From Candidatus Peribacterales bacterium (lineage in GTDB: Bacteria > Patescibacteriota > Gracilibacteria > Peribacterales > Peribacteraceae), in NCBI GenBank assembly GCA_020058765.1, contig JAGVDM010000006.1, positions 62,001 through 126,000 of the forward strand: a stretch of 64,000 bases of DNA, read 5' to 3'. Within the stretch, counting starts at the first letter, position 1; each line of letters starts with the position of its first letter. The notes beneath the pieces are model-generated. The model was given only the letters and a program-made list of their open reading frames with translations. It made no database searches and was not told where the DNA came from. Made by a program: the position numbers and the translations under genes. Below, piece after piece: positions 1-64,000 of this stretch.

Positions 1-1
1 G

Positions 2-1138
2 CCTGTAGTAGCAACGTCCAAGGTCTACATCATCGACGAGGTGCACATGCTCACCAAAGAAGCGTTCAATGCGCTCCTCAAAACTCTGGAGGAACCACCG
101 CCCTATGCGTTCTTTATTCTTGCAACAACGGAGCTCAACAAGATCCCCGTCACCATTCAGTCTCGCTGTCAGTGTTTCCCGTTTCGGCATATTCGCGAAG
201 AGGACATTATTCGGCGCCTGCAGTACATTGCCGACTCGGAAAAAATCACTATTGAGCGTGATGCACTGCGTGTGATCGCCCGCCATGTAGATGGCGGCAT
301 GCGCGATGCAATTTCCCTGCTTGATCAGCTCCGCTCGCTCCCCAAGATCACCAAAGAGGATGTGGAAGACCGCGCCGGATCACCCGGTCACGAATATGTG
401 GAGCGCGTGCTCCAGGCAATACATGCACTCGATACACAGGCCATTCTGGATGCCGTGCATGCGCTAGAGGACAACGGTATTCCAACGGATGTCTTCCTAC
501 GACAACTGCTCGGAGACGTACGTGAACAACTGCACGCCGCTATTGAGGCCAAGCAATCGACAGATGCACTCATTCACACGATCGATACCTTGCTACAGGC
601 CATTCGCGACGCTCGCAGTTCACCACTCCCTCACCTCACATTGGAGGCCGCACTGCTGTCACTCGCACGAGGAAGTGACGCTGCGCCAGCGCCTCGCCCT
701 GCACCCGAAGTACGACAGGAACCAAAGCCAGCTGCACAACCGGTACCCACACCGCGTAAGCAAGAAGAAGCAGTGGTAGTAGAAGCCCCCGTAGCTCCAC
801 CTGTAGCAGCAGAAATCGAGGCACCGGAAATTTCACTAGAAAGTATCCGCCAGCAATGGCCGAGCATCGTGAAAAGTACAGAACCAGCGTCTGTGCGGAT
901 GTCCCTCAAAGACGGCAGAGTGCACGCACTCGATGGCACCACAGTCATCGTGGCATTCGGCTCTGCATTCCACCGAGACAAAGTATCGGCAACGGATGCG
1001 AGCCGTACTGTAGAGGAAACAATGGAGCGTATTTTCCGACGATCCCTGCGTTTGCAGTGCACAATCGGCGATCGCGCAACGGCGGTTCCCGCACAAGACG
1101 CAGTGAACCTAGCCGAAGCTGCAGCGGAAATCTTCTAG
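2..1138 (+). CDS. dnaX: DNA polymerase III subunit gamma/tau, 5'-truncated by window edge
   Basis: Frame is open from base 2: PVVATSKVYIIDEVHMLTKEAFNALLKTLEEPPPYAFFILATTELNKIPVTIQSRCQCFPFR, the classic DnaX Walker B/sensor region; low-complexity linker then C-terminal domain. Confidence 0.94.
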   Translation, partial: PVVATSKVYIIDEVHMLTKEAFNALLKTLEEPPPYAFFILATTELNKIPVTIQSRCQCFPFRHIREEDIIRRLQYIADSEKITIERDALRVIARHVDGGMRDAISLLDQLRSLPKITKEDVEDRAGSPGHEYVERVLQAIHALDTQAILDAVHALEDNGIPTDVFLRQLLGDVREQLHAAIEAKQSTDALIHTIDTLLQAIRDARSSPLPHLTLEAALLSLARGSDAAPAPRPAPEVRQEPKPAAQPVPTPRKQEEAVVVEAPVAPPVAAEIEAPEISLESIRQQWPSIVKSTEPASVRMSLKDGRVHALDGTTVIVAFGSAFHRDKVSATDASRTVEETMERIFRRSLRLQCTIGDRATAVPAQDAVNLAEAAAEIF

Positions 1139-1146
1139 GCAAACAC

Positions 1147-1719
1147 ATGCATATCAGCGATCAGAAAACAGCCCTGCGAGAGGCAACCGCACAACGGCTC
1201 CTGCGAATGGCTCCCGACGATCGGGCGGCGGAGAGTCGGTCGCTGTGCCGTAGATTAATCGCGATGATCCCGAAAGGGTCGACAGTATGTGCATACGTTC
1301 CACTCAAGACCGAACCGGATATCCGACCGTTGCTCAAAGAACTACTCGCACGCAACGATACGGTGTATCTCCCCTGCTTCGAAGGAAAGCTCGTGTTCCG
1401 TCGTGTAACATCGCTCCTTGCACTTGTGCCAGGTGAACTGCGCATCCCAGAACCTCCAAAGGATGCAGAGCTCCTGCCGGACAATACGGCGGATATTGTG
1501 CTGGTGCCGGGTCGCGCGTTCGATGCCAAGGGGAATCGCTTGGGCCGTGGTGCGGGAGGGTACGACCGCTGGATTGCACATGTGCGCACCCAAGAACACG
1601 TACCACGTATGATCGGCACGGCATACGAATGCCAAATCGTGAATACGATCCCTAGCGAGCCACACGATGAGCCCGTAGATGTCGTCGTAACGGCACGCGG
1701 AGCGGTGGAAAGCAGGTGA
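1147..1719 (+). CDS. 5-formyltetrahydrofolate cyclo-ligase family protein
   Basis: In-frame ATG at 1147 (MHISDQKTALREATAQR); motifs GRGAGGYDRWIA and IPSEPHDEPVDVVVT typical of the family. The upstream part of the listed ORF overlaps dnaX and is rejected. Confidence 0.85.
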   Translation: MHISDQKTALREATAQRLLRMAPDDRAAESRSLCRRLIAMIPKGSTVCAYVPLKTEPDIRPLLKELLARNDTVYLPCFEGKLVFRRVTSLLALVPGELRIPEPPKDAELLPDNTADIVLVPGRAFDAKGNRLGRGAGGYDRWIAHVRTQEHVPRMIGTAYECQIVNTIPSEPHDEPVDVVVTARGAVESR

Positions 1720-1804
1720 AGCGCAAGAATTGTGCTCATGCGTTGTTCTATCGGAAGGGTAAACACGCTATCATTGGCATCCCGCTTCTTCTCCCCACAC
1801 GCCC

Positions 1805-3070
1805 ATGCCAAGCTTCGACGCTCTCCGGATTCAAGATCCAGACATCTTCGCCGCACTACAGGGCGAGATGCTACGACAGCGCGAAGGCGTGGAGCTCATT
1901 CCGTCGGAGAACTACATTTCCGCCGCAGTAATGGAAGCAATGGGGAACTGCTTCAACAACAAGTATTCCGAAGGGTACCCGGGCAAGCGCTATTACGGCG
2001 GTCAGCAGTACACCGACGTTGTGGAGCGTTTGGCTATTGAACGCGCCAAGCAGCTCTTTGGCGCGGGTCATGCCAACGTGCAGCCACACGCAGGCGCACC
2101 GGCAAACGTCGCAACATATTTCGCGCTCATGGAACCAGGCGACACGGTATTAGGAATGGACTTGAGCCATGGCGGCCACCTCACGCACGGCCACCCGGTC
2201 ACCTACCTCACCAAGATCTTCAAATTCGTACGCTACAAAATGAAGGACACGGAGACCGGCGCCATCGATTACGATGAAATGCGTGAAGTCGCTCTCCGTG
2301 AAAAACCGAAAATCATCCTCGCAGGCTACTCCGCGTACCCCCGTCAGGTAGATTTCGCCAAAATGAAAGCTATCGCCGATGAAGTGGGCGCCTACACCAT
2401 GGCAGACATGGCACACGTAGCAGGCCTTATTGCGGGCGGCGCTGCACGCAACCCGTTCGATGACGGCTTCGACATCATTACAACCACCACGCACAAAACG
2501 CTCCGCGGCCCCCGCGGCGGTATGATCATGACTCGCGACCCAGAGCTGGGGAAGAAGATGGATAAATCAGTATTCCCGGGCTTCCAGGGCGGACCAATTA
2601 TGCAAATGATTGCTGCGAAGGCTGTCGCCTTTGGTGAAGCGCTCGAGCCGGAATTCAAGGACTACGCCGCACAGATCGTGAAGAACGCGAAGCGCATGGC
2701 AGCCAAATTCATGGAAAGTGGCGCCAAGCTCGTAACCAACGGTACCGACAACCACCTCCTCATGATCGACTGCGTTACGTCTTGGGGTTTGCCAGGTCAG
2801 GCAGTGGAAACCCTCTTCGATGAAGTGGGCATCACCCTCAACAAGAACATGATTCCCGATGATCCGCGCAAGCCAATGGATCCATCGGGCATTCGCATGG
2901 GCACGCCCGCCATTACTACACGCGGCATGAAGGAGGACGACATGGATCGGCTCGTGTCCTACATGCTCAAGGCTATCGAGAAGCGTGAAGATCCTTCGGC
3001 GATCAAAGCGCTACACGAAGAAGTGAAGGCGTTCTGCCTACAGTTCCCGGTACCGGGAATCGCGGTGTAG
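1805..3070 (+). CDS. glyA: Serine hydroxymethyltransferase
   Basis: Full length; IPSENY, NKYSEGYPGKRYYGG, TTTTHKTLRGPRGGMI (PLP lysine) and DNHLLMID motifs. Confidence 0.97.
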   Translation: MPSFDALRIQDPDIFAALQGEMLRQREGVELIPSENYISAAVMEAMGNCFNNKYSEGYPGKRYYGGQQYTDVVERLAIERAKQLFGAGHANVQPHAGAPANVATYFALMEPGDTVLGMDLSHGGHLTHGHPVTYLTKIFKFVRYKMKDTETGAIDYDEMREVALREKPKIILAGYSAYPRQVDFAKMKAIADEVGAYTMADMAHVAGLIAGGAARNPFDDGFDIITTTTHKTLRGPRGGMIMTRDPELGKKMDKSVFPGFQGGPIMQMIAAKAVAFGEALEPEFKDYAAQIVKNAKRMAAKFMESGAKLVTNGTDNHLLMIDCVTSWGLPGQAVETLFDEVGITLNKNMIPDDPRKPMDPSGIRMGTPAITTRGMKEDDMDRLVSYMLKAIEKREDPSAIKALHEEVKAFCLQFPVPGIAV

Positions 3071-3079
3071 TTCGTCTGC

Positions 3080-4321
3080 TTACGCTTTGCACCGCTCCGG
3101 CACAGTGAGCTGAGGGAGCGCACCGTAGACGACGTCATAGTAGTTGCCGGCGCTCCACACGGTGAAGCCGCAATACCCTGCATCGAATACCGCCTCTGCC
3201 TCATCGCGGAATTGGCGATTGTTCATAAAGTAGCCCTGAATCCAGGGACGAAGTTTATGTGCATGATCTGGCCCAAGAAGCTCTGCATAGCCCGTGAGTG
3301 TACGGTAGACCAAGTAGTACTCCCGACTGCGTGGATGCACACCAGGGATGTAGTACGCGCCTTCTGCAAATGTCTGCGGATAGGCCATAGGGGAAATGAT
3401 GTCGACATACGGGGCGAAGCGCACCACGTCCTGACCAAGCGGCTCCAGGTTCACGGGGAAGTTCCACCCCAGAATGGCGTAGGTACTTAAGCCCAGGCGT
3501 GTGCTTGGACCGTATTCATCAATGGTCTCACGTGCCATGCGGACAAATTGCTCAATGCGATCCGCCTTCTCTGCACCAGTAAGAGCAATGCGTCCGAATT
3601 CGGTGGGGTAGCGAATGTAATCAATATTCACTTCGTCGATGCCAGACATCACCACATCCCGAATCACCTGACGGTTGTACTCGAGTACCGTAGGGTTACT
3701 CAGATCAACCCATGTATCACCCATGGTGACATTGGTATTCGGATGCTTGATGCGCACATCTGGGTTGCGACCTGCAAAGACCGGATCCTTGGAGGCAATT
3801 AGGCGTGCAATAGTGTAGATCCCCTTTTCCTTCGCCTTGGTGACAATCTCGGGCAGGTCATAGAGTGGCCGCACCAAGTCGAGCTCACCGGCAAGCGGTG
3901 AAGACGTGTGGAAGTACACGAATGACCCCTTCACATCGATCACGATTGCCGCACCGCCTGTGGCAATGAGGCGATCCATCGTCTCCTGCAAAAAGTCGTC
4001 CTTCGCAGCACTGCTCGCTGTGAGGTACACACCCATCTTATTGTCCCCGCGCCCCTGCGGGGCTGCGGCGTGCGAGAGCTCGCGCTCAAGGCGTATCTGC
4101 TCCATGCGCTCGGCTGCCTGACGCCTGCGTTCCATGTACTCCTGCACATCTTCCTGAGACTGCAGCACCTGCACTACCTGCCCCGTGAGTGTGTCGCCCG
4201 TAGTGGGCAGCACAATAGCAAGCTGCACAACGGCATACGCCGCAATACCGAGTAAGGCACTACCAGCCGCTGCACGAAGAACAAAGAGGCAAGGGCGCGT
4301 AAGCACGGCGGGGCGACGCAT
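3080..4321 (-). CDS. Putative glycoside hydrolase (DUF4015-like), N-terminal membrane anchor
   Basis: MRRPAVLTRPCLFVLRAAAGSALLGIAAY anchor; GVYLTASSAAKDDFLQETMDRLIATGGAAIVIDVKG ... DEVNIDYIRYPTEFG ... ISPMAYPQTF barrel motifs. Confidence 0.75.
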   Translation of the reverse strand: MRRPAVLTRPCLFVLRAAAGSALLGIAAYAVVQLAIVLPTTGDTLTGQVVQVLQSQEDVQEYMERRRQAAERMEQIRLERELSHAAAPQGRGDNKMGVYLTASSAAKDDFLQETMDRLIATGGAAIVIDVKGSFVYFHTSSPLAGELDLVRPLYDLPEIVTKAKEKGIYTIARLIASKDPVFAGRNPDVRIKHPNTNVTMGDTWVDLSNPTVLEYNRQVIRDVVMSGIDEVNIDYIRYPTEFGRIALTGAEKADRIEQFVRMARETIDEYGPSTRLGLSTYAILGWNFPVNLEPLGQDVVRFAPYVDIISPMAYPQTFAEGAYYIPGVHPRSREYYLVYRTLTGYAELLGPDHAHKLRPWIQGYFMNNRQFRDEAEAVFDAGYCGFTVWSAGNYYDVVYGALPQLTVPERCKA

Positions 4322-4432
4322 AGGCAGAAAAGAGAAGGAGGAAATGTGCTGTGTGTGTTCTGTATAGTATACAACAAAGAATTGCACGCGACAAATATTC
4401 ACACGCATGGTCGGCTATATCGTTTACGCTGA

Positions 4433-7135
4433 TTATGAACGCTGTGCGCGCTTTTCAATTTGCTCCTTGAGTGCCTTGCTCACTTCCGGCACACCGCCGC
4501 TCTTCTCAAGCTTCGTCTGCAGATCAGCAAGCAGCTTTTCCTCTTCGGCTGTGAGTGCTTCTTCGAGTAGCTTCTTTTTGCGCAGCGCATTGAATTCATT
4601 CGTCCACAGTTCGCGGTCACGCCACGTGCGGTACTCCTGCAGACTCATTCCCTTCTTCTTTGCCTTCTCCTTCTCTTCTGCCTCCTTCTCTTTGGCCTTC
4701 GCATCGGATACGGCGGTTTTTTTGGCTTCGGAGCTCCCTAGAGCCCAACGGCGAATCTTCTCTTCTACAACATCGCGCTTCTCGCTGTACTGCTCACGCG
4801 AGAGGCGCCGCAAAATCTGCAAACGATCCACGGTGTCACCTTCCGGTTTTGGCGGCGGTAGAGTGGAAACAGAGAACGGCTTGCTCGGCATACCGTTAAT
4901 CATGAGCCGCATGTACGCGTGGTATTTCGGCAAACTTAGAATGTCGTTGGCAGTCACCGCGAGCTCAAATTGCTCGCTGAACACTTCCGCATCTTCGGCG
5001 CCGATCTGGAAGCTTACAAGCGTACCCACGTTGCCGAACACTGCATCACGAAGCTGTGTATTACCCGTATCACCCAGCAGCAATTGCGAAACGTACTGGT
5101 TGGCCATTGTGAGGCTCAAGCGGTATTTACGCGCCTCCGAGAGGATCGTCGCAAAGCTTGCAGTAGCGAAATTCTGGAACTCATCGACGTATAGGAAGAA
5201 GTCCCGACGCTCCGCCTCTGGTATGTCTGCTCGGCTCATGGCATCGATCTGGAACTTGGTGACCAGCATGGAGCCAAGGAATGCCGATGCATCTTCTCCC
5301 AGTTTTCCTTTGCTCAAATTCACCAACACAATTTTGCCGCTATCCATGGCATCGCGTACGGAGAGTTTGCTCTGCACTTGCCCAACAATATTGCGAATGA
5401 GCGGCGTGCTGAGCAGCTGACCCACTTTGTTCTGAATAGCCGCCACAGCCTCGGTGCGGTATTTATCGCTCCATGAAGCATATTCATCATCCCAGAAGCT
5501 CTTCACCAGAGGATCGCTTACATTGGCGACCACTTTGCGGCGATACTGCTCGTCGGCATACATACGCATGATGCCGAGCATGGAAGAACCTTCGAATTCA
5601 AGGAGTGCGAGGAGCGTATTACGAAGCACGTGTTCCATGCGTCCGCTGAATGTACCCGGCCAAAGCTTGGTAAACACGCTCATCAGGCCAGATGCCGTGA
5701 GTGTGCGCTGCTGTGGATCGGGACAATGCAGGACGTTGAACGAGATAGGATGATCCACATCAGACGGATCGAAGAAGATCACATCATTGCTACGTGACTT
5801 CGGAATACATCGCTGCACGGCTTCGATCAGATCACCGTGCGGGTCAATCACACCCACGCCTCTGCCTTTTACAATATCGGACACAATCATGTTTTCGAGC
5901 AGCGTTGATTTACCCATACCAGTTTTACCGATGATGTAGATGTGTCGGCGGCGATCGTCGGTACGGATGCCAAAGCGCGTACGCCTTCCACGGAACACCG
6001 CCTCGCCCAAATCAGTAATCTGCTCAGGTTCGTCGGTCATGCCCGGCACAGGCAGCTCGTTGGGCGGCTCCAGTTTGCGGCTGGTAACCCAGTCGATATT
6101 CGGCGTCTGCACCAGTGGCGTTGGCAGGTGCCACAGTGTTGCAATCTCCTCCACAGAAAGAGTAAACGGCTGCCGTACAACCCCGCGTGGGATCTGTGCA
6201 GAGACCAAGACACGCCCCGCCTTGAAACCGTTGCTATGCGGGAGTGTGAACTGGCGAAAGCTCCCCACCATTTCCTCAAGCTTCTGTTCAGCAACAGCAC
6301 GCTGCCCCTTGGGGGCAATAACGCTCAAGCGCACATTGCAGAGGAAGAGCAGACGATTCACCTTGTCCTGTGCTGCGCTCACAGCATCTTCACGATCGTG
6401 ACTGCGGGCGCTTACGCGCTCCTCATCGCCATCACTCGGCATTGGTGCATCTTCGGCAATGGGCATGGTGAACAACCGGCCAATGATCGGCCACGCGCGG
6501 AACCCACCCATGAATGTAGCAAGTGGCCAATACGCAAGCCTGCGCCACCCACGAGCCAAACCTACACGTGCAAAGGAATTGGCATAGCGATCCGATGCCT
6601 TGGAGAACCCTCTGCGAAGCAGTGGTAGGAACCGTAATGCTCGACGGCGAAAACCCGAACCAATCGGTGAGACACACACCTGCACATGCCCGCGCATGCC
6701 GGGGATTGGCGAGCGCGACAGCGTAGATGTAATACCAGCAATGGGATCAACGTTTGTGCGAGAGAGGAGATCATCGAACTGTGGATGACGCTTGATGGGG
6801 AAGACTTCTGGCCCCGTCAGCACAAGATCCACGGAATACACCTCCTCCGTATCACTCACCAGGAACGGATCCTTCTGGAGAATATCGATTTCGATATCGG
6901 GATATTGCGCATAGAGCTGGCTCTCTGCGAGGCCGGCCGCACGATCTGTAGCACGCACAAAGAGTGCAATGCGCCCACCAGACATGCCAACTTCCAATCC
7001 CACACCCGCATTTACACCTTTCAATGAGTGCAGCGCAGCAAGCGCGGGCTCGGTGTAGAGCGGTCCCCGTTGGGCCTCTTTTTCCTTCTCCTTGCTTGGC
7101 TTGGAGGGGCGAACTTGGAGGAGTGTGTGTGACAT
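4433..7135 (-). CDS. TraG/VirD4-like (type IV coupling-protein-type) ATPase
   Basis: 900 aa; Walker A IIGKTGMGKSTLLENMI, GVIDPHGDLIEA, Walker B FFLYVDEFQNFA; C-terminal charged tail. Confidence 0.75.
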   Translation of the reverse strand: MSHTLLQVRPSKPSKEKEKEAQRGPLYTEPALAALHSLKGVNAGVGLEVGMSGGRIALFVRATDRAAGLAESQLYAQYPDIEIDILQKDPFLVSDTEEVYSVDLVLTGPEVFPIKRHPQFDDLLSRTNVDPIAGITSTLSRSPIPGMRGHVQVCVSPIGSGFRRRALRFLPLLRRGFSKASDRYANSFARVGLARGWRRLAYWPLATFMGGFRAWPIIGRLFTMPIAEDAPMPSDGDEERVSARSHDREDAVSAAQDKVNRLLFLCNVRLSVIAPKGQRAVAEQKLEEMVGSFRQFTLPHSNGFKAGRVLVSAQIPRGVVRQPFTLSVEEIATLWHLPTPLVQTPNIDWVTSRKLEPPNELPVPGMTDEPEQITDLGEAVFRGRRTRFGIRTDDRRRHIYIIGKTGMGKSTLLENMIVSDIVKGRGVGVIDPHGDLIEAVQRCIPKSRSNDVIFFDPSDVDHPISFNVLHCPDPQQRTLTASGLMSVFTKLWPGTFSGRMEHVLRNTLLALLEFEGSSMLGIMRMYADEQYRRKVVANVSDPLVKSFWDDEYASWSDKYRTEAVAAIQNKVGQLLSTPLIRNIVGQVQSKLSVRDAMDSGKIVLVNLSKGKLGEDASAFLGSMLVTKFQIDAMSRADIPEAERRDFFLYVDEFQNFATASFATILSEARKYRLSLTMANQYVSQLLLGDTGNTQLRDAVFGNVGTLVSFQIGAEDAEVFSEQFELAVTANDILSLPKYHAYMRLMINGMPSKPFSVSTLPPPKPEGDTVDRLQILRRLSREQYSEKRDVVEEKIRRWALGSSEAKKTAVSDAKAKEKEAEEKEKAKKKGMSLQEYRTWRDRELWTNEFNALRKKKLLEEALTAEEEKLLADLQTKLEKSGGVPEVSKALKEQIEKRAQRS

Positions 7136-7143
7136 AAGAAGAA

Positions 7144-7857
7144 CTACCCGCCGGAACGAAGCAGATCGGCAACCATATCGAGTGCAACGGTGTTGTAGCC
7201 GTAATCCATGCGCATAGGCCCAAGTACCCCCAGCACTCCGCGCTCATCGCGAATCTTGTAGTCCGTAATCACAATAGAGCAGCTCTGGATTTGCGGCAGA
7301 ATATGCTCTTGGCCAATGTAGTAGCGAATTTTCTCATCAATCTTCAGTGAATCGACCACATCTGCCAAATGATCCTCCAGCACTTCTACAACGCCGCTGG
7401 CGAATGAAGGATTCGTTTGGAATTCCGGTTGCCGGAGCACATTGGCCAACCCGAGGTAATACACACGGTGCTTATGGGGCACAGTGGCAAACGCCACGTT
7501 GGGCGTCATGTGTGCGAGCATCGCTACAGCATCAAATACGCGTTCCTGGTCTTTGCGCTGAAAATACTGACCCCGGAGGGTATCGAACTTCTTGCGCACG
7601 TCCTTCTCGTGGAGTGACGGCTCTAAATGCTGATTCACGTACACGCGGTACCCCTTGGCTGTGGGTACGCGACCTGCGGAAACATGGGGCTGCTGCAGGT
7701 AGCCTTCCTCGCCCAAAAATCGCATTTCATTGCGAACGGTGGCACAGGAAACGTTAAATGTGCCCGCCTCGATAATGTGATGAGAGCCAACGGGCTCGGC
7801 GGTGCCGATGAACTGGTCAATGATGGCTTTGAGGAGCCTGCTTTGCCGCTCATTCAT
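7144..7857 (-). CDS. hrcA: Heat-inducible transcription repressor HrcA
   Basis: MNERQSRLLKAIIDQFIGTAEPVGSHHI...SCATVRNEMRFLGEEGYLQQPHVSAGRVPTAKGYRVYV; preceded by CIRCE. Confidence 0.88.
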   Translation of the reverse strand: MNERQSRLLKAIIDQFIGTAEPVGSHHIIEAGTFNVSCATVRNEMRFLGEEGYLQQPHVSAGRVPTAKGYRVYVNQHLEPSLHEKDVRKKFDTLRGQYFQRKDQERVFDAVAMLAHMTPNVAFATVPHKHRVYYLGLANVLRQPEFQTNPSFASGVVEVLEDHLADVVDSLKIDEKIRYYIGQEHILPQIQSCSIVITDYKIRDERGVLGVLGPMRMDYGYNTVALDMVADLLRSGG

Positions 7858-7869
7858 ACTCCTCAAGTA

Positions 7870-7894
7870 TAGCACTCTTCACTGGAGAGTGCTA
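7870..7894. promoter_or_regulatory. CIRCE element (HrcA operator)
   Basis: TAGCACTC-N9(TTCACTGGA)-GAGTGCTA, matching TTAGCACTC-N9-GAGTGCTAA, 12 nt upstream of the hrcA start. Confidence 0.92.
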
Positions 7895-7917
7895 CGAAGA
7901 AGAAATGGCGATCAGAC

Positions 7918-8127
7918 CTACTTTCCTGCAGCCATACGCTTGCGGAAGCGCTCAATGCGTCCGCCCTTCACTTCGGTCTGCTTCTTGCCTGTGTAGATCG
8001 GATGACAATTGCGGCAGGCCTCCACGCGAATCTCCTGCATTGTGGCAGGGATAGCGAATACGGAGCCGCACGACGTACACGTTCCCGTGGCGTCGGCGTG
8101 GATCTGTGGGTGAATTCCGGTCTTCAT
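7918..8127 (-). CDS. rpmE: 50S ribosomal protein L31
   Basis: MKTGIHPQIHADATGTCTSCGSVFAIPAT...VEACRNCHPIYTGKKQ; zinc-binding Cys pairs. Confidence 0.93.
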   Translation of the reverse strand: MKTGIHPQIHADATGTCTSCGSVFAIPATMQEIRVEACRNCHPIYTGKKQTEVKGGRIERFRKRMAAGK

Positions 8128-8181
8128 AGCGGCGGGATTGTACTGAAGCAAAAAGGCAGAACCAAGCAAAACATCAAGAAA

Positions 8182-10785
8182 CTACGCCTCCGCGGCGACC
8201 TCTTCAGTGGCCTCCTCCATGCTCATCTGTTCATCCTCGCCTTCTTCGCCGCCTTCACCGCCATCCTGACCTTCCATAATCACGCTCATGCTCGCCACTT
8301 TATCCTTGGCGTTTAAGCGCATAACAATCACGCCCTGGGTAGCACGACCGCGCGATGGAATATCGCTCAAGCGCATGCGGATCGTTTGACCCTGCTTGCT
8401 GATGCAAATCAGGTCACCCTGATCGTTTTCGGCCAGCACGCAACCACCAACAATGTCACCAGTCTTCGCCGTGAGCTGTGCAGCTTTTACGCCAGTACCT
8501 CCACGACCCTGGAAGCGGTATTCCTCTACATGGGTCATCTTGCCGAGGCCGTTCTCCATTACTACAAGAAGCACGCTCGTTTTTGGATCGGTGATTACGG
8601 CTGCCTCCACGACATGATCGTCTTTGGACAAACGAATGCCGCGCACGCCTTCTGCAGCACGACCCATAGCACGCACATCGTCTTCCTTAAAGCGAATCGC
8701 CTTACCCTTACGACTTACGAGCAGAATTTCATTCGTGCCATCGGTAGCAACCACCCAGCGCAACTCATCACCGTCGGAAATCTTCTGTGCAATGAGACCG
8801 GAACGACGAATGTTGTCGAACTCTTCGACGGATGTGCGCTTTACCGTGCCCTGGCGTGTAGCAAAGAACAGGAACTTCTTGCCCGTGAGATCTGCCTTGA
8901 GCACGGCAGTCACCTTCTCTTCTGGCTTGAGCTGCAAGAGGTTCACAATCGCCTGACCCTTCGCGATACGGCTTGCCTGTGGCAGCTCGTACGCAGGGAG
9001 TGCGAATACACGACCCGTGTTCGTAAAGAACAACAGATCATCGTGATTCATGACGTGGAGCATGGACATGATCTCATCGTCATCTTTGGTAGTCATACCC
9101 TTGATCCCCTTGCCTCCACGGTGCTGCGCACGGAACTGCATGGGGCTCAAACGCTTCACATATCCGCTCGTGGTGAGCGTCACGATCATTGGCGCATTCG
9201 GGATGGTGTCTTTCGCGCTGAATTCACCAACCGCATGAGACACGATCGTTGTGCGACGATCATCACCGTACGTGTCCTTAAGATCCTTGAGCTCTTCACC
9301 CACGATTTTGTCGATGCGCTTTTTATCCTTCAGGATCGCCTCGCACTCTGCGATGAATGCGCGCTTCTCTTTGAGCTCGTCTTCGATCTTCTTCTGCTCC
9401 AAACCAGCCAGTGTCTGCAGACGCATCTGCAGAATGGCATCTGCCTGAATGTCACTTAGCTTGAATTTCTTTACCAGATTCACGCGAGCAGCCTCTTTGG
9501 TTTCGCTCTTCTTGATCGTTTCGATCACCTTATCGATATCGCCAAGTGCAATGCTCAAACCTTCCAAGATGTGCGCACGCTCCTTCGCACGTTCCAGATC
9601 GAATGTGACGCGGCGGCGAATGACGACGCGACGATGATCGATAAAAATCTGCAGTAACTCCTGCAGGTTGAGCAGGCGAGGCTGAATGCCGTCTGCCAGC
9701 GCAATCATGTTGTACCCGAAGCTGCTCTGTAGCTCGGTGTGCTTGAAGAGCTGATTGAGCACCTTCTGCGGGTAGGAATCGCGCTTGAGCTCAATGACCA
9801 CACGGATACCGTCGCGGTCGGATTCGTCTCGAATATCCGACACACCCTGAATCACCTTATCGGTGACGAGTTTCGCCATCTTCTCAATCATTGTTGCCTT
9901 GTTCACCTGGTACGGCAGCTCCGTAATGACGATCTGGAATCGACCGCCTTTCTGCTCCTCGATTTCTGCTTTGCCGCGTACTACCACAGAACCGCGCCCA
10001 GTGAGGTACGCCTGTTCGATCACCTTCTTATCGTAGGCGATACCTCCGGTTGGGAAGTCTGGCCCCTTCACGAACTGAAGCAGATCCTGCACCGATGCCT
10101 CTGGATCTTTGAGTAGGTGCTGCACTGCATCGACCAATTCACTCAGGTTGTGCGGAGGAATGTTCGTTGCCATACCCACCGCAATACCCACCGTGCCGTT
10201 CAAGAGCAGGTTTGGTACTTTGGCCGGGAGCACCACAGGCTCCATACGGGTGTTCTCGTAGTTCGGGGTGAAGTCGACCGTATCCTTCTCAATGTCCCGG
10301 AGCATGAGCTCGGTCATCTTGGACATTTTTGCCTCTGTGTAACGCATGGCTGCCGGCTCATCTCCGTCGATAGAACCGAAGTTCCCCTGACCGTTGGCCA
10401 GCGGGTAACGCATGGAGAATTCCTGGATCAAACGCGCGAGCGCCGGGTAGATGTTCGCTTCGCCGTGTGGGTGGTAGTTACCGCTTACGTCTCCGCAGAT
10501 CTTCGCGCACTTGCGGAAGCGACCACCGGGACGCAAACCCAGATCGTTCATGGTAAAGAGGATGCGACGGTGCACCGGCTTGAGTCCGTCACGTGCATCG
10601 GGGAGCGCACGAGCCATGATCACGCTCATGGAGTACGTGAGGTAACTCTCTTCCATTTCCGTCACGATGGGGCGAGGCTTAATATGCCCGATAGAAGCGA
10701 GCGTCTCGCCAAGCTCTGGTTGCGAAGCGTTCTTCGCTTCATCACCAGCATCGTTGTTGCTCTTCTTTTTCTTGTCCTCAGGCAT
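8182..10785 (-). CDS. gyrA: DNA gyrase subunit A
   Basis: 867 aa; DARDGLKPVHRRILFTMNDLGL, YHPHGE, AAMRYTEAKMS, GyrA C-terminal pinwheel repeats, acidic tail. Confidence 0.98.
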   Translation of the reverse strand: MPEDKKKKSNNDAGDEAKNASQPELGETLASIGHIKPRPIVTEMEESYLTYSMSVIMARALPDARDGLKPVHRRILFTMNDLGLRPGGRFRKCAKICGDVSGNYHPHGEANIYPALARLIQEFSMRYPLANGQGNFGSIDGDEPAAMRYTEAKMSKMTELMLRDIEKDTVDFTPNYENTRMEPVVLPAKVPNLLLNGTVGIAVGMATNIPPHNLSELVDAVQHLLKDPEASVQDLLQFVKGPDFPTGGIAYDKKVIEQAYLTGRGSVVVRGKAEIEEQKGGRFQIVITELPYQVNKATMIEKMAKLVTDKVIQGVSDIRDESDRDGIRVVIELKRDSYPQKVLNQLFKHTELQSSFGYNMIALADGIQPRLLNLQELLQIFIDHRRVVIRRRVTFDLERAKERAHILEGLSIALGDIDKVIETIKKSETKEAARVNLVKKFKLSDIQADAILQMRLQTLAGLEQKKIEDELKEKRAFIAECEAILKDKKRIDKIVGEELKDLKDTYGDDRRTTIVSHAVGEFSAKDTIPNAPMIVTLTTSGYVKRLSPMQFRAQHRGGKGIKGMTTKDDDEIMSMLHVMNHDDLLFFTNTGRVFALPAYELPQASRIAKGQAIVNLLQLKPEEKVTAVLKADLTGKKFLFFATRQGTVKRTSVEEFDNIRRSGLIAQKISDGDELRWVVATDGTNEILLVSRKGKAIRFKEDDVRAMGRAAEGVRGIRLSKDDHVVEAAVITDPKTSVLLVVMENGLGKMTHVEEYRFQGRGGTGVKAAQLTAKTGDIVGGCVLAENDQGDLICISKQGQTIRMRLSDIPSRGRATQGVIVMRLNAKDKVASMSVIMEGQDGGEGGEEGEDEQMSMEEATEEVAAEA

Positions 10786-10929
10786 TGGGAAAAGCGGTAA
10801 GGGAATGGGTCTGGCGCATCATACCCCATAGCGCCCCGAACGGAAGGGGGGGCAAAACCACTTTCCCGAGTTTTCCGAGGAGGAATGTCAAGGATATGCA
10901 CCAGTATCGGTGGTAGGCTATGGGCAGCC

Positions 10930-11613
10930 ATGCTCTCGATCGTCGCTACTCCCATCGGCAACCTGCAGGACATCACGCTCCGTGCAGTGGAAACCCTGCG
11001 AAATTGCACGGCAATCGCCTGCGAAGACACACGGGTAACCGGCATGCTGCTGCAGCACCTTGGTATAGAAAAGAAGCCGCTCGTCAGCATCCACAGTTAC
11101 GCATCCGATGCACGAACTGACCAATTAGTTGAACGCCTACGCAACGGCGAGCATATCGTGCTTGTGAGCGATGCAGGCACACCAGGCATTAGCGATCCGG
11201 GCTATGGGCTCGTCTCTCGTGTACAAAAAGAGGGGCTTCCTTTGGAAGTCGTTCCTGGCCCATCCGCGTTCCTCGCGGCACTCAGCGCCAGCGGCCTGCC
11301 GATGAATCAGTTTGTGTATTTGGGATTCCTGCCGCTCAAGAAAGGACGCAGTACACTGCTGCGCTCCATCGCCGACGAAGAGCGCACTGTGGTGTTCTAC
11401 GAATCCGTACATCGCATTCGCCGAGCATTGGGCGACCTTGCAGAAGCACTTGCTCCGCAACCCGATCGCACCGTGGTTATCGCTCGGGAACTCACGAAAA
11501 TGTATGAGCAAATCATCACCACCACTGTGGAAGCACTACCAGGTGTCGCACAGACCATCACAGAAAAAGGGGAATTTGTCATCGTGGTTGGCCCGCGAAA
11601 CAGGAAGGATTAG
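10930..11613 (+). CDS. rsmI: 16S rRNA (cytidine-2'-O)-methyltransferase RsmI
   Basis: MLSIVATPIGNLQDITLRAVETLRNC, ACEDTRVTGMLL, VSDAGTPGISDPGY, GPSAFLAALSASGLP. Confidence 0.94.
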   Translation: MLSIVATPIGNLQDITLRAVETLRNCTAIACEDTRVTGMLLQHLGIEKKPLVSIHSYASDARTDQLVERLRNGEHIVLVSDAGTPGISDPGYGLVSRVQKEGLPLEVVPGPSAFLAALSASGLPMNQFVYLGFLPLKKGRSTLLRSIADEERTVVFYESVHRIRRALGDLAEALAPQPDRTVVIARELTKMYEQIITTTVEALPGVAQTITEKGEFVIVVGPRNRKD

Positions 11614-11651
11614 GTGCCACGAACGTCCAGATTCGTATACTCCCGCCCGGA

Positions 11652-12653
11652 ATGCACGCACCATGGAAAACAAATAGGCAAGGCACGATTGTGCTTTCTG
11701 ACATCCACGCCGGACGCCAGAACGACCGCGTACGCGCCCGCACGCTGCGCGCGCTAGAGCACATCGTGGAACATGCGAATACCCGGGAAATCGCGCAGAT
11801 TATTTTGAATGGCGACATGCTCGACGAACGAGCTCGCTGGGAACATGTGCAAACTGATACCGCAACAATTCGCGAGCGATTGGAGCGCTTTCATGCCGGA
11901 CTACAGAACATTCGTTTCGTGTACGGCAATCACGATTTCGCAGCGGATAGAAAAATTGCCGACGTGGACATCCAACAGCTACTGGGCATTTCTCGTGTGG
12001 AATCAGACTGGATTGTCTTCGACGAAGCGGTCGGCATCACCTACACCCATGGCCATATTTTCGGTACAGGATACGCGAAACGCTCGCTGCTCAGCATGGC
12101 ACGCGAGGAATCCGGAGATGTGCAGATCCTCTGTGCATCCGATGCGTTCCAGAGGAAAATCGACAGCCTCCACCGTCGCTACGTTGCAGCATGCTCCATT
12201 GGGAAATGGATGGGTCGCCTAGGCATACCTGTGGAACCGCTCTGGGAAACACTGCGCTCTCACACCCATATCCTACGACTCTCTACTGCAGAGATGTTGC
12301 GACAGGCTGGTATGCCTGCACTGCAGCAGGCGGCAAAGCTACTCGACTTAAGTAGCCACACAATCGCGGCGGAACTCGGTACCACACTCGGCGGATGGTG
12401 CGCTCTTGTTGGGCATACGCATGCGCCAGCCGTTGCCAAACGGTTCGTGCGCCGCGGGAACACCGTGTTACCCCAGCTCGTTGGCAACTCCGGGAGCTTT
12501 GTCAGCAAAGCTGGCTTCCCGGTCACGTTCATTGAAGCGCGCTACCCCTCCGTTACATTATGGGAATACGACGCAGGAAACGACGCACTCCGCGAACGCA
12601 AAACCATGACACTCACACCGCAAGAGTGCGATGCGCTTACGGGAGCACAGTGA
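11652..12653 (+). CDS. Metallophosphoesterase (calcineurin-like)
   Basis: VLSDIHAGRQNDR, ILNGDMLDE, FVYGNHDF, YTHGHIF, LVGHTHAP metal-binding motifs in order. Confidence 0.82.
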   Translation: MHAPWKTNRQGTIVLSDIHAGRQNDRVRARTLRALEHIVEHANTREIAQIILNGDMLDERARWEHVQTDTATIRERLERFHAGLQNIRFVYGNHDFAADRKIADVDIQQLLGISRVESDWIVFDEAVGITYTHGHIFGTGYAKRSLLSMAREESGDVQILCASDAFQRKIDSLHRRYVAACSIGKWMGRLGIPVEPLWETLRSHTHILRLSTAEMLRQAGMPALQQAAKLLDLSSHTIAAELGTTLGGWCALVGHTHAPAVAKRFVRRGNTVLPQLVGNSGSFVSKAGFPVTFIEARYPSVTLWEYDAGNDALRERKTMTLTPQECDALTGAQ

Positions 12654-13893
12654 TCGGATCGAGATGTACGCCGTCTTGAATCACTTCGAAGTGTAGATGC
12701 GCTCCGGTAGTCATTGGCCCCGCGCCAATCGTGCCCGGCTCACCACCAGAGAGCCCGATTGTTTGCCCTTGGTGAACATCTTCACCGGATTGCACGTGGA
12801 TTTCGAGCATGTGCCCATAGAGCGTAGCGAAGCCCCCACGATGACCGATGAGGATATAGGAATACCCTCGGGCACCGCCGTGTTGCACATAGTGCACAAC
12901 GCCGTCTGCCGCAGCGCGCACAATGCTGCCTTGTGCCTGCGCAATATCCACTGCCTTATGCGGAATACCAAAGAATTCTGCGTAATCGGCATCCAGGAAA
13001 TGTGCGGTAATCCGCCCGACCGTCGGCCAGATGAACTCAGGCACACTGCGACCGGATTCTCGACGACCGGAAAGTAACCCCAGTGCAATGAGATCACCTT
13101 CAGCACGCTGGCGAATACGTTCGTCGTATTGCGCGAGCTCCACTTGCATCGTACGAATTTTTTCTTCTACGTCGGCAGCAATCTGTTTGATCTGTGCCAG
13201 ACGCGCATCGCTCAGTGCAATCGTACGCTCGGCATCATCGTACGCATCGAGCGCTGCATGGTACGACGTGAGCATCGTATCGTGATCTGCACGCAACGTT
13301 GCAAGGAGTTGCGGCAACGCCGTCATATCTTGGGAGAGCGTAACCACGTACATGCGCGCATCTTGCACCGCACGCGTATACACATATTCCTGTGCCCGCT
13401 CCGGGAGTGACGCTGTGAGCAATCGCGTAAGCACGGTGCCGTCGCTCGATGCAGAAACAAGACGCGACGAACCGTACCAACGCAGAGCTGATTGCATTGC
13501 ATCAAGCTGCGTGGCGGTAAACCGTGCCAGCGCCTCAGGATCCTCTGGGTCCACACCATACTGTTCACGAAAGCGCCGCAGCCGTTCTACGGCATCTGCT
13601 AGTCGCATGCGTGTTTCGTACTTCTGCCGACCTACTATGCTAATTGCTGCGCTTGCCTCCACGAGTTGCTGCTCACCTTGCGCTCGTAGCTCCTGCACCG
13701 TGCGCCCCTCCCCTGCGGTACGCGCAGCAGCACCAACTGCCTCATGAAACGCACCCCATCGCCCATCGCGTTGCGTGCGTACTTCCGATGTATCCAGCAG
13801 TGTTGCTGTGAACTGGCCAGCCACAGTCACTCCGCACATGCCAGAAACAAGCAGAACTGCCCCGAGTACACGGCGGATGGAGTGTGTGTGCAT
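12637..13893 (-). CDS. Secreted M23-family peptidase (coiled coil plus LytM domain)
   Basis: Signal peptide; long coiled coil; GIPHKAVDIAQAQGS, GGFATLYGHMLEIHVQSGEDVHQGQTIGLSG, GAHLHFEVI. Confidence 0.88.
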   Translation of the reverse strand: MHTHSIRRVLGAVLLVSGMCGVTVAGQFTATLLDTSEVRTQRDGRWGAFHEAVGAAARTAGEGRTVQELRAQGEQQLVEASAAISIVGRQKYETRMRLADAVERLRRFREQYGVDPEDPEALARFTATQLDAMQSALRWYGSSRLVSASSDGTVLTRLLTASLPERAQEYVYTRAVQDARMYVVTLSQDMTALPQLLATLRADHDTMLTSYHAALDAYDDAERTIALSDARLAQIKQIAADVEEKIRTMQVELAQYDERIRQRAEGDLIALGLLSGRRESGRSVPEFIWPTVGRITAHFLDADYAEFFGIPHKAVDIAQAQGSIVRAAADGVVHYVQHGGARGYSYILIGHRGGFATLYGHMLEIHVQSGEDVHQGQTIGLSGGEPGTIGAGPMTTGAHLHFEVIQDGVHLDPITVLP

Positions 13894-14076
13894 TTCTAAC
13901 TATTATAAAACATTTTGCTTAAATTTGCAATTCTCGAACGTGCATTCGACATACGGAGGAAACGGCGAATGGCTCCATTCCCCGTGAAAGGCAGCGAGAA
14001 AGCAAAAATGGCTTTCCCATCGTGACAATAAAAGCCAGCAGACGTCGGGGAAACACTTTGGTATGATCAGCGTTCA

Positions 14077-14658
14077 ATGATCGCTCGACTCACCGGAACC
14101 ATACAGCGGCTCTCCCCTGCAGAAGCAATCGTAGATGTACAAGGTGTGGGGTATCGAGTGAGCGTACCAGTGGACATATGGGATACATTGCAGAGCGACA
14201 CAGAGGGAACACTGTGGACTTCCACGTACGTCCGCGAAGATCGACTGGAGCTCTACGGGTTTCGTGACCGCAATACAATGCTCCTGTTTGAAAAACTGAT
14301 TGCGCAATCGGGCATTGGCCCCAAGGTGGGCTTGGAGCTCTGTGCCGTCCCGCGTGAAATGCTCGCGCGTGCCGTACACGAAGAAGACGCAGCATTACTG
14401 AGTACGGTGAAAGGCATTGGCAAGAAGCGCGCGGAGAAGTTGCTTGTGGAGCTACGCAGCGTGGCAGAGCACATGCCCGCCCTTTTTGCGCACAACGGCA
14501 GCACAACGGAGTCCAGCAATCGCTTCGATACCGACGCCATCGCTGCGCTCGAGGCATTAGGGTACGACACATCCACAATTCTGGACGTCCTCAAAGGGCT
14601 CCCCAACGACATTACGAGTACCGAAGAACGCGTAACCGCTGCGTTGCGCGCGTTGTAA
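14077..14658 (+). CDS. ruvA: Holliday junction DNA helicase subunit RuvA
   Basis: MIARLTGTIQRLSPAEAIVDVQGVGYRVSVP; helix-hairpin-helix STVKGIGKKRAEKLLVEL. Confidence 0.93.
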   Translation: MIARLTGTIQRLSPAEAIVDVQGVGYRVSVPVDIWDTLQSDTEGTLWTSTYVREDRLELYGFRDRNTMLLFEKLIAQSGIGPKVGLELCAVPREMLARAVHEEDAALLSTVKGIGKKRAEKLLVELRSVAEHMPALFAHNGSTTESSNRFDTDAIAALEALGYDTSTILDVLKGLPNDITSTEERVTAALRAL

Positions 14659-14675
14659 TTCCCCCCTCCTTTTCC

Positions 14676-15962
14676 ATGCTATCGCTCGAGATATCCGGAG
14701 CACTGGCCAAAGCGATCACACCGTCGAAGGGAATACCGGAGCAGGAATTCGTCACGCTGCGCACCCGCATGAAGCGGCACATCGAAAACTGGCTCCACGA
14801 GCGTGAGGGCGGTGATCATGCGTGGTCCATGGATCCGTACGACAAACGTGTGCTCAAGCAGGTAGAAGATATCGCCGCGTTTGCACAAGCAGAGAAGGTG
14901 CGTACGGTTGTATGGATCGGCATTGGCGGATCGGGCTTGGGTCCGCAGGTGATTCAGGAGTGCCTAGAGGGGCCAGATACCATGGAGTTCATCCTGTTTG
15001 ATACGCTCGATCCGGCAATCATCAGCATGTACATGGAAATCATCGACTGGAAACACACCCTGCTGGTCGTAGCGAGTAAATCTGGAAACACGCTGGAACC
15101 AATGAGTCTCTTTTTCCTCTGCTATGAACAAATGAAGAAGGCACGAGGAGACAAGGCGTCGAAGTTCACCATTGCCATCACCGATCCGCACGCCGGCCCG
15201 CTCCGCGCAATCGCACTGGAAGAAAACATTGAGATCCTTCCGATTCCCCCATCGGTGGGCGGACGGTTCTCCATTTTCACCCCTATCGGCCTGCTCCCTG
15301 TGGCACTGCTGGGCGGTAGTGTGCAATCGTTCCTCAAGGGCGCGAAAGAAATGGATACCCTCTGCCAGAACACCGTTCTCGACGAGAACCCCGCAGCACT
15401 CCTAGCGACGGTGCAATTCCTGCTCGATACGAAGCTGGATTATCCCGTGCGCGTCATCATGCCGTATTCGCAGCGCTTAGCGTCACTCGCACGCTGGAAC
15501 CAACAACTCGTTGCAGAGAGCCTCGGCAAAAATGAATTGAAGAACCCCATTCCTCTTGCGGCTATCGGCACGCAAGATCAACACTCGCTGCTGCAGCAAT
15601 GGATGGAAGGGCGACCAATGTGCTGGCACATCTTCATCCGCGAGCAGGAAAAACCACGCGTCGCCGTGCCGCACATTGCAGACACGACATTCTCCTACAT
15701 GTCTGGCAAAACATTGGGGCAGCTCATGGATGCTTGCTATGAAGGCACGAGTCGGGCGCTCACCGGTGTGAAGCGGCCGCACGTTACCATTTCGCTCCAG
15801 CGACTGAATGAAGACCACTTAGGACAACTATTCTTCCTCTTCATGGCAGAAGTGGTGTTCCTTGGGCGGCTCTACCGCATTGATCCGTACGGCCAACCGG
15901 GTGTAGAAGCAGGCAAAACCATCACAAAAGAGATCCTCGAGAACCTGCCGACGGGCGAATAG
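14676..15962 (+). CDS. pgi: Glucose-6-phosphate isomerase
   Basis: VWIGIGGSGLGPQVIQE, VVASKSGNTLEPMS, GGRFSIFTPIGLLPVALLG, DQHSLLQQWMEG. Confidence 0.93.
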   Translation: MLSLEISGALAKAITPSKGIPEQEFVTLRTRMKRHIENWLHEREGGDHAWSMDPYDKRVLKQVEDIAAFAQAEKVRTVVWIGIGGSGLGPQVIQECLEGPDTMEFILFDTLDPAIISMYMEIIDWKHTLLVVASKSGNTLEPMSLFFLCYEQMKKARGDKASKFTIAITDPHAGPLRAIALEENIEILPIPPSVGGRFSIFTPIGLLPVALLGGSVQSFLKGAKEMDTLCQNTVLDENPAALLATVQFLLDTKLDYPVRVIMPYSQRLASLARWNQQLVAESLGKNELKNPIPLAAIGTQDQHSLLQQWMEGRPMCWHIFIREQEKPRVAVPHIADTTFSYMSGKTLGQLMDACYEGTSRALTGVKRPHVTISLQRLNEDHLGQLFFLFMAEVVFLGRLYRIDPYGQPGVEAGKTITKEILENLPTGE

Positions 15963-16059
15963 CACAGTAAACCGTAGGCCAGTTCACAATCGCTACACTG
16001 TAGATTTGCACCAAAAGCTCGCCGCTCTATACTCAAGACGAATCTTCCCCACCTGCACC

Positions 16060-16380
16060 ATGGCCAACTCCATTACCGACGCGGAATTCGATCCTGTAGT
16101 TCTACAGTCAGATATTCCTGTCCTCGTCGACTTCTTCGCCAACTGGTGCGGGCCGTGCAAGGCAATGCTCCCCATCATTGACGAGCTGGAAAGCGAGTAC
16201 GCAGGGAAGATCAAGATCGTAAAAGTGAACGTCGATGAAGCGATGGAAATCCCCTCAAAATTCAACGTGATGAGCATTCCTACGTTCATTCTGTTCAAGG
16301 GTGGCCAGCCCGTAAACACCTTCGTCGGCATGAAGTCCAAGGAAGAAATGAAGCGGCAACTAGATGCTGTGCTCGCCTAG
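16060..16380 (+). CDS. trxA: Thioredoxin
   Basis: MANSITDAEFDPVVLQSDIPVLVDFFANWCGPCKAMLPIIDEL; cis-Pro SIPTFILFKGG. Confidence 0.95.
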   Translation: MANSITDAEFDPVVLQSDIPVLVDFFANWCGPCKAMLPIIDELESEYAGKIKIVKVNVDEAMEIPSKFNVMSIPTFILFKGGQPVNTFVGMKSKEEMKRQLDAVLA

Positions 16381-16389
16381 CGCGCTCAC

Positions 16390-16665
16390 ATGGATGTTTT
16401 CTTTGCGATTATCGGCTTTGTCCTCTCGTACTTCATTGTGCGCTACCGCGAATCCATCGGTGATTCGCTGGGTGAACAAGAGTGGATGCGCTCAGTGGGC
16501 GGCATTTACACAGTAGTGGTATTCATTGGTATCTTGATTTTCTTCTGGAGCCTGGCAACTATCACGGGCACACAGGATTTCTTCTTCACGCCACTACGCT
16601 GGATTCTGCCATTCATGTTCAAGCGGCAGGAGGCAGAGATTGTGCCTCCGAGTGTGTTCGATTGA
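16390..16665 (+). CDS. Small integral membrane protein, unknown function
   Basis: 91 aa, two or three hydrophobic segments; same strand as trxA and 10 nt downstream. Confidence 0.6.
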   Translation: MDVFFAIIGFVLSYFIVRYRESIGDSLGEQEWMRSVGGIYTVVVFIGILIFFWSLATITGTQDFFFTPLRWILPFMFKRQEAEIVPPSVFD

Positions 16666-16948
16666 TCGGCACATCGGTCTGCTGTGGTGGTGTGTAAATT
16701 TCACATTCACGCAAACCACCGTCACCGCTGTATTTGACCATAAGCATAGAATCGAATGCCCAAGACACACCGCGGCACGTTTGAATGAGGCGCTCGCGCA
16801 CATCCACGATCACCACATCTGTAACCGCTGGATCTGCAAGTAAGCGCTCCAGCTGATTATGCAACAGGGCAATGGAATCGAATCCCTCCGCACCAATCTC
16901 CTTGCGAGGATGGCACTTGCTGTAGAGATGAAATGAGAACTCCCTCAT
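16619..16948 (-). CDS. Hypothetical protein
   Basis: 109 aa ORF; overlaps the upstream membrane gene tail by 47 nt; no recognised domain. Confidence 0.4.
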   Translation of the reverse strand: MREFSFHLYSKCHPRKEIGAEGFDSIALLHNQLERLLADPAVTDVVIVDVRERLIQTCRGVSWAFDSMLMVKYSGDGGLRECEIYTPPQQTDVPINRTHSEAQSLPPAA

Positions 16949-17027
16949 TAACAGGGCACATTACCACTAATGCCAAAGGGGGCAAAAGAACACTGGAATA
17001 GACGCCTTGAACGTCTACAATTGTTGT

Positions 17028-17990
17028 GTGAAAACACATCGAGTGCTCGTCACTGGCGGAAATGGATTCCTGGGGCAAAACGTGTGTGATCAATTGCGTA
17101 TACAACCTTGGGTGCAAGAAGTGCTGGCGCCACGCAGTTCCGTATGCGATCTGCGTGATGCTCAGCAGGTTGCTGCTCTTTTTCGTACTACCCAACCGGA
17201 TGTTGTCATACACCTCGCTGCAACTGTTGGAGGGATTGGAGCAAATCAACAGCATCCTGCTCTGTTCTTCCGCGAGAATATGCTCATGGGCATGAACACC
17301 ATGCACGAAGCCTATGCAAACGGCATTAAAAAATTTGTGTGCATCGGTACGATTTGCGCGTATCCAAAGCACACGCCAGTGCCGTTTCGGGAAGAGGAAC
17401 TGTGGAACGGCTACCCGGAGGAAACAAATGCCCCATACGGCATTGCAAAGAAGGCGCTACTCACGATGGCGCAAGCCTACCGTCAAGAATACGGATGGAA
17501 CGCCATCTATCTCCTCCCGGTAAATTTATACGGACCGGGGGACAATTTCGACCTGGAAACATCGCATGTGATTCCCGCACTCATCCGTAAATTCGTAGAG
17601 GCAAAAGAGCGCGGCGATGCTTCTGTTACGCTCTGGGGAGATGGCAGCGCAACGCGCGAGTTCCTGTACGTGGGAGACGCTGCAAGCGCCATTGTACGTG
17701 CCACTGAACGCTACGACGGCGGGGATCCCGTAAATATCGGTACAGGAAGAGAAATCACCATTCAGGATCTTGCTGCGCTTATTGCTAGCGCAGCCGGATT
17801 CGCAGGGGAGATTGTCTGGGATTCTCGTAAGCCGAACGGCCAGCCACGGCGTTGTGTGGACACAAAAAGAGCAACAGAGGCTTTTGGCTTTACTGCTACA
17901 ACACAACTGGAAGCGGGTATTCGTACCACTGTCGACTGGTTCCAAGAGCAAAAAGGCCCTCTTCGAGAAGTGCATTTCTCAAAGAGATAG
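17028..17990 (+). CDS. fcl: GDP-L-fucose synthase-like NAD-dependent epimerase
   Basis: VLVTGGNGFLGQNV, HLAATVGGIGANQQHPALFFRENMLMGMN, YGIAKKALLTMAQAYRQEYGWNAIYLLPVNLYGPGDNFD; GTG start with TACAAT 6 nt upstream. Confidence 0.85.
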   Translation: MKTHRVLVTGGNGFLGQNVCDQLRIQPWVQEVLAPRSSVCDLRDAQQVAALFRTTQPDVVIHLAATVGGIGANQQHPALFFRENMLMGMNTMHEAYANGIKKFVCIGTICAYPKHTPVPFREEELWNGYPEETNAPYGIAKKALLTMAQAYRQEYGWNAIYLLPVNLYGPGDNFDLETSHVIPALIRKFVEAKERGDASVTLWGDGSATREFLYVGDAASAIVRATERYDGGDPVNIGTGREITIQDLAALIASAAGFAGEIVWDSRKPNGQPRRCVDTKRATEAFGFTATTQLEAGIRTTVDWFQEQKGPLREVHFSKR

Positions 17991-18010
17991 TGTAAATTCC
18001 CACCCTAATT

Positions 18011-19027
18011 ATGAAACGCGCCCTCATTACAGGCATCACAGGCCAAGACGGTTCGTACCTAGCAGAATTACTCCTGGAAAAGGGGTACGAGGTGCACGGC
18101 ATCATTCGACGTGCTTCTACCATCAATACGGAGCGGATTGATCATCTGTATAGCGATAAGCATGAGCCTACTGCAAAACTCAAATTGCATTACGGAGATC
18201 TGACAGATAGCACGTGCCTTTTGCGACTGGTATCGGAAATCCAACCCGATGAGGTGTATCACTTGGGAGGTCAAACGCACGTACGCGTGAGCTTCGATAT
18301 GCCGGAACACACCGGGGATGTCACAGGCTTGAGCACCACACGAATACTGGAGGCCATACGTATCTCTGGTTTACCGATCCGGTTCTATAACGCCGCAAGC
18401 TCCGAAATGTTCGGCAAAGTAGCCGAAGTGCCTCAGCGCGAAACGACACCGTTCCACCCGCGTAGTCCGTATGGGGTTGCGAAGGTGTATGGGTATTGGA
18501 TGACCGTGAATTACCGGGAAAGCTACGGCATGTTTGCGTGTAACGGTATCCTCTTCAATCACGAATCTCCACGTAGAGGGCACACGTTTGTCACACGCAA
18601 GATCACTCGAGCGATTGCCGCAATCAAGGCGGGCACACAGAACAAGTTGTACCTCGGGAATTTGGATGCCCGTCGCGACTGGGGCTACACCCCAGAATAC
18701 GTCGAAGGCATGTGGAGAATGCTGCAGCACGACACGCCGGATGACTACGTACTTGCGACAGGAGAGACGCACTCTGTGCGAGAGTTTTTGGAAGAAGCAT
18801 TCCGCTATGCCGGCCTCGACTGGCAACGCTACGTAGAAATTGATGCCAGCTATTACAGACCTGCAGAAGTGGATCTTCTGATCGGCGATGCATCGAAGGC
18901 GCAAACCGTGCTCGGCTGGTCACCAAAAACAAGCTTCGCGGAGCTGGTGCGCATTATGGTTGATGCTGACTGTGATGCGACGGGCGTCCACAGAACACAG
19001 GCGACTCCAGCCGCTGTCGGCAATTAG
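18011..19027 (+). CDS. gmd: GDP-mannose 4,6-dehydratase
   Basis: [56 protein letters not shown]. Confidence 0.96.
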
Positions 19028-19066
19028 GGGGCAGATTCTTTCTGTTCTCCAGTACAATGCGCACAA

Positions 19067-19936
19067 ATGTTCTCCGGAACCAAACCGGCGGCAGTGGTGG
19101 ATATCAGCGTTATTACGCCAGTATATAACAATGTAACGTGGATCGAGCGTTGCCTACAGAACGTTATTGATCAGCAATGTCCAACTGTAGAACATATCGT
19201 GATAGATGGCGGATCAAATGATGGCACTGTCGCTATTCTGGAAGAATATGCGAGGCGCTACCCACATATCCGCTTTGTATCCGAGAAAGATCGCGGCCAA
19301 TCGCATGCCATGAACAAGGGCATTGCGATGACCAATGGCAATGTGATCAGTTTTTTGAATGCAGATGATTCCTACACTTCCGGTACCCTCCAAAGAGCGG
19401 TAACACTCACGAAAGATCTCCCCGAACCCGGGATACTCGTGGGCGATCTGATCATACAAAACCTCGACGGCAGCATGAGCCTGAGCATGCCCGTCTCGTT
19501 TACGCCCGTAGATCATCTGGCCTCCATGCTGCTTGTGGGCAGGCTGATATGGTTCCCCGCCAACCCGAGCTCGTACTTCTACCACAAACGCGTACACGAC
19601 ATTGTTGGCGGATACGACGAAGAGAATCACTACACAATGGACATGGACTTCCTGCTCCGTGCAGGTGCTGTTTGTCATATTCGCTATGTGCACGAAATTT
19701 TCGGTGTGTTCCGCAAGCTTCCCGATACCAAAACAGTGCAGAGCAAGGCAGAAGGACTCGCAAGGGGGCGAAGCCGTGCCGTATGGCAGAATAATCGCCA
19801 CCTCATCACAAGGATCGACCGGCTTCTTGCTCCGCTGTGGATCTGCCGCTTCTTGCTCCGCGTGGCGTGCAATCAGTGCCGGTTGCACTGCGGAAAAACC
19901 GGACGCTTGTTCCGGCAGGTGATCTCCTCCCTCTAA
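19067..19936 (+). CDS. Glycosyltransferase family 2
   Basis: ISVITPVYNNVTWIERCLQNVIDQQCPTVEHIVIDGGSNDGTVAILEEYA; NADDSY. Confidence 0.9.
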   Translation: MFSGTKPAAVVDISVITPVYNNVTWIERCLQNVIDQQCPTVEHIVIDGGSNDGTVAILEEYARRYPHIRFVSEKDRGQSHAMNKGIAMTNGNVISFLNADDSYTSGTLQRAVTLTKDLPEPGILVGDLIIQNLDGSMSLSMPVSFTPVDHLASMLLVGRLIWFPANPSSYFYHKRVHDIVGGYDEENHYTMDMDFLLRAGAVCHIRYVHEIFGVFRKLPDTKTVQSKAEGLARGRSRAVWQNNRHLITRIDRLLAPLWICRFLLRVACNQCRLHCGKTGRLFRQVISSL

Positions 19937-19939
19937 TGA

Positions 19940-20011
19940 ATGGTGGAGCTGAGGGGAATCGAAGCCTTGAGCCCCCTGCTTGCAAAGCAGGTGCTCTACC
20001 AATTGAGCTAC
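19940..20011 (-). pseudogene. Degenerate tRNA-Ala copy (no pairing 5' acceptor strand, mutated T-stem)
   Basis: Nearly identical to the intact tRNA-Ala from the CCA end through the D-arm, but the acceptor 5' strand is replaced (CTTATCG opposite CAGCTCC) and the T-stem reads AAGGC/CCCCT. Confidence 0.75.
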
Positions 20012-20026
20012 GATAAGATATGTGGA

Positions 20027-20102
20027 TGGTGGAGCTGAGGGGAATCGAACCCCTAACCCCCTGCTTGCAAAGCAGGTGCTCTACCAATTGAGCTACAGCC
20101 CC
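20027..20102 (-). tRNA. tRNA-Ala(TGC), CCA encoded
   Basis: Reverse complement GGGGCTGTAGCTCAATTGGTAGAGCACCTGCTTTGCAAGCAGGGGGTTAGGGGTTCGATTCCCCTCAGCTCCACCA folds as a full cloverleaf. Confidence 0.97.
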
Positions 20103-20180
20103 AGGAATTTCGTTGAAAGAAAGAACAGTGCGGGACCGAGCATCAGCTGTTTGATTGCGACTCGCGCAAGCGCTCGTCGG

Positions 20181-20200
20181 CCAATTGAGCTACAGCCCCA
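20181..20200 (-). repeat. Third, 20-bp partial copy of the tRNA-Ala 5' end
   Basis: CCAATTGAGCTACAGCCCCA identical to 20084..20103. Confidence 0.85.
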
Positions 20201-20252
20201 ACAGGCAGCAGTGTACTAGAGGCGGCGCCAAGTACAAATGAGAGATGCAGAA

Positions 20253-21401
20253 TTACGTGAGAACTTTTTCGATGCACTCCTGGGTCACCGCACGCTTGAT
20301 TTCTAGGCCTATACGCTCGCCAACGCTCATAGGGCTGCCATACAAATAGCCGGAATATGGCGTGGAGAACGTGCCGGGTGAACCGGGAATGCGCAGGCTG
20401 ACATCGAAGATGACGATGTCTTCCTTGCCGTCCTCGGCCACTACGGCGCCCTGCAAGGCAAACGGGCCGATAATCCCCTTCTGTGCAGGATCCAGCTTCG
20501 TATTGAGCTTCTGTGTCGCCTGCACGAACTTCTCGCCTAAGTCGTATGCCTTTTCGAGCAAAGATTCTTTCACCGTAACAGCAATATGTCCTGTTTCGAT
20601 CATTTTCAGATCGATACCCGAAGCAAGCGCCTTGGTCTGCTCGGGAGCAGTCATCCGTAGGAAGCCATCGAGATTTGTCTGCCGACGTGTATCGGTACCG
20701 AGGAGTTCGAGCTCTCCTGTGAGTGGCGAGTAGAAGAAATTGAAATTCACCGGCGCGCCAACGATGTACTCCTCAATTGTGGCCTTGCGCCAGTCCTTGG
20801 TTACTTTGCCTTCCTTCTCCAGTCGAGAACCTTCCTCCTCGTAGGAAACCTCGTTATTAGCAATAAAGAACGCACGCTCGTACCCCCGCTTTGCCTCGCT
20901 CGCCTTCACAAGCACCGGACGATCGATCTGTGCAGCATGCTGGAAGATGTGCGGCGTACGGATACCTGCATCGCGCAGCAAATCGTATTGATTATATGGC
21001 TGGTCTCGCTCTTCCAGCTTGAGCAGATGTCGCGACCCAAAGATCGGCACATGGAAGTCATTCTCTACTTTTGCAAAGTCATCGAAATACACCCAGAAGT
21101 ACCTGTTATGGACAAAGAGTGTATTGAGACTGCGTAGTTTCTCCTGCACCTCTTCCGTCAGGATATCCTGGAACTTGGGCACGGTAATGAGCTCATCAAT
21201 GCATCCGCGCTCATACTCACCATCATGCTCGCGACGCAGGTACCGCTGGTACGTTTTTTCACGGCCTTTTTGGGCAACCACCACAGTGCGGAAATCAAAC
21301 TGGCTGGCTCCGTGAGCCGTATCTAGACCGCTATGACCGCCAAGAGCACCAACGGACAGGTGCTGTAGATCGTACCCCTTCAGTAGTGCAGCGACGTCCA
21401 T
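20253..21401 (-). CDS. PurP-family ATP-grasp protein (formate-dependent FAICAR synthetase-like), paralog 1
   Basis: ATIEEYIVGAPVNFNFFYSPLTGELELLGTDTRRQTNLDGFLRM; IGPFALQGAVV...IFDVSLRIPGSPG...YSGYLYGSPMSVGERIGLEIKRA. Confidence 0.8.
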   Translation of the reverse strand: MDVAALLKGYDLQHLSVGALGGHSGLDTAHGASQFDFRTVVVAQKGREKTYQRYLRREHDGEYERGCIDELITVPKFQDILTEEVQEKLRSLNTLFVHNRYFWVYFDDFAKVENDFHVPIFGSRHLLKLEERDQPYNQYDLLRDAGIRTPHIFQHAAQIDRPVLVKASEAKRGYERAFFIANNEVSYEEEGSRLEKEGKVTKDWRKATIEEYIVGAPVNFNFFYSPLTGELELLGTDTRRQTNLDGFLRMTAPEQTKALASGIDLKMIETGHIAVTVKESLLEKAYDLGEKFVQATQKLNTKLDPAQKGIIGPFALQGAVVAEDGKEDIVIFDVSLRIPGSPGTFSTPYSGYLYGSPMSVGERIGLEIKRAVTQECIEKVLT

Positions 21402-21436
21402 AGGGGGATTGTACTGGATGACGACAATCGGCGCAC

Positions 21437-21769
21437 CTATCTTTCCGCACGCCTCAGTGCCTCATTCGCCCATGCGGCATCCTCGGGGAGGAAGCGCGCA
21501 CGGCGATCCAGAATGAATTTGGCGACGAGTTTTTGAATGCTTGAGCGCCCTATAGCATCCGCGGCTTGGGCCATCTGCGGAGCAAAGCTGGGATCATTGG
21601 AAAGCAGGCATTCAATCGCCAGACGGATTTCCGGCACCTTCTTGCCCTCAACCGCTTCTCTGACATGCGCCGCTTGCCCAGCCGCCTCGCGCAGCGCCTG
21701 CGTAAGTGTGAAATCCGCTTTGTCCAAACGGACCGTATCGACGATGTGCCGATTGCGAAATACCTGCAT
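21437..21769 (-). CDS. Hypothetical protein
   Basis: In-frame ATG at 21769 (MQVFRNRHIVDTVRLDKADFTLTQALREA); 110 aa. Confidence 0.5.
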   Translation of the reverse strand: MQVFRNRHIVDTVRLDKADFTLTQALREAAGQAAHVREAVEGKKVPEIRLAIECLLSNDPSFAPQMAQAADAIGRSSIQKLVAKFILDRRARFLPEDAAWANEALRRAER

Positions 21770-21930
21770 AGGGCGGGAGTTTAAACGGTCAGTACAGACG
21801 TGCAATAGGAAAATGTATGAACTGACGCTCACCGCGGAAAATGCGCTTCTGTAGGCGATAGAACCCACTGAGCGATGTACGCAAAAAGCGGATTGCCGGG
21901 CAGGACGAGTGCGGTACACTCACTCCCTTT

Positions 21931-22797
21931 ATGTATCCCTACACCGCAGATATCCATCTGCACGCCGACGGCAAAAGGAACGGCAGAAGCCGTCATGGCG
22001 AAAAGCCGAAAGTGCTCGCTACGAGCATCCTCGAAAGTGGCGTTGATGTGTATGCCATAAGCGAACACCACTACGTCACCGAAGAAACGGAAAAAGTGCA
22101 CAGCAAGCTAGCTGGTGTAATGACGGGGAGAAAGCGAAAGCGGGAAATCGTCGGCTTCGACGGTGTAGAACTCGGCGCATCGTACAAAGGATTACCGTTT
22201 TATATCGGCTACGTATTCGAAAATCGTTTGGACGAACCGAAACCGGGGGATTTTCCTGATCACGGGATCGATATTTCCGGTGCGGAATTCCAGGATTGGC
22301 GAGCGCAACATCCGGGTATCGCGGTAGTAAATCACCCGATCGTTACACATCGGGAAAAACAGGAGGACATGCGCATCGACTACACCACAGCAATGCTGGC
22401 TGATGGGACGGTGGATGGTTGCGAAGTGCTCAATGGTGCCATTCTGCTGAATGGCAAGAACGGCTCCTCTGTACGGCGGACAGTTGGTGCAGCGCGCGCA
22501 TTCATTGCGGCACGCACGCACCGTCGCACAGCCGCAATCATCGCTTCCAGCGATGCACACTGGGGCAAATATCGCATGCCAGAAGGAGTCAAAGGCAAAG
22601 GGAAAATCGTGACGGGACCCGGGTGCGTTCGCACACGATTCATAGCAGATTCGCCGGCAGATTTCCTGGATGCGGTGCGGGACGGCCGCACCAAAGCAGT
22701 GGTCGCCGAGCAGAACAAAATCCGACAAGTGGTTGAAGAAGTCCTTGAGCAGTGCCCTGAATTGGCGAACTTCTTGCGCCTGAAGACGGAAGACTAG
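21931..22797 (+). CDS. PHP-like metal-dependent hydrolase
   Basis: TADIHLHAD, YAISEHHYVT, VVNHPIVTH, ASSDAHWGKYR: metal-ligand motifs in PHP order. Confidence 0.7.
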   Translation: MYPYTADIHLHADGKRNGRSRHGEKPKVLATSILESGVDVYAISEHHYVTEETEKVHSKLAGVMTGRKRKREIVGFDGVELGASYKGLPFYIGYVFENRLDEPKPGDFPDHGIDISGAEFQDWRAQHPGIAVVNHPIVTHREKQEDMRIDYTTAMLADGTVDGCEVLNGAILLNGKNGSSVRRTVGAARAFIAARTHRRTAAIIASSDAHWGKYRMPEGVKGKGKIVTGPGCVRTRFIADSPADFLDAVRDGRTKAVVAEQNKIRQVVEEVLEQCPELANFLRLKTED

Positions 22798-23849
22798 CCG
22801 AGGATTTCCTCGAGCCTCCCCAGTTCGATTGCCTGCTTAATGTCGCGTGCGATCCGACGACCCGTGCTCATCGGCACGTCGTACTTGAGTGCGGTATAGG
22901 GCGACCCTTCAATGAACGGATTCGTGCCAGCAACGATGCGCGCGCTGATCTCGAACACAAACACCTCCAGCTTGCGAGTGACGATTGTTTCGAGGCAGAA
23001 CGGCCCAAAGAGGCCTTTGCCACCGCACAGTTTCTTGCTCACTTCTACCACACGCTCACCCATTTCAAAGAACTGCGGCAGCATGGATTCACGAACGACG
23101 AGCGGAATGTTCCCCACGATCGTGTAACTGGTATGAATATTCGCGGTGAGCTGATCCTGCGCCTTAATGCGGCCGATGGAGTCGGCATTGCTCTCGTAGC
23201 GCTTGTCGAAGCTCATGATCTCCAGCTCACCAGTAATTGGTGAATAGAAGTAATGTGCGTACAGAGGCACGCCCACAATGTATTCCTGAATCACGAAATC
23301 GTTCTGATCGGGATACTTGCGATCCTTCACTTCGTAGAACTGCTCAGGAGTCTTCACCACAAAGTACCCGAATCCACCGCCCGCGCCGTGGAACTTCACG
23401 ATAACAGGCTTATCAATATCTTCTGGCTTTTCGAAAACTTTTGGCAGCTTAATTTGTGCTTGCAAAAGCCATTCTCTCTCCATCGTTCTGTCGGATTCCC
23501 AGTGAAGAATTTCCTTGGTGCCATAGTACATTCCCGGCATTTTCTGTACGCGCTCATGCCCCAAGTACGCCACATACGAACCATGCGGAATGATAATGGC
23601 GTTCCGTTCTGCAAGCTTCGCCTCCAGCTCCGGGTTCCAATCCGACCACTCCTTGAGCGTGATGATCTCGTCGGCTACGCCAAAGCTCTTGTACGGGCGC
23701 TCCGATCCTTCTTTGCAGATCACCAAATTGCGCATGCCCTCGTCGCGCGCACCTTTCAGTATCTGCAGCGCGGAGTGGCTCCCCATTGTCGCAATCACGA
23801 AATCCCTCGGGTTGGTGGATGCCGGCAGAATGCGCTTTGCGGTCGCCAT
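22794..23849 (-). CDS. PurP-family ATP-grasp protein, paralog 2
   Basis: FVIATMGSHSALQILKGARDEGMRNLVICKEGSERPYKSF; VIQEYIVGVPLYAHYFYSPITGELEIMSFDKRYESNADSIGRI; VFVFEISARIVAGTNPF. Confidence 0.82.
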   Translation of the reverse strand: MATAKRILPASTNPRDFVIATMGSHSALQILKGARDEGMRNLVICKEGSERPYKSFGVADEIITLKEWSDWNPELEAKLAERNAIIIPHGSYVAYLGHERVQKMPGMYYGTKEILHWESDRTMEREWLLQAQIKLPKVFEKPEDIDKPVIVKFHGAGGGFGYFVVKTPEQFYEVKDRKYPDQNDFVIQEYIVGVPLYAHYFYSPITGELEIMSFDKRYESNADSIGRIKAQDQLTANIHTSYTIVGNIPLVVRESMLPQFFEMGERVVEVSKKLCGGKGLFGPFCLETIVTRKLEVFVFEISARIVAGTNPFIEGSPYTALKYDVPMSTGRRIARDIKQAIELGRLEEILG

Positions 23850-23917
23850 GGTATTTTCGCAATTGTACAGAAATGCCCCCCACAGACAAGTTTTCCGAGA
23901 ATATTCAGTGAGGAATA

Positions 23918-24517
23918 TCAGTATTTTGCGATGTCGCGCTCCACGGCTGCGCGTACATCTGACGCAATCGGCACCTGCATAATTTGCGATGCAACCGAGT
24001 TGGTACCGAAGTGCAAATCCACAGAGCGATTATCACGTCGTACGACATGCGGGAACAATGCGGCAACGTGGAAATACGCTTCCCTTTGACCGTCTTCAAT
24101 ATCCTTCACCTGTGGGCCATCCCAGCGAATTTGTTCCCATGCACTGGGAAACTGCAATATTTGCCCCGTTGATTCACACCACAGATGACGCAGCTGTGCG
24201 AGGTGTTCTACAACGGCATGTTGGTGATGTGCCACGTGCGACTGCACTACTTCCAGAGGCACGCCTGCCTCGCGGGCGAGTGGGCCGAATACCCGACCGT
24301 AGCGGTGAAACCACTGCTGCATGAGGTACCCAACGGTGGGATGCTTGATGATCTGCTTCCATGCATCCTGCTCATGCATACCATTGTGCGCAACACGATC
24401 GAGGTGCTTCCATTCTTCTCCTTGGAGCGTGTGTTGTTCGGGTCCCGTTTTGAGTGATTGCACAGCAAACCGCCCCATCAAGCACGTCTGTGCATTGACG
24501 TAGTCATCCGTATCCAT
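23918..24517 (-). CDS. Hypothetical protein
   Basis: MDTDDYVNAQTCLMGRFAVQSLK...; 199 aa from the internal ATG; no recognised domain. Alternative start at 24559. Confidence 0.55.
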   Translation of the reverse strand: MDTDDYVNAQTCLMGRFAVQSLKTGPEQHTLQGEEWKHLDRVAHNGMHEQDAWKQIIKHPTVGYLMQQWFHRYGRVFGPLAREAGVPLEVVQSHVAHHQHAVVEHLAQLRHLWCESTGQILQFPSAWEQIRWDGPQVKDIEDGQREAYFHVAALFPHVVRRDNRSVDLHFGTNSVASQIMQVPIASDVRAAVERDIAKY

Positions 24518-24682
24518 ACCAGAGCCGCTGACGGAGACTGCTGTAGGGATAGGACTCACCGTACTCTCTCGAAAGACGTTTGCAAGAGATTCTCACAGAG
24601 CAGAGCGGAAAACTCTTCTGCGTGATGCAATCATCGCCGTACGTCTCTTCCATGGAAATAGCGAGGAATATACACTCCATAC

Positions 24683-25936
24683 ATGCTCACAAAACGACTC
24701 GTCGTGTTTCTACTCATTGCCATGATTCCCGTTGTGGTATTGGGTGCCCTGTACCCCGAAAAAGTATTCAAGGGGAGTGTGCCATCGGAGCTCTACCAAT
24801 CGGCAGATGATGCCGATGTTGTCGCCTTTGTGCGCGACGGTTGCCCGCACTGCGCAGATTTTGAAAAATTTGCACACGAGCAAGGCTGGCAGGTGGAGTA
24901 CTTCGAAATCACCGACATTTCCTCGCAACAACAATTCAGCGCACTGCAGACGCATGTTCCAGATCTACAGCAAGGAGTGCCAACGATCTTCATTGATGGG
25001 CACGTTGTACAAGGCTACACCACAAACGAAACAACAGGAGCAAAGCTCAAGGAAATCTACGACGGCTGTAAAGATACAGAGAATGAATGTCTGCCGTTCC
25101 GCGAATTCCTCGCGAGCAATGCAACAGTTGCGCTGCAAACCGCAGAGGGAACGTGCATCGAAGACTGCGAAGCAGATCTCAATACGTACACGCTCGATCT
25201 CTGGATACTCGGCAAGGTGGACCTCACAATGCTCTCTTTGCCAACACTATCGATTCTGCTCGGCTTTCTTGATGGCTTCAATCCATGCGCCATGTGGGTA
25301 CTCATTACATTGCTCACATTACTCATCAACACACATGACATAAAAAAAGTATGGATCGTCGGTGGCACCTTCCTGTTTGTAAGCGGTGCGGTGTATTACT
25401 TCTTCATCGCTGCGTGGCTCAATGCATTTCTGCTTATCGGGTACAACGTATGGGTACAGAAGATCATAGGAATTGTAGCGATAGGCGGAGGCGGTTTTTA
25501 CCTGTATGAAGCCTTTGGCAAGGATCCTAACGCATGCAATGTAACGAGCATGAGCGCACGGCAGCGCACGATCCAGCGTATGCGAAAAATTCTGCAAATA
25601 TCCACATGGCCACTCATGATTGGTGGCGTGGCGGCTTTGGCGATATCGGTGAATATGATTGAGCTTGTCTGCACTGCGGGATTGCCCGCAATTTTCACGC
25701 AGATCCTCGCCTTCAACGATGTGGGCGCCCTGGCACGCTATGGCTACATCGGGCTCTTCATCTTGATGTACATGATTGATGATTTCATCATTTTCGGCAT
25801 AGCGGTATACACGCTGCATGCCACAGGACTTACTACGAAGTATCGTCGGTTCACGCTCATTTTTGGCGGACTGCTCATGTACGGGCTCGGCCTGCTGCTG
25901 ATCTTTGCGCCAGATGCACTCGTGTTTGGTGGCTAG
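24683..25936 (+). CDS. Thioredoxin/glutaredoxin-fold domain fused to CcdA-like membrane domain
   Basis: VVAFVRDGCPHCADFEKFAHEQ...GVPTIFIDGHVVQGY, then GFLDGFNPCAMWVLITLLTLL...FILMYMIDDFIIFGIAV, several TM segments. Confidence 0.75.
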   Translation: MLTKRLVVFLLIAMIPVVVLGALYPEKVFKGSVPSELYQSADDADVVAFVRDGCPHCADFEKFAHEQGWQVEYFEITDISSQQQFSALQTHVPDLQQGVPTIFIDGHVVQGYTTNETTGAKLKEIYDGCKDTENECLPFREFLASNATVALQTAEGTCIEDCEADLNTYTLDLWILGKVDLTMLSLPTLSILLGFLDGFNPCAMWVLITLLTLLINTHDIKKVWIVGGTFLFVSGAVYYFFIAAWLNAFLLIGYNVWVQKIIGIVAIGGGGFYLYEAFGKDPNACNVTSMSARQRTIQRMRKILQISTWPLMIGGVAALAISVNMIELVCTAGLPAIFTQILAFNDVGALARYGYIGLFILMYMIDDFIIFGIAVYTLHATGLTTKYRRFTLIFGGLLMYGLGLLLIFAPDALVFGG

Positions 25937-26010
25937 GGGCAATAACACTTCTGTCCGGAACATTCTTCCCACATGGTGAAATATTGCCTATGCTCTTGCC
26001 CGCACAGTAC

Positions 26011-26085
26011 GGTGCCGTAGCCAAGTAGTAAGGCAGGGGTCTGCAAAACCCCCATACGCGGGTGCAACTCCCGCCGGCACCTCCA
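26011..26085 (+). tRNA. tRNA-Cys(GCA), CCA encoded
   Basis: GGTGCCGTAGCCAAGTAGTAAGGCAGGGGTCTGCAAAACCCCCATACGCGGGTGCAACTCCCGCCGGCACCTCCA folds as a cloverleaf with anticodon GCA. Confidence 0.96.
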
Positions 26086-26093
26086 ACATCCAC

Positions 26094-26504
26094 TTAGAGC
26101 ACCTCGAGCGAATCCGTAACAGAGAAGATGCCTGTTACGCCGTACTGTTGCCAGTGATCCGTGCTGAGCAACTCGATTGGCGTAATGACGCCAGAAGCAA
26201 CAAGCCGATTGCCTACTATGAGTGCCGGTGCTTGTTGCGAAAGAAGGGCGAGATCAATTGCGTAGAGTGATCCATCATCAAGGAGCAAACCCTTTTCGCA
26301 TTCCGCAGGCCCAAGGGTGCCATCACCCAAGCAAACGTATTCACCTTCGAGCGTGCCTCGATAGGATTGAATTTCTGTGCCGTCACTCTGCTTTGCGTTA
26401 TAGATGTACGCATTGAATGCATAAAACGCGACATAGAGCGCGGCAAGCATTGCGAGCACCGTGAAGACGATTGTTCTCCCAACGAAAAAACTGCGAAGAG
26501 TCAT
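26094..26504 (-). CDS. Hypothetical membrane-anchored protein
   Basis: 136 aa, one N-terminal TM (IVFTVLAMLAALYVAFYAF); TAGGAT 6 nt before ATG. Confidence 0.6.
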   Translation of the reverse strand: MTLRSFFVGRTIVFTVLAMLAALYVAFYAFNAYIYNAKQSDGTEIQSYRGTLEGEYVCLGDGTLGPAECEKGLLLDDGSLYAIDLALLSQQAPALIVGNRLVASGVITPIELLSTDHWQQYGVTGIFSVTDSLEVL

Positions 26505-26551
26505 GCGCGCATCCTACCACGTGCCACGTCCGCATACAGTACGCGGAATCA

Positions 26552-27115
26552 CTATTCTTCTTCCGTGGAGAATGTGAGGCTCTGGAGCACGAGCACGATC
26601 TGTGATTCCAGCGTATCTGTTACGGAAGCAGGAACCGTCGCGGTAACGGAATAGCCCATCGTGTCGCGCGTAGTGCTCACCTGGTAGAAGCGACGAGCTG
26701 GCTCATCGGTCACAGGTTGTGCAGTGAACACGTGCAGTCGTGTGGCAAGACCAGCCACTTCAATCGGCGTGCTTTCGAGAAGCTCGTAGCCGGGAAGTAC
26801 TGTGACAGATCGAATGCTTGCATCACTGTATGCCTCGGGTGTGGTGACCTGCGCGAGCAGCTCTTTGGTAACGGTGACAGTGGGGAAATGACCCGACACC
26901 GCCTCCTCTGCTTGGAAGGCAACAATCGCATCATCGGGCACACCACGCTGACGGAGCGTTTCTGGATCAATCACGCCCCACCCATTGGGAATACACAGAC
27001 CAACCTGCTCTTCCGGATCCCAATACTGCTTCTCGCAACTCACAGCTCCGCCACCGCTTCCGCCGCATGCAGCAAGGGTAAACGTACAACCGAGCGCTAT
27101 CAGAAATCGTTGCAT
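26552..27115 (-). CDS. Putative lipoprotein
   Basis: MQRFLIALGCTFTLAACGGSGGGAVSC signal peptide with lipobox; TATGCT 6 nt before ATG. Confidence 0.65.
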   Translation of the reverse strand: MQRFLIALGCTFTLAACGGSGGGAVSCEKQYWDPEEQVGLCIPNGWGVIDPETLRQRGVPDDAIVAFQAEEAVSGHFPTVTVTKELLAQVTTPEAYSDASIRSVTVLPGYELLESTPIEVAGLATRLHVFTAQPVTDEPARRFYQVSTTRDTMGYSVTATVPASVTDTLESQIVLVLQSLTFSTEEE

Positions 27116-27258
27116 GTGCGTAGCATACGCGGATCGCAGAAAATGGGGAACAGTCGCTGTTTTATGCGTCCAGACTGCGCTGGACAACCCCTATGAACCG
27201 TGGCTTGGTGTATAGGGTGAGAATTGAGCAAAACCCCGAAAGTTGATACAATAGTTTG

Positions 27259-29754
27259 ATGTCTTACAAAAACACACACAGCGCATTCGCTTGCGCACTC
27301 GCCGCATTACTCCTCCCTGTTGGAGCACTCGCCGCAACGCTGAACGCGAAAGATTCCGTTGCCGGACTCGGTACGGACATTGCGGTAACCGGCGCGGAAA
27401 CAGAAGCAACACTCGTGGTGCTGCCGCCGTACGGGAGCGAAGTCGTGCGGGATATTGCAGCAGGCGACTCGACTGTGCGCCTCACTGGAGACGAAACACA
27501 GGAAGCTGGCCTCTACACCATCACTGTAGAATCGGCAGATGGTGTATTGGGAGAAACGCAATTCAACGTGCTCCCAGATACAGTCGACCTTGCGTCATCG
27601 ACGATTCAAACCGAAGTGGATGCAGTAGCACCAGGGGAAGCAGTGCACGCAAGCGTTATACTGCGTGACCGCTACGGCAATACGATTCCCAACCGACCAG
27701 TGCGGCTCATTTCGAGTCGCAGCAGCGATCGCGTGGAAGCGCTTACACAGCAAACAGATGCACGCGGCCAGCAAGACTTTATTGTTACTACGATGGGCAA
27801 CGGCACCATGGTGCTGCGTGCGGTAGATCTGCTCAGTGGTAATCCTCTAGATGCAGAAGCATCGGTCACTGTGGGATCGTCTACTGGTTGGTATGGCGGA
27901 CCAACAACCGTTGCAATGAATGCACCCGTCTATCAGCCAACGTACCAACCAACGTACCAGCAGTACCCACAGTACCAACCAGTAGCACAACAGAGTCGTA
28001 TGCTCGGTAGCGTTGCTGGGCGCGCACTCTACGGACAGGTATCGGGGTTCAGCACGATTGCCGGGTTCGTTCTGGAAGTACCACGTGAGATGCGTGTGAA
28101 CGTGGATGAGAACCTCACGATCACAGCGATCGACCGCGATGGTCGCGTCGTGGAGGATTACACTGGCACAGTGCAATTGGCATCCACCGATCCAAATGCA
28201 ATCCTGCCAAGCTTCGGCGAGATCACATTCCGCGGATCGGATCTTGGCCGGAAGACTCTCGTGCTCGGTCTGCGTTTCAGCTCTGCTGGAGATCAGCTCC
28301 TCTATGCACAGGACAGCCAAAACCCGAGCGTAACCGGGGAGGCAACAATCCGTGTCACCGGTGATGTACCTTCACAGGTGCAGCAAACCATTACAGTCAC
28401 CAGCCCCGAACAAGACAGTATGGTGAACGACACGAGCATTGTCGTCGAAGGAACTGCAGCTCCATTCTTGAACCTTATTGTAACGGGTGGATTGGAGGAC
28501 AGTTACGGCGAGACCGACTCCACAGGAAAATTCAGCATCCCCGTGAATCTCAATACCGAACAGATCGACCACACGCTCCGCGTACGCGATGATTCAGGTC
28601 GCAATGACTCGGGCAATATCCGCGTGCGCCTCGATCGCGAAGCACCGCAGGTGCTCAAATTCACCTACACACCTACAAGCCCTATAGAGGATGAAGATGT
28701 GCTCGTGGTAGTGGAGGCAAAAGATGACGGAAGGGGTGTGGGCGACGTGATCCTAACAATTGATGAGGATACGTACCCACTCACGCCAGTGCGCTCCTCG
28801 TCCGGAACATACCAGCTGCTCTTCTCGTTTGAGGAGGCAGGCAGCTACCAGCCCACGCTCACCGTAAAGGACACCGCGGGAAACGCCCGGGAAATCGTGA
28901 GCAGCATTGAAGTACGCAAGAAAGGCATGCCAAAAGTGGAGAACGTCCGCGCAGAAGCAAAGCCGAGCGCCGTGTTCCTCGAATGGGATGCGCTGGAGAT
29001 TGAGGATGACCCAATTGATGGATACCGTATTTATGTAGGAGAGAGTCCAACAACGTTCGACCACACTCTGGAAACAGACCCGCTCACGACAGCGGCAACG
29101 ATCGCCGGCCTCAAGCCTGGGCGCGACTACTACTTCGCTGTTACAGCCACGCGTGGAGAGATGGAAAGCCCGCGCAGTGATGTAGCACAAACAACCGTGC
29201 TCGGTCTCTCGCTAAATGTCACACCGGGTAACAGCAGCCTTACTGTGGAATGGACATCGCTGCAGGAGGACATTCCCCTCTCGCAGTACCTGCTTGAGTA
29301 CGGTGTGGAAGAAGGACAATACCTCGAAAAGCGCACGCTCAATGGCGACGTATCCACATATACGCTTCGTGATCTGCTCAATGGTATCAACTACCACCTA
29401 CAACTCACACCTATCACTACGACGGGTGACACCCTCACAGATCTTGCTGCACGTGGTCAAGGTGCACCTGGTTCCTCGCTTGCCGGATTCGTTCCTGGCC
29501 CAAGCGACCCGATCCCTGCAGGACTGGGCGCAAACATGCCAAGCGATCCCACGCCACCGATCGTGACACACGGCGGCGCACCAAGTCAGCCAATCACTGG
29601 TATCCCCCACCTCGCACTCTGGGTCACACTCGCGGGTGTGCTAGGCCTGGGATGGTACGTGCGTCAGCGACGCAAATCGGTACGGGCAACCGAGGCATTC
29701 CTCCTCCAGATGCAACAGCAGTATGCTGGGGGCATTGGGAACACTCCTCGGTAA
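27259..29754 (+). CDS. Large secreted protein with Ig-like/FN3-like repeats and C-terminal TM
   Basis: Signal peptide AFACALAALLLPVGALAA; beta-rich domains; FN3-like LEWDALEIEDDPIDGYRIYVGE and TVEWTSLQEDIPLSQYLLEYGVEEG; C-terminal TM LALWVTLAGVLGLGWYV followed by RQRRK. Confidence 0.75.
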   Translation: MSYKNTHSAFACALAALLLPVGALAATLNAKDSVAGLGTDIAVTGAETEATLVVLPPYGSEVVRDIAAGDSTVRLTGDETQEAGLYTITVESADGVLGETQFNVLPDTVDLASSTIQTEVDAVAPGEAVHASVILRDRYGNTIPNRPVRLISSRSSDRVEALTQQTDARGQQDFIVTTMGNGTMVLRAVDLLSGNPLDAEASVTVGSSTGWYGGPTTVAMNAPVYQPTYQPTYQQYPQYQPVAQQSRMLGSVAGRALYGQVSGFSTIAGFVLEVPREMRVNVDENLTITAIDRDGRVVEDYTGTVQLASTDPNAILPSFGEITFRGSDLGRKTLVLGLRFSSAGDQLLYAQDSQNPSVTGEATIRVTGDVPSQVQQTITVTSPEQDSMVNDTSIVVEGTAAPFLNLIVTGGLEDSYGETDSTGKFSIPVNLNTEQIDHTLRVRDDSGRNDSGNIRVRLDREAPQVLKFTYTPTSPIEDEDVLVVVEAKDDGRGVGDVILTIDEDTYPLTPVRSSSGTYQLLFSFEEAGSYQPTLTVKDTAGNAREIVSSIEVRKKGMPKVENVRAEAKPSAVFLEWDALEIEDDPIDGYRIYVGESPTTFDHTLETDPLTTAATIAGLKPGRDYYFAVTATRGEMESPRSDVAQTTVLGLSLNVTPGNSSLTVEWTSLQEDIPLSQYLLEYGVEEGQYLEKRTLNGDVSTYTLRDLLNGINYHLQLTPITTTGDTLTDLAARGQGAPGSSLAGFVPGPSDPIPAGLGANMPSDPTPPIVTHGGAPSQPITGIPHLALWVTLAGVLGLGWYVRQRRKSVRATEAFLLQMQQQYAGGIGNTPR

Positions 29755-29760
29755 TCGCTC

Positions 29761-30759
29761 ATGCCACGCAAACGTACTATCTCCATCGGAGGCGCAACCT
29801 ATGATCTTTTTGTGCAAACAGGATCAGATGTTGTGCGTTCTGTAGAAGGGCACAAAGTGTTCAACCTTCCGCTCGGCGAAAAAGTACGCGTACAGAACGT
29901 AGTGGAAACGTGTGGTGGTGGCGCCAACAACACGTCTGTTGGTCTTGCGCGCCTCGGCTGCGATGCGCAGTTCTTCGGCGTGCTTGGCAACGACCAATGG
30001 GGCGAGAAATTGCTCGAAAACTTTCGCAAGGAAGGTGTCGACATTCGATCGGTGACGATCGTGGAAGGAGAAATGTCGAGCTTCTCGATCATCCTCTCTG
30101 CGAGCAGCGGCGAACGGACGATTCTGTACGAACCCGGCACAAACGCACACTTACATGATGCAAACTTCAATCGTGCATCATTGGCGGATGCAGACTGGGT
30201 CTACCTCAACCACATCCAGGAACACTCCTGTGTTATCCAAGATGACATTGTCGATATGCTCACGAGCGATCGTTCTATTTGCTTCAGCTGGAACCCCGGC
30301 GGCTGCCAGATCGATGCGGGCATGCAGGACAAAAACAATCTGCTGCTCCTTGGACAAACAGACTTCCTCCAGCTCAATCGGGAAGAGGCATTGCGCTTCA
30401 CCAAAATGCAGACTGTAGAAGAAGCGCTACGCGCACTCACCGCGCAGGGCGTAAAGATCGTCTGCGTTACCGATGGCAGCAAAGGTGTGATCGCCAGTGA
30501 CGGCAAAGCACTCTACCGCTGCCCCGTACTCACAGACGTGGAAGTGGTGGATACCACTGGTGCCGGAGACGCATTTGGAACAGGTGCAACATGGGCTCTT
30601 GTAGAGGGCCTAGACTTGCCAACTGCACTGCGGGCTGGTACTATAAACGCTACAAATGTCGTCAGCGCGCTCGGCGCGCAAGCGGGACTCCTCACAGACA
30701 CCCAGATGAAACAACGGTTGAGCGAAATCTCCCTTGCAGTCGACGTGACGGCATTCTAA
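29761..30759 (+). CDS. PfkB-family carbohydrate kinase
   Basis: VVETCGGGANNTSVGLARLGCDAQFFGVLGNDQWGE; VDTTGAGDAFGTGATWALVEG. Confidence 0.9.
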   Translation: MPRKRTISIGGATYDLFVQTGSDVVRSVEGHKVFNLPLGEKVRVQNVVETCGGGANNTSVGLARLGCDAQFFGVLGNDQWGEKLLENFRKEGVDIRSVTIVEGEMSSFSIILSASSGERTILYEPGTNAHLHDANFNRASLADADWVYLNHIQEHSCVIQDDIVDMLTSDRSICFSWNPGGCQIDAGMQDKNNLLLLGQTDFLQLNREEALRFTKMQTVEEALRALTAQGVKIVCVTDGSKGVIASDGKALYRCPVLTDVEVVDTTGAGDAFGTGATWALVEGLDLPTALRAGTINATNVVSALGAQAGLLTDTQMKQRLSEISLAVDVTAF

Positions 30760-30784
30760 TCCGCCCGTCTTCTCCCCAACATCC

Positions 30785-31414
30785 ATGTCCGATTCACTGC
30801 TCCAAATCCAAGAACTTCTCGAGTCTGCGATGTCGTCCCTCAAGACGGCGAATTCGCTGATGCGCGAGATGACCGGCGTGAGTGATAGCGGCAGAGAGCG
30901 CCTTGTAACCAGAGCATCCCGGATTGATGCGGGCCCAGTGAACGGTCGCGTGGTGGAGGGTGCCTTCGATGGCCAGAACATGGTCGACAGCAATGGTCAG
31001 ACGTACCCTGTGCCCGCCAACTACGCGAGTAAGAGCAAGCTTGTGGAAGGAGACGGCATGAAGCTCACCATCACCGACGAAGGAAAGTTCATCTACAAGC
31101 AGATCGCTCCCGTTACGCGCCGCACGGTTGTGGGCGTGCTGATTCAGGAAGACGGACAGTACAAAGTCCTTGCAGAAGGCAAAGCGTTTCGTGTGCTGCT
31201 TGCATCGGTAACATTCTACCGAGCTGAAGTAGGTGACCAAGTCACCATACTGCTCCCTACCGACAACGACGCCTCGTGGGGCACGGTCGAAGCAGTGATC
31301 CCCAAACACTTAGCAGAAGCTGCTGCTCGCTCCACTGTGGAAGCAGAGCACGATGGCGAACTCAGCCCAGCAATGGACGAAGAGGAGGAGCCGCCAAAGA
31401 AGAAGCGAAAGTAA
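30785..31414 (+). CDS. Conserved-looking hypothetical protein with acidic then basic (EEEEPPKKKRK) C-terminus
   Basis: 209 aa; good coding frame, predicted beta-rich middle (VNGRVVEGAFDGQNMVDSNGQTYPVPANYASKSKLVEGD); same strand as neighbours. Confidence 0.7.
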   Translation: MSDSLLQIQELLESAMSSLKTANSLMREMTGVSDSGRERLVTRASRIDAGPVNGRVVEGAFDGQNMVDSNGQTYPVPANYASKSKLVEGDGMKLTITDEGKFIYKQIAPVTRRTVVGVLIQEDGQYKVLAEGKAFRVLLASVTFYRAEVGDQVTILLPTDNDASWGTVEAVIPKHLAEAAARSTVEAEHDGELSPAMDEEEEPPKKKRK

Positions 31415-31480
31415 GCGATCGCACAATGGCAACAACGCTTGCTGGTCACATTGCCGCAAGCGCTGCTAGGCTGTACCCCG

Positions 31481-32791
31481 ATGCGCATCCCTCTACGAAT
31501 CATCGCACCGGTCGTTCTCGCGCTGTGCTGCGTGGCGGTATTGGTAGGGTTCCTCTGGTGGCAACTGCGCGAATCTGCACAGGATATTCAGCATACGATC
31601 GAAACAACGGGCAACGATCTACCGCTCCGCCCCACCCGTACAATGGAAATCACCCCCGTCGCCGCAGATGGCGATGAGGCGATTGTTCGATTGCGACAAG
31701 GCGATCTGTTCGCATTGCGCGGGCAGTGGAGCGAGGCGCAGCAGGAATACCAACTCGCCGTTGATGCGGGCGGCGACCTGCCTGCCCTGCGCAAATTGGC
31801 GCAAGCGCAGCTGCAGCGCCGGGATATGGATGGCGTGCGCGCCACCATCCGCGACATGAAGAACGCCGGCGCCAAGTCCGAAGATCTGCTACTCCTAGAA
31901 AGCATTGTGCATCTGCGCACCGGAGAACTTGTGCGTGCACGAGAGGTATTGGAAGGTGCGCAAGATTCGCCACAGCAGCATTACGGCCTGGCGCTCCTGA
32001 GCATGGTCGAAGGCTCCCACGAGCAAGCCAAGCAGGAACTGGCCATCGTCATGAACGGCTGGGAACCAGTGCTGCGCGCGAACGCCCGCTCGCTGCAGGG
32101 AGCATACGATGAATTCGCCCTCTTCCCTGAAAGCCCAGAGATCCACCTGGTGACTCTGCTCTCCCGCGCACTGGCACAGGTGCAGGAATGCGAGCTTGCG
32201 CTGCCACTCTTAAACCAAGTAACGCTGCAGCAGGATGACTACCGCGACGCATGGATTGTGCAGGGCTACTGTGAACTCGCGACTGAGCGCCCGGAGCAAG
32301 CGATCATTTCATTGGAACAAGCCTACCAGCTCGATCCGCAGAAACCCGAAACACAATACTTCTTGGGGCGCGCCTACGCGGCATCTGGTGACAGCATGAA
32401 TGCCATTACCTTTCTGGAGTATGCACTCGCCAACGGATTCCAACCCGAGGCGGAAGTGCGCCGAGAGCTTGCTGCACAGGCGCTCATTGCCGGTAACGGT
32501 GTTGTCGCAATGGAACAGTACGCCGCACTCGCACAGCGCGACGATGCAACAATAGAAACATTCGAACAGCTGGCACAAACCAGCCTGGCGCTCGGCGAAA
32601 CTGACCGCGCATTGCTCGCTGGCAAGGCAGCGGCAGAGAAGTTCCCAGAGAACGCCCGTGCATTGCTGCTGCTCGGTACCATGCTCGCCGCAACGGAAGA
32701 CAAAGACGGCGCACGCATTGCCTATCAGAAAGCGCTGCAACTCGATCCATTCCTAAGAGAAGCGGAAGAGAAGCTCCAGGAACTGCAATAA
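31481..32791 (+). CDS. TPR-repeat protein, N-terminal membrane anchor
   Basis: MRIPLRIIAPVVLALCCVAVLVGFLWW anchor; multiple TPR-like repeats (e.g. QPETQYFLGRAYAASGDSMNAITFLEYALANGF). Confidence 0.8.
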   Translation: MRIPLRIIAPVVLALCCVAVLVGFLWWQLRESAQDIQHTIETTGNDLPLRPTRTMEITPVAADGDEAIVRLRQGDLFALRGQWSEAQQEYQLAVDAGGDLPALRKLAQAQLQRRDMDGVRATIRDMKNAGAKSEDLLLLESIVHLRTGELVRAREVLEGAQDSPQQHYGLALLSMVEGSHEQAKQELAIVMNGWEPVLRANARSLQGAYDEFALFPESPEIHLVTLLSRALAQVQECELALPLLNQVTLQQDDYRDAWIVQGYCELATERPEQAIISLEQAYQLDPQKPETQYFLGRAYAASGDSMNAITFLEYALANGFQPEAEVRRELAAQALIAGNGVVAMEQYAALAQRDDATIETFEQLAQTSLALGETDRALLAGKAAAEKFPENARALLLLGTMLAATEDKDGARIAYQKALQLDPFLREAEEKLQELQ

Positions 32792-32796
32792 ACAAA

Positions 32797-32825
32797 AAAG
32801 ACCAGATATAGCCTCTGGTCTTCTT
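32797..32825 (-). terminator. Intrinsic terminator (bidirectional; stronger U-tract on minus strand)
   Basis: AAGACCAGA-TATAGCC-TCTGGTCTT, 9-bp stem; minus strand ends CTTTTTTG. Confidence 0.75.
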
Positions 32826-33119
32826 TGTATGTGTTTGCCTGCTTCATCCGACTATCGGCAACGCTGTAGTAGGTTACTGAGTCGGTCTTTGTAGAAGCGG
32901 ACTGCAGGGAGGAGCCTGCGACTGCTCTGCCGTGATTGGGTTTCTTGTTTCTCCTCGGAACCCGCCGAAGTCCCCGTACCAGGATCACGGGCCCCGCAAG
33001 CGCGGAGGGATCCATGGGGAGTAGGGTGTGCATCCCGTAGAGCGACCTCTCATCATCGGGACGACGTTTCAAAGCAGAGAGGGCAATAGCCACGCAATGG
33101 TGGTGGGCATCGCCCTCTC
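32826..33119 (-). other. Putative structured non-coding RNA / untranslated element of unknown identity
   Basis: No good CDS; hairpin GAGAGGGC(33077-33084)/GCCCTCTC(33112-33119), long-range pairs CCGTGAT/ATCACGG and GCTCT/AGAGC, several small hairpins (CCGA-CTA-TCGG, GCAGG/CCTGC); terminator on its minus-strand 3' side. Confidence 0.4.
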
Positions 33120-33258
33120 AACGTGTTGGTGTTTGTGTGAATGATCGTGATTTCTGTATTCGGAGAAATCTGATTAGTGTACCAAAAATCCCCTTCGAGC
33201 ACAAGTGCGGATTTCGTTTATAGGATGAGCAGGAGAGGTATGGCACACTGTGCCGGAC

Positions 33259-34626
33259 ATGCGCCTAGGGACGTTCCGCACCGCAGGCATGATTCTGCTT
33301 GCACTCCTGGGGAGTGCAGGGCTCCTAGCGCTGCTTGTTACCACAACACTGCTGCTTACGGCACAGTCGAAAGACGCCGCGGACGTGCTCCCGGCAGACG
33401 GAACGATGCTTGTGCTGTTCTCACCATCTGCGACAGATGTAGCACGCGCGGCGACATGGTTCCCTGTGTTGAAGCAGGCGCAGATCCCACAAAGCGCAGA
33501 AGCCGTGGCAATTCTACGGTTACCCAGCAACGAACTAGCAACACTCACACTGGTACGCGGTGCGGATGCTGGCGGGGAGCGCCTTTCCTCTTTCCATGTG
33601 ATCACTACCCAGCCAGAAGCTGTAGCGATGTTGCGCACAACAGAAGCTACGCTCAGCCAACTGCGTCCATTTCGTAGCCTCTCCAGAGCTTGGCAAAACG
33701 AGATGCCGTGGACGTTCCTAGATACCCATGCTCTCCCCGCTACAGACGGCGATGCAGATGCGCTGCTGCGGACGCTACTCTTTGCAGAAAGTCGGTTCGT
33801 TGCACTCGGGACGCACGGCACTCAAGTGGTCTATGACCGCTTCGCAGACGCAAATGACAGCGCAGCAACAGTGACCTCAGGAATAAGCGCATCGGGTTCG
33901 CTCCTCCAGATCACCGGCTATGCGCCATTCACGCAATTCTCTGCGGCAGTACGAGAGCATGCACCTGCAATCCACACCACCCTGCGCAGCGCACTCTTCA
34001 CGGAATTTCATCGTATTGCCGGCGAGGGCGTGAGTTGGGAATTCGATGTAGCACCGCTCCTGGCACAACGAACAACAATCCTTGTGCACCGCAATGGCAG
34101 CGGAGCACTCCTGTTTGCCGCTCGCGGAAATGGCCAATCCGAAGAGCACGTCACCAAAGCAATCGAACGCCTTCGCATGTCTGCTGCCCTGCAAGATGCA
34201 CAGGTGGAGGTGCGCACGCGCACGTTCGATGACCGATTCGAAGCGCGTGACATTCGACTGCGCGAGCAGGAAAGCGGCTTCCAGGAAACGGAGCACAATG
34301 GCTGGCGCAGAATTACGGGGCACAGTGCAGATGGCACAACACCGCTGCTTATGGCACAGAATGGATCTGCATTCGTTCTGGCAAATGACGACGCACTCTT
34401 CGATGCCGCACTAAACGGACAAACACGGGCCATAACGACCGGCACCCTATCTTTGGGGCACATGGATGTAGGAGCACTCCAAACATGGCTGCAACAGCTC
34501 CTTCCTTCTGCGCCTGCTCTTACATCCCCTCTGCTCCCCACAATGAGCACCGGCTCACTCCTTGAGTGGCATAGGGTACGGGAGAATGATCGCATCCGTA
34601 CGATCCTGAAGGCCAGCGAGGCATAA
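33259..34626 (+). CDS. Hypothetical membrane-anchored/secreted protein
   Basis: MRLGTFRTAGMILLALLGSAGLLALLVTTTLLL anchor; DGTMLVLFSPSATDVARAATWFPVLKQ. Confidence 0.65.
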   Translation: MRLGTFRTAGMILLALLGSAGLLALLVTTTLLLTAQSKDAADVLPADGTMLVLFSPSATDVARAATWFPVLKQAQIPQSAEAVAILRLPSNELATLTLVRGADAGGERLSSFHVITTQPEAVAMLRTTEATLSQLRPFRSLSRAWQNEMPWTFLDTHALPATDGDADALLRTLLFAESRFVALGTHGTQVVYDRFADANDSAATVTSGISASGSLLQITGYAPFTQFSAAVREHAPAIHTTLRSALFTEFHRIAGEGVSWEFDVAPLLAQRTTILVHRNGSGALLFAARGNGQSEEHVTKAIERLRMSAALQDAQVEVRTRTFDDRFEARDIRLREQESGFQETEHNGWRRITGHSADGTTPLLMAQNGSAFVLANDDALFDAALNGQTRAITTGTLSLGHMDVGALQTWLQQLLPSAPALTSPLLPTMSTGSLLEWHRVRENDRIRTILKASEA

Positions 34627-34695
34627 GCCGAGCCGAATTTGCTTGGCAACCACCAGAGCCCCTTCTACACTCGCGACCTTAGTTCCTGCCACATT

Positions 34696-35592
34696 ATGTC
34701 CTTCGCTTCCCTCGGAAAAACTCTCCTCGGTTTCTCGCTCATTCTCATGATCGCGAGTGCCGTACTGTTCGTGGTTCCAGGACCACGACTAAGCATCGAT
34801 TTTGCCGGCGGAACTCTGATGGAAGTATCGTTGCCCGAAGGGAAAACGAAAGAAGACTTGAACATGGCACTACGCACCTTTACGGGAGAAGAGGAGATCG
34901 GCAACGTTTCCATTGCGCAGACCAAAACCGATACGCTCTTCGTGCGCATGCGCGACTTGAGCAATGAAGAGCACCTTGCGCTCATGGCGCACCTGCTCGC
35001 AGAACTGGGGGCAGTGGAAGAGCACCAGTTCACCACCATTGGACCAACCGTGGGCGAAAGCCTCAAGCGCAAGTCGCTCTGGGCACTCGGCTTCGCATGC
35101 GTAGCTATCATTCTGTACATCGCCGTCGCCTTCCGCAAAATTCCACGCAAGCTCAACTCGTGGAAGTTCGGTGTAGCCGCAGTGGCAGCACTTGTGCACG
35201 ACGTATTCATCACCACGGGTATCTTCGTGATTTTGAGCCACACAACCACATTCGAATTCGACACGCTCTACGTAACCGCACTGCTCACAATCATTGGATA
35301 TTCGGTGAACGACACGATTATTATCTTCGACCGTATCCGCGAAAATCTTGCACAGCAGGAAGGTCGCATGACATTCGAAGAACTAATTGAAAAAAGCTTC
35401 TACCAGACCTTCACACGCACGTTCAACACGGCAATCTCTACACTGATCATGCTCTTTGCTTTGTACTTCTTGGCAGCAGAAAGCGTACGCTGGTTCGTGC
35501 TCGCGCTGATCGTTGGTATCGTACTTGGCACATACTCTTCGTACTTCATCGCGCCGCCGATCCTCATGCTTTGGCGCAGTAAGCGCGACTAA
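34696..35592 (+). CDS. secF: Protein translocase subunit SecF
   Basis: LSIDFAGGTLMEV; RKSLWALGFACVAIILYIAVAFR; ALVHDVFITTGIF; LTIIGYSVNDTIIIFDRIREN. Confidence 0.94.
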   Translation: MSFASLGKTLLGFSLILMIASAVLFVVPGPRLSIDFAGGTLMEVSLPEGKTKEDLNMALRTFTGEEEIGNVSIAQTKTDTLFVRMRDLSNEEHLALMAHLLAELGAVEEHQFTTIGPTVGESLKRKSLWALGFACVAIILYIAVAFRKIPRKLNSWKFGVAAVAALVHDVFITTGIFVILSHTTTFEFDTLYVTALLTIIGYSVNDTIIIFDRIRENLAQQEGRMTFEELIEKSFYQTFTRTFNTAISTLIMLFALYFLAAESVRWFVLALIVGIVLGTYSSYFIAPPILMLWRSKRD

Positions 35593-35645
35593 AGTAGTCT
35601 TGTTTGTTTCCCCGTACCGCAACCACTCCGGTATGCTCTGCAGCA

Positions 35646-36926
35646 ATGTTTGAAAAAGAACCAACCATGAAGCGGCTCAAGCATCGCGTTGAATGCGTGG
35701 TGTCGTTCGCACCGGATCAGGTACGCACCGCCGAAGAACAGGCATTGCAGCGCCTGGGATCCGATATTGGTATGAAAGGCTTCCGCCCCGGCAAGGTGCC
35801 ATCGGACATGTTGCGCGAGAAGATCGATACGTCTGCACTGCTGGAGGAAACCATTCGCGTGCTGCTTCCCGCAACATTCCAGCACCTCACCACAACGCAC
35901 AATCTGCAGCCAGTTATTCCACCGCATGTGGAAGCTCTTAGTAAAAATCCGCTGCAGCTCAAAATTGTTTTCGTTGAAAAGCCAGAGGTCACCTTTAAGG
36001 GTATCGACAAAGTGAAAGTAGAGAAGCAGGCACACAAAGTAGAAGACAAAGACGTGAATCAGATGGTCGACTTCCTTTTGGAGAAGCACCAGACCACGGC
36101 GCCCGTGGAAAGAGCTGCCCAAATGGGAGACCGCGTCGTGATGGATTTCACAGCAACGGATGAGAAGGGACAGAATATCGAAGAGGTACAGAGTACAAAC
36201 TACTCCGTGATCTTGGGAGGGAAGACATTGATCCCAGGGTTTGAAGATGCATTAGTTGGACTGAAGGCAGGTGAACAGAAATCCGTGACGCTCACGTTCC
36301 CAGAGAAGACACCAGCCGAGCACCTGCGCGGCAAACCTGTGACGTTCGCAGTCACCGTGCGACAGGTGGAAGAAGTGCGCAAGCCAGAGCTCAACGATGA
36401 TTTTGCAAAGACGACTCTGCACGCAGAGTCTGCACAGGCATTCCGCGACAATGTGCGATCCATGATGATTCGCCAGGAGGAACAAGTGAATGCGCAGCGC
36501 CGTGAGCAGGAATTACTCGATGCAATCCGAAAGGCAACCGTAGTAGACGTTGGCCCTGAGTTGCTCGCCCAAGAAGTGCGTTCACTGGCGCATGATCTGG
36601 AACACGATCTGCAGGAACGCGGCATGAAGATTGATGCATGGCTCCAGCAACAGAACAAGAAACCGGAAGAGTTTGAGGCTGACTTAAAGAAGCAGGCAGA
36701 CGATCGTATTACCTTGCGCCTGGGCATTCAGCAGTTGATTGTCGACCGTGGCACCGCTCCAACAGACGACGAAATCTCAAAAGAAGTGGAAGGCATGCTG
36801 AGCTCCCTGCCCGCTGAGCAGCGTGCGAATGCAAAGAAGGAATATGAGCCGGGCAAAGAAGCGTACGAACAGCTCAAATGGCAGAAGAGCGTGCAGCGTC
36901 TGCTCGACCAGTTCCTGGCAGCCTAA
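35646..36926 (+). CDS. tig: Trigger factor
   Basis: KRLKHRVECVVSF...MKGFRPGKVPSDMLRE; PPIase region GDRVVMDFTATDEKGQNIEE...ILGGKTLIPGFEDALVG. Confidence 0.93.
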   Translation: MFEKEPTMKRLKHRVECVVSFAPDQVRTAEEQALQRLGSDIGMKGFRPGKVPSDMLREKIDTSALLEETIRVLLPATFQHLTTTHNLQPVIPPHVEALSKNPLQLKIVFVEKPEVTFKGIDKVKVEKQAHKVEDKDVNQMVDFLLEKHQTTAPVERAAQMGDRVVMDFTATDEKGQNIEEVQSTNYSVILGGKTLIPGFEDALVGLKAGEQKSVTLTFPEKTPAEHLRGKPVTFAVTVRQVEEVRKPELNDDFAKTTLHAESAQAFRDNVRSMMIRQEEQVNAQRREQELLDAIRKATVVDVGPELLAQEVRSLAHDLEHDLQERGMKIDAWLQQQNKKPEEFEADLKKQADDRITLRLGIQQLIVDRGTAPTDDEISKEVEGMLSSLPAEQRANAKKEYEPGKEAYEQLKWQKSVQRLLDQFLAA

Positions 36927-38827
36927 GCGGCACGCTTCCAGCGCACATCCACCTGACGTTCGGGATTGGCATTACGGAGCATACCGCAGCCTTGCTTGTG
37001 GATGATCACCGTCCCTGTGCGACTCACCACGCCAACGATGGGTGGGAATGCCTTCTCTTCGGGCTTGCAGCACTTCGCGTAGCGCGTAGGCATAGGGACG
37101 CCATCGGCCATTTGCACAATGCGCTGCTCGGCCTTGCTCTCGAGCGATGCCTCATGCGACGCGGGAATGTGAATGACATCCTGAAACACAGCAGCACGAT
37201 CAACGAGTGATGCTACGCGTTCGGAACCCTGCCCAATCTTCATAAGGAGATCTTCTCGTTCCTGCTGTGTAAGGATCTGACCATCACACTCGCGCAGTGC
37301 GCGTGCTTCCTGATCAAGAATCGCTAGCCCGTGCTTGCGCAGTAGCTCATTGACGAGTGTGCGCCCCTGCGCCACCAGCGCCGGACGATCCTGTTGGTAC
37401 AAGTAGCGTCGGAGCTTGGAGCGCGCAGAGGAAACTCTGAGGTGCTGAAACCAATGCGGCGAAGGGTGTGGATTACTGTGTCGCAGAATCTCCACCACAT
37501 CACCGTTTTCTAGTTGATGATCAATAGGCACAAGCACGCTATTCACCCGCGCACCACGGAAAGAGAGACCAAGATCGGTGTGCACCTGAAAGGCGAAATC
37601 GAGAGGAGTAGCACCTTCGGGGAGCTCAATGATGTCCCCTTTGGGGCTGAGTACGAAAATATGATCCACAAGACGAGCAGTGCCCTCTTGCCCCTCCTCC
37701 AATACAGATTGTGATTCGATCATGTGCTGCAGCTGCACCTGCTCCATGGCGCGCACAGTGGAACCATGAGACTTGTAGCTCCAGTGCGCCGCCACACCGA
37801 ATTCTGCCTCGCGATGCATGTCTTTGGTGCGCACCTGCACCTCTATGAGCACATCATCGGGTGCGCCGGGGAGCTGCGCGACGGTGGTGTGTAAGCTCTG
37901 GTAGCCGTTGGGCTTGGGGAAGGAGATGTAGTCTTTGAATCGTTGCGAAATAGGGCGACCAATCTGGTGAATGACGCCCAGCGCTTGGTAACACTGCTCA
38001 ACGCTATCCACGATGATGCGACATGCGTAGAGATCGTAAATGTTGCCCACATCACTCAGGCTCTTCTGCCCCATTTTTACAAACATGCTGTAGGGCTGCT
38101 TTTCGCGTGCCATCACCTGCACTGCTGTTACACCTCTACTTGTAAGCTCACGAGCAACATTCTGTACAACAGACGGGAGGAACTCCCCGTGTTCATCGTG
38201 TAATCGTGCGGTCTGCGACTGAATGCGTTCGGCGTCGCTTGCGTAGAGCACGGGAAATGCGCGTGACTCCATACGGTGCTTGAGCGAGTAAATACCCAAC
38301 CGTGCAGCAACCGGAGCGAAGAGTTGCAGGGCATCTTGAGACACACGACGCTGCTCTTCCTCGGGAAGACGATGAACCATATCGAGCAGATAGGCTCGAT
38401 CGCAGAGCGCAATGAAGATCGTACGAATGTCATCGGAAACACTCAGGAGCATGACACGGAGATCCTCAATAGGACGTCGGCGACCCTGAACGCTCACATG
38501 AGACAAAAGGTGTACGCCGCTAATGAGCGAACGTACTTTGCGACCAAATTGCTGTTCAATTTCCACAAGTGACCATCCCTCCATGGAAAGCACATGGTGT
38601 AGCACACAGGCAATGACCGCATCTTCATCGGGCTGGAATGGCAACAGAACCTGCAATACACCAGCAACGTGTTCAAGGAGCGTTTCGCCGCTCCAGTGCG
38701 TTTGATCCCGATACGCCTCCTGCGCCGTACGTACGGCGCTCTCCAGGCGCTGCTGATCAAACGGCACGCCAGCCTGGTCGATGGACGACAGGATGTGCTG
38801 CGCGACGGCGGCGGGAACAGGCGCCAT
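36923..38827 (-). CDS. RelA/SpoT-family (p)ppGpp synthetase with degenerate HD domain
   Basis: Synthetase: IYDLYACRIIVDSVEQCYQALGVIHQ, KDYISFPKPNGYQSLHTTV, DVLIEVQVRTKDMHREAEFGVAAHWSYK; TGS: DHIFVLSPKGDIIELPEGATPLDFAFQVHTDLG; the HD region reads ACVLHHVLSMEGW. Confidence 0.9.
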   Translation of the reverse strand: MAPVPAAVAQHILSSIDQAGVPFDQQRLESAVRTAQEAYRDQTHWSGETLLEHVAGVLQVLLPFQPDEDAVIACVLHHVLSMEGWSLVEIEQQFGRKVRSLISGVHLLSHVSVQGRRRPIEDLRVMLLSVSDDIRTIFIALCDRAYLLDMVHRLPEEEQRRVSQDALQLFAPVAARLGIYSLKHRMESRAFPVLYASDAERIQSQTARLHDEHGEFLPSVVQNVARELTSRGVTAVQVMAREKQPYSMFVKMGQKSLSDVGNIYDLYACRIIVDSVEQCYQALGVIHQIGRPISQRFKDYISFPKPNGYQSLHTTVAQLPGAPDDVLIEVQVRTKDMHREAEFGVAAHWSYKSHGSTVRAMEQVQLQHMIESQSVLEEGQEGTARLVDHIFVLSPKGDIIELPEGATPLDFAFQVHTDLGLSFRGARVNSVLVPIDHQLENGDVVEILRHSNPHPSPHWFQHLRVSSARSKLRRYLYQQDRPALVAQGRTLVNELLRKHGLAILDQEARALRECDGQILTQQEREDLLMKIGQGSERVASLVDRAAVFQDVIHIPASHEASLESKAEQRIVQMADGVPMPTRYAKCCKPEEKAFPPIVGVVSRTGTVIIHKQGCGMLRNANPERQVDVRWKRAA

Positions 38828-38885
38828 ATACGGAAGGCTCACTCTACCAAAAGAGAGCACCCGTGTCTTTTGGAAACTCCGCGAT

Positions 38886-39338
38886 CTATGCCTGTTGGCG
38901 CTCGAGCAGCAATGTGACTGGCCCGTCGTTGACAAGCGAAACCTCCATCATGGCACCGAATGTGCCCGTTGCCACATGTACTATGCCTCGATCGCGCAGT
39001 GCATGGGTGAACGATGCATACAGTTGCTCGGCTTCTTGAGGCGGAGCGGCAGCGGTGTAATCTGGACGATTCCCCTTCTGGGTACTGCCAGCGAGTGTGA
39101 ACTGGGACACCACGAGCACTTGGCCTGCCACATCAAGGATACTGCGATCATTGATCGTGCCGTCTGTACCGGGGAACAAGCGCAATTGCGACACCTTGCC
39201 AGCAAGCCACTCTGCATCTGCCTCACTATCACCACGCAATACCCCAAGAAAAAGCAGATACCCCGCATCGACCGCACCTACAATCTCACCGTCTACTGCC
39301 ACCGACGCACGCAACACCTTCTGAAGAAGAACACGCAT
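38886..39338 (-). CDS. dtd: D-aminoacyl-tRNA deacylase
   Basis: MRVLLQKVLRASVAVDGEIVGAVDAGYLLFLGV; VVSQFTLAGSTQKGNRPDYTAAAPP; SLVNDGPVTLLLE. Confidence 0.93.
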   Translation of the reverse strand: MRVLLQKVLRASVAVDGEIVGAVDAGYLLFLGVLRGDSEADAEWLAGKVSQLRLFPGTDGTINDRSILDVAGQVLVVSQFTLAGSTQKGNRPDYTAAAPPQEAEQLYASFTHALRDRGIVHVATGTFGAMMEVSLVNDGPVTLLLERQQA

Positions 39339-39436
39339 GGTGCATATGATACGACAAATTTTGCAGCGAAAGGAGCCGAACACGAAAGATGTTCGAAATT
39401 ATTGACTGCGCTGGATTCCTGACTATGATTGCACTT

Positions 39437-39540
39437 GTCCGAAGACCGAGGGTTCTAGGCCGCAGGCCTACGGTAATCCCCTCCGAGGCATACAGCATCG
39501 TTCATCCGGCTCCGGCTTGGTGAAATGTGCCGTGTGCCTC
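39437..39540 (+). promoter_or_regulatory. Ribosomal protein L10 leader
   Basis: CCGAAGACCGAGGGTTCTAGGCCGCAGGCCTACGGTAATCCCCTCCGAGGCAT, the characteristic L10-leader pairing, directly upstream of rplJ. Confidence 0.8.
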
Positions 39541-39543
39541 GCT

Positions 39544-39570
39544 GGTCTCCCGGGCGGGAGACCTTTTTTT
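39544..39570 (+). terminator. Intrinsic terminator/attenuator in rplJ leader
   Basis: GGTCTCCC-GGGC-GGGAGACC-TTTTTTT, 23 nt before the rplJ ATG. Confidence 0.9.
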
Positions 39571-39592
39571 GTCCCGACCCTCATTCTCTTTT

Positions 39593-40252
39593 ATGGCAAT
39601 CACCCGTAATCAAAAGCAGGCAATGGTGCAGGAACTCGTCGAGAAGATGGGTCGTGCACAATCGATTATGTTCGCTCACTACATTGGGCTCACCGTCGCT
39701 GACGTGAGTGCATTCCGCGACAAATTGCGCGAGGTGAACGCAGAAATGAAGGTAGCAAAGAAGACGCTCACAAGCATTGCTGCAAAGCAGGCAAACCTGC
39801 CAGAAATCTCAGAGGAGAGCATGCCTGGTCCGATCTCGCTCATCTTCAGCTTCGATGACCCGCTCTCCGGGGCACAGGTCGCGTTTAAGTTCGCTAAAGA
39901 TCATAACCAGGTTGCCCTGGTTGGTGGTATTTTCGATGGGAAGGTCCTTAGTAAGCAGGAAGCAATGGAGCTTGCGAAGATGCCGAGCCGCCAGGTCTTG
40001 CTTGCAACGTTCATGGGCATGGTGCAATCACCGCTCACGAAGTTCGCAGCTCTCTCTGCTACGCCTCTCTCAAGCTTTGCCCGCGGCCTCAACCAACTGG
40101 CCGAAAAGGGCGGCATCCCCGGCAAGACGCCGGCGGCACCTGCAGCGCCGGAAGCTGCAGCACCAACCGTGGAAGAAACGCCTGCCGCAGAAGAACCAGC
40201 GGCACCTGCGGCAAGCGAAGCTCCTAGTGAGCCCGCTTCACCCACCGCGTAA
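39593..40252 (+). CDS. rplJ: 50S ribosomal protein L10 with Ala/Pro/Glu-rich C-terminal tail
   Basis: MAITRNQKQAMVQELVEKMGRAQSIMFAHYIGLTVADVSAFRDKLRE; followed by rplL. Confidence 0.94.
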   Translation: MAITRNQKQAMVQELVEKMGRAQSIMFAHYIGLTVADVSAFRDKLREVNAEMKVAKKTLTSIAAKQANLPEISEESMPGPISLIFSFDDPLSGAQVAFKFAKDHNQVALVGGIFDGKVLSKQEAMELAKMPSRQVLLATFMGMVQSPLTKFAALSATPLSSFARGLNQLAEKGGIPGKTPAAPAAPEAAAPTVEETPAAEEPAAPAASEAPSEPASPTA

Positions 40253-40290
40253 TCTTCATTCTTTCTTTTCCTTATTTCCCCACTCTTATC

Positions 40291-40698
40291 ATGGCAGACG
40301 AAGCCACCACGATCGAACTCTCCAAGGAGGAGAAGGCGGTCATCGACGCGTTGGAGAAGCTGAATGTTGTGCAGCTCAACAACGTCGTAAAGTACATGGA
40401 AAAAGTTTACGGTATCTCCGCTGCAGCTCCAGTAGCTATGGCTGCTGCACCAGCCGCTGGCGGCGGTGCAGAGGCAGCAGAGGAGAAGAGCTCCTACAAC
40501 GTGGAACTGACCGATGGCGGCGCACAGAAGATCGCCGTAATCAAGGTTGTCCGCGAGCTCACGCAGCTCCCATTGGGCGATGCGAAGGCAGTCGTTGATG
40601 GCGCACCAAAGATCGTGAAGGAAGGTGTACCAAAGGCCGACGCAGAAGCATGGAAGAAAAAGCTCGAGGAAGCTGGCGCAAAAGTCACCCTCAAGTAA
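40291..40698 (+). CDS. rplL: 50S ribosomal protein L7/L12
   Basis: EEKSSYNVELTDGGAQKIAVIKVVRELTQLPLGDAKAVVDGAPKIVKEGVPKADAEAWKKKLEEAGAKVTLK. Confidence 0.97.
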   Translation: MADEATTIELSKEEKAVIDALEKLNVVQLNNVVKYMEKVYGISAAAPVAMAAAPAAGGGAEAAEEKSSYNVELTDGGAQKIAVIKVVRELTQLPLGDAKAVVDGAPKIVKEGVPKADAEAWKKKLEEAGAKVTLK

Positions 40699-40724
40699 AT
40701 CTCTTCCGTTCAATTGGAATGAAA

Positions 40725-40750
40725 CACACCCCGCTCATGCGGGGTGTTTT
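40725..40750 (+). terminator. Intrinsic terminator after rplL
   Basis: ACACCCCGC-TCAT-GCGGGGTGT followed by TTTTCG. Confidence 0.85.
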
Positions 40751-40801
40751 CGTTGTGGGAGAGAAATAGTGTAGGATTCCCTCGTTCCTCCTCCCTTTCC
40801 C

Positions 40802-41989
40802 ATGTCTCGTCGTTTCCTCATTGCGTCACTCACCTGCTCAGCGCTACTTGTGCCAGGTGTGGCATTCGGCCTCCTTATGAGCCCGAGCTCTGTACTAGAA
40901 ATCCTGCAACATAACCGTATTCCGCAGCGTTTCACTGTAGAGGCATACGTGCAATTGCCGGAGGAATCGATAGACATCCACATTCGGGCAAACGGTGCGT
41001 ACGAGGGAAATTCTCCGGAGACGGTGAAGGGAAAAATCGATCTCTCGATCTCCGCCGTATCACCTACAGCAGAAGCATTGATCACCACCAAGGCCATTGT
41101 GCGTGGCACGATGCTGTATATGCAGTTCGTGGAAATCGTAGCGGACGATGCGGATGTGGACCCTGCAATCATCGGACGATGGTTCTCTGCCGATCTTGCC
41201 GAGGAATTGGATCAGCAGGAAGCATCTCTGGAAATGCTGTTCGCCTCTGAGGAATTCAACGAAGAAGACATGAAGCAACTCATCCGAATCGTGCACGATT
41301 CGATATTCCAAATGGAATCGTCGCTATTTGACGGCGGGGCGAGCTACAAGCTCATGCTGCGGAAAGATTTCCTTCTCTCGATGGTCAGGAATATCTGCAC
41401 ATCGAGCATCATTGATTGTGAAAATGAACTTGGATTCGGCTCACTTGCGGAAGTAGAAGGGGAACTCGTGGGGCTGCAGCAAGAACTGAGCGACAAGCTG
41501 AATATCAGCTACAAAGTAGATACGGATCGAGCAAACAATCTGCAATTCGCACGCATGTACATGTCTCTTGCCTGGCCCAATGTCGTTACCATGTCGTTCC
41601 AGGGGGAAACGCATAATTTGGGAACACCGGTATACCTGGACATTCCCGCGAACGCCGTACCGGCTGAACAGTTCGTGCAGGAAACCGAACCGTACAAGTA
41701 CTGGCACTTTGGCGTTGATCCGGAATGGACTGACGAGGAGTGGTCCGACGAGGATTGGTCCGACGACATCGAGTGGGAAGATGCTGATTGGAGCAGTGAC
41801 GAGTGGGACGACATTCAATGGGAAGAGGAAGATGACAGCGCTTGGGATGACATGGAATGGGAAGAGCTCCCTGTGGGCTGTACAGCAGAACCAGGTACTG
41901 CGCAGTATTTGCAGCAGGCGCGCAAAGGCGAGTGCCCACTCCCTGAAGAGATCCGACCGGGTCGCGGTGACCTGCGACGCCTCCGATAG
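40802..41989 (+). CDS. Secreted hypothetical protein with Trp/Asp/Glu repeat segment
   Basis: Signal peptide FLIASLTCSALLVPGVAFG; WTDEEWSDEDWSDDIEWEDADWSSDEWDDIQWEEEDDSAWDDMEWEE near the C-terminus. Confidence 0.75.
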   Translation: MSRRFLIASLTCSALLVPGVAFGLLMSPSSVLEILQHNRIPQRFTVEAYVQLPEESIDIHIRANGAYEGNSPETVKGKIDLSISAVSPTAEALITTKAIVRGTMLYMQFVEIVADDADVDPAIIGRWFSADLAEELDQQEASLEMLFASEEFNEEDMKQLIRIVHDSIFQMESSLFDGGASYKLMLRKDFLLSMVRNICTSSIIDCENELGFGSLAEVEGELVGLQQELSDKLNISYKVDTDRANNLQFARMYMSLAWPNVVTMSFQGETHNLGTPVYLDIPANAVPAEQFVQETEPYKYWHFGVDPEWTDEEWSDEDWSDDIEWEDADWSSDEWDDIQWEEEDDSAWDDMEWEELPVGCTAEPGTAQYLQQARKGECPLPEEIRPGRGDLRRLR

Positions 41990-42018
41990 GCCTATTCTGT
42001 GGTCATAATCGACACAAA

Positions 42019-42041
42019 ACATTGATAAATTTTGTCAATGT
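42019..42041. promoter_or_regulatory. 23-bp near-perfect palindrome (operator candidate)
   Basis: ACATTGATAAATTTTGTCAATGT; 10 of 11 symmetric pairs match; immediately upstream of the 42060 gene. Confidence 0.55.
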
Positions 42042-42059
42042 ATGTACCATGAATCTTGT

Positions 42060-42284
42060 ATGGATGTTGCCGCTCCAAAACGCTTCCCTTGGCTCGCAGT
42101 CGCACTGGCTGTGGTCGGTCTGGTGATCGGCTACACGAGCGTTGTGCTCACGCAAGAAGAGGCCTTTGCTGCATCGCGCAGCTGCCCCAATACCTGCAAG
42201 GGCGACGACTGCAAGAAGACCTGCACCGGAGAAGACTGTGCCCATGATTGTCCTGGCTGCAAAAAGCAGGAGCCCACTTCGTAA
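42060..42284 (+). CDS. Small Cys-rich membrane-anchored protein
   Basis: One TM then CPNTCKGDDCKKTCTGEDCAHDCPGC (8 Cys in 26 aa). Alternative ATG at 42042. Confidence 0.65.
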   Translation: MDVAAPKRFPWLAVALAVVGLVIGYTSVVLTQEEAFAASRSCPNTCKGDDCKKTCTGEDCAHDCPGCKKQEPTS

Positions 42285-42286
42285 AC

Positions 42287-42727
42287 ATGTCCCACGCACT
42301 TTTCTACCGTGAACGGTCATTCTGGATCGCCTGCTTGGGCGCGCTTGTTGCGTTGGGAACGGTGTTCCTTTGGCAACTTGGAGTGCTCCCTGTGTGGAGC
42401 CCAACACGTATGCCGCCTGAAACGAGTGAGTACATGTTCGCCGCAGTCTTGCTGCTCCTGTTAAGCGTAAGTGCAGGGCTATATATGTGGCACCGCGAGC
42501 ATAAGAGCTGCCCGATCGGCACGGGCAAGGCGAGTGGGATTGCAGGGATCGTAGGAGCAATTGCCCTTATTTGCCCAGCATGCACGGTGATTCCGATCAC
42601 TCTGCTTGGCGCGAGCGTGAGCCTGAGTGTACTCGGACCGTTCATGCCGCTCCTGCGCATTGTGGCGCTGCTCATTGCAACAGTCACACTCGTCCTGCTG
42701 TGGCCTCGCAAGCATCACCACGCCTAG
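42287..42727 (+). CDS. Four-TM-like membrane protein with ICPACTVIP motif
   Basis: Hydrophobic segments; ALICPACTVIPITLLGASVSL; starts 2 nt after the stop of the Cys-rich gene. Confidence 0.65.
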   Translation: MSHALFYRERSFWIACLGALVALGTVFLWQLGVLPVWSPTRMPPETSEYMFAAVLLLLLSVSAGLYMWHREHKSCPIGTGKASGIAGIVGAIALICPACTVIPITLLGASVSLSVLGPFMPLLRIVALLIATVTLVLLWPRKHHHA

Positions 42728-42731
42728 CACT

Positions 42732-43445
42732 ATGCCAATGACCGATACGCAACGGATGCTCTGGATCGACGTTGCGCGAACGGTAGCGATCCTCCTCATG
42801 GTGCTCTACCACCTCGTATTCGATCTACAGTACTGGTACGGCTGGTCGATCGATGTGACACAGGGGACGTGGTTTTTGGTTGGCCGCAGTGCGGCAGTAC
42901 TTTTTCTGATACTGGTAGGTGTGAGCTTTGTAGTATCTGCACGCAGGCGAACGCCGCGACAAATCCAGTGGCGCGCGTTCCAGCGCAGCGCGGTAATCCT
43001 GTCGTGGGCTGTAGCAATTACCGTTGCAACGTATGGAGTGGATAGCGATACATATATCCGATTCGGCATCCTGCACTGCATTGGCGTGAGTATTTTGCTG
43101 CTACTGCCGCTGTATCGGCTCGGTATGTGGAACATGTCTCTTGGCATTCTTTGGCTTGCAGGAACACCTCTGTTTATGGGCACGGCGAACAATGAATTCT
43201 TGCTGCCCCTTGGCCGTATACCACTCGGATTCGTCACCTTGGATTACTATCCTCTCTTCCCGTGGGCAGGGCTTGTTGTGCTCGGCGCCGGCCTGGGGGC
43301 GCTACTCCTCAATTTCCATAAACCAATACAACGCAGCCCTCACGCCTTGGTACATATACTCACATTCCCCGGTCGACATGCACTGGCTATCTACCTAGTG
43401 CATCAGCCAGTACTCCTCGGGTTCCTATGGCTGCTCCACCGGTAG
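42732..43445 (+). CDS. DUF1624/heparan-alpha-glucosaminide N-acetyltransferase-like membrane protein
   Basis: RMLWIDVARTVAILLMVLYHLVFDLQYW; FGILHCIGVSILLLLPL; multi-TM. Confidence 0.75.
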   Translation: MPMTDTQRMLWIDVARTVAILLMVLYHLVFDLQYWYGWSIDVTQGTWFLVGRSAAVLFLILVGVSFVVSARRRTPRQIQWRAFQRSAVILSWAVAITVATYGVDSDTYIRFGILHCIGVSILLLLPLYRLGMWNMSLGILWLAGTPLFMGTANNEFLLPLGRIPLGFVTLDYYPLFPWAGLVVLGAGLGALLLNFHKPIQRSPHALVHILTFPGRHALAIYLVHQPVLLGFLWLLHR

Positions 43446-43451
43446 GAGTGG

Positions 43452-44444
43452 TTACTTGGCACGAGACACGCCTGGCAAGTCGCAAATGATCGTGGATGGG
43501 CGAACCACATGCATCGGTTCCTGCCCAGCCTTCCACTCCCGAATAGACGTGAAGCAATCCTCGTACATGTTCCGCATGCTTTCCTCGGCATAAAAAGCAA
43601 TGTGCGGCGTGGTGATAGCATTGGGGTGTGTGATGAGCGCTTCATTCTCTTGAAAGTTTCGCTCATGCTCCAGCACATCCAGGAGTGCGTAGCGCACTTT
43701 TCCGCTTTGCAATGCAGAAAGTAGTGCTGCGGAATCAATGAGTTCTCCACGTGCTGTATTCACAATAACCACACCGTCTTTCATCTTCTCGAATGCGGCA
43801 GCGTTTAGAAGGTGATTGGTTTGCGGCGTAGCCGGGAGGTGCAACGTCAGTACATCACTACGCGAGAGAAGCGTGTCCAGGTCGACGTATTCCACATTGC
43901 ACTGCTCAATAATCTCGATGTTTCGACATCGATCAACAGCGACCACATGCATACCAAAGCCATGGGCAATACAGGCAACAACCGCACCAATACGTCCTGT
44001 ACCCACAATACCCATCACTTTACCGTTGAGCGACATACCGCGCAGACCGTGGTAATCGAATACACCGCTCTGCACGCGCGCATCTGCCTCTGGGATATGT
44101 CGCAACGTGCTCAGGAGCAAGGCAAATACATGTTCGGCAATCACAAAGGAGCCGTAATCGGGCACGTTACATACGGTAATCCCCTGCTCCTCGCAGGTTG
44201 GCATATGCACGTGATTGTACCCAACGGATCGGGTGCAGAGGAGTTTGAGTTTCGGCAGACGCTGCAAAACTTCCCGAGTGAATTGTGTGTAGATGAAGCA
44301 TGAAACAACTGCAGCGTCTTTACATGCATCTACCAATGCATCTTCACTGAGCACTTCCGAATGAATGATCGACTCTGGGAATGCTGTGCGAATACGTTGC
44401 GTGTCTTCGGCATCGACTTCGAGAAAAACAACGGAAGATGGCAT
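43452..44444 (-). CDS. D-isomer-specific 2-hydroxyacid dehydrogenase
   Basis: KVMGIVGTGRIGAVVACIAHGFGMHVVAVD; DVLTLHLPATPQTNHLLNAAAFEKMKDGVVIVNTARGELID; TPHIAFYAEES. Confidence 0.92.
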   Translation of the reverse strand: MPSSVVFLEVDAEDTQRIRTAFPESIIHSEVLSEDALVDACKDAAVVSCFIYTQFTREVLQRLPKLKLLCTRSVGYNHVHMPTCEEQGITVCNVPDYGSFVIAEHVFALLLSTLRHIPEADARVQSGVFDYHGLRGMSLNGKVMGIVGTGRIGAVVACIAHGFGMHVVAVDRCRNIEIIEQCNVEYVDLDTLLSRSDVLTLHLPATPQTNHLLNAAAFEKMKDGVVIVNTARGELIDSAALLSALQSGKVRYALLDVLEHERNFQENEALITHPNAITTPHIAFYAEESMRNMYEDCFTSIREWKAGQEPMHVVRPSTIICDLPGVSRAK

Positions 44445-44604
44445 GCCTGTAGTGTAGAACGACTCGCTGTGGGAAAAAGGGGAAATTCCCAAGGAGGACG
44501 ATCGATCACCACGAAGGTGTACGCATGGAAAATGGCTTTAAATAGAGGAAAAACTGGGTAAAAGACGTTTGTATTGCGCCACGTATTTCGCTACACTATG
44601 CGGG

Positions 44605-46143
44605 ATGTCGTTTACCGTACGGCGAATTCGGGAGGAACGCCCTCCACGAAAATGGCCCCTGAAACCAGTCTTCATTGCGCTGATTGGTATTGGCGGATCA
44701 TTGTTGCAGCTCTTCTCTCGTGAGAAGGAGCGCTTGGACGAGAAACATGCAGCAAACGCTCGTGCGATGCTGCTGAAAAAATTCCTGCTGGTGCTCATTG
44801 CCGTGCTCTGCGCCCTGCTCCTGATTGCAGGAACGGTAAAGGCGCTTACGGGCGTGCAGCTCCTCAGCTTGCAAACTGTCACAAAGCTGGCTGGTACGCC
44901 TCCACCAAGCGACGCGAACGGTTTTACCAACCTGCTGCTGCTGGGCCAAGGTGACGCGGGGCACGATGGAGTGAACCTGACCGATACCATCATGGTTGCA
45001 AGCTTCGATCCAAAGGACACGAAAAGCGTCGTACTCCTCTCCATCCCTCGCGATACATACCTCCTCTCCACAGAGAAGATGGGCGCAGGAAGAGTGAACA
45101 CAATGTATCGTGACTACAGTTCCTTTTTGCGATTCCAACAAGGCATGGATGAGGAGGCAGCAACGCAGGAAGCCATGAAGGAGCTCGCCGCAGAGATTGG
45201 CCGAAAAGTCGGCCTGGAAATCCACCACACGGTGAAGGTGGATTTTGATGGATTCGTACGGGCAGTGGATGTGATCGAAGGCATTGATGTCACAGTGCCG
45301 GAAACTATTGTGGATACGGAATACCCCAATGAAAATTACGGGTACGAAACATTCCGACTGGAAGCCGGATTGCAGCATTTGGACGGCGCGACGGCATTGA
45401 AGTACGCCCGCAGTCGCCACTCCACGAGTGACTTCGATCGCTCCGCACGCCAGCAACAAATACTGCAGGCAATGGGCGACAAAGCGAGGGAAATGGGTAT
45501 CGCTTCCAATCCACAGCGCATCATTGAATTGCTGAATATTCTCTCGGAGAACATGGCCACCACCATGAGTTTGGGCGAACTAGTGGGTATGGCAGATATC
45601 GCACAAGAGATCGATCGATCGAAGATCGTTACCATGCAGCTCAATGATCGCAATGGCCTCTATGGAGGTTTTGTTGATCCAGGTGGCTTCCTCTACACGC
45701 CACCTCGTGATCAGTTTGGCGGTGCATCGGTACTCCTCCCAGTTTCCATCCCCGAATTCCCAGTAACGTGGAAGCAGATTACCTCCCTGGGCGAGCTGCT
45801 CTTTAGGCAGCGTGACTTGTACTTGGCAAACACACGGTTCGCGATCCTCAACTCCGATGCACGAAGCGGCAGCGCAGGGCTGCTCGCATCGGAACTGTTC
45901 CGCTACGGGTTCGACGTACCGATCATAGAGAATGCACCGGGCGAGAAGCGCGCGGCTTCGTTCCTCGCTCCGCTCACCGAAGCAGAAATTCCACTTGCAG
46001 AAGCATTTTCCGCATTGCTTGATATCCCGCTTGGACCACTACCAGAAGGCCTTACAGAAGATCTGCGCGCACCGATCGTAATCGTGCTGGGTGCCGATTA
46101 TCGCTACTCGCCATTGCAGGATCTCGTTCCCGCTGCACAATGA
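44605..46143 (+). CDS. LytR-CpsA-Psr (LCP) family protein
   Basis: TNLLLLGQG...LTDTIMVASFDPKDTKSVVLLSIPRDTYL; HTVKVDFDGFVRAVDVIEGIDVTVPE; LDGATALKYARSRHSTSDFDRSARQQQIL. Confidence 0.93.
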   Translation: MSFTVRRIREERPPRKWPLKPVFIALIGIGGSLLQLFSREKERLDEKHAANARAMLLKKFLLVLIAVLCALLLIAGTVKALTGVQLLSLQTVTKLAGTPPPSDANGFTNLLLLGQGDAGHDGVNLTDTIMVASFDPKDTKSVVLLSIPRDTYLLSTEKMGAGRVNTMYRDYSSFLRFQQGMDEEAATQEAMKELAAEIGRKVGLEIHHTVKVDFDGFVRAVDVIEGIDVTVPETIVDTEYPNENYGYETFRLEAGLQHLDGATALKYARSRHSTSDFDRSARQQQILQAMGDKAREMGIASNPQRIIELLNILSENMATTMSLGELVGMADIAQEIDRSKIVTMQLNDRNGLYGGFVDPGGFLYTPPRDQFGGASVLLPVSIPEFPVTWKQITSLGELLFRQRDLYLANTRFAILNSDARSGSAGLLASELFRYGFDVPIIENAPGEKRAASFLAPLTEAEIPLAEAFSALLDIPLGPLPEGLTEDLRAPIVIVLGADYRYSPLQDLVPAAQ

Positions 46144-47078
46144 CTCCACGCGAAATCGTCGCGAAGGCATGGACAATCACCAAGACGGTGCCGATGCTCC
46201 GGCGATGGGGATTTGCAAAATCGTTTTTGGAAACAATGCTCAACGCGAAGTTGCTCATTTATCAGACGTGGTTTGCGTACTCGTACTTCATCCTCAAGGA
46301 GCCGATTGGCTTCTTTACTATGGAAGAAGTTTTGCTGGAGCACCTACCGAAATGGCTCGCCATTACGATCATTGTGCTTTTGCTTCTGCTCGTAGCAATC
46401 GAGCTGATTTTCCCGCATTTCGCCAAAGGTGCCATTATTGGGCTTGCAGCAAAAGAGTATAAAAAGGAGGAGGTGAAGGGCGGTCTCGTGCTCGCTCTCT
46501 ACAACTTTTTCCCACTCTTCGCGCTGCACGAAATGCTCGTATTCAGCGGTACAACAACCACCATTACCTGGGCCTCGCTCTCACTGCGCTACGGTGGTGC
46601 AGCAGCCATGCTGGGAGTCATTATCATTGGTGTGCTCTGGCTGGCATCGCATGTATTGGAGTTCTTCTGGATGTTTGCGGAAGAGGCCGTGGTGGTGCGA
46701 AAGGTGGGTGTGGGCAAATCGATCAAACGTAGCTTTAAGTTGGTCGTGAGCTACTTGGGGCATGTGGTATTCCTGCTACTTCTGCTGTTCTTTATCAGCT
46801 TACGCATCCTCGCCAACATCTTGATGGTTGTGCTCATCCCCGGTGTGGTGATGGGTGTGGGGTTCCTGCTCACCACATTCCTGCCACCGGCAGTGAGCTA
46901 CGGCCTTGGCGCGCTGCTTGGCATGGTGATCATCTTCTTCGCGAGCTACTTCTTCGCATACCTAGAAGTGTTCCGCCAAACCGTGTGGACCATTACCTAT
47001 ATCGAACTGAGTAAGCAGCGAGAATTGGATGTTATTGAGAAGCCTGACGATGAAGATGACGACGATGACGGTCACTAA
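46140..47078 (+). CDS. Multi-TM membrane protein, unknown function
   Basis: 312 aa, several TM segments, acidic C-terminus DDEDDDDDGH; overlaps the LCP gene by 4 nt (ACAATGA). Confidence 0.65.
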   Translation: MTPREIVAKAWTITKTVPMLRRWGFAKSFLETMLNAKLLIYQTWFAYSYFILKEPIGFFTMEEVLLEHLPKWLAITIIVLLLLLVAIELIFPHFAKGAIIGLAAKEYKKEEVKGGLVLALYNFFPLFALHEMLVFSGTTTTITWASLSLRYGGAAAMLGVIIIGVLWLASHVLEFFWMFAEEAVVVRKVGVGKSIKRSFKLVVSYLGHVVFLLLLLFFISLRILANILMVVLIPGVVMGVGFLLTTFLPPAVSYGLGALLGMVIIFFASYFFAYLEVFRQTVWTITYIELSKQRELDVIEKPDDEDDDDDGH

Positions 47079-47089
47079 AAAAATCACTG

Positions 47090-47128
47090 TTGACTGTGAA
47101 CGATCGTCCACCTAGTATGGTGGACGAT
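47090..47128 (+). promoter_or_regulatory. lexA promoter with embedded palindrome
   Basis: TTGACT-N17-TAGTAT; ATCGTCCACC-TAGTAT-GGTGGACGAT, 10-bp arms centred on the -10 box. Confidence 0.8.
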
Positions 47129-47144
47129 TGTCCCCCCTGCATCC

Positions 47145-47753
47145 ATGTCACTCACACCGCATCAGCGCACGGTACTCAACTACATTGTCGAGTTTCAGCG
47201 GAAGCGAGGCTATTCGCCTTCACTCGCGGATCTCGCACTCGCCTTCGGCGTGAACAGCAAGAACGCGATTGCGAAAGTAGTGAATGCACTCGTGCGCGAG
47301 CGACACATTGAGAAGGATCCCAAAGGTCGCATTAAGATCATTGAGCAGCCGCACGAAGAGCATCCGCAGCCAATGGTATTGCCGCTCTTTGGCCCTATTT
47401 CCGCAGGCTTCGCCGCGCCAGTGGAAGAGCAGGCAGAAGAGATGCTCGATCTGGAAGATTACATCGTCCCGCAGCGTGCGCGAGGCGCCATTTTCCTGCT
47501 CCGCGTGAAAGGCGACAGTATGATTGAAGCGGGCATTCAGGAAGGCGACCTAGTAATCGTAGAACGTGGCGCAGAGCCAAAAGTTGCAGATATCGTTGTA
47601 GGTGTACTCGATGGTGAATTCACGCTCAAGCGCCTCAAACGCGACAAGGGCAAGTACTACCTGCAGGCAGAGAACCCCGCATACCCCGACATGTATGCAC
47701 TGGAAGAGTTGCAGGTTGCCGGAGTAGTACGTGGAGTGATCCGAAAGTACTAA
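47145..47753 (+). CDS. lexA: LexA-like SOS repressor
   Basis: N-terminal wHTH LTPHQRTVLNYIVEFQRKRGYSPSLADLALAFG; cleavage site ISAGF; KGDSMIEAGIQEGDLVIV and TLKRL catalytic Ser/Lys. Confidence 0.93.
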   Translation: MSLTPHQRTVLNYIVEFQRKRGYSPSLADLALAFGVNSKNAIAKVVNALVRERHIEKDPKGRIKIIEQPHEEHPQPMVLPLFGPISAGFAAPVEEQAEEMLDLEDYIVPQRARGAIFLLRVKGDSMIEAGIQEGDLVIVERGAEPKVADIVVGVLDGEFTLKRLKRDKGKYYLQAENPAYPDMYALEELQVAGVVRGVIRKY

Positions 47754-47771
47754 ACGCTTCCCCTTCCTTGG

Positions 47772-48986
47772 ATGTTCGCACACGTCGACGCCGACGCGTT
47801 CTTCGCGTCCGTGCTGGTTCGTAAACGGCCACAGTTGCGCGGCAAGCCGTTACTCGCGCTGGGTATGGGCGGCAGCTGTGTGATTGCCGCAAGCTACGAA
47901 GCAAAAGCACTGGGAGTAAAAACAGGCATGCCTCTACGAGAAGCAAGAGCACTCGCACCACAGGCAATAGAAATGCAGTCAGACTTCGAAGAGGCGTGCG
48001 TTGCATCCAGAGAACTGGAGGCACTACTTTGCGATGTATGCCCGCGCATTGAGCGCGCATCGGTAGATGAATGGTATGCGGATCTGCGGCACTGCGTTGG
48101 CGGTGTGCCAGCGGATGGCAGCAGTTGGGCAAAAGCGGTGCAACTACGCGCAAAAACAGGCGTACACCTCACGGTATCTGTAGGCATTGCCCCCAGTAAG
48201 CTGCTCGCAAAAATGGCGAGTGAGTATCGCAAGCCAGCAGGCAGTACCATCATTGGGCAAGATGTTGCACTGGAGGCATTTCTGCACGATAGACCAGCAG
48301 CAGCGATCCCCGGCATTGGGAGAAAGCGCAATGTGCACGCAGAATCGCATGGGTGGCATACGGCTTGGGATATCGCGCAAGCGAATAGCGAGATGCTCAA
48401 GCAGGTACTGGGCGAACCGGGGCTGGATATGCAGGCAGAGCTCCTCGGCACTCCCCGATCAGGTGTTGCCGAATGCAGCGCTCCGCCCAAGTCCATTTCG
48501 CGCTGTCGCAGCTTTCGCACGACGCGCGACGCCACAATTGTGCATGCCCACGTGCTCACACATTTATCGCGCCTGGTACTCCGCATGCGCTTGCAGCACT
48601 TAAGCTGCACCGCGATCAGCGTGTGGATTCGCAACGCGAATATGCACCACGAAGGCGCAGATTGGCGCTTGCCGCAGGCACTCTGTACAGAAGAAGAGCT
48701 CCTCGCCTATGTGCGCTCCTGTACGGAGCGTTGCACAAGGAAAGAGCGCATGTTCACCCAAGCAGGACTCTCGCTGCACGGGCTTATTCCGCGTGCTCCG
48801 CGCCAGTACTCACTTTTCGAGAGTGTGCAGCAGACCGAGGAATCGGAGGCAATGCAACAGGCACTGGACCACGTGCGCGAGCAGTTCGGCCGCGGAAGCG
48901 TGGTACGTGCATCCGCCCTGCCGAGCGGCGCAGCCGCGAAGCGGCAGAGGCCAACCGTGTACGGGGCGATCGGGCAATGCCGATGA
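47772..48986 (+). CDS. Y-family DNA polymerase (DinB/UmuC-like)
   Basis: MFAHVDADAFFASVLVRKRPQLRGKPLLAL...CVIAASYEAKALGVKTGMP; ASVDEWYADL; VSVGIAPSKLLAKMASEYRKP. Confidence 0.9.
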   Translation: MFAHVDADAFFASVLVRKRPQLRGKPLLALGMGGSCVIAASYEAKALGVKTGMPLREARALAPQAIEMQSDFEEACVASRELEALLCDVCPRIERASVDEWYADLRHCVGGVPADGSSWAKAVQLRAKTGVHLTVSVGIAPSKLLAKMASEYRKPAGSTIIGQDVALEAFLHDRPAAAIPGIGRKRNVHAESHGWHTAWDIAQANSEMLKQVLGEPGLDMQAELLGTPRSGVAECSAPPKSISRCRSFRTTRDATIVHAHVLTHLSRLVLRMRLQHLSCTAISVWIRNANMHHEGADWRLPQALCTEEELLAYVRSCTERCTRKERMFTQAGLSLHGLIPRAPRQYSLFESVQQTEESEAMQQALDHVREQFGRGSVVRASALPSGAAAKRQRPTVYGAIGQCR

Positions 48987-50178
48987 GGCATTCCTTGATG
49001 CTCTTCTCGTAGAGCGCGAGCATCTGGTCTGTGAGCACTTTGGGAGAAAAGGCCTCTGCCCGCTGCAGAGAAGTACTCGCGAGGCGCTTTGCGAGCGCTG
49101 CATCGTGGAGCACATCGTATATCGATGCAGCAATGCCCTCGATATCTTCGAGATCATGCAGGATGCCTGCATCTGCAACCACCTCTGGAATTGCACCAGC
49201 ACGCACCGCAATAACCGGCAGACCGAATGCCATGGATTCCACAAGCACCATGCCCTGGCTCTCCATGGGGCTGCATGTCACAAACACATTGCCCACCTGC
49301 AACATGCCCGATTGCATCACCTGTTCGTGCTCAATGTATCCAGCGAAGACTACATGCTTCTGCAGGCCAAGTTGCGCAACAATACCCTCCAATCGTTCGC
49401 GATCGGGGCCGTCGCCAATGATGAAGAGCATTGCCTCCGCATCGCGCAGGTGCACCTTCGCAAACGCATGGAGAACGCGCTCAATAGCCTTCTCGCGCGA
49501 GAGGCGTCCCATATGCAGCACTACACGCTCACCAAGGCCATACTGCTTCTTAAGGGCTGCTATAGACGCTTTGGACGGGTGAGATTCGAGGCAGGAAGGC
49601 GGTACCGGATTGGGGAGGCACACGAGCGCCCTGTGGTACCCCGTACTCTGCAGCGCCTCAATGAGCATTTCGGACGGTGCAATGCGCGCATTGCAGTTCC
49701 TGTAAAACGCGAGGGAGTACCGGGTGGCAATCTTGGTGAGCACGTTGCGAACAGATGCCACGCTAGAAATGAACCCCAAGCACTCGGAATTCTTGGTGGT
49801 AAGCAGTAAATGATTGGTACCAATGAGGGGCTTCCGCAGAAGCCACGATGCGAGCAAGGCATCCAATGCAACGGTGAGCGTTGTATGGAAGTGAATGACA
49901 TCGGGATTGAATGCGCGCAGCGCTTTGATGGATTTGGGGAAACCGATGAGCGGGCTCATGCGGAAATCCGGGTAGAGCAGCAGCGGTACAGAAGGCAGAT
50001 GGAGAATACGCACACCGGGGCTCTGCCACTCCTGATACACGGTTTTCTTGGAAGGTGAAGGCATGATGATGAGCACTTCATGACCACGGCTTCCCAGCTC
50101 CTTGGCAAAGCTCGCAACCGATGTGGCCACTCCGTTTACTTGTGGGTAGAACGTGTCGGTAAAAAAGGCGATGCGCAT
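48784..50178 (-). CDS. Glycosyltransferase family 4 (GT1/GT4-type)
   Basis: MRIAFFTDTFYPQVNGVATSVASFAKELGSRGHEVLII; LHMGRLSREKAIERVLHAFAKV; GDGPDRERLEGI; SPMESQGMVLVESMAFGLPVIAV. Confidence 0.9.
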   Translation of the reverse strand: MRIAFFTDTFYPQVNGVATSVASFAKELGSRGHEVLIIMPSPSKKTVYQEWQSPGVRILHLPSVPLLLYPDFRMSPLIGFPKSIKALRAFNPDVIHFHTTLTVALDALLASWLLRKPLIGTNHLLLTTKNSECLGFISSVASVRNVLTKIATRYSLAFYRNCNARIAPSEMLIEALQSTGYHRALVCLPNPVPPSCLESHPSKASIAALKKQYGLGERVVLHMGRLSREKAIERVLHAFAKVHLRDAEAMLFIIGDGPDRERLEGIVAQLGLQKHVVFAGYIEHEQVMQSGMLQVGNVFVTCSPMESQGMVLVESMAFGLPVIAVRAGAIPEVVADAGILHDLEDIEGIAASIYDVLHDAALAKRLASTSLQRAEAFSPKVLTDQMLALYEKSIKECLIGIARSPRTRLASAASRLRRSAGRMHVPRFRGRTARARGPVPVALPPIPRSAAHSRKVSTGAEHAE

Positions 50179-50182
50179 AGAA

Positions 50183-52840
50183 TTACGAAAGGGAGGAAAG
50201 CCGCTCAGTGATCTTTTTCAGCTTATCTTCGGCCTCTGCCAGCTTGGATTTTTGCTCTTCTATAAGAGCAGGAGGAGCTTTGGAAACGAATTGTTCGTTA
50301 GAGAGTTTGGCCTCGATACCTTGTACGAACTTGGAAAGATTCTCTTGTTCCTTGAGCAAACGTGCACGCTCTTTTTCGAAGTCTATGAGACCCTCAAGCG
50401 GCACGTGAATCTCAATGCCGGGCAGGAAGGCGCTTGCGGCCTGCTCGTGCTTCTTCGGCTTAGCTCCTACTGTGAGTTCGCCCACGCGAGCGAGGCGCTG
50501 AATATGCTCTGATTGGGATTGGATCAATTCAGCATGCTCAGCAGAATAGATAGCCACAGGAATCTCTTTGCCCGCCTCCAGTTCTTGATCCGCGCGGATG
50601 CTGCGGAGAGCTGTAATAACAGCGATGACAGTGGAAAGTTGTGCAGATTCCTTTGGGAACTGTGCATTGTCCTGTGGCCACGGCTGGCGCAAAAGCATAT
50701 CTGCGTCGGCGTGCTTGAACTGCTTCCACAGCTCCTCCGTTACGAATGGACAGTACGGATGCAGCAATACGAGGATGCGGCGGATAGATTGCACAAGAAG
50801 CTCAGGATTTGCTTCGCCTTTGCTCAGTTCGAGGTACCAGTCACAGAAGTAATCCCACACAAAAGCATAGATACGCTCCCCCACTTCGCTCAATCGGGAA
50901 GCTTCGAGTCCGCTCGTTACGTCATCACGCAACAGTGAGAGCTCGTGGCACAGTGCTTTATCGGCAAGGCTCTTTGGAGCCACGGCCTCCTGGGGAACGT
51001 TCGCAGGATCCACTTCCGCCTTCTCGCACTGCAGCAGTACGAAGCGCGAAGCGTTCCACAGCTTGTTGATGAAGTTACGGTAGCCTGCGATCTTCTCTTC
51101 GAAGAGCTTGCTATCCGCACCGGGGCTCTGGCCCACGATCATGCTCAGGCGCAGCGCATCAGCACCGTACTTGGGGATGATATCGAGCGGATCGATCATG
51201 GTTTTCGGATCGCTCTTGCTCATCTTCTTACCGTCGCGCGTGCGCACAAGACCGTGCAGATATACCGTCTTAAACGGGATCTGCCCTGTGGCATACGTGG
51301 TCATCAGGATCATGCGCGCCACCCAGAAGAACAGGATGTCGTACCCTGTCTCCATCACGGTTGTTGGGTGGAACTTCTTGTAATCCGCACTGCCGCTTAG
51401 CAAATCTTGAAGGGACAGGCTGAAATCCTCAGTGAGCTTTTTATCGATCAATGTGCTCCACGTCCAAAGGCCGGAGCTGAACCACGTATCAAGCGTATCG
51501 CTGTCTTGCTCCCAACCCGCACCTTTAGGCGGCTGTGCACCAACGCATGTTTCCTCGCCCTTGTACCACACAGGCACGCGGTGGCCCCACCAGATCTGGC
51601 GGGAGATACACCAGTCGCGCAGATTATCGATCCAGTGGAAGTACGTCTTGTTGAATCGCTCCGGGATAATCGTAATGTCCCCGTGGTGCACCACGTCGTG
51701 CATCACTTCTTTCAGGCTCATCTTTTGGCCTTTCCATTCCACTACAGGCTTGTTTACATCAATGAACCACTGCAATTTGATCTGCGGCTCAATGGTGCCA
51801 CCGCCGCGCTGATTCACAGCTTTGTTATGCACGTAGTTCTCCTCGGTCTTCACGAGCAAACCCTTTGCCGCAAGCTTCTCCACAATGAGCGGCCGCGCCT
51901 TTTCGATGTGCTGGCCGGCGAATTCACCAGCAATAGGCAGTAACTTCCCGTCGTAGTCGATCACCTGTTCCTTCTCCAAACCATGGCGCTCAGCAATATC
52001 GAAGTCCGCGTTGTCATGCCACGGAGTAATCGTCATCACGCCTGTGCCAAATGCGGGATCGACAGCTGTATCTTTGATGACGGTTGCACGCACGGGACCG
52101 TTAATCCACTCCGCATCGAACGTATCGCCATGCTTGTACTTGGCGTAGCGTTCATCCTCCGGATGCATGACCACGTACTTGTCGCCGAATTTGGTCTCGG
52201 GGCGTGATGTGCCAATTTGGAACGGCCCGTACTGGAATGTGTAGAACGGTACTGTTTCCTCTTTCCATTCAATTTCATCGTCAGACACGGTGGTCTGCAA
52301 TTTGGGATCCCAGTTCACAATGCGGTGCCCACGGTAGATAAGGCCATCTGCATACATCTTCGCGAATACTTCGTTCACCAAGCGATTGAGCGCCGGCTCG
52401 AATGTGTACGCTTCGCGGCTCCAATCGCAGGAGCTACCCATTTTGCGTACTTGGCTGCGGATGGTGTCTTGGCTCTTCTCCACAAAGTCTGCGATCTTCG
52501 CAATGAGCGCCTCGCGACCGAGCTCTTTGCGAGGATCCTTCATTCCCTCGTCCTTCAATTTCTTGATCACCACGTTCTCGGTAGCGATCGCTGCGTGATC
52601 TGTACCAGGAACCCAAAGCGCCTCCTTGCCCTGCATGCGCGCAAAACGGATGAAGATGTCCTCTAGTGCGAGCATAACCGCATGACCAAGATGCAGCTGC
52701 CCCGTGGCATTGGGCGGCGGCATGCTGATGGTAAATGGCTCTTTGGTACTTGTGTTATCGGCGATAAAGGCACCGCTCTTCTCCCACATCGCATAGATGT
52801 CGTCTTCGGTTGCCTTGGGATCGTAGGCTTTGTCGAGCAT
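50183..52840 (-). CDS. valS: Valyl-tRNA synthetase
   Basis: MPPPNATGQLHLGHAVMLALEDIFIRFARMQGKEALWVPGTDHA; KMSKSDPKTMIDPLD; C-terminal coiled coil. Confidence 0.96.
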   Translation of the reverse strand: MLDKAYDPKATEDDIYAMWEKSGAFIADNTSTKEPFTISMPPPNATGQLHLGHAVMLALEDIFIRFARMQGKEALWVPGTDHAAIATENVVIKKLKDEGMKDPRKELGREALIAKIADFVEKSQDTIRSQVRKMGSSCDWSREAYTFEPALNRLVNEVFAKMYADGLIYRGHRIVNWDPKLQTTVSDDEIEWKEETVPFYTFQYGPFQIGTSRPETKFGDKYVVMHPEDERYAKYKHGDTFDAEWINGPVRATVIKDTAVDPAFGTGVMTITPWHDNADFDIAERHGLEKEQVIDYDGKLLPIAGEFAGQHIEKARPLIVEKLAAKGLLVKTEENYVHNKAVNQRGGGTIEPQIKLQWFIDVNKPVVEWKGQKMSLKEVMHDVVHHGDITIIPERFNKTYFHWIDNLRDWCISRQIWWGHRVPVWYKGEETCVGAQPPKGAGWEQDSDTLDTWFSSGLWTWSTLIDKKLTEDFSLSLQDLLSGSADYKKFHPTTVMETGYDILFFWVARMILMTTYATGQIPFKTVYLHGLVRTRDGKKMSKSDPKTMIDPLDIIPKYGADALRLSMIVGQSPGADSKLFEEKIAGYRNFINKLWNASRFVLLQCEKAEVDPANVPQEAVAPKSLADKALCHELSLLRDDVTSGLEASRLSEVGERIYAFVWDYFCDWYLELSKGEANPELLVQSIRRILVLLHPYCPFVTEELWKQFKHADADMLLRQPWPQDNAQFPKESAQLSTVIAVITALRSIRADQELEAGKEIPVAIYSAEHAELIQSQSEHIQRLARVGELTVGAKPKKHEQAASAFLPGIEIHVPLEGLIDFEKERARLLKEQENLSKFVQGIEAKLSNEQFVSKAPPALIEEQKSKLAEAEDKLKKITERLSSLS

Positions 52841-52903
52841 TTGTGCCCCCAGCCTAGCGAAAAACGTGGCGCAGTGCACACCGAAGAGTGGGCAAATCCA
52901 CAT

Positions 52904-52931
52904 AAAAAAACAGCCGCCCGCAAGGGGCGGC
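52904..52931 (-). terminator. Intrinsic terminator in the valS leader (candidate attenuator)
   Basis: Minus strand GCCGCCC-CTTGC-GGGCGGC-TG-TTTTTTT, about 64 nt before the valS ATG. Confidence 0.75.
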
Positions 52932-53056
52932 AGTAGATGGATGAAAGAGCGAACGCTTTTCGATTCGAAAATCGAAGCGGCATAGTTGTAAGGGATGGTA
53001 CAAATCCTTGCAAGTTTTTCTTGAGAAAAACGTCTCTACGGATAGAATATCAACCT

Positions 53057-53488
53057 ATGAGAATACTCCCCGATCAGAATATCCGGCAGTCTGAGAATCG
53101 CCTTATTCAGATGGGTCAGATCATCGATAATTTTAAGCAGCTCGCCTCAGACAATATCAATAAGCCCAAACAAGCCTTTAAGGAAGGGAATGCTGTTGGC
53201 GGAGCTCTTGGAGGTGTTGTGAGCGTATGGGATGTTGCAACACGCAGTGGAGATGCACTCGTTCAAGGTATTGCTGGAAAAGAAATTACTGATGCGAATG
53301 TCGTTGGAGATATAAAAAATGTTGTCACCAGCACAGCGGGGGCAGTAAAAGAAATCGTCACATTGCACCCTATACGAGCTGGGAAACAGATCATCAGTGG
53401 TGTTTCCAGTGCATTCCAGGCACCTCAGAGCGCCATTACGCAACTCGGGAGAGCTGCAACAGGCACAGACTATAATACTGCTGCGTAA
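53057..53488 (+). CDS. Hypothetical Gly/Ala/Val-rich protein
   Basis: Promoter TTGAGA-N16-TAGAAT 8 nt before ATG; MRILPDQNIRQSENRLIQMGQIIDNFKQLASDN...GGALGGVVSVWDVATRSG. Confidence 0.65.
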   Translation: MRILPDQNIRQSENRLIQMGQIIDNFKQLASDNINKPKQAFKEGNAVGGALGGVVSVWDVATRSGDALVQGIAGKEITDANVVGDIKNVVTSTAGAVKEIVTLHPIRAGKQIISGVSSAFQAPQSAITQLGRAATGTDYNTAA

Positions 53489-53643
53489 TGCAGCTGGGAG
53501 CTGTACCGAGTACCGGTTTCGAACTGAATACGCCCGAGGTTGTTGCCGTGGGCGTGAACCTTGTTGCGATTGCCGCAGTAGTTGGTCTGACCTACCTCGG
53601 GCTCAAAGCGGTGCTTACGGGGAAGAATCCGCTCAAGAGTTAA
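53488..53643 (+). CDS. 51-aa single-TM small protein, coupled to upstream gene (TAATG)
   Basis: MQLGAVPSTGFELNTPEVVAVGVNLVAIAAVVGLTYLGLKAVLTGKNPLKS*; below the ORF-track length cut-off; start overlaps the upstream stop. Confidence 0.6.
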   Translation: MQLGAVPSTGFELNTPEVVAVGVNLVAIAAVVGLTYLGLKAVLTGKNPLKS

Positions 53644-54680
53644 GACTCGACTGTCATTTCCATAGCAGGGACGACATCCGAAAGCGCGCTGCCATGTGTT
53701 TGCGGGGCGATACGTACGATGTTGAACATCTGCACGGTCACGAAGACGACGTAGAGCGCAAACAGCACGAGGCCTTCTTTGCGCGAGAGGCTCGCTTTGG
53801 TACGAGCAAACAGGAAGAATAGCGTGAGGCCAATACCCATCAGGAGGAACGTAGGAATGAACTCACTGCTCTCCAGCTCAAACCGACCGTTTGTGATCGC
53901 GAGCATGCCCATGAGAGGCGTGTTTGCCGCAGCAGAACCAAGATAATCGCCAAAGGCGATATCTTTGTGCTTAGAGAGCACGCCACGCACAGCAATCACT
54001 AGCTCCGGAATGTTTGTCCCGATAGCCAAGAGCATGAGACCCACGAAGGACGGTGGCACACCAAGCAAACGCGAGAAAAACACCGCTTCATCTACAAGAA
54101 TCTTGCCGGCAATAAAAATGACAATAGCGCCAAAGGCGATCTTCGTTACATCCAGCGCCGTCGCTCGACGGTGAGTAGTGAGCTCGGTGCCCACACGCCG
54201 AATAGCATCTTTCGCGACTGCTTCCGACGAGCGCTTCTTCTTGATGAAGAAGATGAGCGCCGCGTAGAGCAAAAGCATCACAATGCCTTCGCTTGGCCGT
54301 AGGGAACCGTCTATGCACAGAAAGCACGGTACCAATACAACACAGAGGAGAATGGCAAGGCTGCGTGGCCGAAGCGCTGTCGTCGTTTCTACACCGTTCC
54401 CTACGATTGCGAGTAAAGGAATGATGAGGAAGAAAATAACCAGAGAAGCGCCTGCCAAGTTCCCTGCGGAAACCTGCGGCACACCTTGAATAGTGGAGTT
54501 GAATGCCACAGACATTTCTCCAATCGATGTAAGGAAGCCGAGTACGAAGAAGGCCACGGCAAACCCCGGCCGCTCATACCGCTTTGCCACACGATCTGTA
54601 GCATTCACGAGCATGCCCGAAAGCATCCAGATCACTGCAGTTGCCAGCAGGAAGAGCGCAAGATGGAGAAAAATTGTCAT
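53640..54680 (-). CDS. Sodium/calcium exchanger (CaCA) family membrane protein
   Basis: LGFLTSIGEMSVAFNSTIQGVPQVSAGNLAGAS; LAIGTNIPELVIAVRGVLSKHKDIAFGDYLGSAAANTPL alpha-repeats. Confidence 0.87.
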   Translation of the reverse strand: MTIFLHLALFLLATAVIWMLSGMLVNATDRVAKRYERPGFAVAFFVLGFLTSIGEMSVAFNSTIQGVPQVSAGNLAGASLVIFFLIIPLLAIVGNGVETTTALRPRSLAILLCVVLVPCFLCIDGSLRPSEGIVMLLLYAALIFFIKKKRSSEAVAKDAIRRVGTELTTHRRATALDVTKIAFGAIVIFIAGKILVDEAVFFSRLLGVPPSFVGLMLLAIGTNIPELVIAVRGVLSKHKDIAFGDYLGSAAANTPLMGMLAITNGRFELESSEFIPTFLLMGIGLTLFFLFARTKASLSRKEGLVLFALYVVFVTVQMFNIVRIAPQTHGSALSDVVPAMEMTVES

Positions 54681-54790
54681 GTGTATTTGTAATATATTAT
54701 ACAACATTTTTTGATATAAAACCAGTAACCGAATTGCACGTACGCAGTACACTCAATACGCCCTTCCGCAGAAGGAACTACGAGGAAAAC

Positions 54791-55567
54791 ATGCCTCAGA
54801 CACCGCAAGCGATCTACTGCATCGGCGACAGTCACGTAAGTTTTTTTTCGGGGAAAGATACAATTGCCGCACATTGGCCCAAGCGAAGTCGTGGGAGGTT
54901 ATCGTGTTTCCGAACGTTCCACATCGGCCCAGTACTCGCCTATAACCTATCGCGATTAGGGACAAAAACACGAGGGCGAGAAAAGCTCTTCGCAATACTT
55001 GAAAACGTAGTGCCACCCAGCAGCCGGGTGCTCTTATGTTTTGGGGAAATCGACTGCCGTGCACACGTAGTCAAAAGAGCCATGGCAGAAGCACTGCCAA
55101 TTGATTGCATCGTACAACGATGTCTCGATGCGTATTTTTCAGTGGTATGCGAAATACAACGGATGGGCTTTGATGTGATCGTATACAATGTCATGCCTAC
55201 TCGAACAAATGCGGCAATCAGTGAAAAACCGGACGAATACCCATCAGTAGGCGCTTGGGAAGAACGAAATGCTGCAACAACAGTATTCAATGCAGAGACA
55301 CAAAAAAGATGTAAGACGCTCGGAATACAATTCTTAGAAAATTATCCTCACCTCGTAGGTGCTGACGGAAAAATGAACGAAAAGCAGTTTTTCGACAGTA
55401 TTCACGTATCCCAATATGCGATGCCCTTTACGCTGCAGAAGCTCAATGAGCTCTATCCGGAAGATGGCTACGCCAATGTAGTTGTACAGCCACTTTCATG
55501 CGGCGAAAAAGCTATTGATGGCACGATAAACCTCATCCGTCGGTGCATACGACATGGACGCAGATAA
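54791..55567 (+). CDS. SGNH-like hydrolase/acetylesterase-type protein
   Basis: AIYCIGDSHVSFFSG; LLCFGEIDCRAHV; FFDSIHVSQ; preceded by SD-like GAGGAAAAC. Confidence 0.6.
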   Translation: MPQTPQAIYCIGDSHVSFFSGKDTIAAHWPKRSRGRLSCFRTFHIGPVLAYNLSRLGTKTRGREKLFAILENVVPPSSRVLLCFGEIDCRAHVVKRAMAEALPIDCIVQRCLDAYFSVVCEIQRMGFDVIVYNVMPTRTNAAISEKPDEYPSVGAWEERNAATTVFNAETQKRCKTLGIQFLENYPHLVGADGKMNEKQFFDSIHVSQYAMPFTLQKLNELYPEDGYANVVVQPLSCGEKAIDGTINLIRRCIRHGRR

Positions 55568-55611
55568 TATGACTTTATTCGTAATTTATGTTATAATATC
55601 TAATAACTATT

Positions 55612-56484
55612 ATGCCAAAAACACGCACTGCATTCCGGGGAATTGAGCGGCTTACTGAGCTCTCATACAGCACGATGCTGACGCTATGGCTCACGCAGGC
55701 AGTGGTATTCGCTGTAGTCTATTTCGCGCTGACGGTATTCGTGCCGCAGCATGGACCATCGCAACTGCTTACAGATCCCACACTGCTCTCCATGTTCGGA
55801 GACAGCCTGTATTACAGCATCACTACTGCTACAACTGTAGGATACGGAGACATTACACCCCAGGGATTTTCAAAATTCGTCGCCAGCCTGCAAAGCATCG
55901 TTGCGCTCTTCCTTTGGGCACTGTTCGTGACGAAGCTCGTATCGCATCGGCAGGATATCGCCCTGAAAGAAGTACACCGTATCAGTTATGAAGAGGTATT
56001 CCATAATCTGCACGAGGGGCTGTTTATTATGCGCAAAGACTTCGATCGCATCATGCGTCGCGTACGCGACCAGAAGGAACTGCATGCCGACGACTGGCTC
56101 GATTTGATTACTGCATATCGCCAAGGTCAGAGCATTTTGCAGGAGATCCCGGACTTCTACGGCAGTGCGGAAAATCGCCTCTATACGCTCGACGAGCGCC
56201 GCGAGCAGCTGCTCCATGAAGCGGTACACCGCACATTGCGTCGTTTGGATGACATGCTCACCACATTGAGCGAATGTGAGATCAACTGGCTCTCCCACGA
56301 GAGCAATATGGCCGAGTTGAAGAATTTACTGGATGTGATTGGAGCAGTGATGCCACGCTGGCGGGACAGCTCTCCGTACGAAGGCAGTGCATTCGAGGAT
56401 ATCATTCGTCTCCACGAGGACATTCACGCCAAACTGGCGCAGGTGCCTTTGGAGCAACCCGCGCCAGAGAAAGAAGCCAACTAA
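55612..56484 (+). CDS. Two-TM potassium channel
   Basis: SITTATTVGYGDITPQGFSKFVASLQSIVALFLWALFVT: TVGYGD selectivity filter; TATAAT at 55592-55597. Confidence 0.9.
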   Translation: MPKTRTAFRGIERLTELSYSTMLTLWLTQAVVFAVVYFALTVFVPQHGPSQLLTDPTLLSMFGDSLYYSITTATTVGYGDITPQGFSKFVASLQSIVALFLWALFVTKLVSHRQDIALKEVHRISYEEVFHNLHEGLFIMRKDFDRIMRRVRDQKELHADDWLDLITAYRQGQSILQEIPDFYGSAENRLYTLDERREQLLHEAVHRTLRRLDDMLTTLSECEINWLSHESNMAELKNLLDVIGAVMPRWRDSSPYEGSAFEDIIRLHEDIHAKLAQVPLEQPAPEKEAN

Positions 56485-56486
56485 GA

Positions 56487-58733
56487 TTACCGGCGAGGAC
56501 CGCCACGGAACGGCGGGCGACCGCCACCTCCTCCCCCGCGTGGGCCACCGAAGCTTGGGCGTTCCACGTAGCCTTCTGGCTTTTCCTGCATCTGCTTCAA
56601 GGACATACGTGTCTTGCCGTCGACGGGATCGTACTCAACGCACTTCGCCTTCACTTCGTCACCCATCTTGAGCACATCTTCCACATTTTCCGTGCGTGAC
56701 CACTGCAGCTCGGAAATATGGATCATGGCGTCTTTGCCCTTCAGGAACTCCACGATGGCACCGACGCCATCGATGATACGGACGACTTTGCAGTCGTAGA
56801 CCTTGCCAATTTCTGGCTTGGCCACGATGCCCTCAATCCATTCGCGTGCCTTGATCATGCTATCGCCATCCTTGGCAGTCACGAATACGAGGCCGCTATC
56901 TTCGATGTCGATCTCGACATTGAGCTCCTTGGTGATCTTCTGAATGGTTTCACCACCCTTACCAATGACCAGACGAATGTCATCTGGATTGATAGTGATG
57001 GTCTCGATGCGAGGCGCACGAGGACTCAGTTCTTTGCGAGGCTCGGCAATCGTCTGCAGCATGGTTTCCATGATTTCCAGGCGGCCAACGCGTGCGCGCT
57101 CCAATGCTTCCACAAACACTTCGTCGGGTAGACCCTGTACTTTGATATCCATCTGAATGGCCGTGATCCCTTTCTTGGTGCCTGTGACTTTGAAGTCCAT
57201 ATCTCCACCGAAGTCTTCTTCGTCCTGCAGGTCCGAGAGAATGATGTACTTGCCCTTCTCTTCGTCGGACATGAGGCCCATGGCAATACCAGATACCGGA
57301 TCGCTGATTGGAACTCCCGCAGCCATAAGACACAACGTAGATCCGCAAGTAGCAGCCATGGAAGAGGAGCCATTGCTTTCCAAGATCTCCGTTACCGTAC
57401 GGATGGTGTAGGGGAACTCTTCTTCGGAAGGGAGAACTGGCTCAATTGCGCGCTGCGCAAGGTTTCCGTGTCCGATTTCGCGGTTACCCACGAACAACCT
57501 GTTGCTCGTTTCGCCTACGCTGAATGGAGGGAAGTTGTAGTGATGCATGTATCGCAGCTCTTTTTCGCCTTCCATGCCCTCCACAAGCTGCTTGTCTCCT
57601 GGGGAGCCCAATGTGCATGTGGTAAGGCCCTGTGTTTCTCCGCGCTGGAACAACGCGCTTCCGTGCACAATGTTCGGGAGAACGTCGATCATGGCACCGA
57701 GCGGACGAATTTCTTCGATCTTGCGGCTGCTCATGCGAATGCCTTCTTCCAAAATGAGACGGCGCACCTCACCCTTAATCACTTTATCCATCAACTTTCC
57801 TGCGTTTGCATAGAGCTCCGTGAGCTCAGCATTGCCATCGGCAGAACCGTACTTCTCTTCAAGCTTGGCAGCTGCACCCTCCATCAGTCCATTGAAGAAT
57901 GCACGACGCTCAAGCTTTGGCATGGTGTCCTTGATCGCCTTGTTAATAGCGGGCAACGCATCCTTCGCCAAGTATTCCAGAGCCTCCTTATTGGCCTCAG
58001 GAACAGCTTCGAGTTCCACCTTTGGACGACCGAGTTCTTTTTGGATTCCCTCGAAGAAACTTGCGATCTTCTTCGCCCACTTCTTGCCGAATTCGATTGC
58101 ACGAAGCATGTCTGCCTCAGGAATCTGATTGGCACCTGCTTCAATCATCACCACACGATCACCGGATACTGTGACAAACAAATCCAGATCGCTCTTTTTG
58201 AGAACTTCGACACTCGGATTCAGTACCAATTGCCCCTCGACCATACCGACGCGGACAGAGCCGAGTGTGCCCTCGGATGGAGCTGCAGAAAGCCCGACAG
58301 CAAGGTTGGCTGCATTCGCGGAAGCCACATCGTGCATGTTTTCGGAGTCATACGAGAGCACGGTGCAAAACACCTGAATATCGTTATGAAAGTTCTTAGG
58401 GAATGTAGGACGCAAGCCGCGATCTACGATACGACCCATAAGAACGAAATCATCACCGGGGCGACCTTCGCGCTTGCGGTAACGACCTCCGGAAATACGA
58501 CCTCCGGCATAGTATTTTTCCTGATACACCACTTGCAGTGGCAAAAAATCGACGCCGCTGCGGGCGCTAGCGCTGAGCGTAACGTTGCTCATGCAAACAG
58601 TGTCGCCCATCTGACACAGCACCGTAGCGCTGGTCTGATTGGCGAGCATGCCGGTTTTGACCGTCATAGACTGGTCACCGAGCTCAAGCGTGTACTCCTT
58701 TTGTGGAGCGAACGCGTTCTGTGAATTGGACAT
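56487..58733 (-). CDS. pnp: Polyribonucleotide nucleotidyltransferase with RGG-like C-terminus
   Basis: RPTFPKNFHNDIQVFCTVLSYD; KH IETITINPDDIRLVIGKGGETIQKITKEL; S1 domain; tail PSFGGPRGGGGGGRPPFRGGPRR. Confidence 0.97.
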   Translation of the reverse strand: MSNSQNAFAPQKEYTLELGDQSMTVKTGMLANQTSATVLCQMGDTVCMSNVTLSASARSGVDFLPLQVVYQEKYYAGGRISGGRYRKREGRPGDDFVLMGRIVDRGLRPTFPKNFHNDIQVFCTVLSYDSENMHDVASANAANLAVGLSAAPSEGTLGSVRVGMVEGQLVLNPSVEVLKKSDLDLFVTVSGDRVVMIEAGANQIPEADMLRAIEFGKKWAKKIASFFEGIQKELGRPKVELEAVPEANKEALEYLAKDALPAINKAIKDTMPKLERRAFFNGLMEGAAAKLEEKYGSADGNAELTELYANAGKLMDKVIKGEVRRLILEEGIRMSSRKIEEIRPLGAMIDVLPNIVHGSALFQRGETQGLTTCTLGSPGDKQLVEGMEGEKELRYMHHYNFPPFSVGETSNRLFVGNREIGHGNLAQRAIEPVLPSEEEFPYTIRTVTEILESNGSSSMAATCGSTLCLMAAGVPISDPVSGIAMGLMSDEEKGKYIILSDLQDEEDFGGDMDFKVTGTKKGITAIQMDIKVQGLPDEVFVEALERARVGRLEIMETMLQTIAEPRKELSPRAPRIETITINPDDIRLVIGKGGETIQKITKELNVEIDIEDSGLVFVTAKDGDSMIKAREWIEGIVAKPEIGKVYDCKVVRIIDGVGAIVEFLKGKDAMIHISELQWSRTENVEDVLKMGDEVKAKCVEYDPVDGKTRMSLKQMQEKPEGYVERPSFGGPRGGGGGGRPPFRGGPRR

Positions 58734-58918
58734 ACGGAAGAGAGGAAAACAGATAATTCTGCCCCTTCCTCCATCGGATTCCGAACGCACCCTATTGCGG
58801 GTGGATTCACATGCGAGACCCGGCAAGCGGAACTCAAACGTAAACCCAGGGCAAGAGATGCGGGAGCGGTGGGGGAAGGAACTGCGCGAATTCTACGCCC
58901 GCAGCAGGAACAAAGAAA

Positions 58919-58950
58919 GCCCCTTCCCTGCGAAAATGCAAGGAAGGGGC
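58919..58950 (-). terminator. Hairpin/terminator downstream of the 58976-59308 gene
   Basis: GCCCCTTCC...GGAAGGGGC; minus strand continues TTTCTTTG. Confidence 0.55.
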
Positions 58951-58975
58951 GAGAAAGTACCCAGCGGGCAAATAC

Positions 58976-59308
58976 CTAGACTGCAGTCGTCTCGGGAAGC
59001 TTTTCCCTACTCCATGGATCGTACTTCCAGTGTGTCGGATACTCGGATCCTTCAAGATAGTATCCACGCGCACCGTCGCTGATGCATTCAAGCAAAACCG
59101 TTTCGGCATTCTGATCCCAAGGACCTTCGGACACGTAGTAACAGAACCGGCGTGACCGAAAACAATAATCGAGCTCGGCGAGGAAATGGCCCGTAACCGG
59201 GTGATAGGTCATTCCACATCCTATCTCCAATGTTGCGACGTGATAGCCGCGAGAGAACGTAGCAGCCATGATTGGCCCTTTGCTGAGAAAGATCAATTGC
59301 ATTCGCAT
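58976..59308 (-). CDS. Hypothetical protein
   Basis: 110 aa; codon-like composition, downstream hairpin. Start uncertain (59269 possible). Confidence 0.5.
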   Translation of the reverse strand: MRMQLIFLSKGPIMAATFSRGYHVATLEIGCGMTYHPVTGHFLAELDYCFRSRRFCYYVSEGPWDQNAETVLLECISDGARGYYLEGSEYPTHWKYDPWSREKLPETTAV

Positions 59309-59379
59309 ACAGCGAACGGCTCCGCAAACAAGAAGCAGAGCGGACTACTGACCAGATTCGATCGGCAAACCGCTCCGCT

Positions 59380-59739
59380 CTAGGCGGAGCGGCGCCATGC
59401 GCCCTCACGATGTGCCGCAGGTACTGCAACACTCTCTTTCTGTTCTTCGTACGCAGGTGGTAATTCGCCATCCACCATTGGGATGGGAATGCTGGCATAC
59501 ACCACAGTGCGCTGCGGATCGTGATAATCATGCGTGGATTCAAACCGGAACCCAGACGCGTAATGGGTTTCCGGGGATTGCAGCAGTGCAATCACCTTTG
59601 CGCGCACATCGGCTGGCGCGCCGTAGGAGGAGAGGAGATGCTCCACATCGCTCTGTATGCGTTCCGCATCTGTGCGGAAACGTTTGTACTGATTGCCGTG
59701 CGAGCAGAACGCGGCCAGTGATGATGCAGGTGTATTCAT
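59380..59739 (-). CDS. Hypothetical protein
   Basis: MNTPASSLAAFCSHGNQYKRFRTDAERIQSDVEHLLSSYGAPADVRAKVIALL; no recognised domain. Confidence 0.5.
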   Translation of the reverse strand: MNTPASSLAAFCSHGNQYKRFRTDAERIQSDVEHLLSSYGAPADVRAKVIALLQSPETHYASGFRFESTHDYHDPQRTVVYASIPIPMVDGELPPAYEEQKESVAVPAAHREGAWRRSA

Positions 59740-59794
59740 GTACTGGTACAACAGTACACACTGCACACGCAGAAATCAAGAGAAATACGAAAAA

Positions 59795-60091
59795 TTACTT
59801 GGAACGAAGTTTTTTGAGGAAATATGCGAATCCCCCGCTGCCGAATTGCAGCTGGCGGGAACCTCGTGTGACCTTACTGATGCTAATACCGAGCTTTTTG
59901 GCGATATCGCGTTGCGGTACACCCGCGTGCAGCGACTGCACCAACTGCCATCGTTCAGCAAGACTCTCGAGCTCTTGCGGCGTGAGAATATCTGTAAGGA
60001 GCTTCTCTGCATCGCTTTCCGTTTTCACCGAAGCAAACAGGCGGTACAAATCGCGCAGATGTGCCGCAGAAACGGAAGATCGAAGAACCAT
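59795..60091 (-). CDS. TrpR/YerC-type DNA-binding protein
   Basis: LLTDILTPQELESLAERWQLVQSLHAGVPQRDIAKKLGISISKVTRGSRQLQFGSGGF. Confidence 0.85.
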   Translation of the reverse strand: MVLRSSVSAAHLRDLYRLFASVKTESDAEKLLTDILTPQELESLAERWQLVQSLHAGVPQRDIAKKLGISISKVTRGSRQLQFGSGGFAYFLKKLRSK

Positions 60092-60158
60092 CCACGACAG
60101 TATACAGTGCGCGAGGCACTGCGATCACTCGACCGAAAACACGGAAGGCCGCGAAGTA

Positions 60159-60428
60159 CTACTTCTTGAGCTTGTTCGTTTCCAGCACTTGCTGGTAGCT
60201 CTCTGCGTCATTCATACGCAAGTAGTTGAGCAACGTACGGCGGCGAGCCACTTTGCCAAGCAGACCCCGGCGAGCGGAGTGGTCCTTCTCATGTTCCTGC
60301 AAATGCTTGGTAAGCATGCCGATTTCCTTCGTCAGAATCGCGATCTGAACCTCGGGGGAGCCCGTGTCCTTATCGTGTCTGCGGTGCTTCTTGATCAGAG
60401 TCTTCTTCGTAGTACCCTTGAGAGACAT
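60159..60428 (-). CDS. rpsO: 30S ribosomal protein S15
   Basis: MSLKGTTKKTLIKKHRRHDKDTGSPEVQIAILTKEIGMLTKHLQEHEKDHSARRGLLGKVARRRTLLNYLR. Confidence 0.97.
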   Translation of the reverse strand: MSLKGTTKKTLIKKHRRHDKDTGSPEVQIAILTKEIGMLTKHLQEHEKDHSARRGLLGKVARRRTLLNYLRMNDAESYQQVLETNKLKK

Positions 60429-60629
60429 GATGGTTGAGGGGGGAGGAAATGTGCGATGAGAACCAGTGCCCCTTCCACCAAGAGCACCGTCCTGCGCATT
60501 GCGCGCACAGGAGCTAATTCTACGAATAGCGAAGTTCTGCGCAAGTCTTTGAGTAAGTTTCCACGTGAAACAGAATAGGAGGCTCGCAAAATGGGTAGAC
60601 AGTCGTTCACCCTGTGCTAGCATGCGGAC

Positions 60630-61751
60630 ATGCAGGAAATGCTTTCGTTCGCGGTTGGCATGGTTCTGGGTCTCGTGGCCGGTGGAGCCGTTGCGTTCTG
60701 GTTTGCTCGCAAGGGGCAGCAGGAAGCCTCCTCTCTTGTGGAAGCCCTTTCTGCCAGAGTGGTGCAACAGCAAACCGCACAGATTTTGGAATTAGCGGAA
60801 ACGAAACTCACCGGAAAGAAAGAAGCGATCGATGGGACATTGAAAAACATGAAAGACGATCTGAATAAAGTGGAACAACTCATGCATCAACTTGGCAAAG
60901 GCCATACAGAAACGAATACGCGCCTCGGCGAAGCTGCCAAAGTAATTGGCGAATTGCGAGACACGGCAGGCGGCCTAAAGAACGCACTGGCAAGCAACAG
61001 CAGCCGCGGGCAATGGGGGGAACGTATGGCAGAAGACGTACTGCGCCTGGCTGGAATGGTGGAAGGCATCAACTACATCAAACAGACGAAGTTGCAGGAC
61101 AGTGGATCACGACCAGACTTCACGTTCATTCTGCCGCAGAAACTCACACTGAACATGGATGTGAAATTTCCGTTCAGTAACTATCAGTACTACGTAGACG
61201 CTACAACAGACACTGAGCGAGAGAAGTACAAGAAGGAGTTCCTGAAAGACGTGCGCCTACGCATTAAGGAATTACAGACCAGGAGCTACGTAAATCCAGA
61301 AGAGAACACCATGGACTACGTGCTGCTCTTTATTCCAAACGAGCAGATATTCTCGTTCATTAACGAAGTGGGTCGCGACATCGTCGATGAAGCCATGCAG
61401 AGCAAAACGATTCTCTGCTCCCCATTGAGCCTATACGCAATCCTTGCCGTGGTGCGGCAGTCGATCGATAACTTCCGCATGGAGAGCAAATCGCGCGAAA
61501 TGCTCTCACTGTTCGGCAAGTTCAAAGAGCAATGGGAGAAGTTTAAAGAGCAAATGGAAACCGTGAAGTCACGATTCGATACGGTGCAACGCGGATATGA
61601 TGAGCTCATTGGCGCACGCACCAAACAGCTGGATAGACCTCTCGAAAAAATCGATGAGTTGCGTGTAGAGGGTGGTATACCAATTGCATCGATTGATGAT
61701 GTAATTGAGAAAGCAACGAAAAAACAAATCGCTTCGTCCGTCACACGCTAG
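60630..61751 (+). CDS. rmuC: DNA recombination protein RmuC
   Basis: N-terminal TM; GQWGERMAEDVLRLAGMVEGINYIKQ; RPDFTFILPQKLTLNMDVKFPFSNYQYY; LLFIPNEQIFSFI. Confidence 0.92.
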   Translation: MQEMLSFAVGMVLGLVAGGAVAFWFARKGQQEASSLVEALSARVVQQQTAQILELAETKLTGKKEAIDGTLKNMKDDLNKVEQLMHQLGKGHTETNTRLGEAAKVIGELRDTAGGLKNALASNSSRGQWGERMAEDVLRLAGMVEGINYIKQTKLQDSGSRPDFTFILPQKLTLNMDVKFPFSNYQYYVDATTDTEREKYKKEFLKDVRLRIKELQTRSYVNPEENTMDYVLLFIPNEQIFSFINEVGRDIVDEAMQSKTILCSPLSLYAILAVVRQSIDNFRMESKSREMLSLFGKFKEQWEKFKEQMETVKSRFDTVQRGYDELIGARTKQLDRPLEKIDELRVEGGIPIASIDDVIEKATKKQIASSVTR

Positions 61752-61761
61752 AATCAGCGCC

Positions 61762-64000
61762 GTGACGAGTATTGATCCGATCTTCGGGAACTTAAACGAG
61801 CCGCAGCGCCAAGCCGTAGAGCGTGCAAAAGGCCCTACGCTGATTTTGGCCGGCGCAGGCAGCGGCAAAACCCGTGCACTCACGCACCGCATTGCATACC
61901 TGATCCAACAAGGCGTACCGCCATGGCAGATTCTGGCAGTCACGTTTACGAACAAAGCTGCGAGTGAAATGAAAGAGCGTATTCGCACGCTCTTGCGGAT
62001 CACCGAACCCGAGACAGCCAACCCGTGGAGTTTTGGATCAGGCCAGCTCCCGACCATGGGAACATTCCACTCCATTTGCGCCAAGATCCTGCGTCGCGAC
62101 ATCGAGAAACTCGGGCGCGATCGATCGTTTGTCATCTACGACAGCGACGACCAGCAGCGCCTCATGAAGGAAGTGCTCAAGGAATTGGGGATCGACGAAA
62201 AGGAAATGAAGCCAAAGGCGGCACTCGGATACGTGGGACGCTTTAAGTGCGAAGCCATCACGCCCAAAGAAGCAGTGGCACAGGCAACGAGTGATCGCAT
62301 GCAAACGGTTGCGCAGGCATTCCAGAAGTATCAAGGCGCGCTCAGAGAAGCCAACGCACTCGATTTCGATGACATCATTCTGGAAACAGTGCGCCTCTTC
62401 CATGAGTGCCCAGATGTGCTCGATCGTTACCAGGAAACATGGCAGTTCCTGAACGTCGATGAGTATCAGGACACAAACCATGCACAGTATCTGTTCATCA
62501 CCATGTTGGCACAGAAATACCGCAACCTCTGCGCCATCGGCGATCCGGATCAGTCCATCTACGCATTTCGCGGAGCGGACATTCGCAATATTTTGGAATT
62601 CCGGAAGGAATACACAGACGCAGCCGAGATCAAGCTGGAGCAGAACTACCGTTCCACACAATTAATTCTTACGGCGGCCGACAGCGTGATTGCCCTAAAC
62701 CCCAATCGCCCAGAGAAGAAGATGTGGACGCAGCGCACAGAGGGGCCAAAGGTTCTCGTGCATGAACTGCGTGACGAACGCGCCGAATCGCACGAGGCAA
62801 TCCGCATTGCCGAACTGAAGAGATCCGAAGGTGTGGCATTTAGCGATCAAGCGATCCTGTACCGTACGAACGCACAATCTCGCCTGTTCGAAGAGGCCTG
62901 CATGCGTGCGGGCATCCCCTACCGCATTGTTGGCGGCGTGAAGTTCTACGCACGCAGAGAAGTGAAAGACGTACTCGCGTATTTGCATGCAATCCTGAAC
63001 CCCAATGATACTGTCGCGTTGCTGCGCATTATTAATGTGCCTTCGCGCAAGATCGGCCTAACGACCATTAGCAGACTGCAAGCATACGCGAGCGAACATG
63101 GCCTCAGCTTCTGGGAAACGCTCAAGCAAGCACAGGAAATACCCGATCTCGGCGATGCCGTCATACGGCGCATCAGCGAATTCACAGCGCGCATTGAGCA
63201 CTACCGTACCAAAGTCGATGAGGTCGTCGTCTCACATCTCATTCTCGATCTTCTGCATTCCATAGGCATGGAGAAGTGGCTCCGCGACGACAGCGAAGAG
63301 GGGGAAACACGATGGGAAAACGTGCAAGAGCTCGTGACTGTGTCGCACAAATACGACTCACTGGAACCGCGTGTATCCCTCACAAGCTTCCTGGAAGAAG
63401 TGGCGCTCGTATCCGAGGTGGACGCTCTCACAGAGGAAGGAGGTGATGCGCTCACGCTCATGACACTGCACCTCTGCAAAGGATTGGAATTTGAACATGT
63501 GATTATTGGTGGGTGCGAGGAAGGTGTATTCCCCCATACCAATGCGTTGCTGGATAAGGCACAGCTCGAAGAGGAATGCCGATTGATGTACGTAGGAATG
63601 ACGCGCGCAAAAACGCACCTCACACTGCTGCATGCACGCACTCGCAGCCAATGGGGTGATGTGCAGAACAATGCCCCGAGCCGGTTTTTGGATGAACTGC
63701 CCGAGAGCGTGATTGAACGACGAAGCGATGATGTGTTGAGCGCGTTCGCTTGGGCATCCAGCGCAGGTGAGCGCAAAGCCCGTGTGGGGCTACAGCCGTT
63801 CCGGCAAGGGCAGAGCGACATGCCAGACCCGGACTTCAATCAAGAAATCGATTTCGACGAAAGCAATCAAGATGCAATCGCCGAAGGAACACGTATTCGG
63901 CACCCATCGTTCGGCGCGGGAACTGTGCTTTCACGACGCGGAGATGTGGCAACCATTCAGTTCGACTCTGGCGAACGCAAGACGTTCGCGCTGAGCATTG
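61762..64000 (+). CDS. UvrD/PcrA-type DNA helicase, 3'-truncated by window edge
   Basis: GTG start; LNEPQRQAVERAKGPTLILAGAGSGKTRALTHRIAYLI; LNVDEYQDTNHAQ; GDPDQSIYAFRGAD; LEQNYRST; LMYVGMTRAK; frame open to base 64000 (absent from the ORF track because it has no stop). Confidence 0.95.
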   Translation, partial: MTSIDPIFGNLNEPQRQAVERAKGPTLILAGAGSGKTRALTHRIAYLIQQGVPPWQILAVTFTNKAASEMKERIRTLLRITEPETANPWSFGSGQLPTMGTFHSICAKILRRDIEKLGRDRSFVIYDSDDQQRLMKEVLKELGIDEKEMKPKAALGYVGRFKCEAITPKEAVAQATSDRMQTVAQAFQKYQGALREANALDFDDIILETVRLFHECPDVLDRYQETWQFLNVDEYQDTNHAQYLFITMLAQKYRNLCAIGDPDQSIYAFRGADIRNILEFRKEYTDAAEIKLEQNYRSTQLILTAADSVIALNPNRPEKKMWTQRTEGPKVLVHELRDERAESHEAIRIAELKRSEGVAFSDQAILYRTNAQSRLFEEACMRAGIPYRIVGGVKFYARREVKDVLAYLHAILNPNDTVALLRIINVPSRKIGLTTISRLQAYASEHGLSFWETLKQAQEIPDLGDAVIRRISEFTARIEHYRTKVDEVVVSHLILDLLHSIGMEKWLRDDSEEGETRWENVQELVTVSHKYDSLEPRVSLTSFLEEVALVSEVDALTEEGGDALTLMTLHLCKGLEFEHVIIGGCEEGVFPHTNALLDKAQLEEECRLMYVGMTRAKTHLTLLHARTRSQWGDVQNNAPSRFLDELPESVIERRSDDVLSAFAWASSAGERKARVGLQPFRQGQSDMPDPDFNQEIDFDESNQDAIAEGTRIRHPSFGAGTVLSRRGDVATIQFDSGERKTFALSI

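Follow-up and report, generated by a model that had tools for sequence, protein, structure and literature searches.

Several structured RNAs are the closest described systems to the RNA analysed here. The raiA-motif RNA (ModT) of Bacillota and Actinomycetota is a stand-alone, structured, trans-acting RNA with a single promoter and without constant neighbours (PMC11706538). OLE, ROOL and GOLLD are large, highly structured non-coding RNAs that were found by covariation and whose mechanism is poorly known (PMC12286853); ROOL and GOLLD are linked to phages. 6S RNA (RF00013) is a stand-alone RNA of the housekeeping type, and SRP RNA (RF00169/RF01854) comes into question as the housekeeping RNA that seems to be missing here. 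SRP subunits are missing in many bacteria of the Candidate Phyla Radiation (PMC8080830).

The window, a 64,000-nucleotide stretch of DNA, comes from a genome of Candidatus Peribacteria/Peregrinibacteria that spans 1.17 Mb in 10 contigs and is 99% complete. Its analysis revealed a predicted gene for an RNA that resembles raiA/ModT, OLE, ROOL and GOLLD in kind only. This RNA differs from raiA/ModT in lineage and architecture and in having no detectable Rfam match, and from OLE, ROOL and GOLLD in its shorter core and in the absence of homology in Rfam scans. No sequence-structure match to the raiA, OLE, ROOL or GOLLD family models was found, where such models are in Rfam. Unlike the phage-linked ROOL and GOLLD, the RNA is encoded on the chromosome and occurs in nearly all genomes of one bacterial family. 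Its fold is branched and pseudoknotted, unlike that of 6S RNA, and it lacks the GGAA tetraloop/AAGCAG core of SRP RNA.

The gene lies on the minus strand between two plus-strand genes, one for a TPR protein (31439-32791) and one (33250-34626) whose protein has no Pfam match and which precedes secF and a trigger-factor gene. An earlier first-pass annotation had described a structured region between two plus-strand coding sequences. Its sequence and stems are present there and the place was right, but the element reaches about 50 nt farther upstream, to the promoter. In the 5′ to 3′ direction of the minus strand, the promoter comes first, then a hairpin at the 5′ end of the RNA and an unpaired stretch that holds a conserved motif. 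P1 and P2 are next, ahead of the P3/P3a arm, which is long, and the H-type pseudoknot. P5 and the P6 arm come after it, and an A/C-rich spacer leads to the terminator (Table 1). Folded alone, the exact minus-strand RNA was more stable than 100 out of 100 dinucleotide shuffles (z = -4.40). For a slightly larger stretch, z was -4.18 on the minus strand and -1.44 on the plus strand; a plus-strand RNA was rejected, as its fold barely beats the expectation from composition.

Table 1. Features of the RNA gene in window coordinates. Both ends of the RNA are inferred, not measured.
Feature	Position	Strand	Parts	Basis
RNA gene	33170-32794	minus	about 377 nt, predicted start to end of U tract	homology, promoter, terminator
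Promoter (sigma-70-like)	33176..33204	minus	-35 TTGTGC 33204-33199; 17-nt spacer; -10 TACACT 33181-33176	read from sequence
5′ hairpin	33149..33170	minus	GATTTC/GAAATC	counterpart in most homologues
Conserved unpaired motif	33135..33146	minus	GATCATTCACAC (family form GMTCCTTCACAYCAC)	conservation
P1 hairpin	33077..33119	minus	GAGAGGGC 33119-33112 with GCCCTCTC 33084-33077	pairing and covariation
P2 hairpin	33031..33063	minus	CGTCCCG 33063-33057 with CGGGATG 33037-33031; loop GAGGU 33049-33045	covariation
P3/P3a	32971..33020	minus	P3 TCCCC 33020-33016 with GGGGA 32975-32971; inner P3a GGATC 33013-33009 with GATCC 32986-32982	pairing and compensatory changes
H-type pseudoknot	32938..32970	minus	S1 CTTCGG 32970-32965 with CCGAGG 32958-32953; S2 GGGTT 32963-32959 with AACCC 32942-32938; A-rich loop AGAAACAAGA 32952-32943	98-99% of cells paired
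P5 hairpin	32904..32919	minus	GCAGG/CCTGC; loop CUCCUC (family NCCUC)	4 of 4 inner pairs covary; conserved loop
P6	32841..32898	minus	GCTTC/GAAGC, CCGACT/AGTCGG and GTAAC/GTTGC around internal loop CA/YGAU	covariation
Intrinsic terminator	32794..32822	minus	AAGACCAGA-loop-TCTGGTCTT + T6	conservation

The core model of 32 pairs was scored on an alignment of 62 distinct homologues and compared with 500 shuffles. Standard pairs occupy 91.3% of the core cells, against 80.2% after shuffling and 34-55% with the partner slid. Changes on both sides were found for 24 of the 32 pairs (14.7 shuffled) and in 260 cells (76 shuffled). None of the 500 shuffles reached any of the five whole-structure measures for the core, and the same was found for the 3′ domain on four of the five. 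These counts are not fully controlled for relatedness. Covariation among homologues, one of the checks named in the first-pass annotation, is strong.

Among the individual helices, P1 has 89% of its cells paired (45-63% when slid), with 175 paired cells in its variable part against 138 after shuffling, and P2 shows changes on both sides in eight of nine pairs. P3 is 97% paired with compensatory changes in four of five pairs; the corresponding values for P3a are 79% and three of four. In P6, 90% of the cells are paired and 75 cells carry both-side changes (24.6 shuffled). Two stems named in the first-pass annotation, GAGAGGGC/GCCCTCTC and CCCGT/ACGGG, proved to be P1 and P2 and are real and conserved. 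Two others, CCGTGAT/ATCACGG (30.7% of cells paired) and GCTCT/AGAGC (63%), are fully paired in 2 of 62 rows each and are not conserved; judged by the alignment, both are chance pairings in the window copy. A subset of the copies (L037, L047, L073, L074 and L050) has a differing 3′ domain without the CUCAG/GAUAG arm and possibly represents another subtype, one that has a role of its own.

S2 of the predicted pseudoknot was left out of the covariance model (R1, a 175-position core). Across the 62 homologues its fourth pair occurs as UA, CG, AU and GC. The pseudoknot was re-tested on 34 homologues outside the R1 alignment, where 121 of 136 S2 cells are paired (shuffled mean 109, maximum 116), S2 pair 3 alternates between UA and CG, and CUCG/CGAG of S1 is replaced by CUCA/UGAG. 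The pseudoknot was thus confirmed at the level of sequence comparison on further homologues.

Several residues are unpaired yet fixed. They include those of the pseudoknot loop (AGAAACAAGA, invariant), of the internal loop in P6 (CA/YGAU) and of the loops of P2 (GAGGN) and P5 (NCCUC). As the P2 and P5 loops complement each other and are often missing together, a kissing contact between them appears likely. The evidence is suggestive only, with a shuffle p of 0.0006 in a first set of homologues and 0.08 in a second and relatedness uncontrolled, and the predicted contact is not proven. Complementary conserved loops, together with the ornate pseudoknotted fold and disordered A/C-rich linkers, could also belong to an oligomer made of RNA alone, homo- or heteromeric and akin to OLE, ROOL and GOLLD, for which there is precedent (PMC12286853) and in which the two copies would join by loop-loop contacts. 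We regard such an assembly as quite improbable, the RNA being shorter than ROOL and GOLLD and the complementarity being explained equally well inside one molecule.

About 45 homologues carry TTGC(G/A), a gap of approximately 17-19 nt and TACAAT/TACGAT, then GATTTG; in most homologues a hairpin of the GATTTG...CAAATC type stands immediately 3′ of the -10 element. A scan with a strict promoter consensus did not call the promoter of the window copy, which is weak by that consensus. In many homologues (e.g. L010, L015 and L023) a AATGTATTCATAAAACA-like element, perhaps an activator site, occurs approximately 70 nt upstream of the -10 element; it is absent from the window copy. The weak promoter and the lack of this upstream element in the window copy count against the reading favoured below. 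The conserved 5′ motif was matched with at most four substitutions in 47 of the 62 homologues, and a terminator-like hairpin with a U tract follows the A/C-rich spacer in at least 52. The minus-strand terminator proposed in the first-pass annotation is hence real and conserved. Since promoter and terminator are both conserved, the RNA is inferred to be transcribed; no transcript data are available.

Comparison of the element and 20 homologous loci with 4,227 families of Rfam 15 gave no match at curated or relaxed thresholds, which is also the outcome at this locus of the Rfam check that had been named earlier. Neither Rfam 15 nor the literature searched contains this RNA family, which is new in that respect; no new mechanism is shown. 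The earlier suggestion of a novel small RNA on the minus strand is supported by the missing Rfam match, the strong covariation and the near-universal presence in the family.

Near-universal presence, a similar length and a genome without detectable SRP RNA would also be expected of a highly divergent 6S, SRP, RNase P or tmRNA, a reading to which, in the absence of any Rfam score, we give very little credence. RNase P RNA and tmRNA, rightly excluded in the first-pass annotation, are located elsewhere in the same genome (G000:C7:82039-82405 and G000:C4:93-493). The same annotation had considered a divergent 6S RNA, which does not hold: the RF00013 covariance model has no match at the RNA locus, five of eight relatives have weak 6S-model matches elsewhere in the genome, and the fold has no long rod. 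Its exclusion of SRP RNA stands, with neither a model match nor an Ffh-binding S domain at the RNA locus and neither SRP RNA nor the Ffh M domain detected in the lineage. The M domain (PF02978) was absent from all 12 class genomes scanned and found in 14 of 14 controls, which leaves an SRP RNA without a partner, and small SRP RNA was undetected in 96 of 96 genomes, including 39 from sister families in which the present RNA does not occur. Replacement of the SRP was also rejected: SRP RNA and Ffh are undetected in those sister families too, so that SRP loss does not track the RNA, and the RNA is therefore not simply an SRP substitute.

Elsewhere in the window, a third tRNA-like Rfam match (19951-20011, minus strand; 36 bits, above the cut-off) adjoins tRNA-Ala without an ARAGORN call and is possibly a degraded or unusual tRNA.

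Within Peribacteria, the family of tiny uncultured bacteria in the Candidate Phyla Radiation from which the window comes, 56 of 57 genomes were found to carry a homologue. When 96 relatives were searched at the nucleotide level, matches came from 52 of these 57 and from none of 39 others of the class, and the R1 search added four (G014, G031, G051 and G015); G040, the sole family genome without a match, is 75% complete. The rest of a 288-genome sample of the class gave two matches of 18-21 bits, at chance level, and 380 genomes of the phylum gave no match beyond the family. An exact scan for the core motif GGTNNCGAGGAGAAACAAGANACC across 84,980 species returned 39 stretches. Almost all of them bear the label Peribacteria or Peregrinibacteria, and viral contigs yielded no match. 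One motif-bearing contig (L085, JACRJW010000048.1) is labelled Candidatus Uhrbacteria, likely a binning or naming error.

Most family genomes carry two copies, and two common sites keep their gene context across many genera. At the first site the RNA is divergent from the gene at 33250, and at the second it is convergent with a VirD4/TrwB-like ATPase gene (window 4433-7135). In the core tree the two sites are intermixed, with recent lineage-specific duplicates, and both copies of the window genome fall in one well-supported small clade; the idea that each site holds its own cleanly separated ancient paralogue was rejected for this reason. Near-universal carriage in the family, often in two copies, suggests a lineage-specific housekeeping job. 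Seven genomes (G027, G030, G019, G037, G213, G038 and G013) have two copies 26-33 kb apart that face each other. The block between the copies was rejected as a mobile unit, since its gene order is conserved and matches window 4400-33200.

No open frame is shared by the 62 homologues, and a 122-amino-acid minus-strand frame (32725-33093) was for this reason rejected as coding and ascribed to chance. No constant same-strand downstream gene was found at the homologous loci. Nearly all recognised neighbours are divergent from or convergent with the RNA, which argues against a leader of a fixed gene. Pseudoknotted cores are common in riboswitches and omega RNAs, and on this account a cis-acting element (leader or riboswitch) was considered, as was an RNA that belongs to a mobile element or to an RNA-guided nuclease. 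Such a reading remains scarcely credible given the orientation of the neighbours, the lack of any nuclease or transposase among 10 proteins from around the two sites that were scanned with Pfam, the gene context that these sites share in many genera, and the absence of the exact core motif from viral contigs. A phage origin was rejected on the last of these grounds.

The comparative data show the gene boundaries (by homology), the secondary structure, the pseudoknot, the distribution and the non-coding nature of the RNA, as far as these can be read from aligned homologues. By its stand-alone gene, elaborate covarying fold and non-coding nature it meets the description of a large structured trans-acting non-coding RNA, with no data on the abundance of a transcript. 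On balance we lean towards a stand-alone RNA of a new, Peribacteria-confined family that acts in trans, with its folded core as scaffold for a ribonucleoprotein of the housekeeping kind. Its own promoter would start the RNA and the intrinsic terminator would end it. The RNA would then fold compactly, with P1, P2, P3, P5 and P6 around the H-type pseudoknot with its invariant A-rich loop, and the P2-P5 loop contact would probably close the core. The folded core would most likely work in trans by binding at least one protein or another copy of the RNA, and the bound RNA would serve as the scaffold. Loop residues are strongly conserved although unpaired, which speaks for specific binding or a tertiary role and not for antisense pairing. 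The likeness to a ribonucleoprotein scaffold rests on the conserved unpaired loops, the pseudoknot with its A-rich loop and the long unstructured A/C-rich linkers. Trans action and protein binding are inferred without transcript or binding data, and the partner is unknown.

The main rival is a trans-acting regulatory small RNA that works mainly by base pairing, with many mRNAs, or that titrates ribosomes or an RNA-binding protein. The P5 loop CNCCUC resembles an anti-Shine-Dalgarno sequence, the A/C-rich linkers and the GATCNTTCACAYCAC motif are single-stranded, the unpaired pyrimidine loop and the 5′ motif are conserved, and the gene stands alone with promoter and terminator. We nevertheless consider it unlikely; in elaboration and conservation the core goes far beyond typical antisense small RNAs, and the CCUC loop is explicable by contact with GAGG of P2. 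Against the scaffold reading, two-copy genomes and single-stranded A/C-rich linkers could fit a base-pairing regulator equally. A bolder reading, held only tentatively and itself rather doubtful, is that a new RNA machine for a housekeeping task, be it a ribonucleoprotein core, an RNA oligomer or a catalytic RNA, arose a single time in the ancestor of Peribacteria, was kept in essentially all of them and has a job unlike that of any described RNA family.

The novelty lies in an RNA family without a known relative and not in a mechanism. The literature searched contained no paper describing structured RNAs in Peribacteria, and the field appears little explored. Genomes of approximately 1.2 Mb that have shed much biosynthesis have yet kept one or two structured RNA genes (approximately 400-600 nt) in 56 of 57 cases. 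A conserved pseudoknotted RNA unique to this lineage of the Candidate Phyla Radiation offers an entry point to its non-coding RNA biology.
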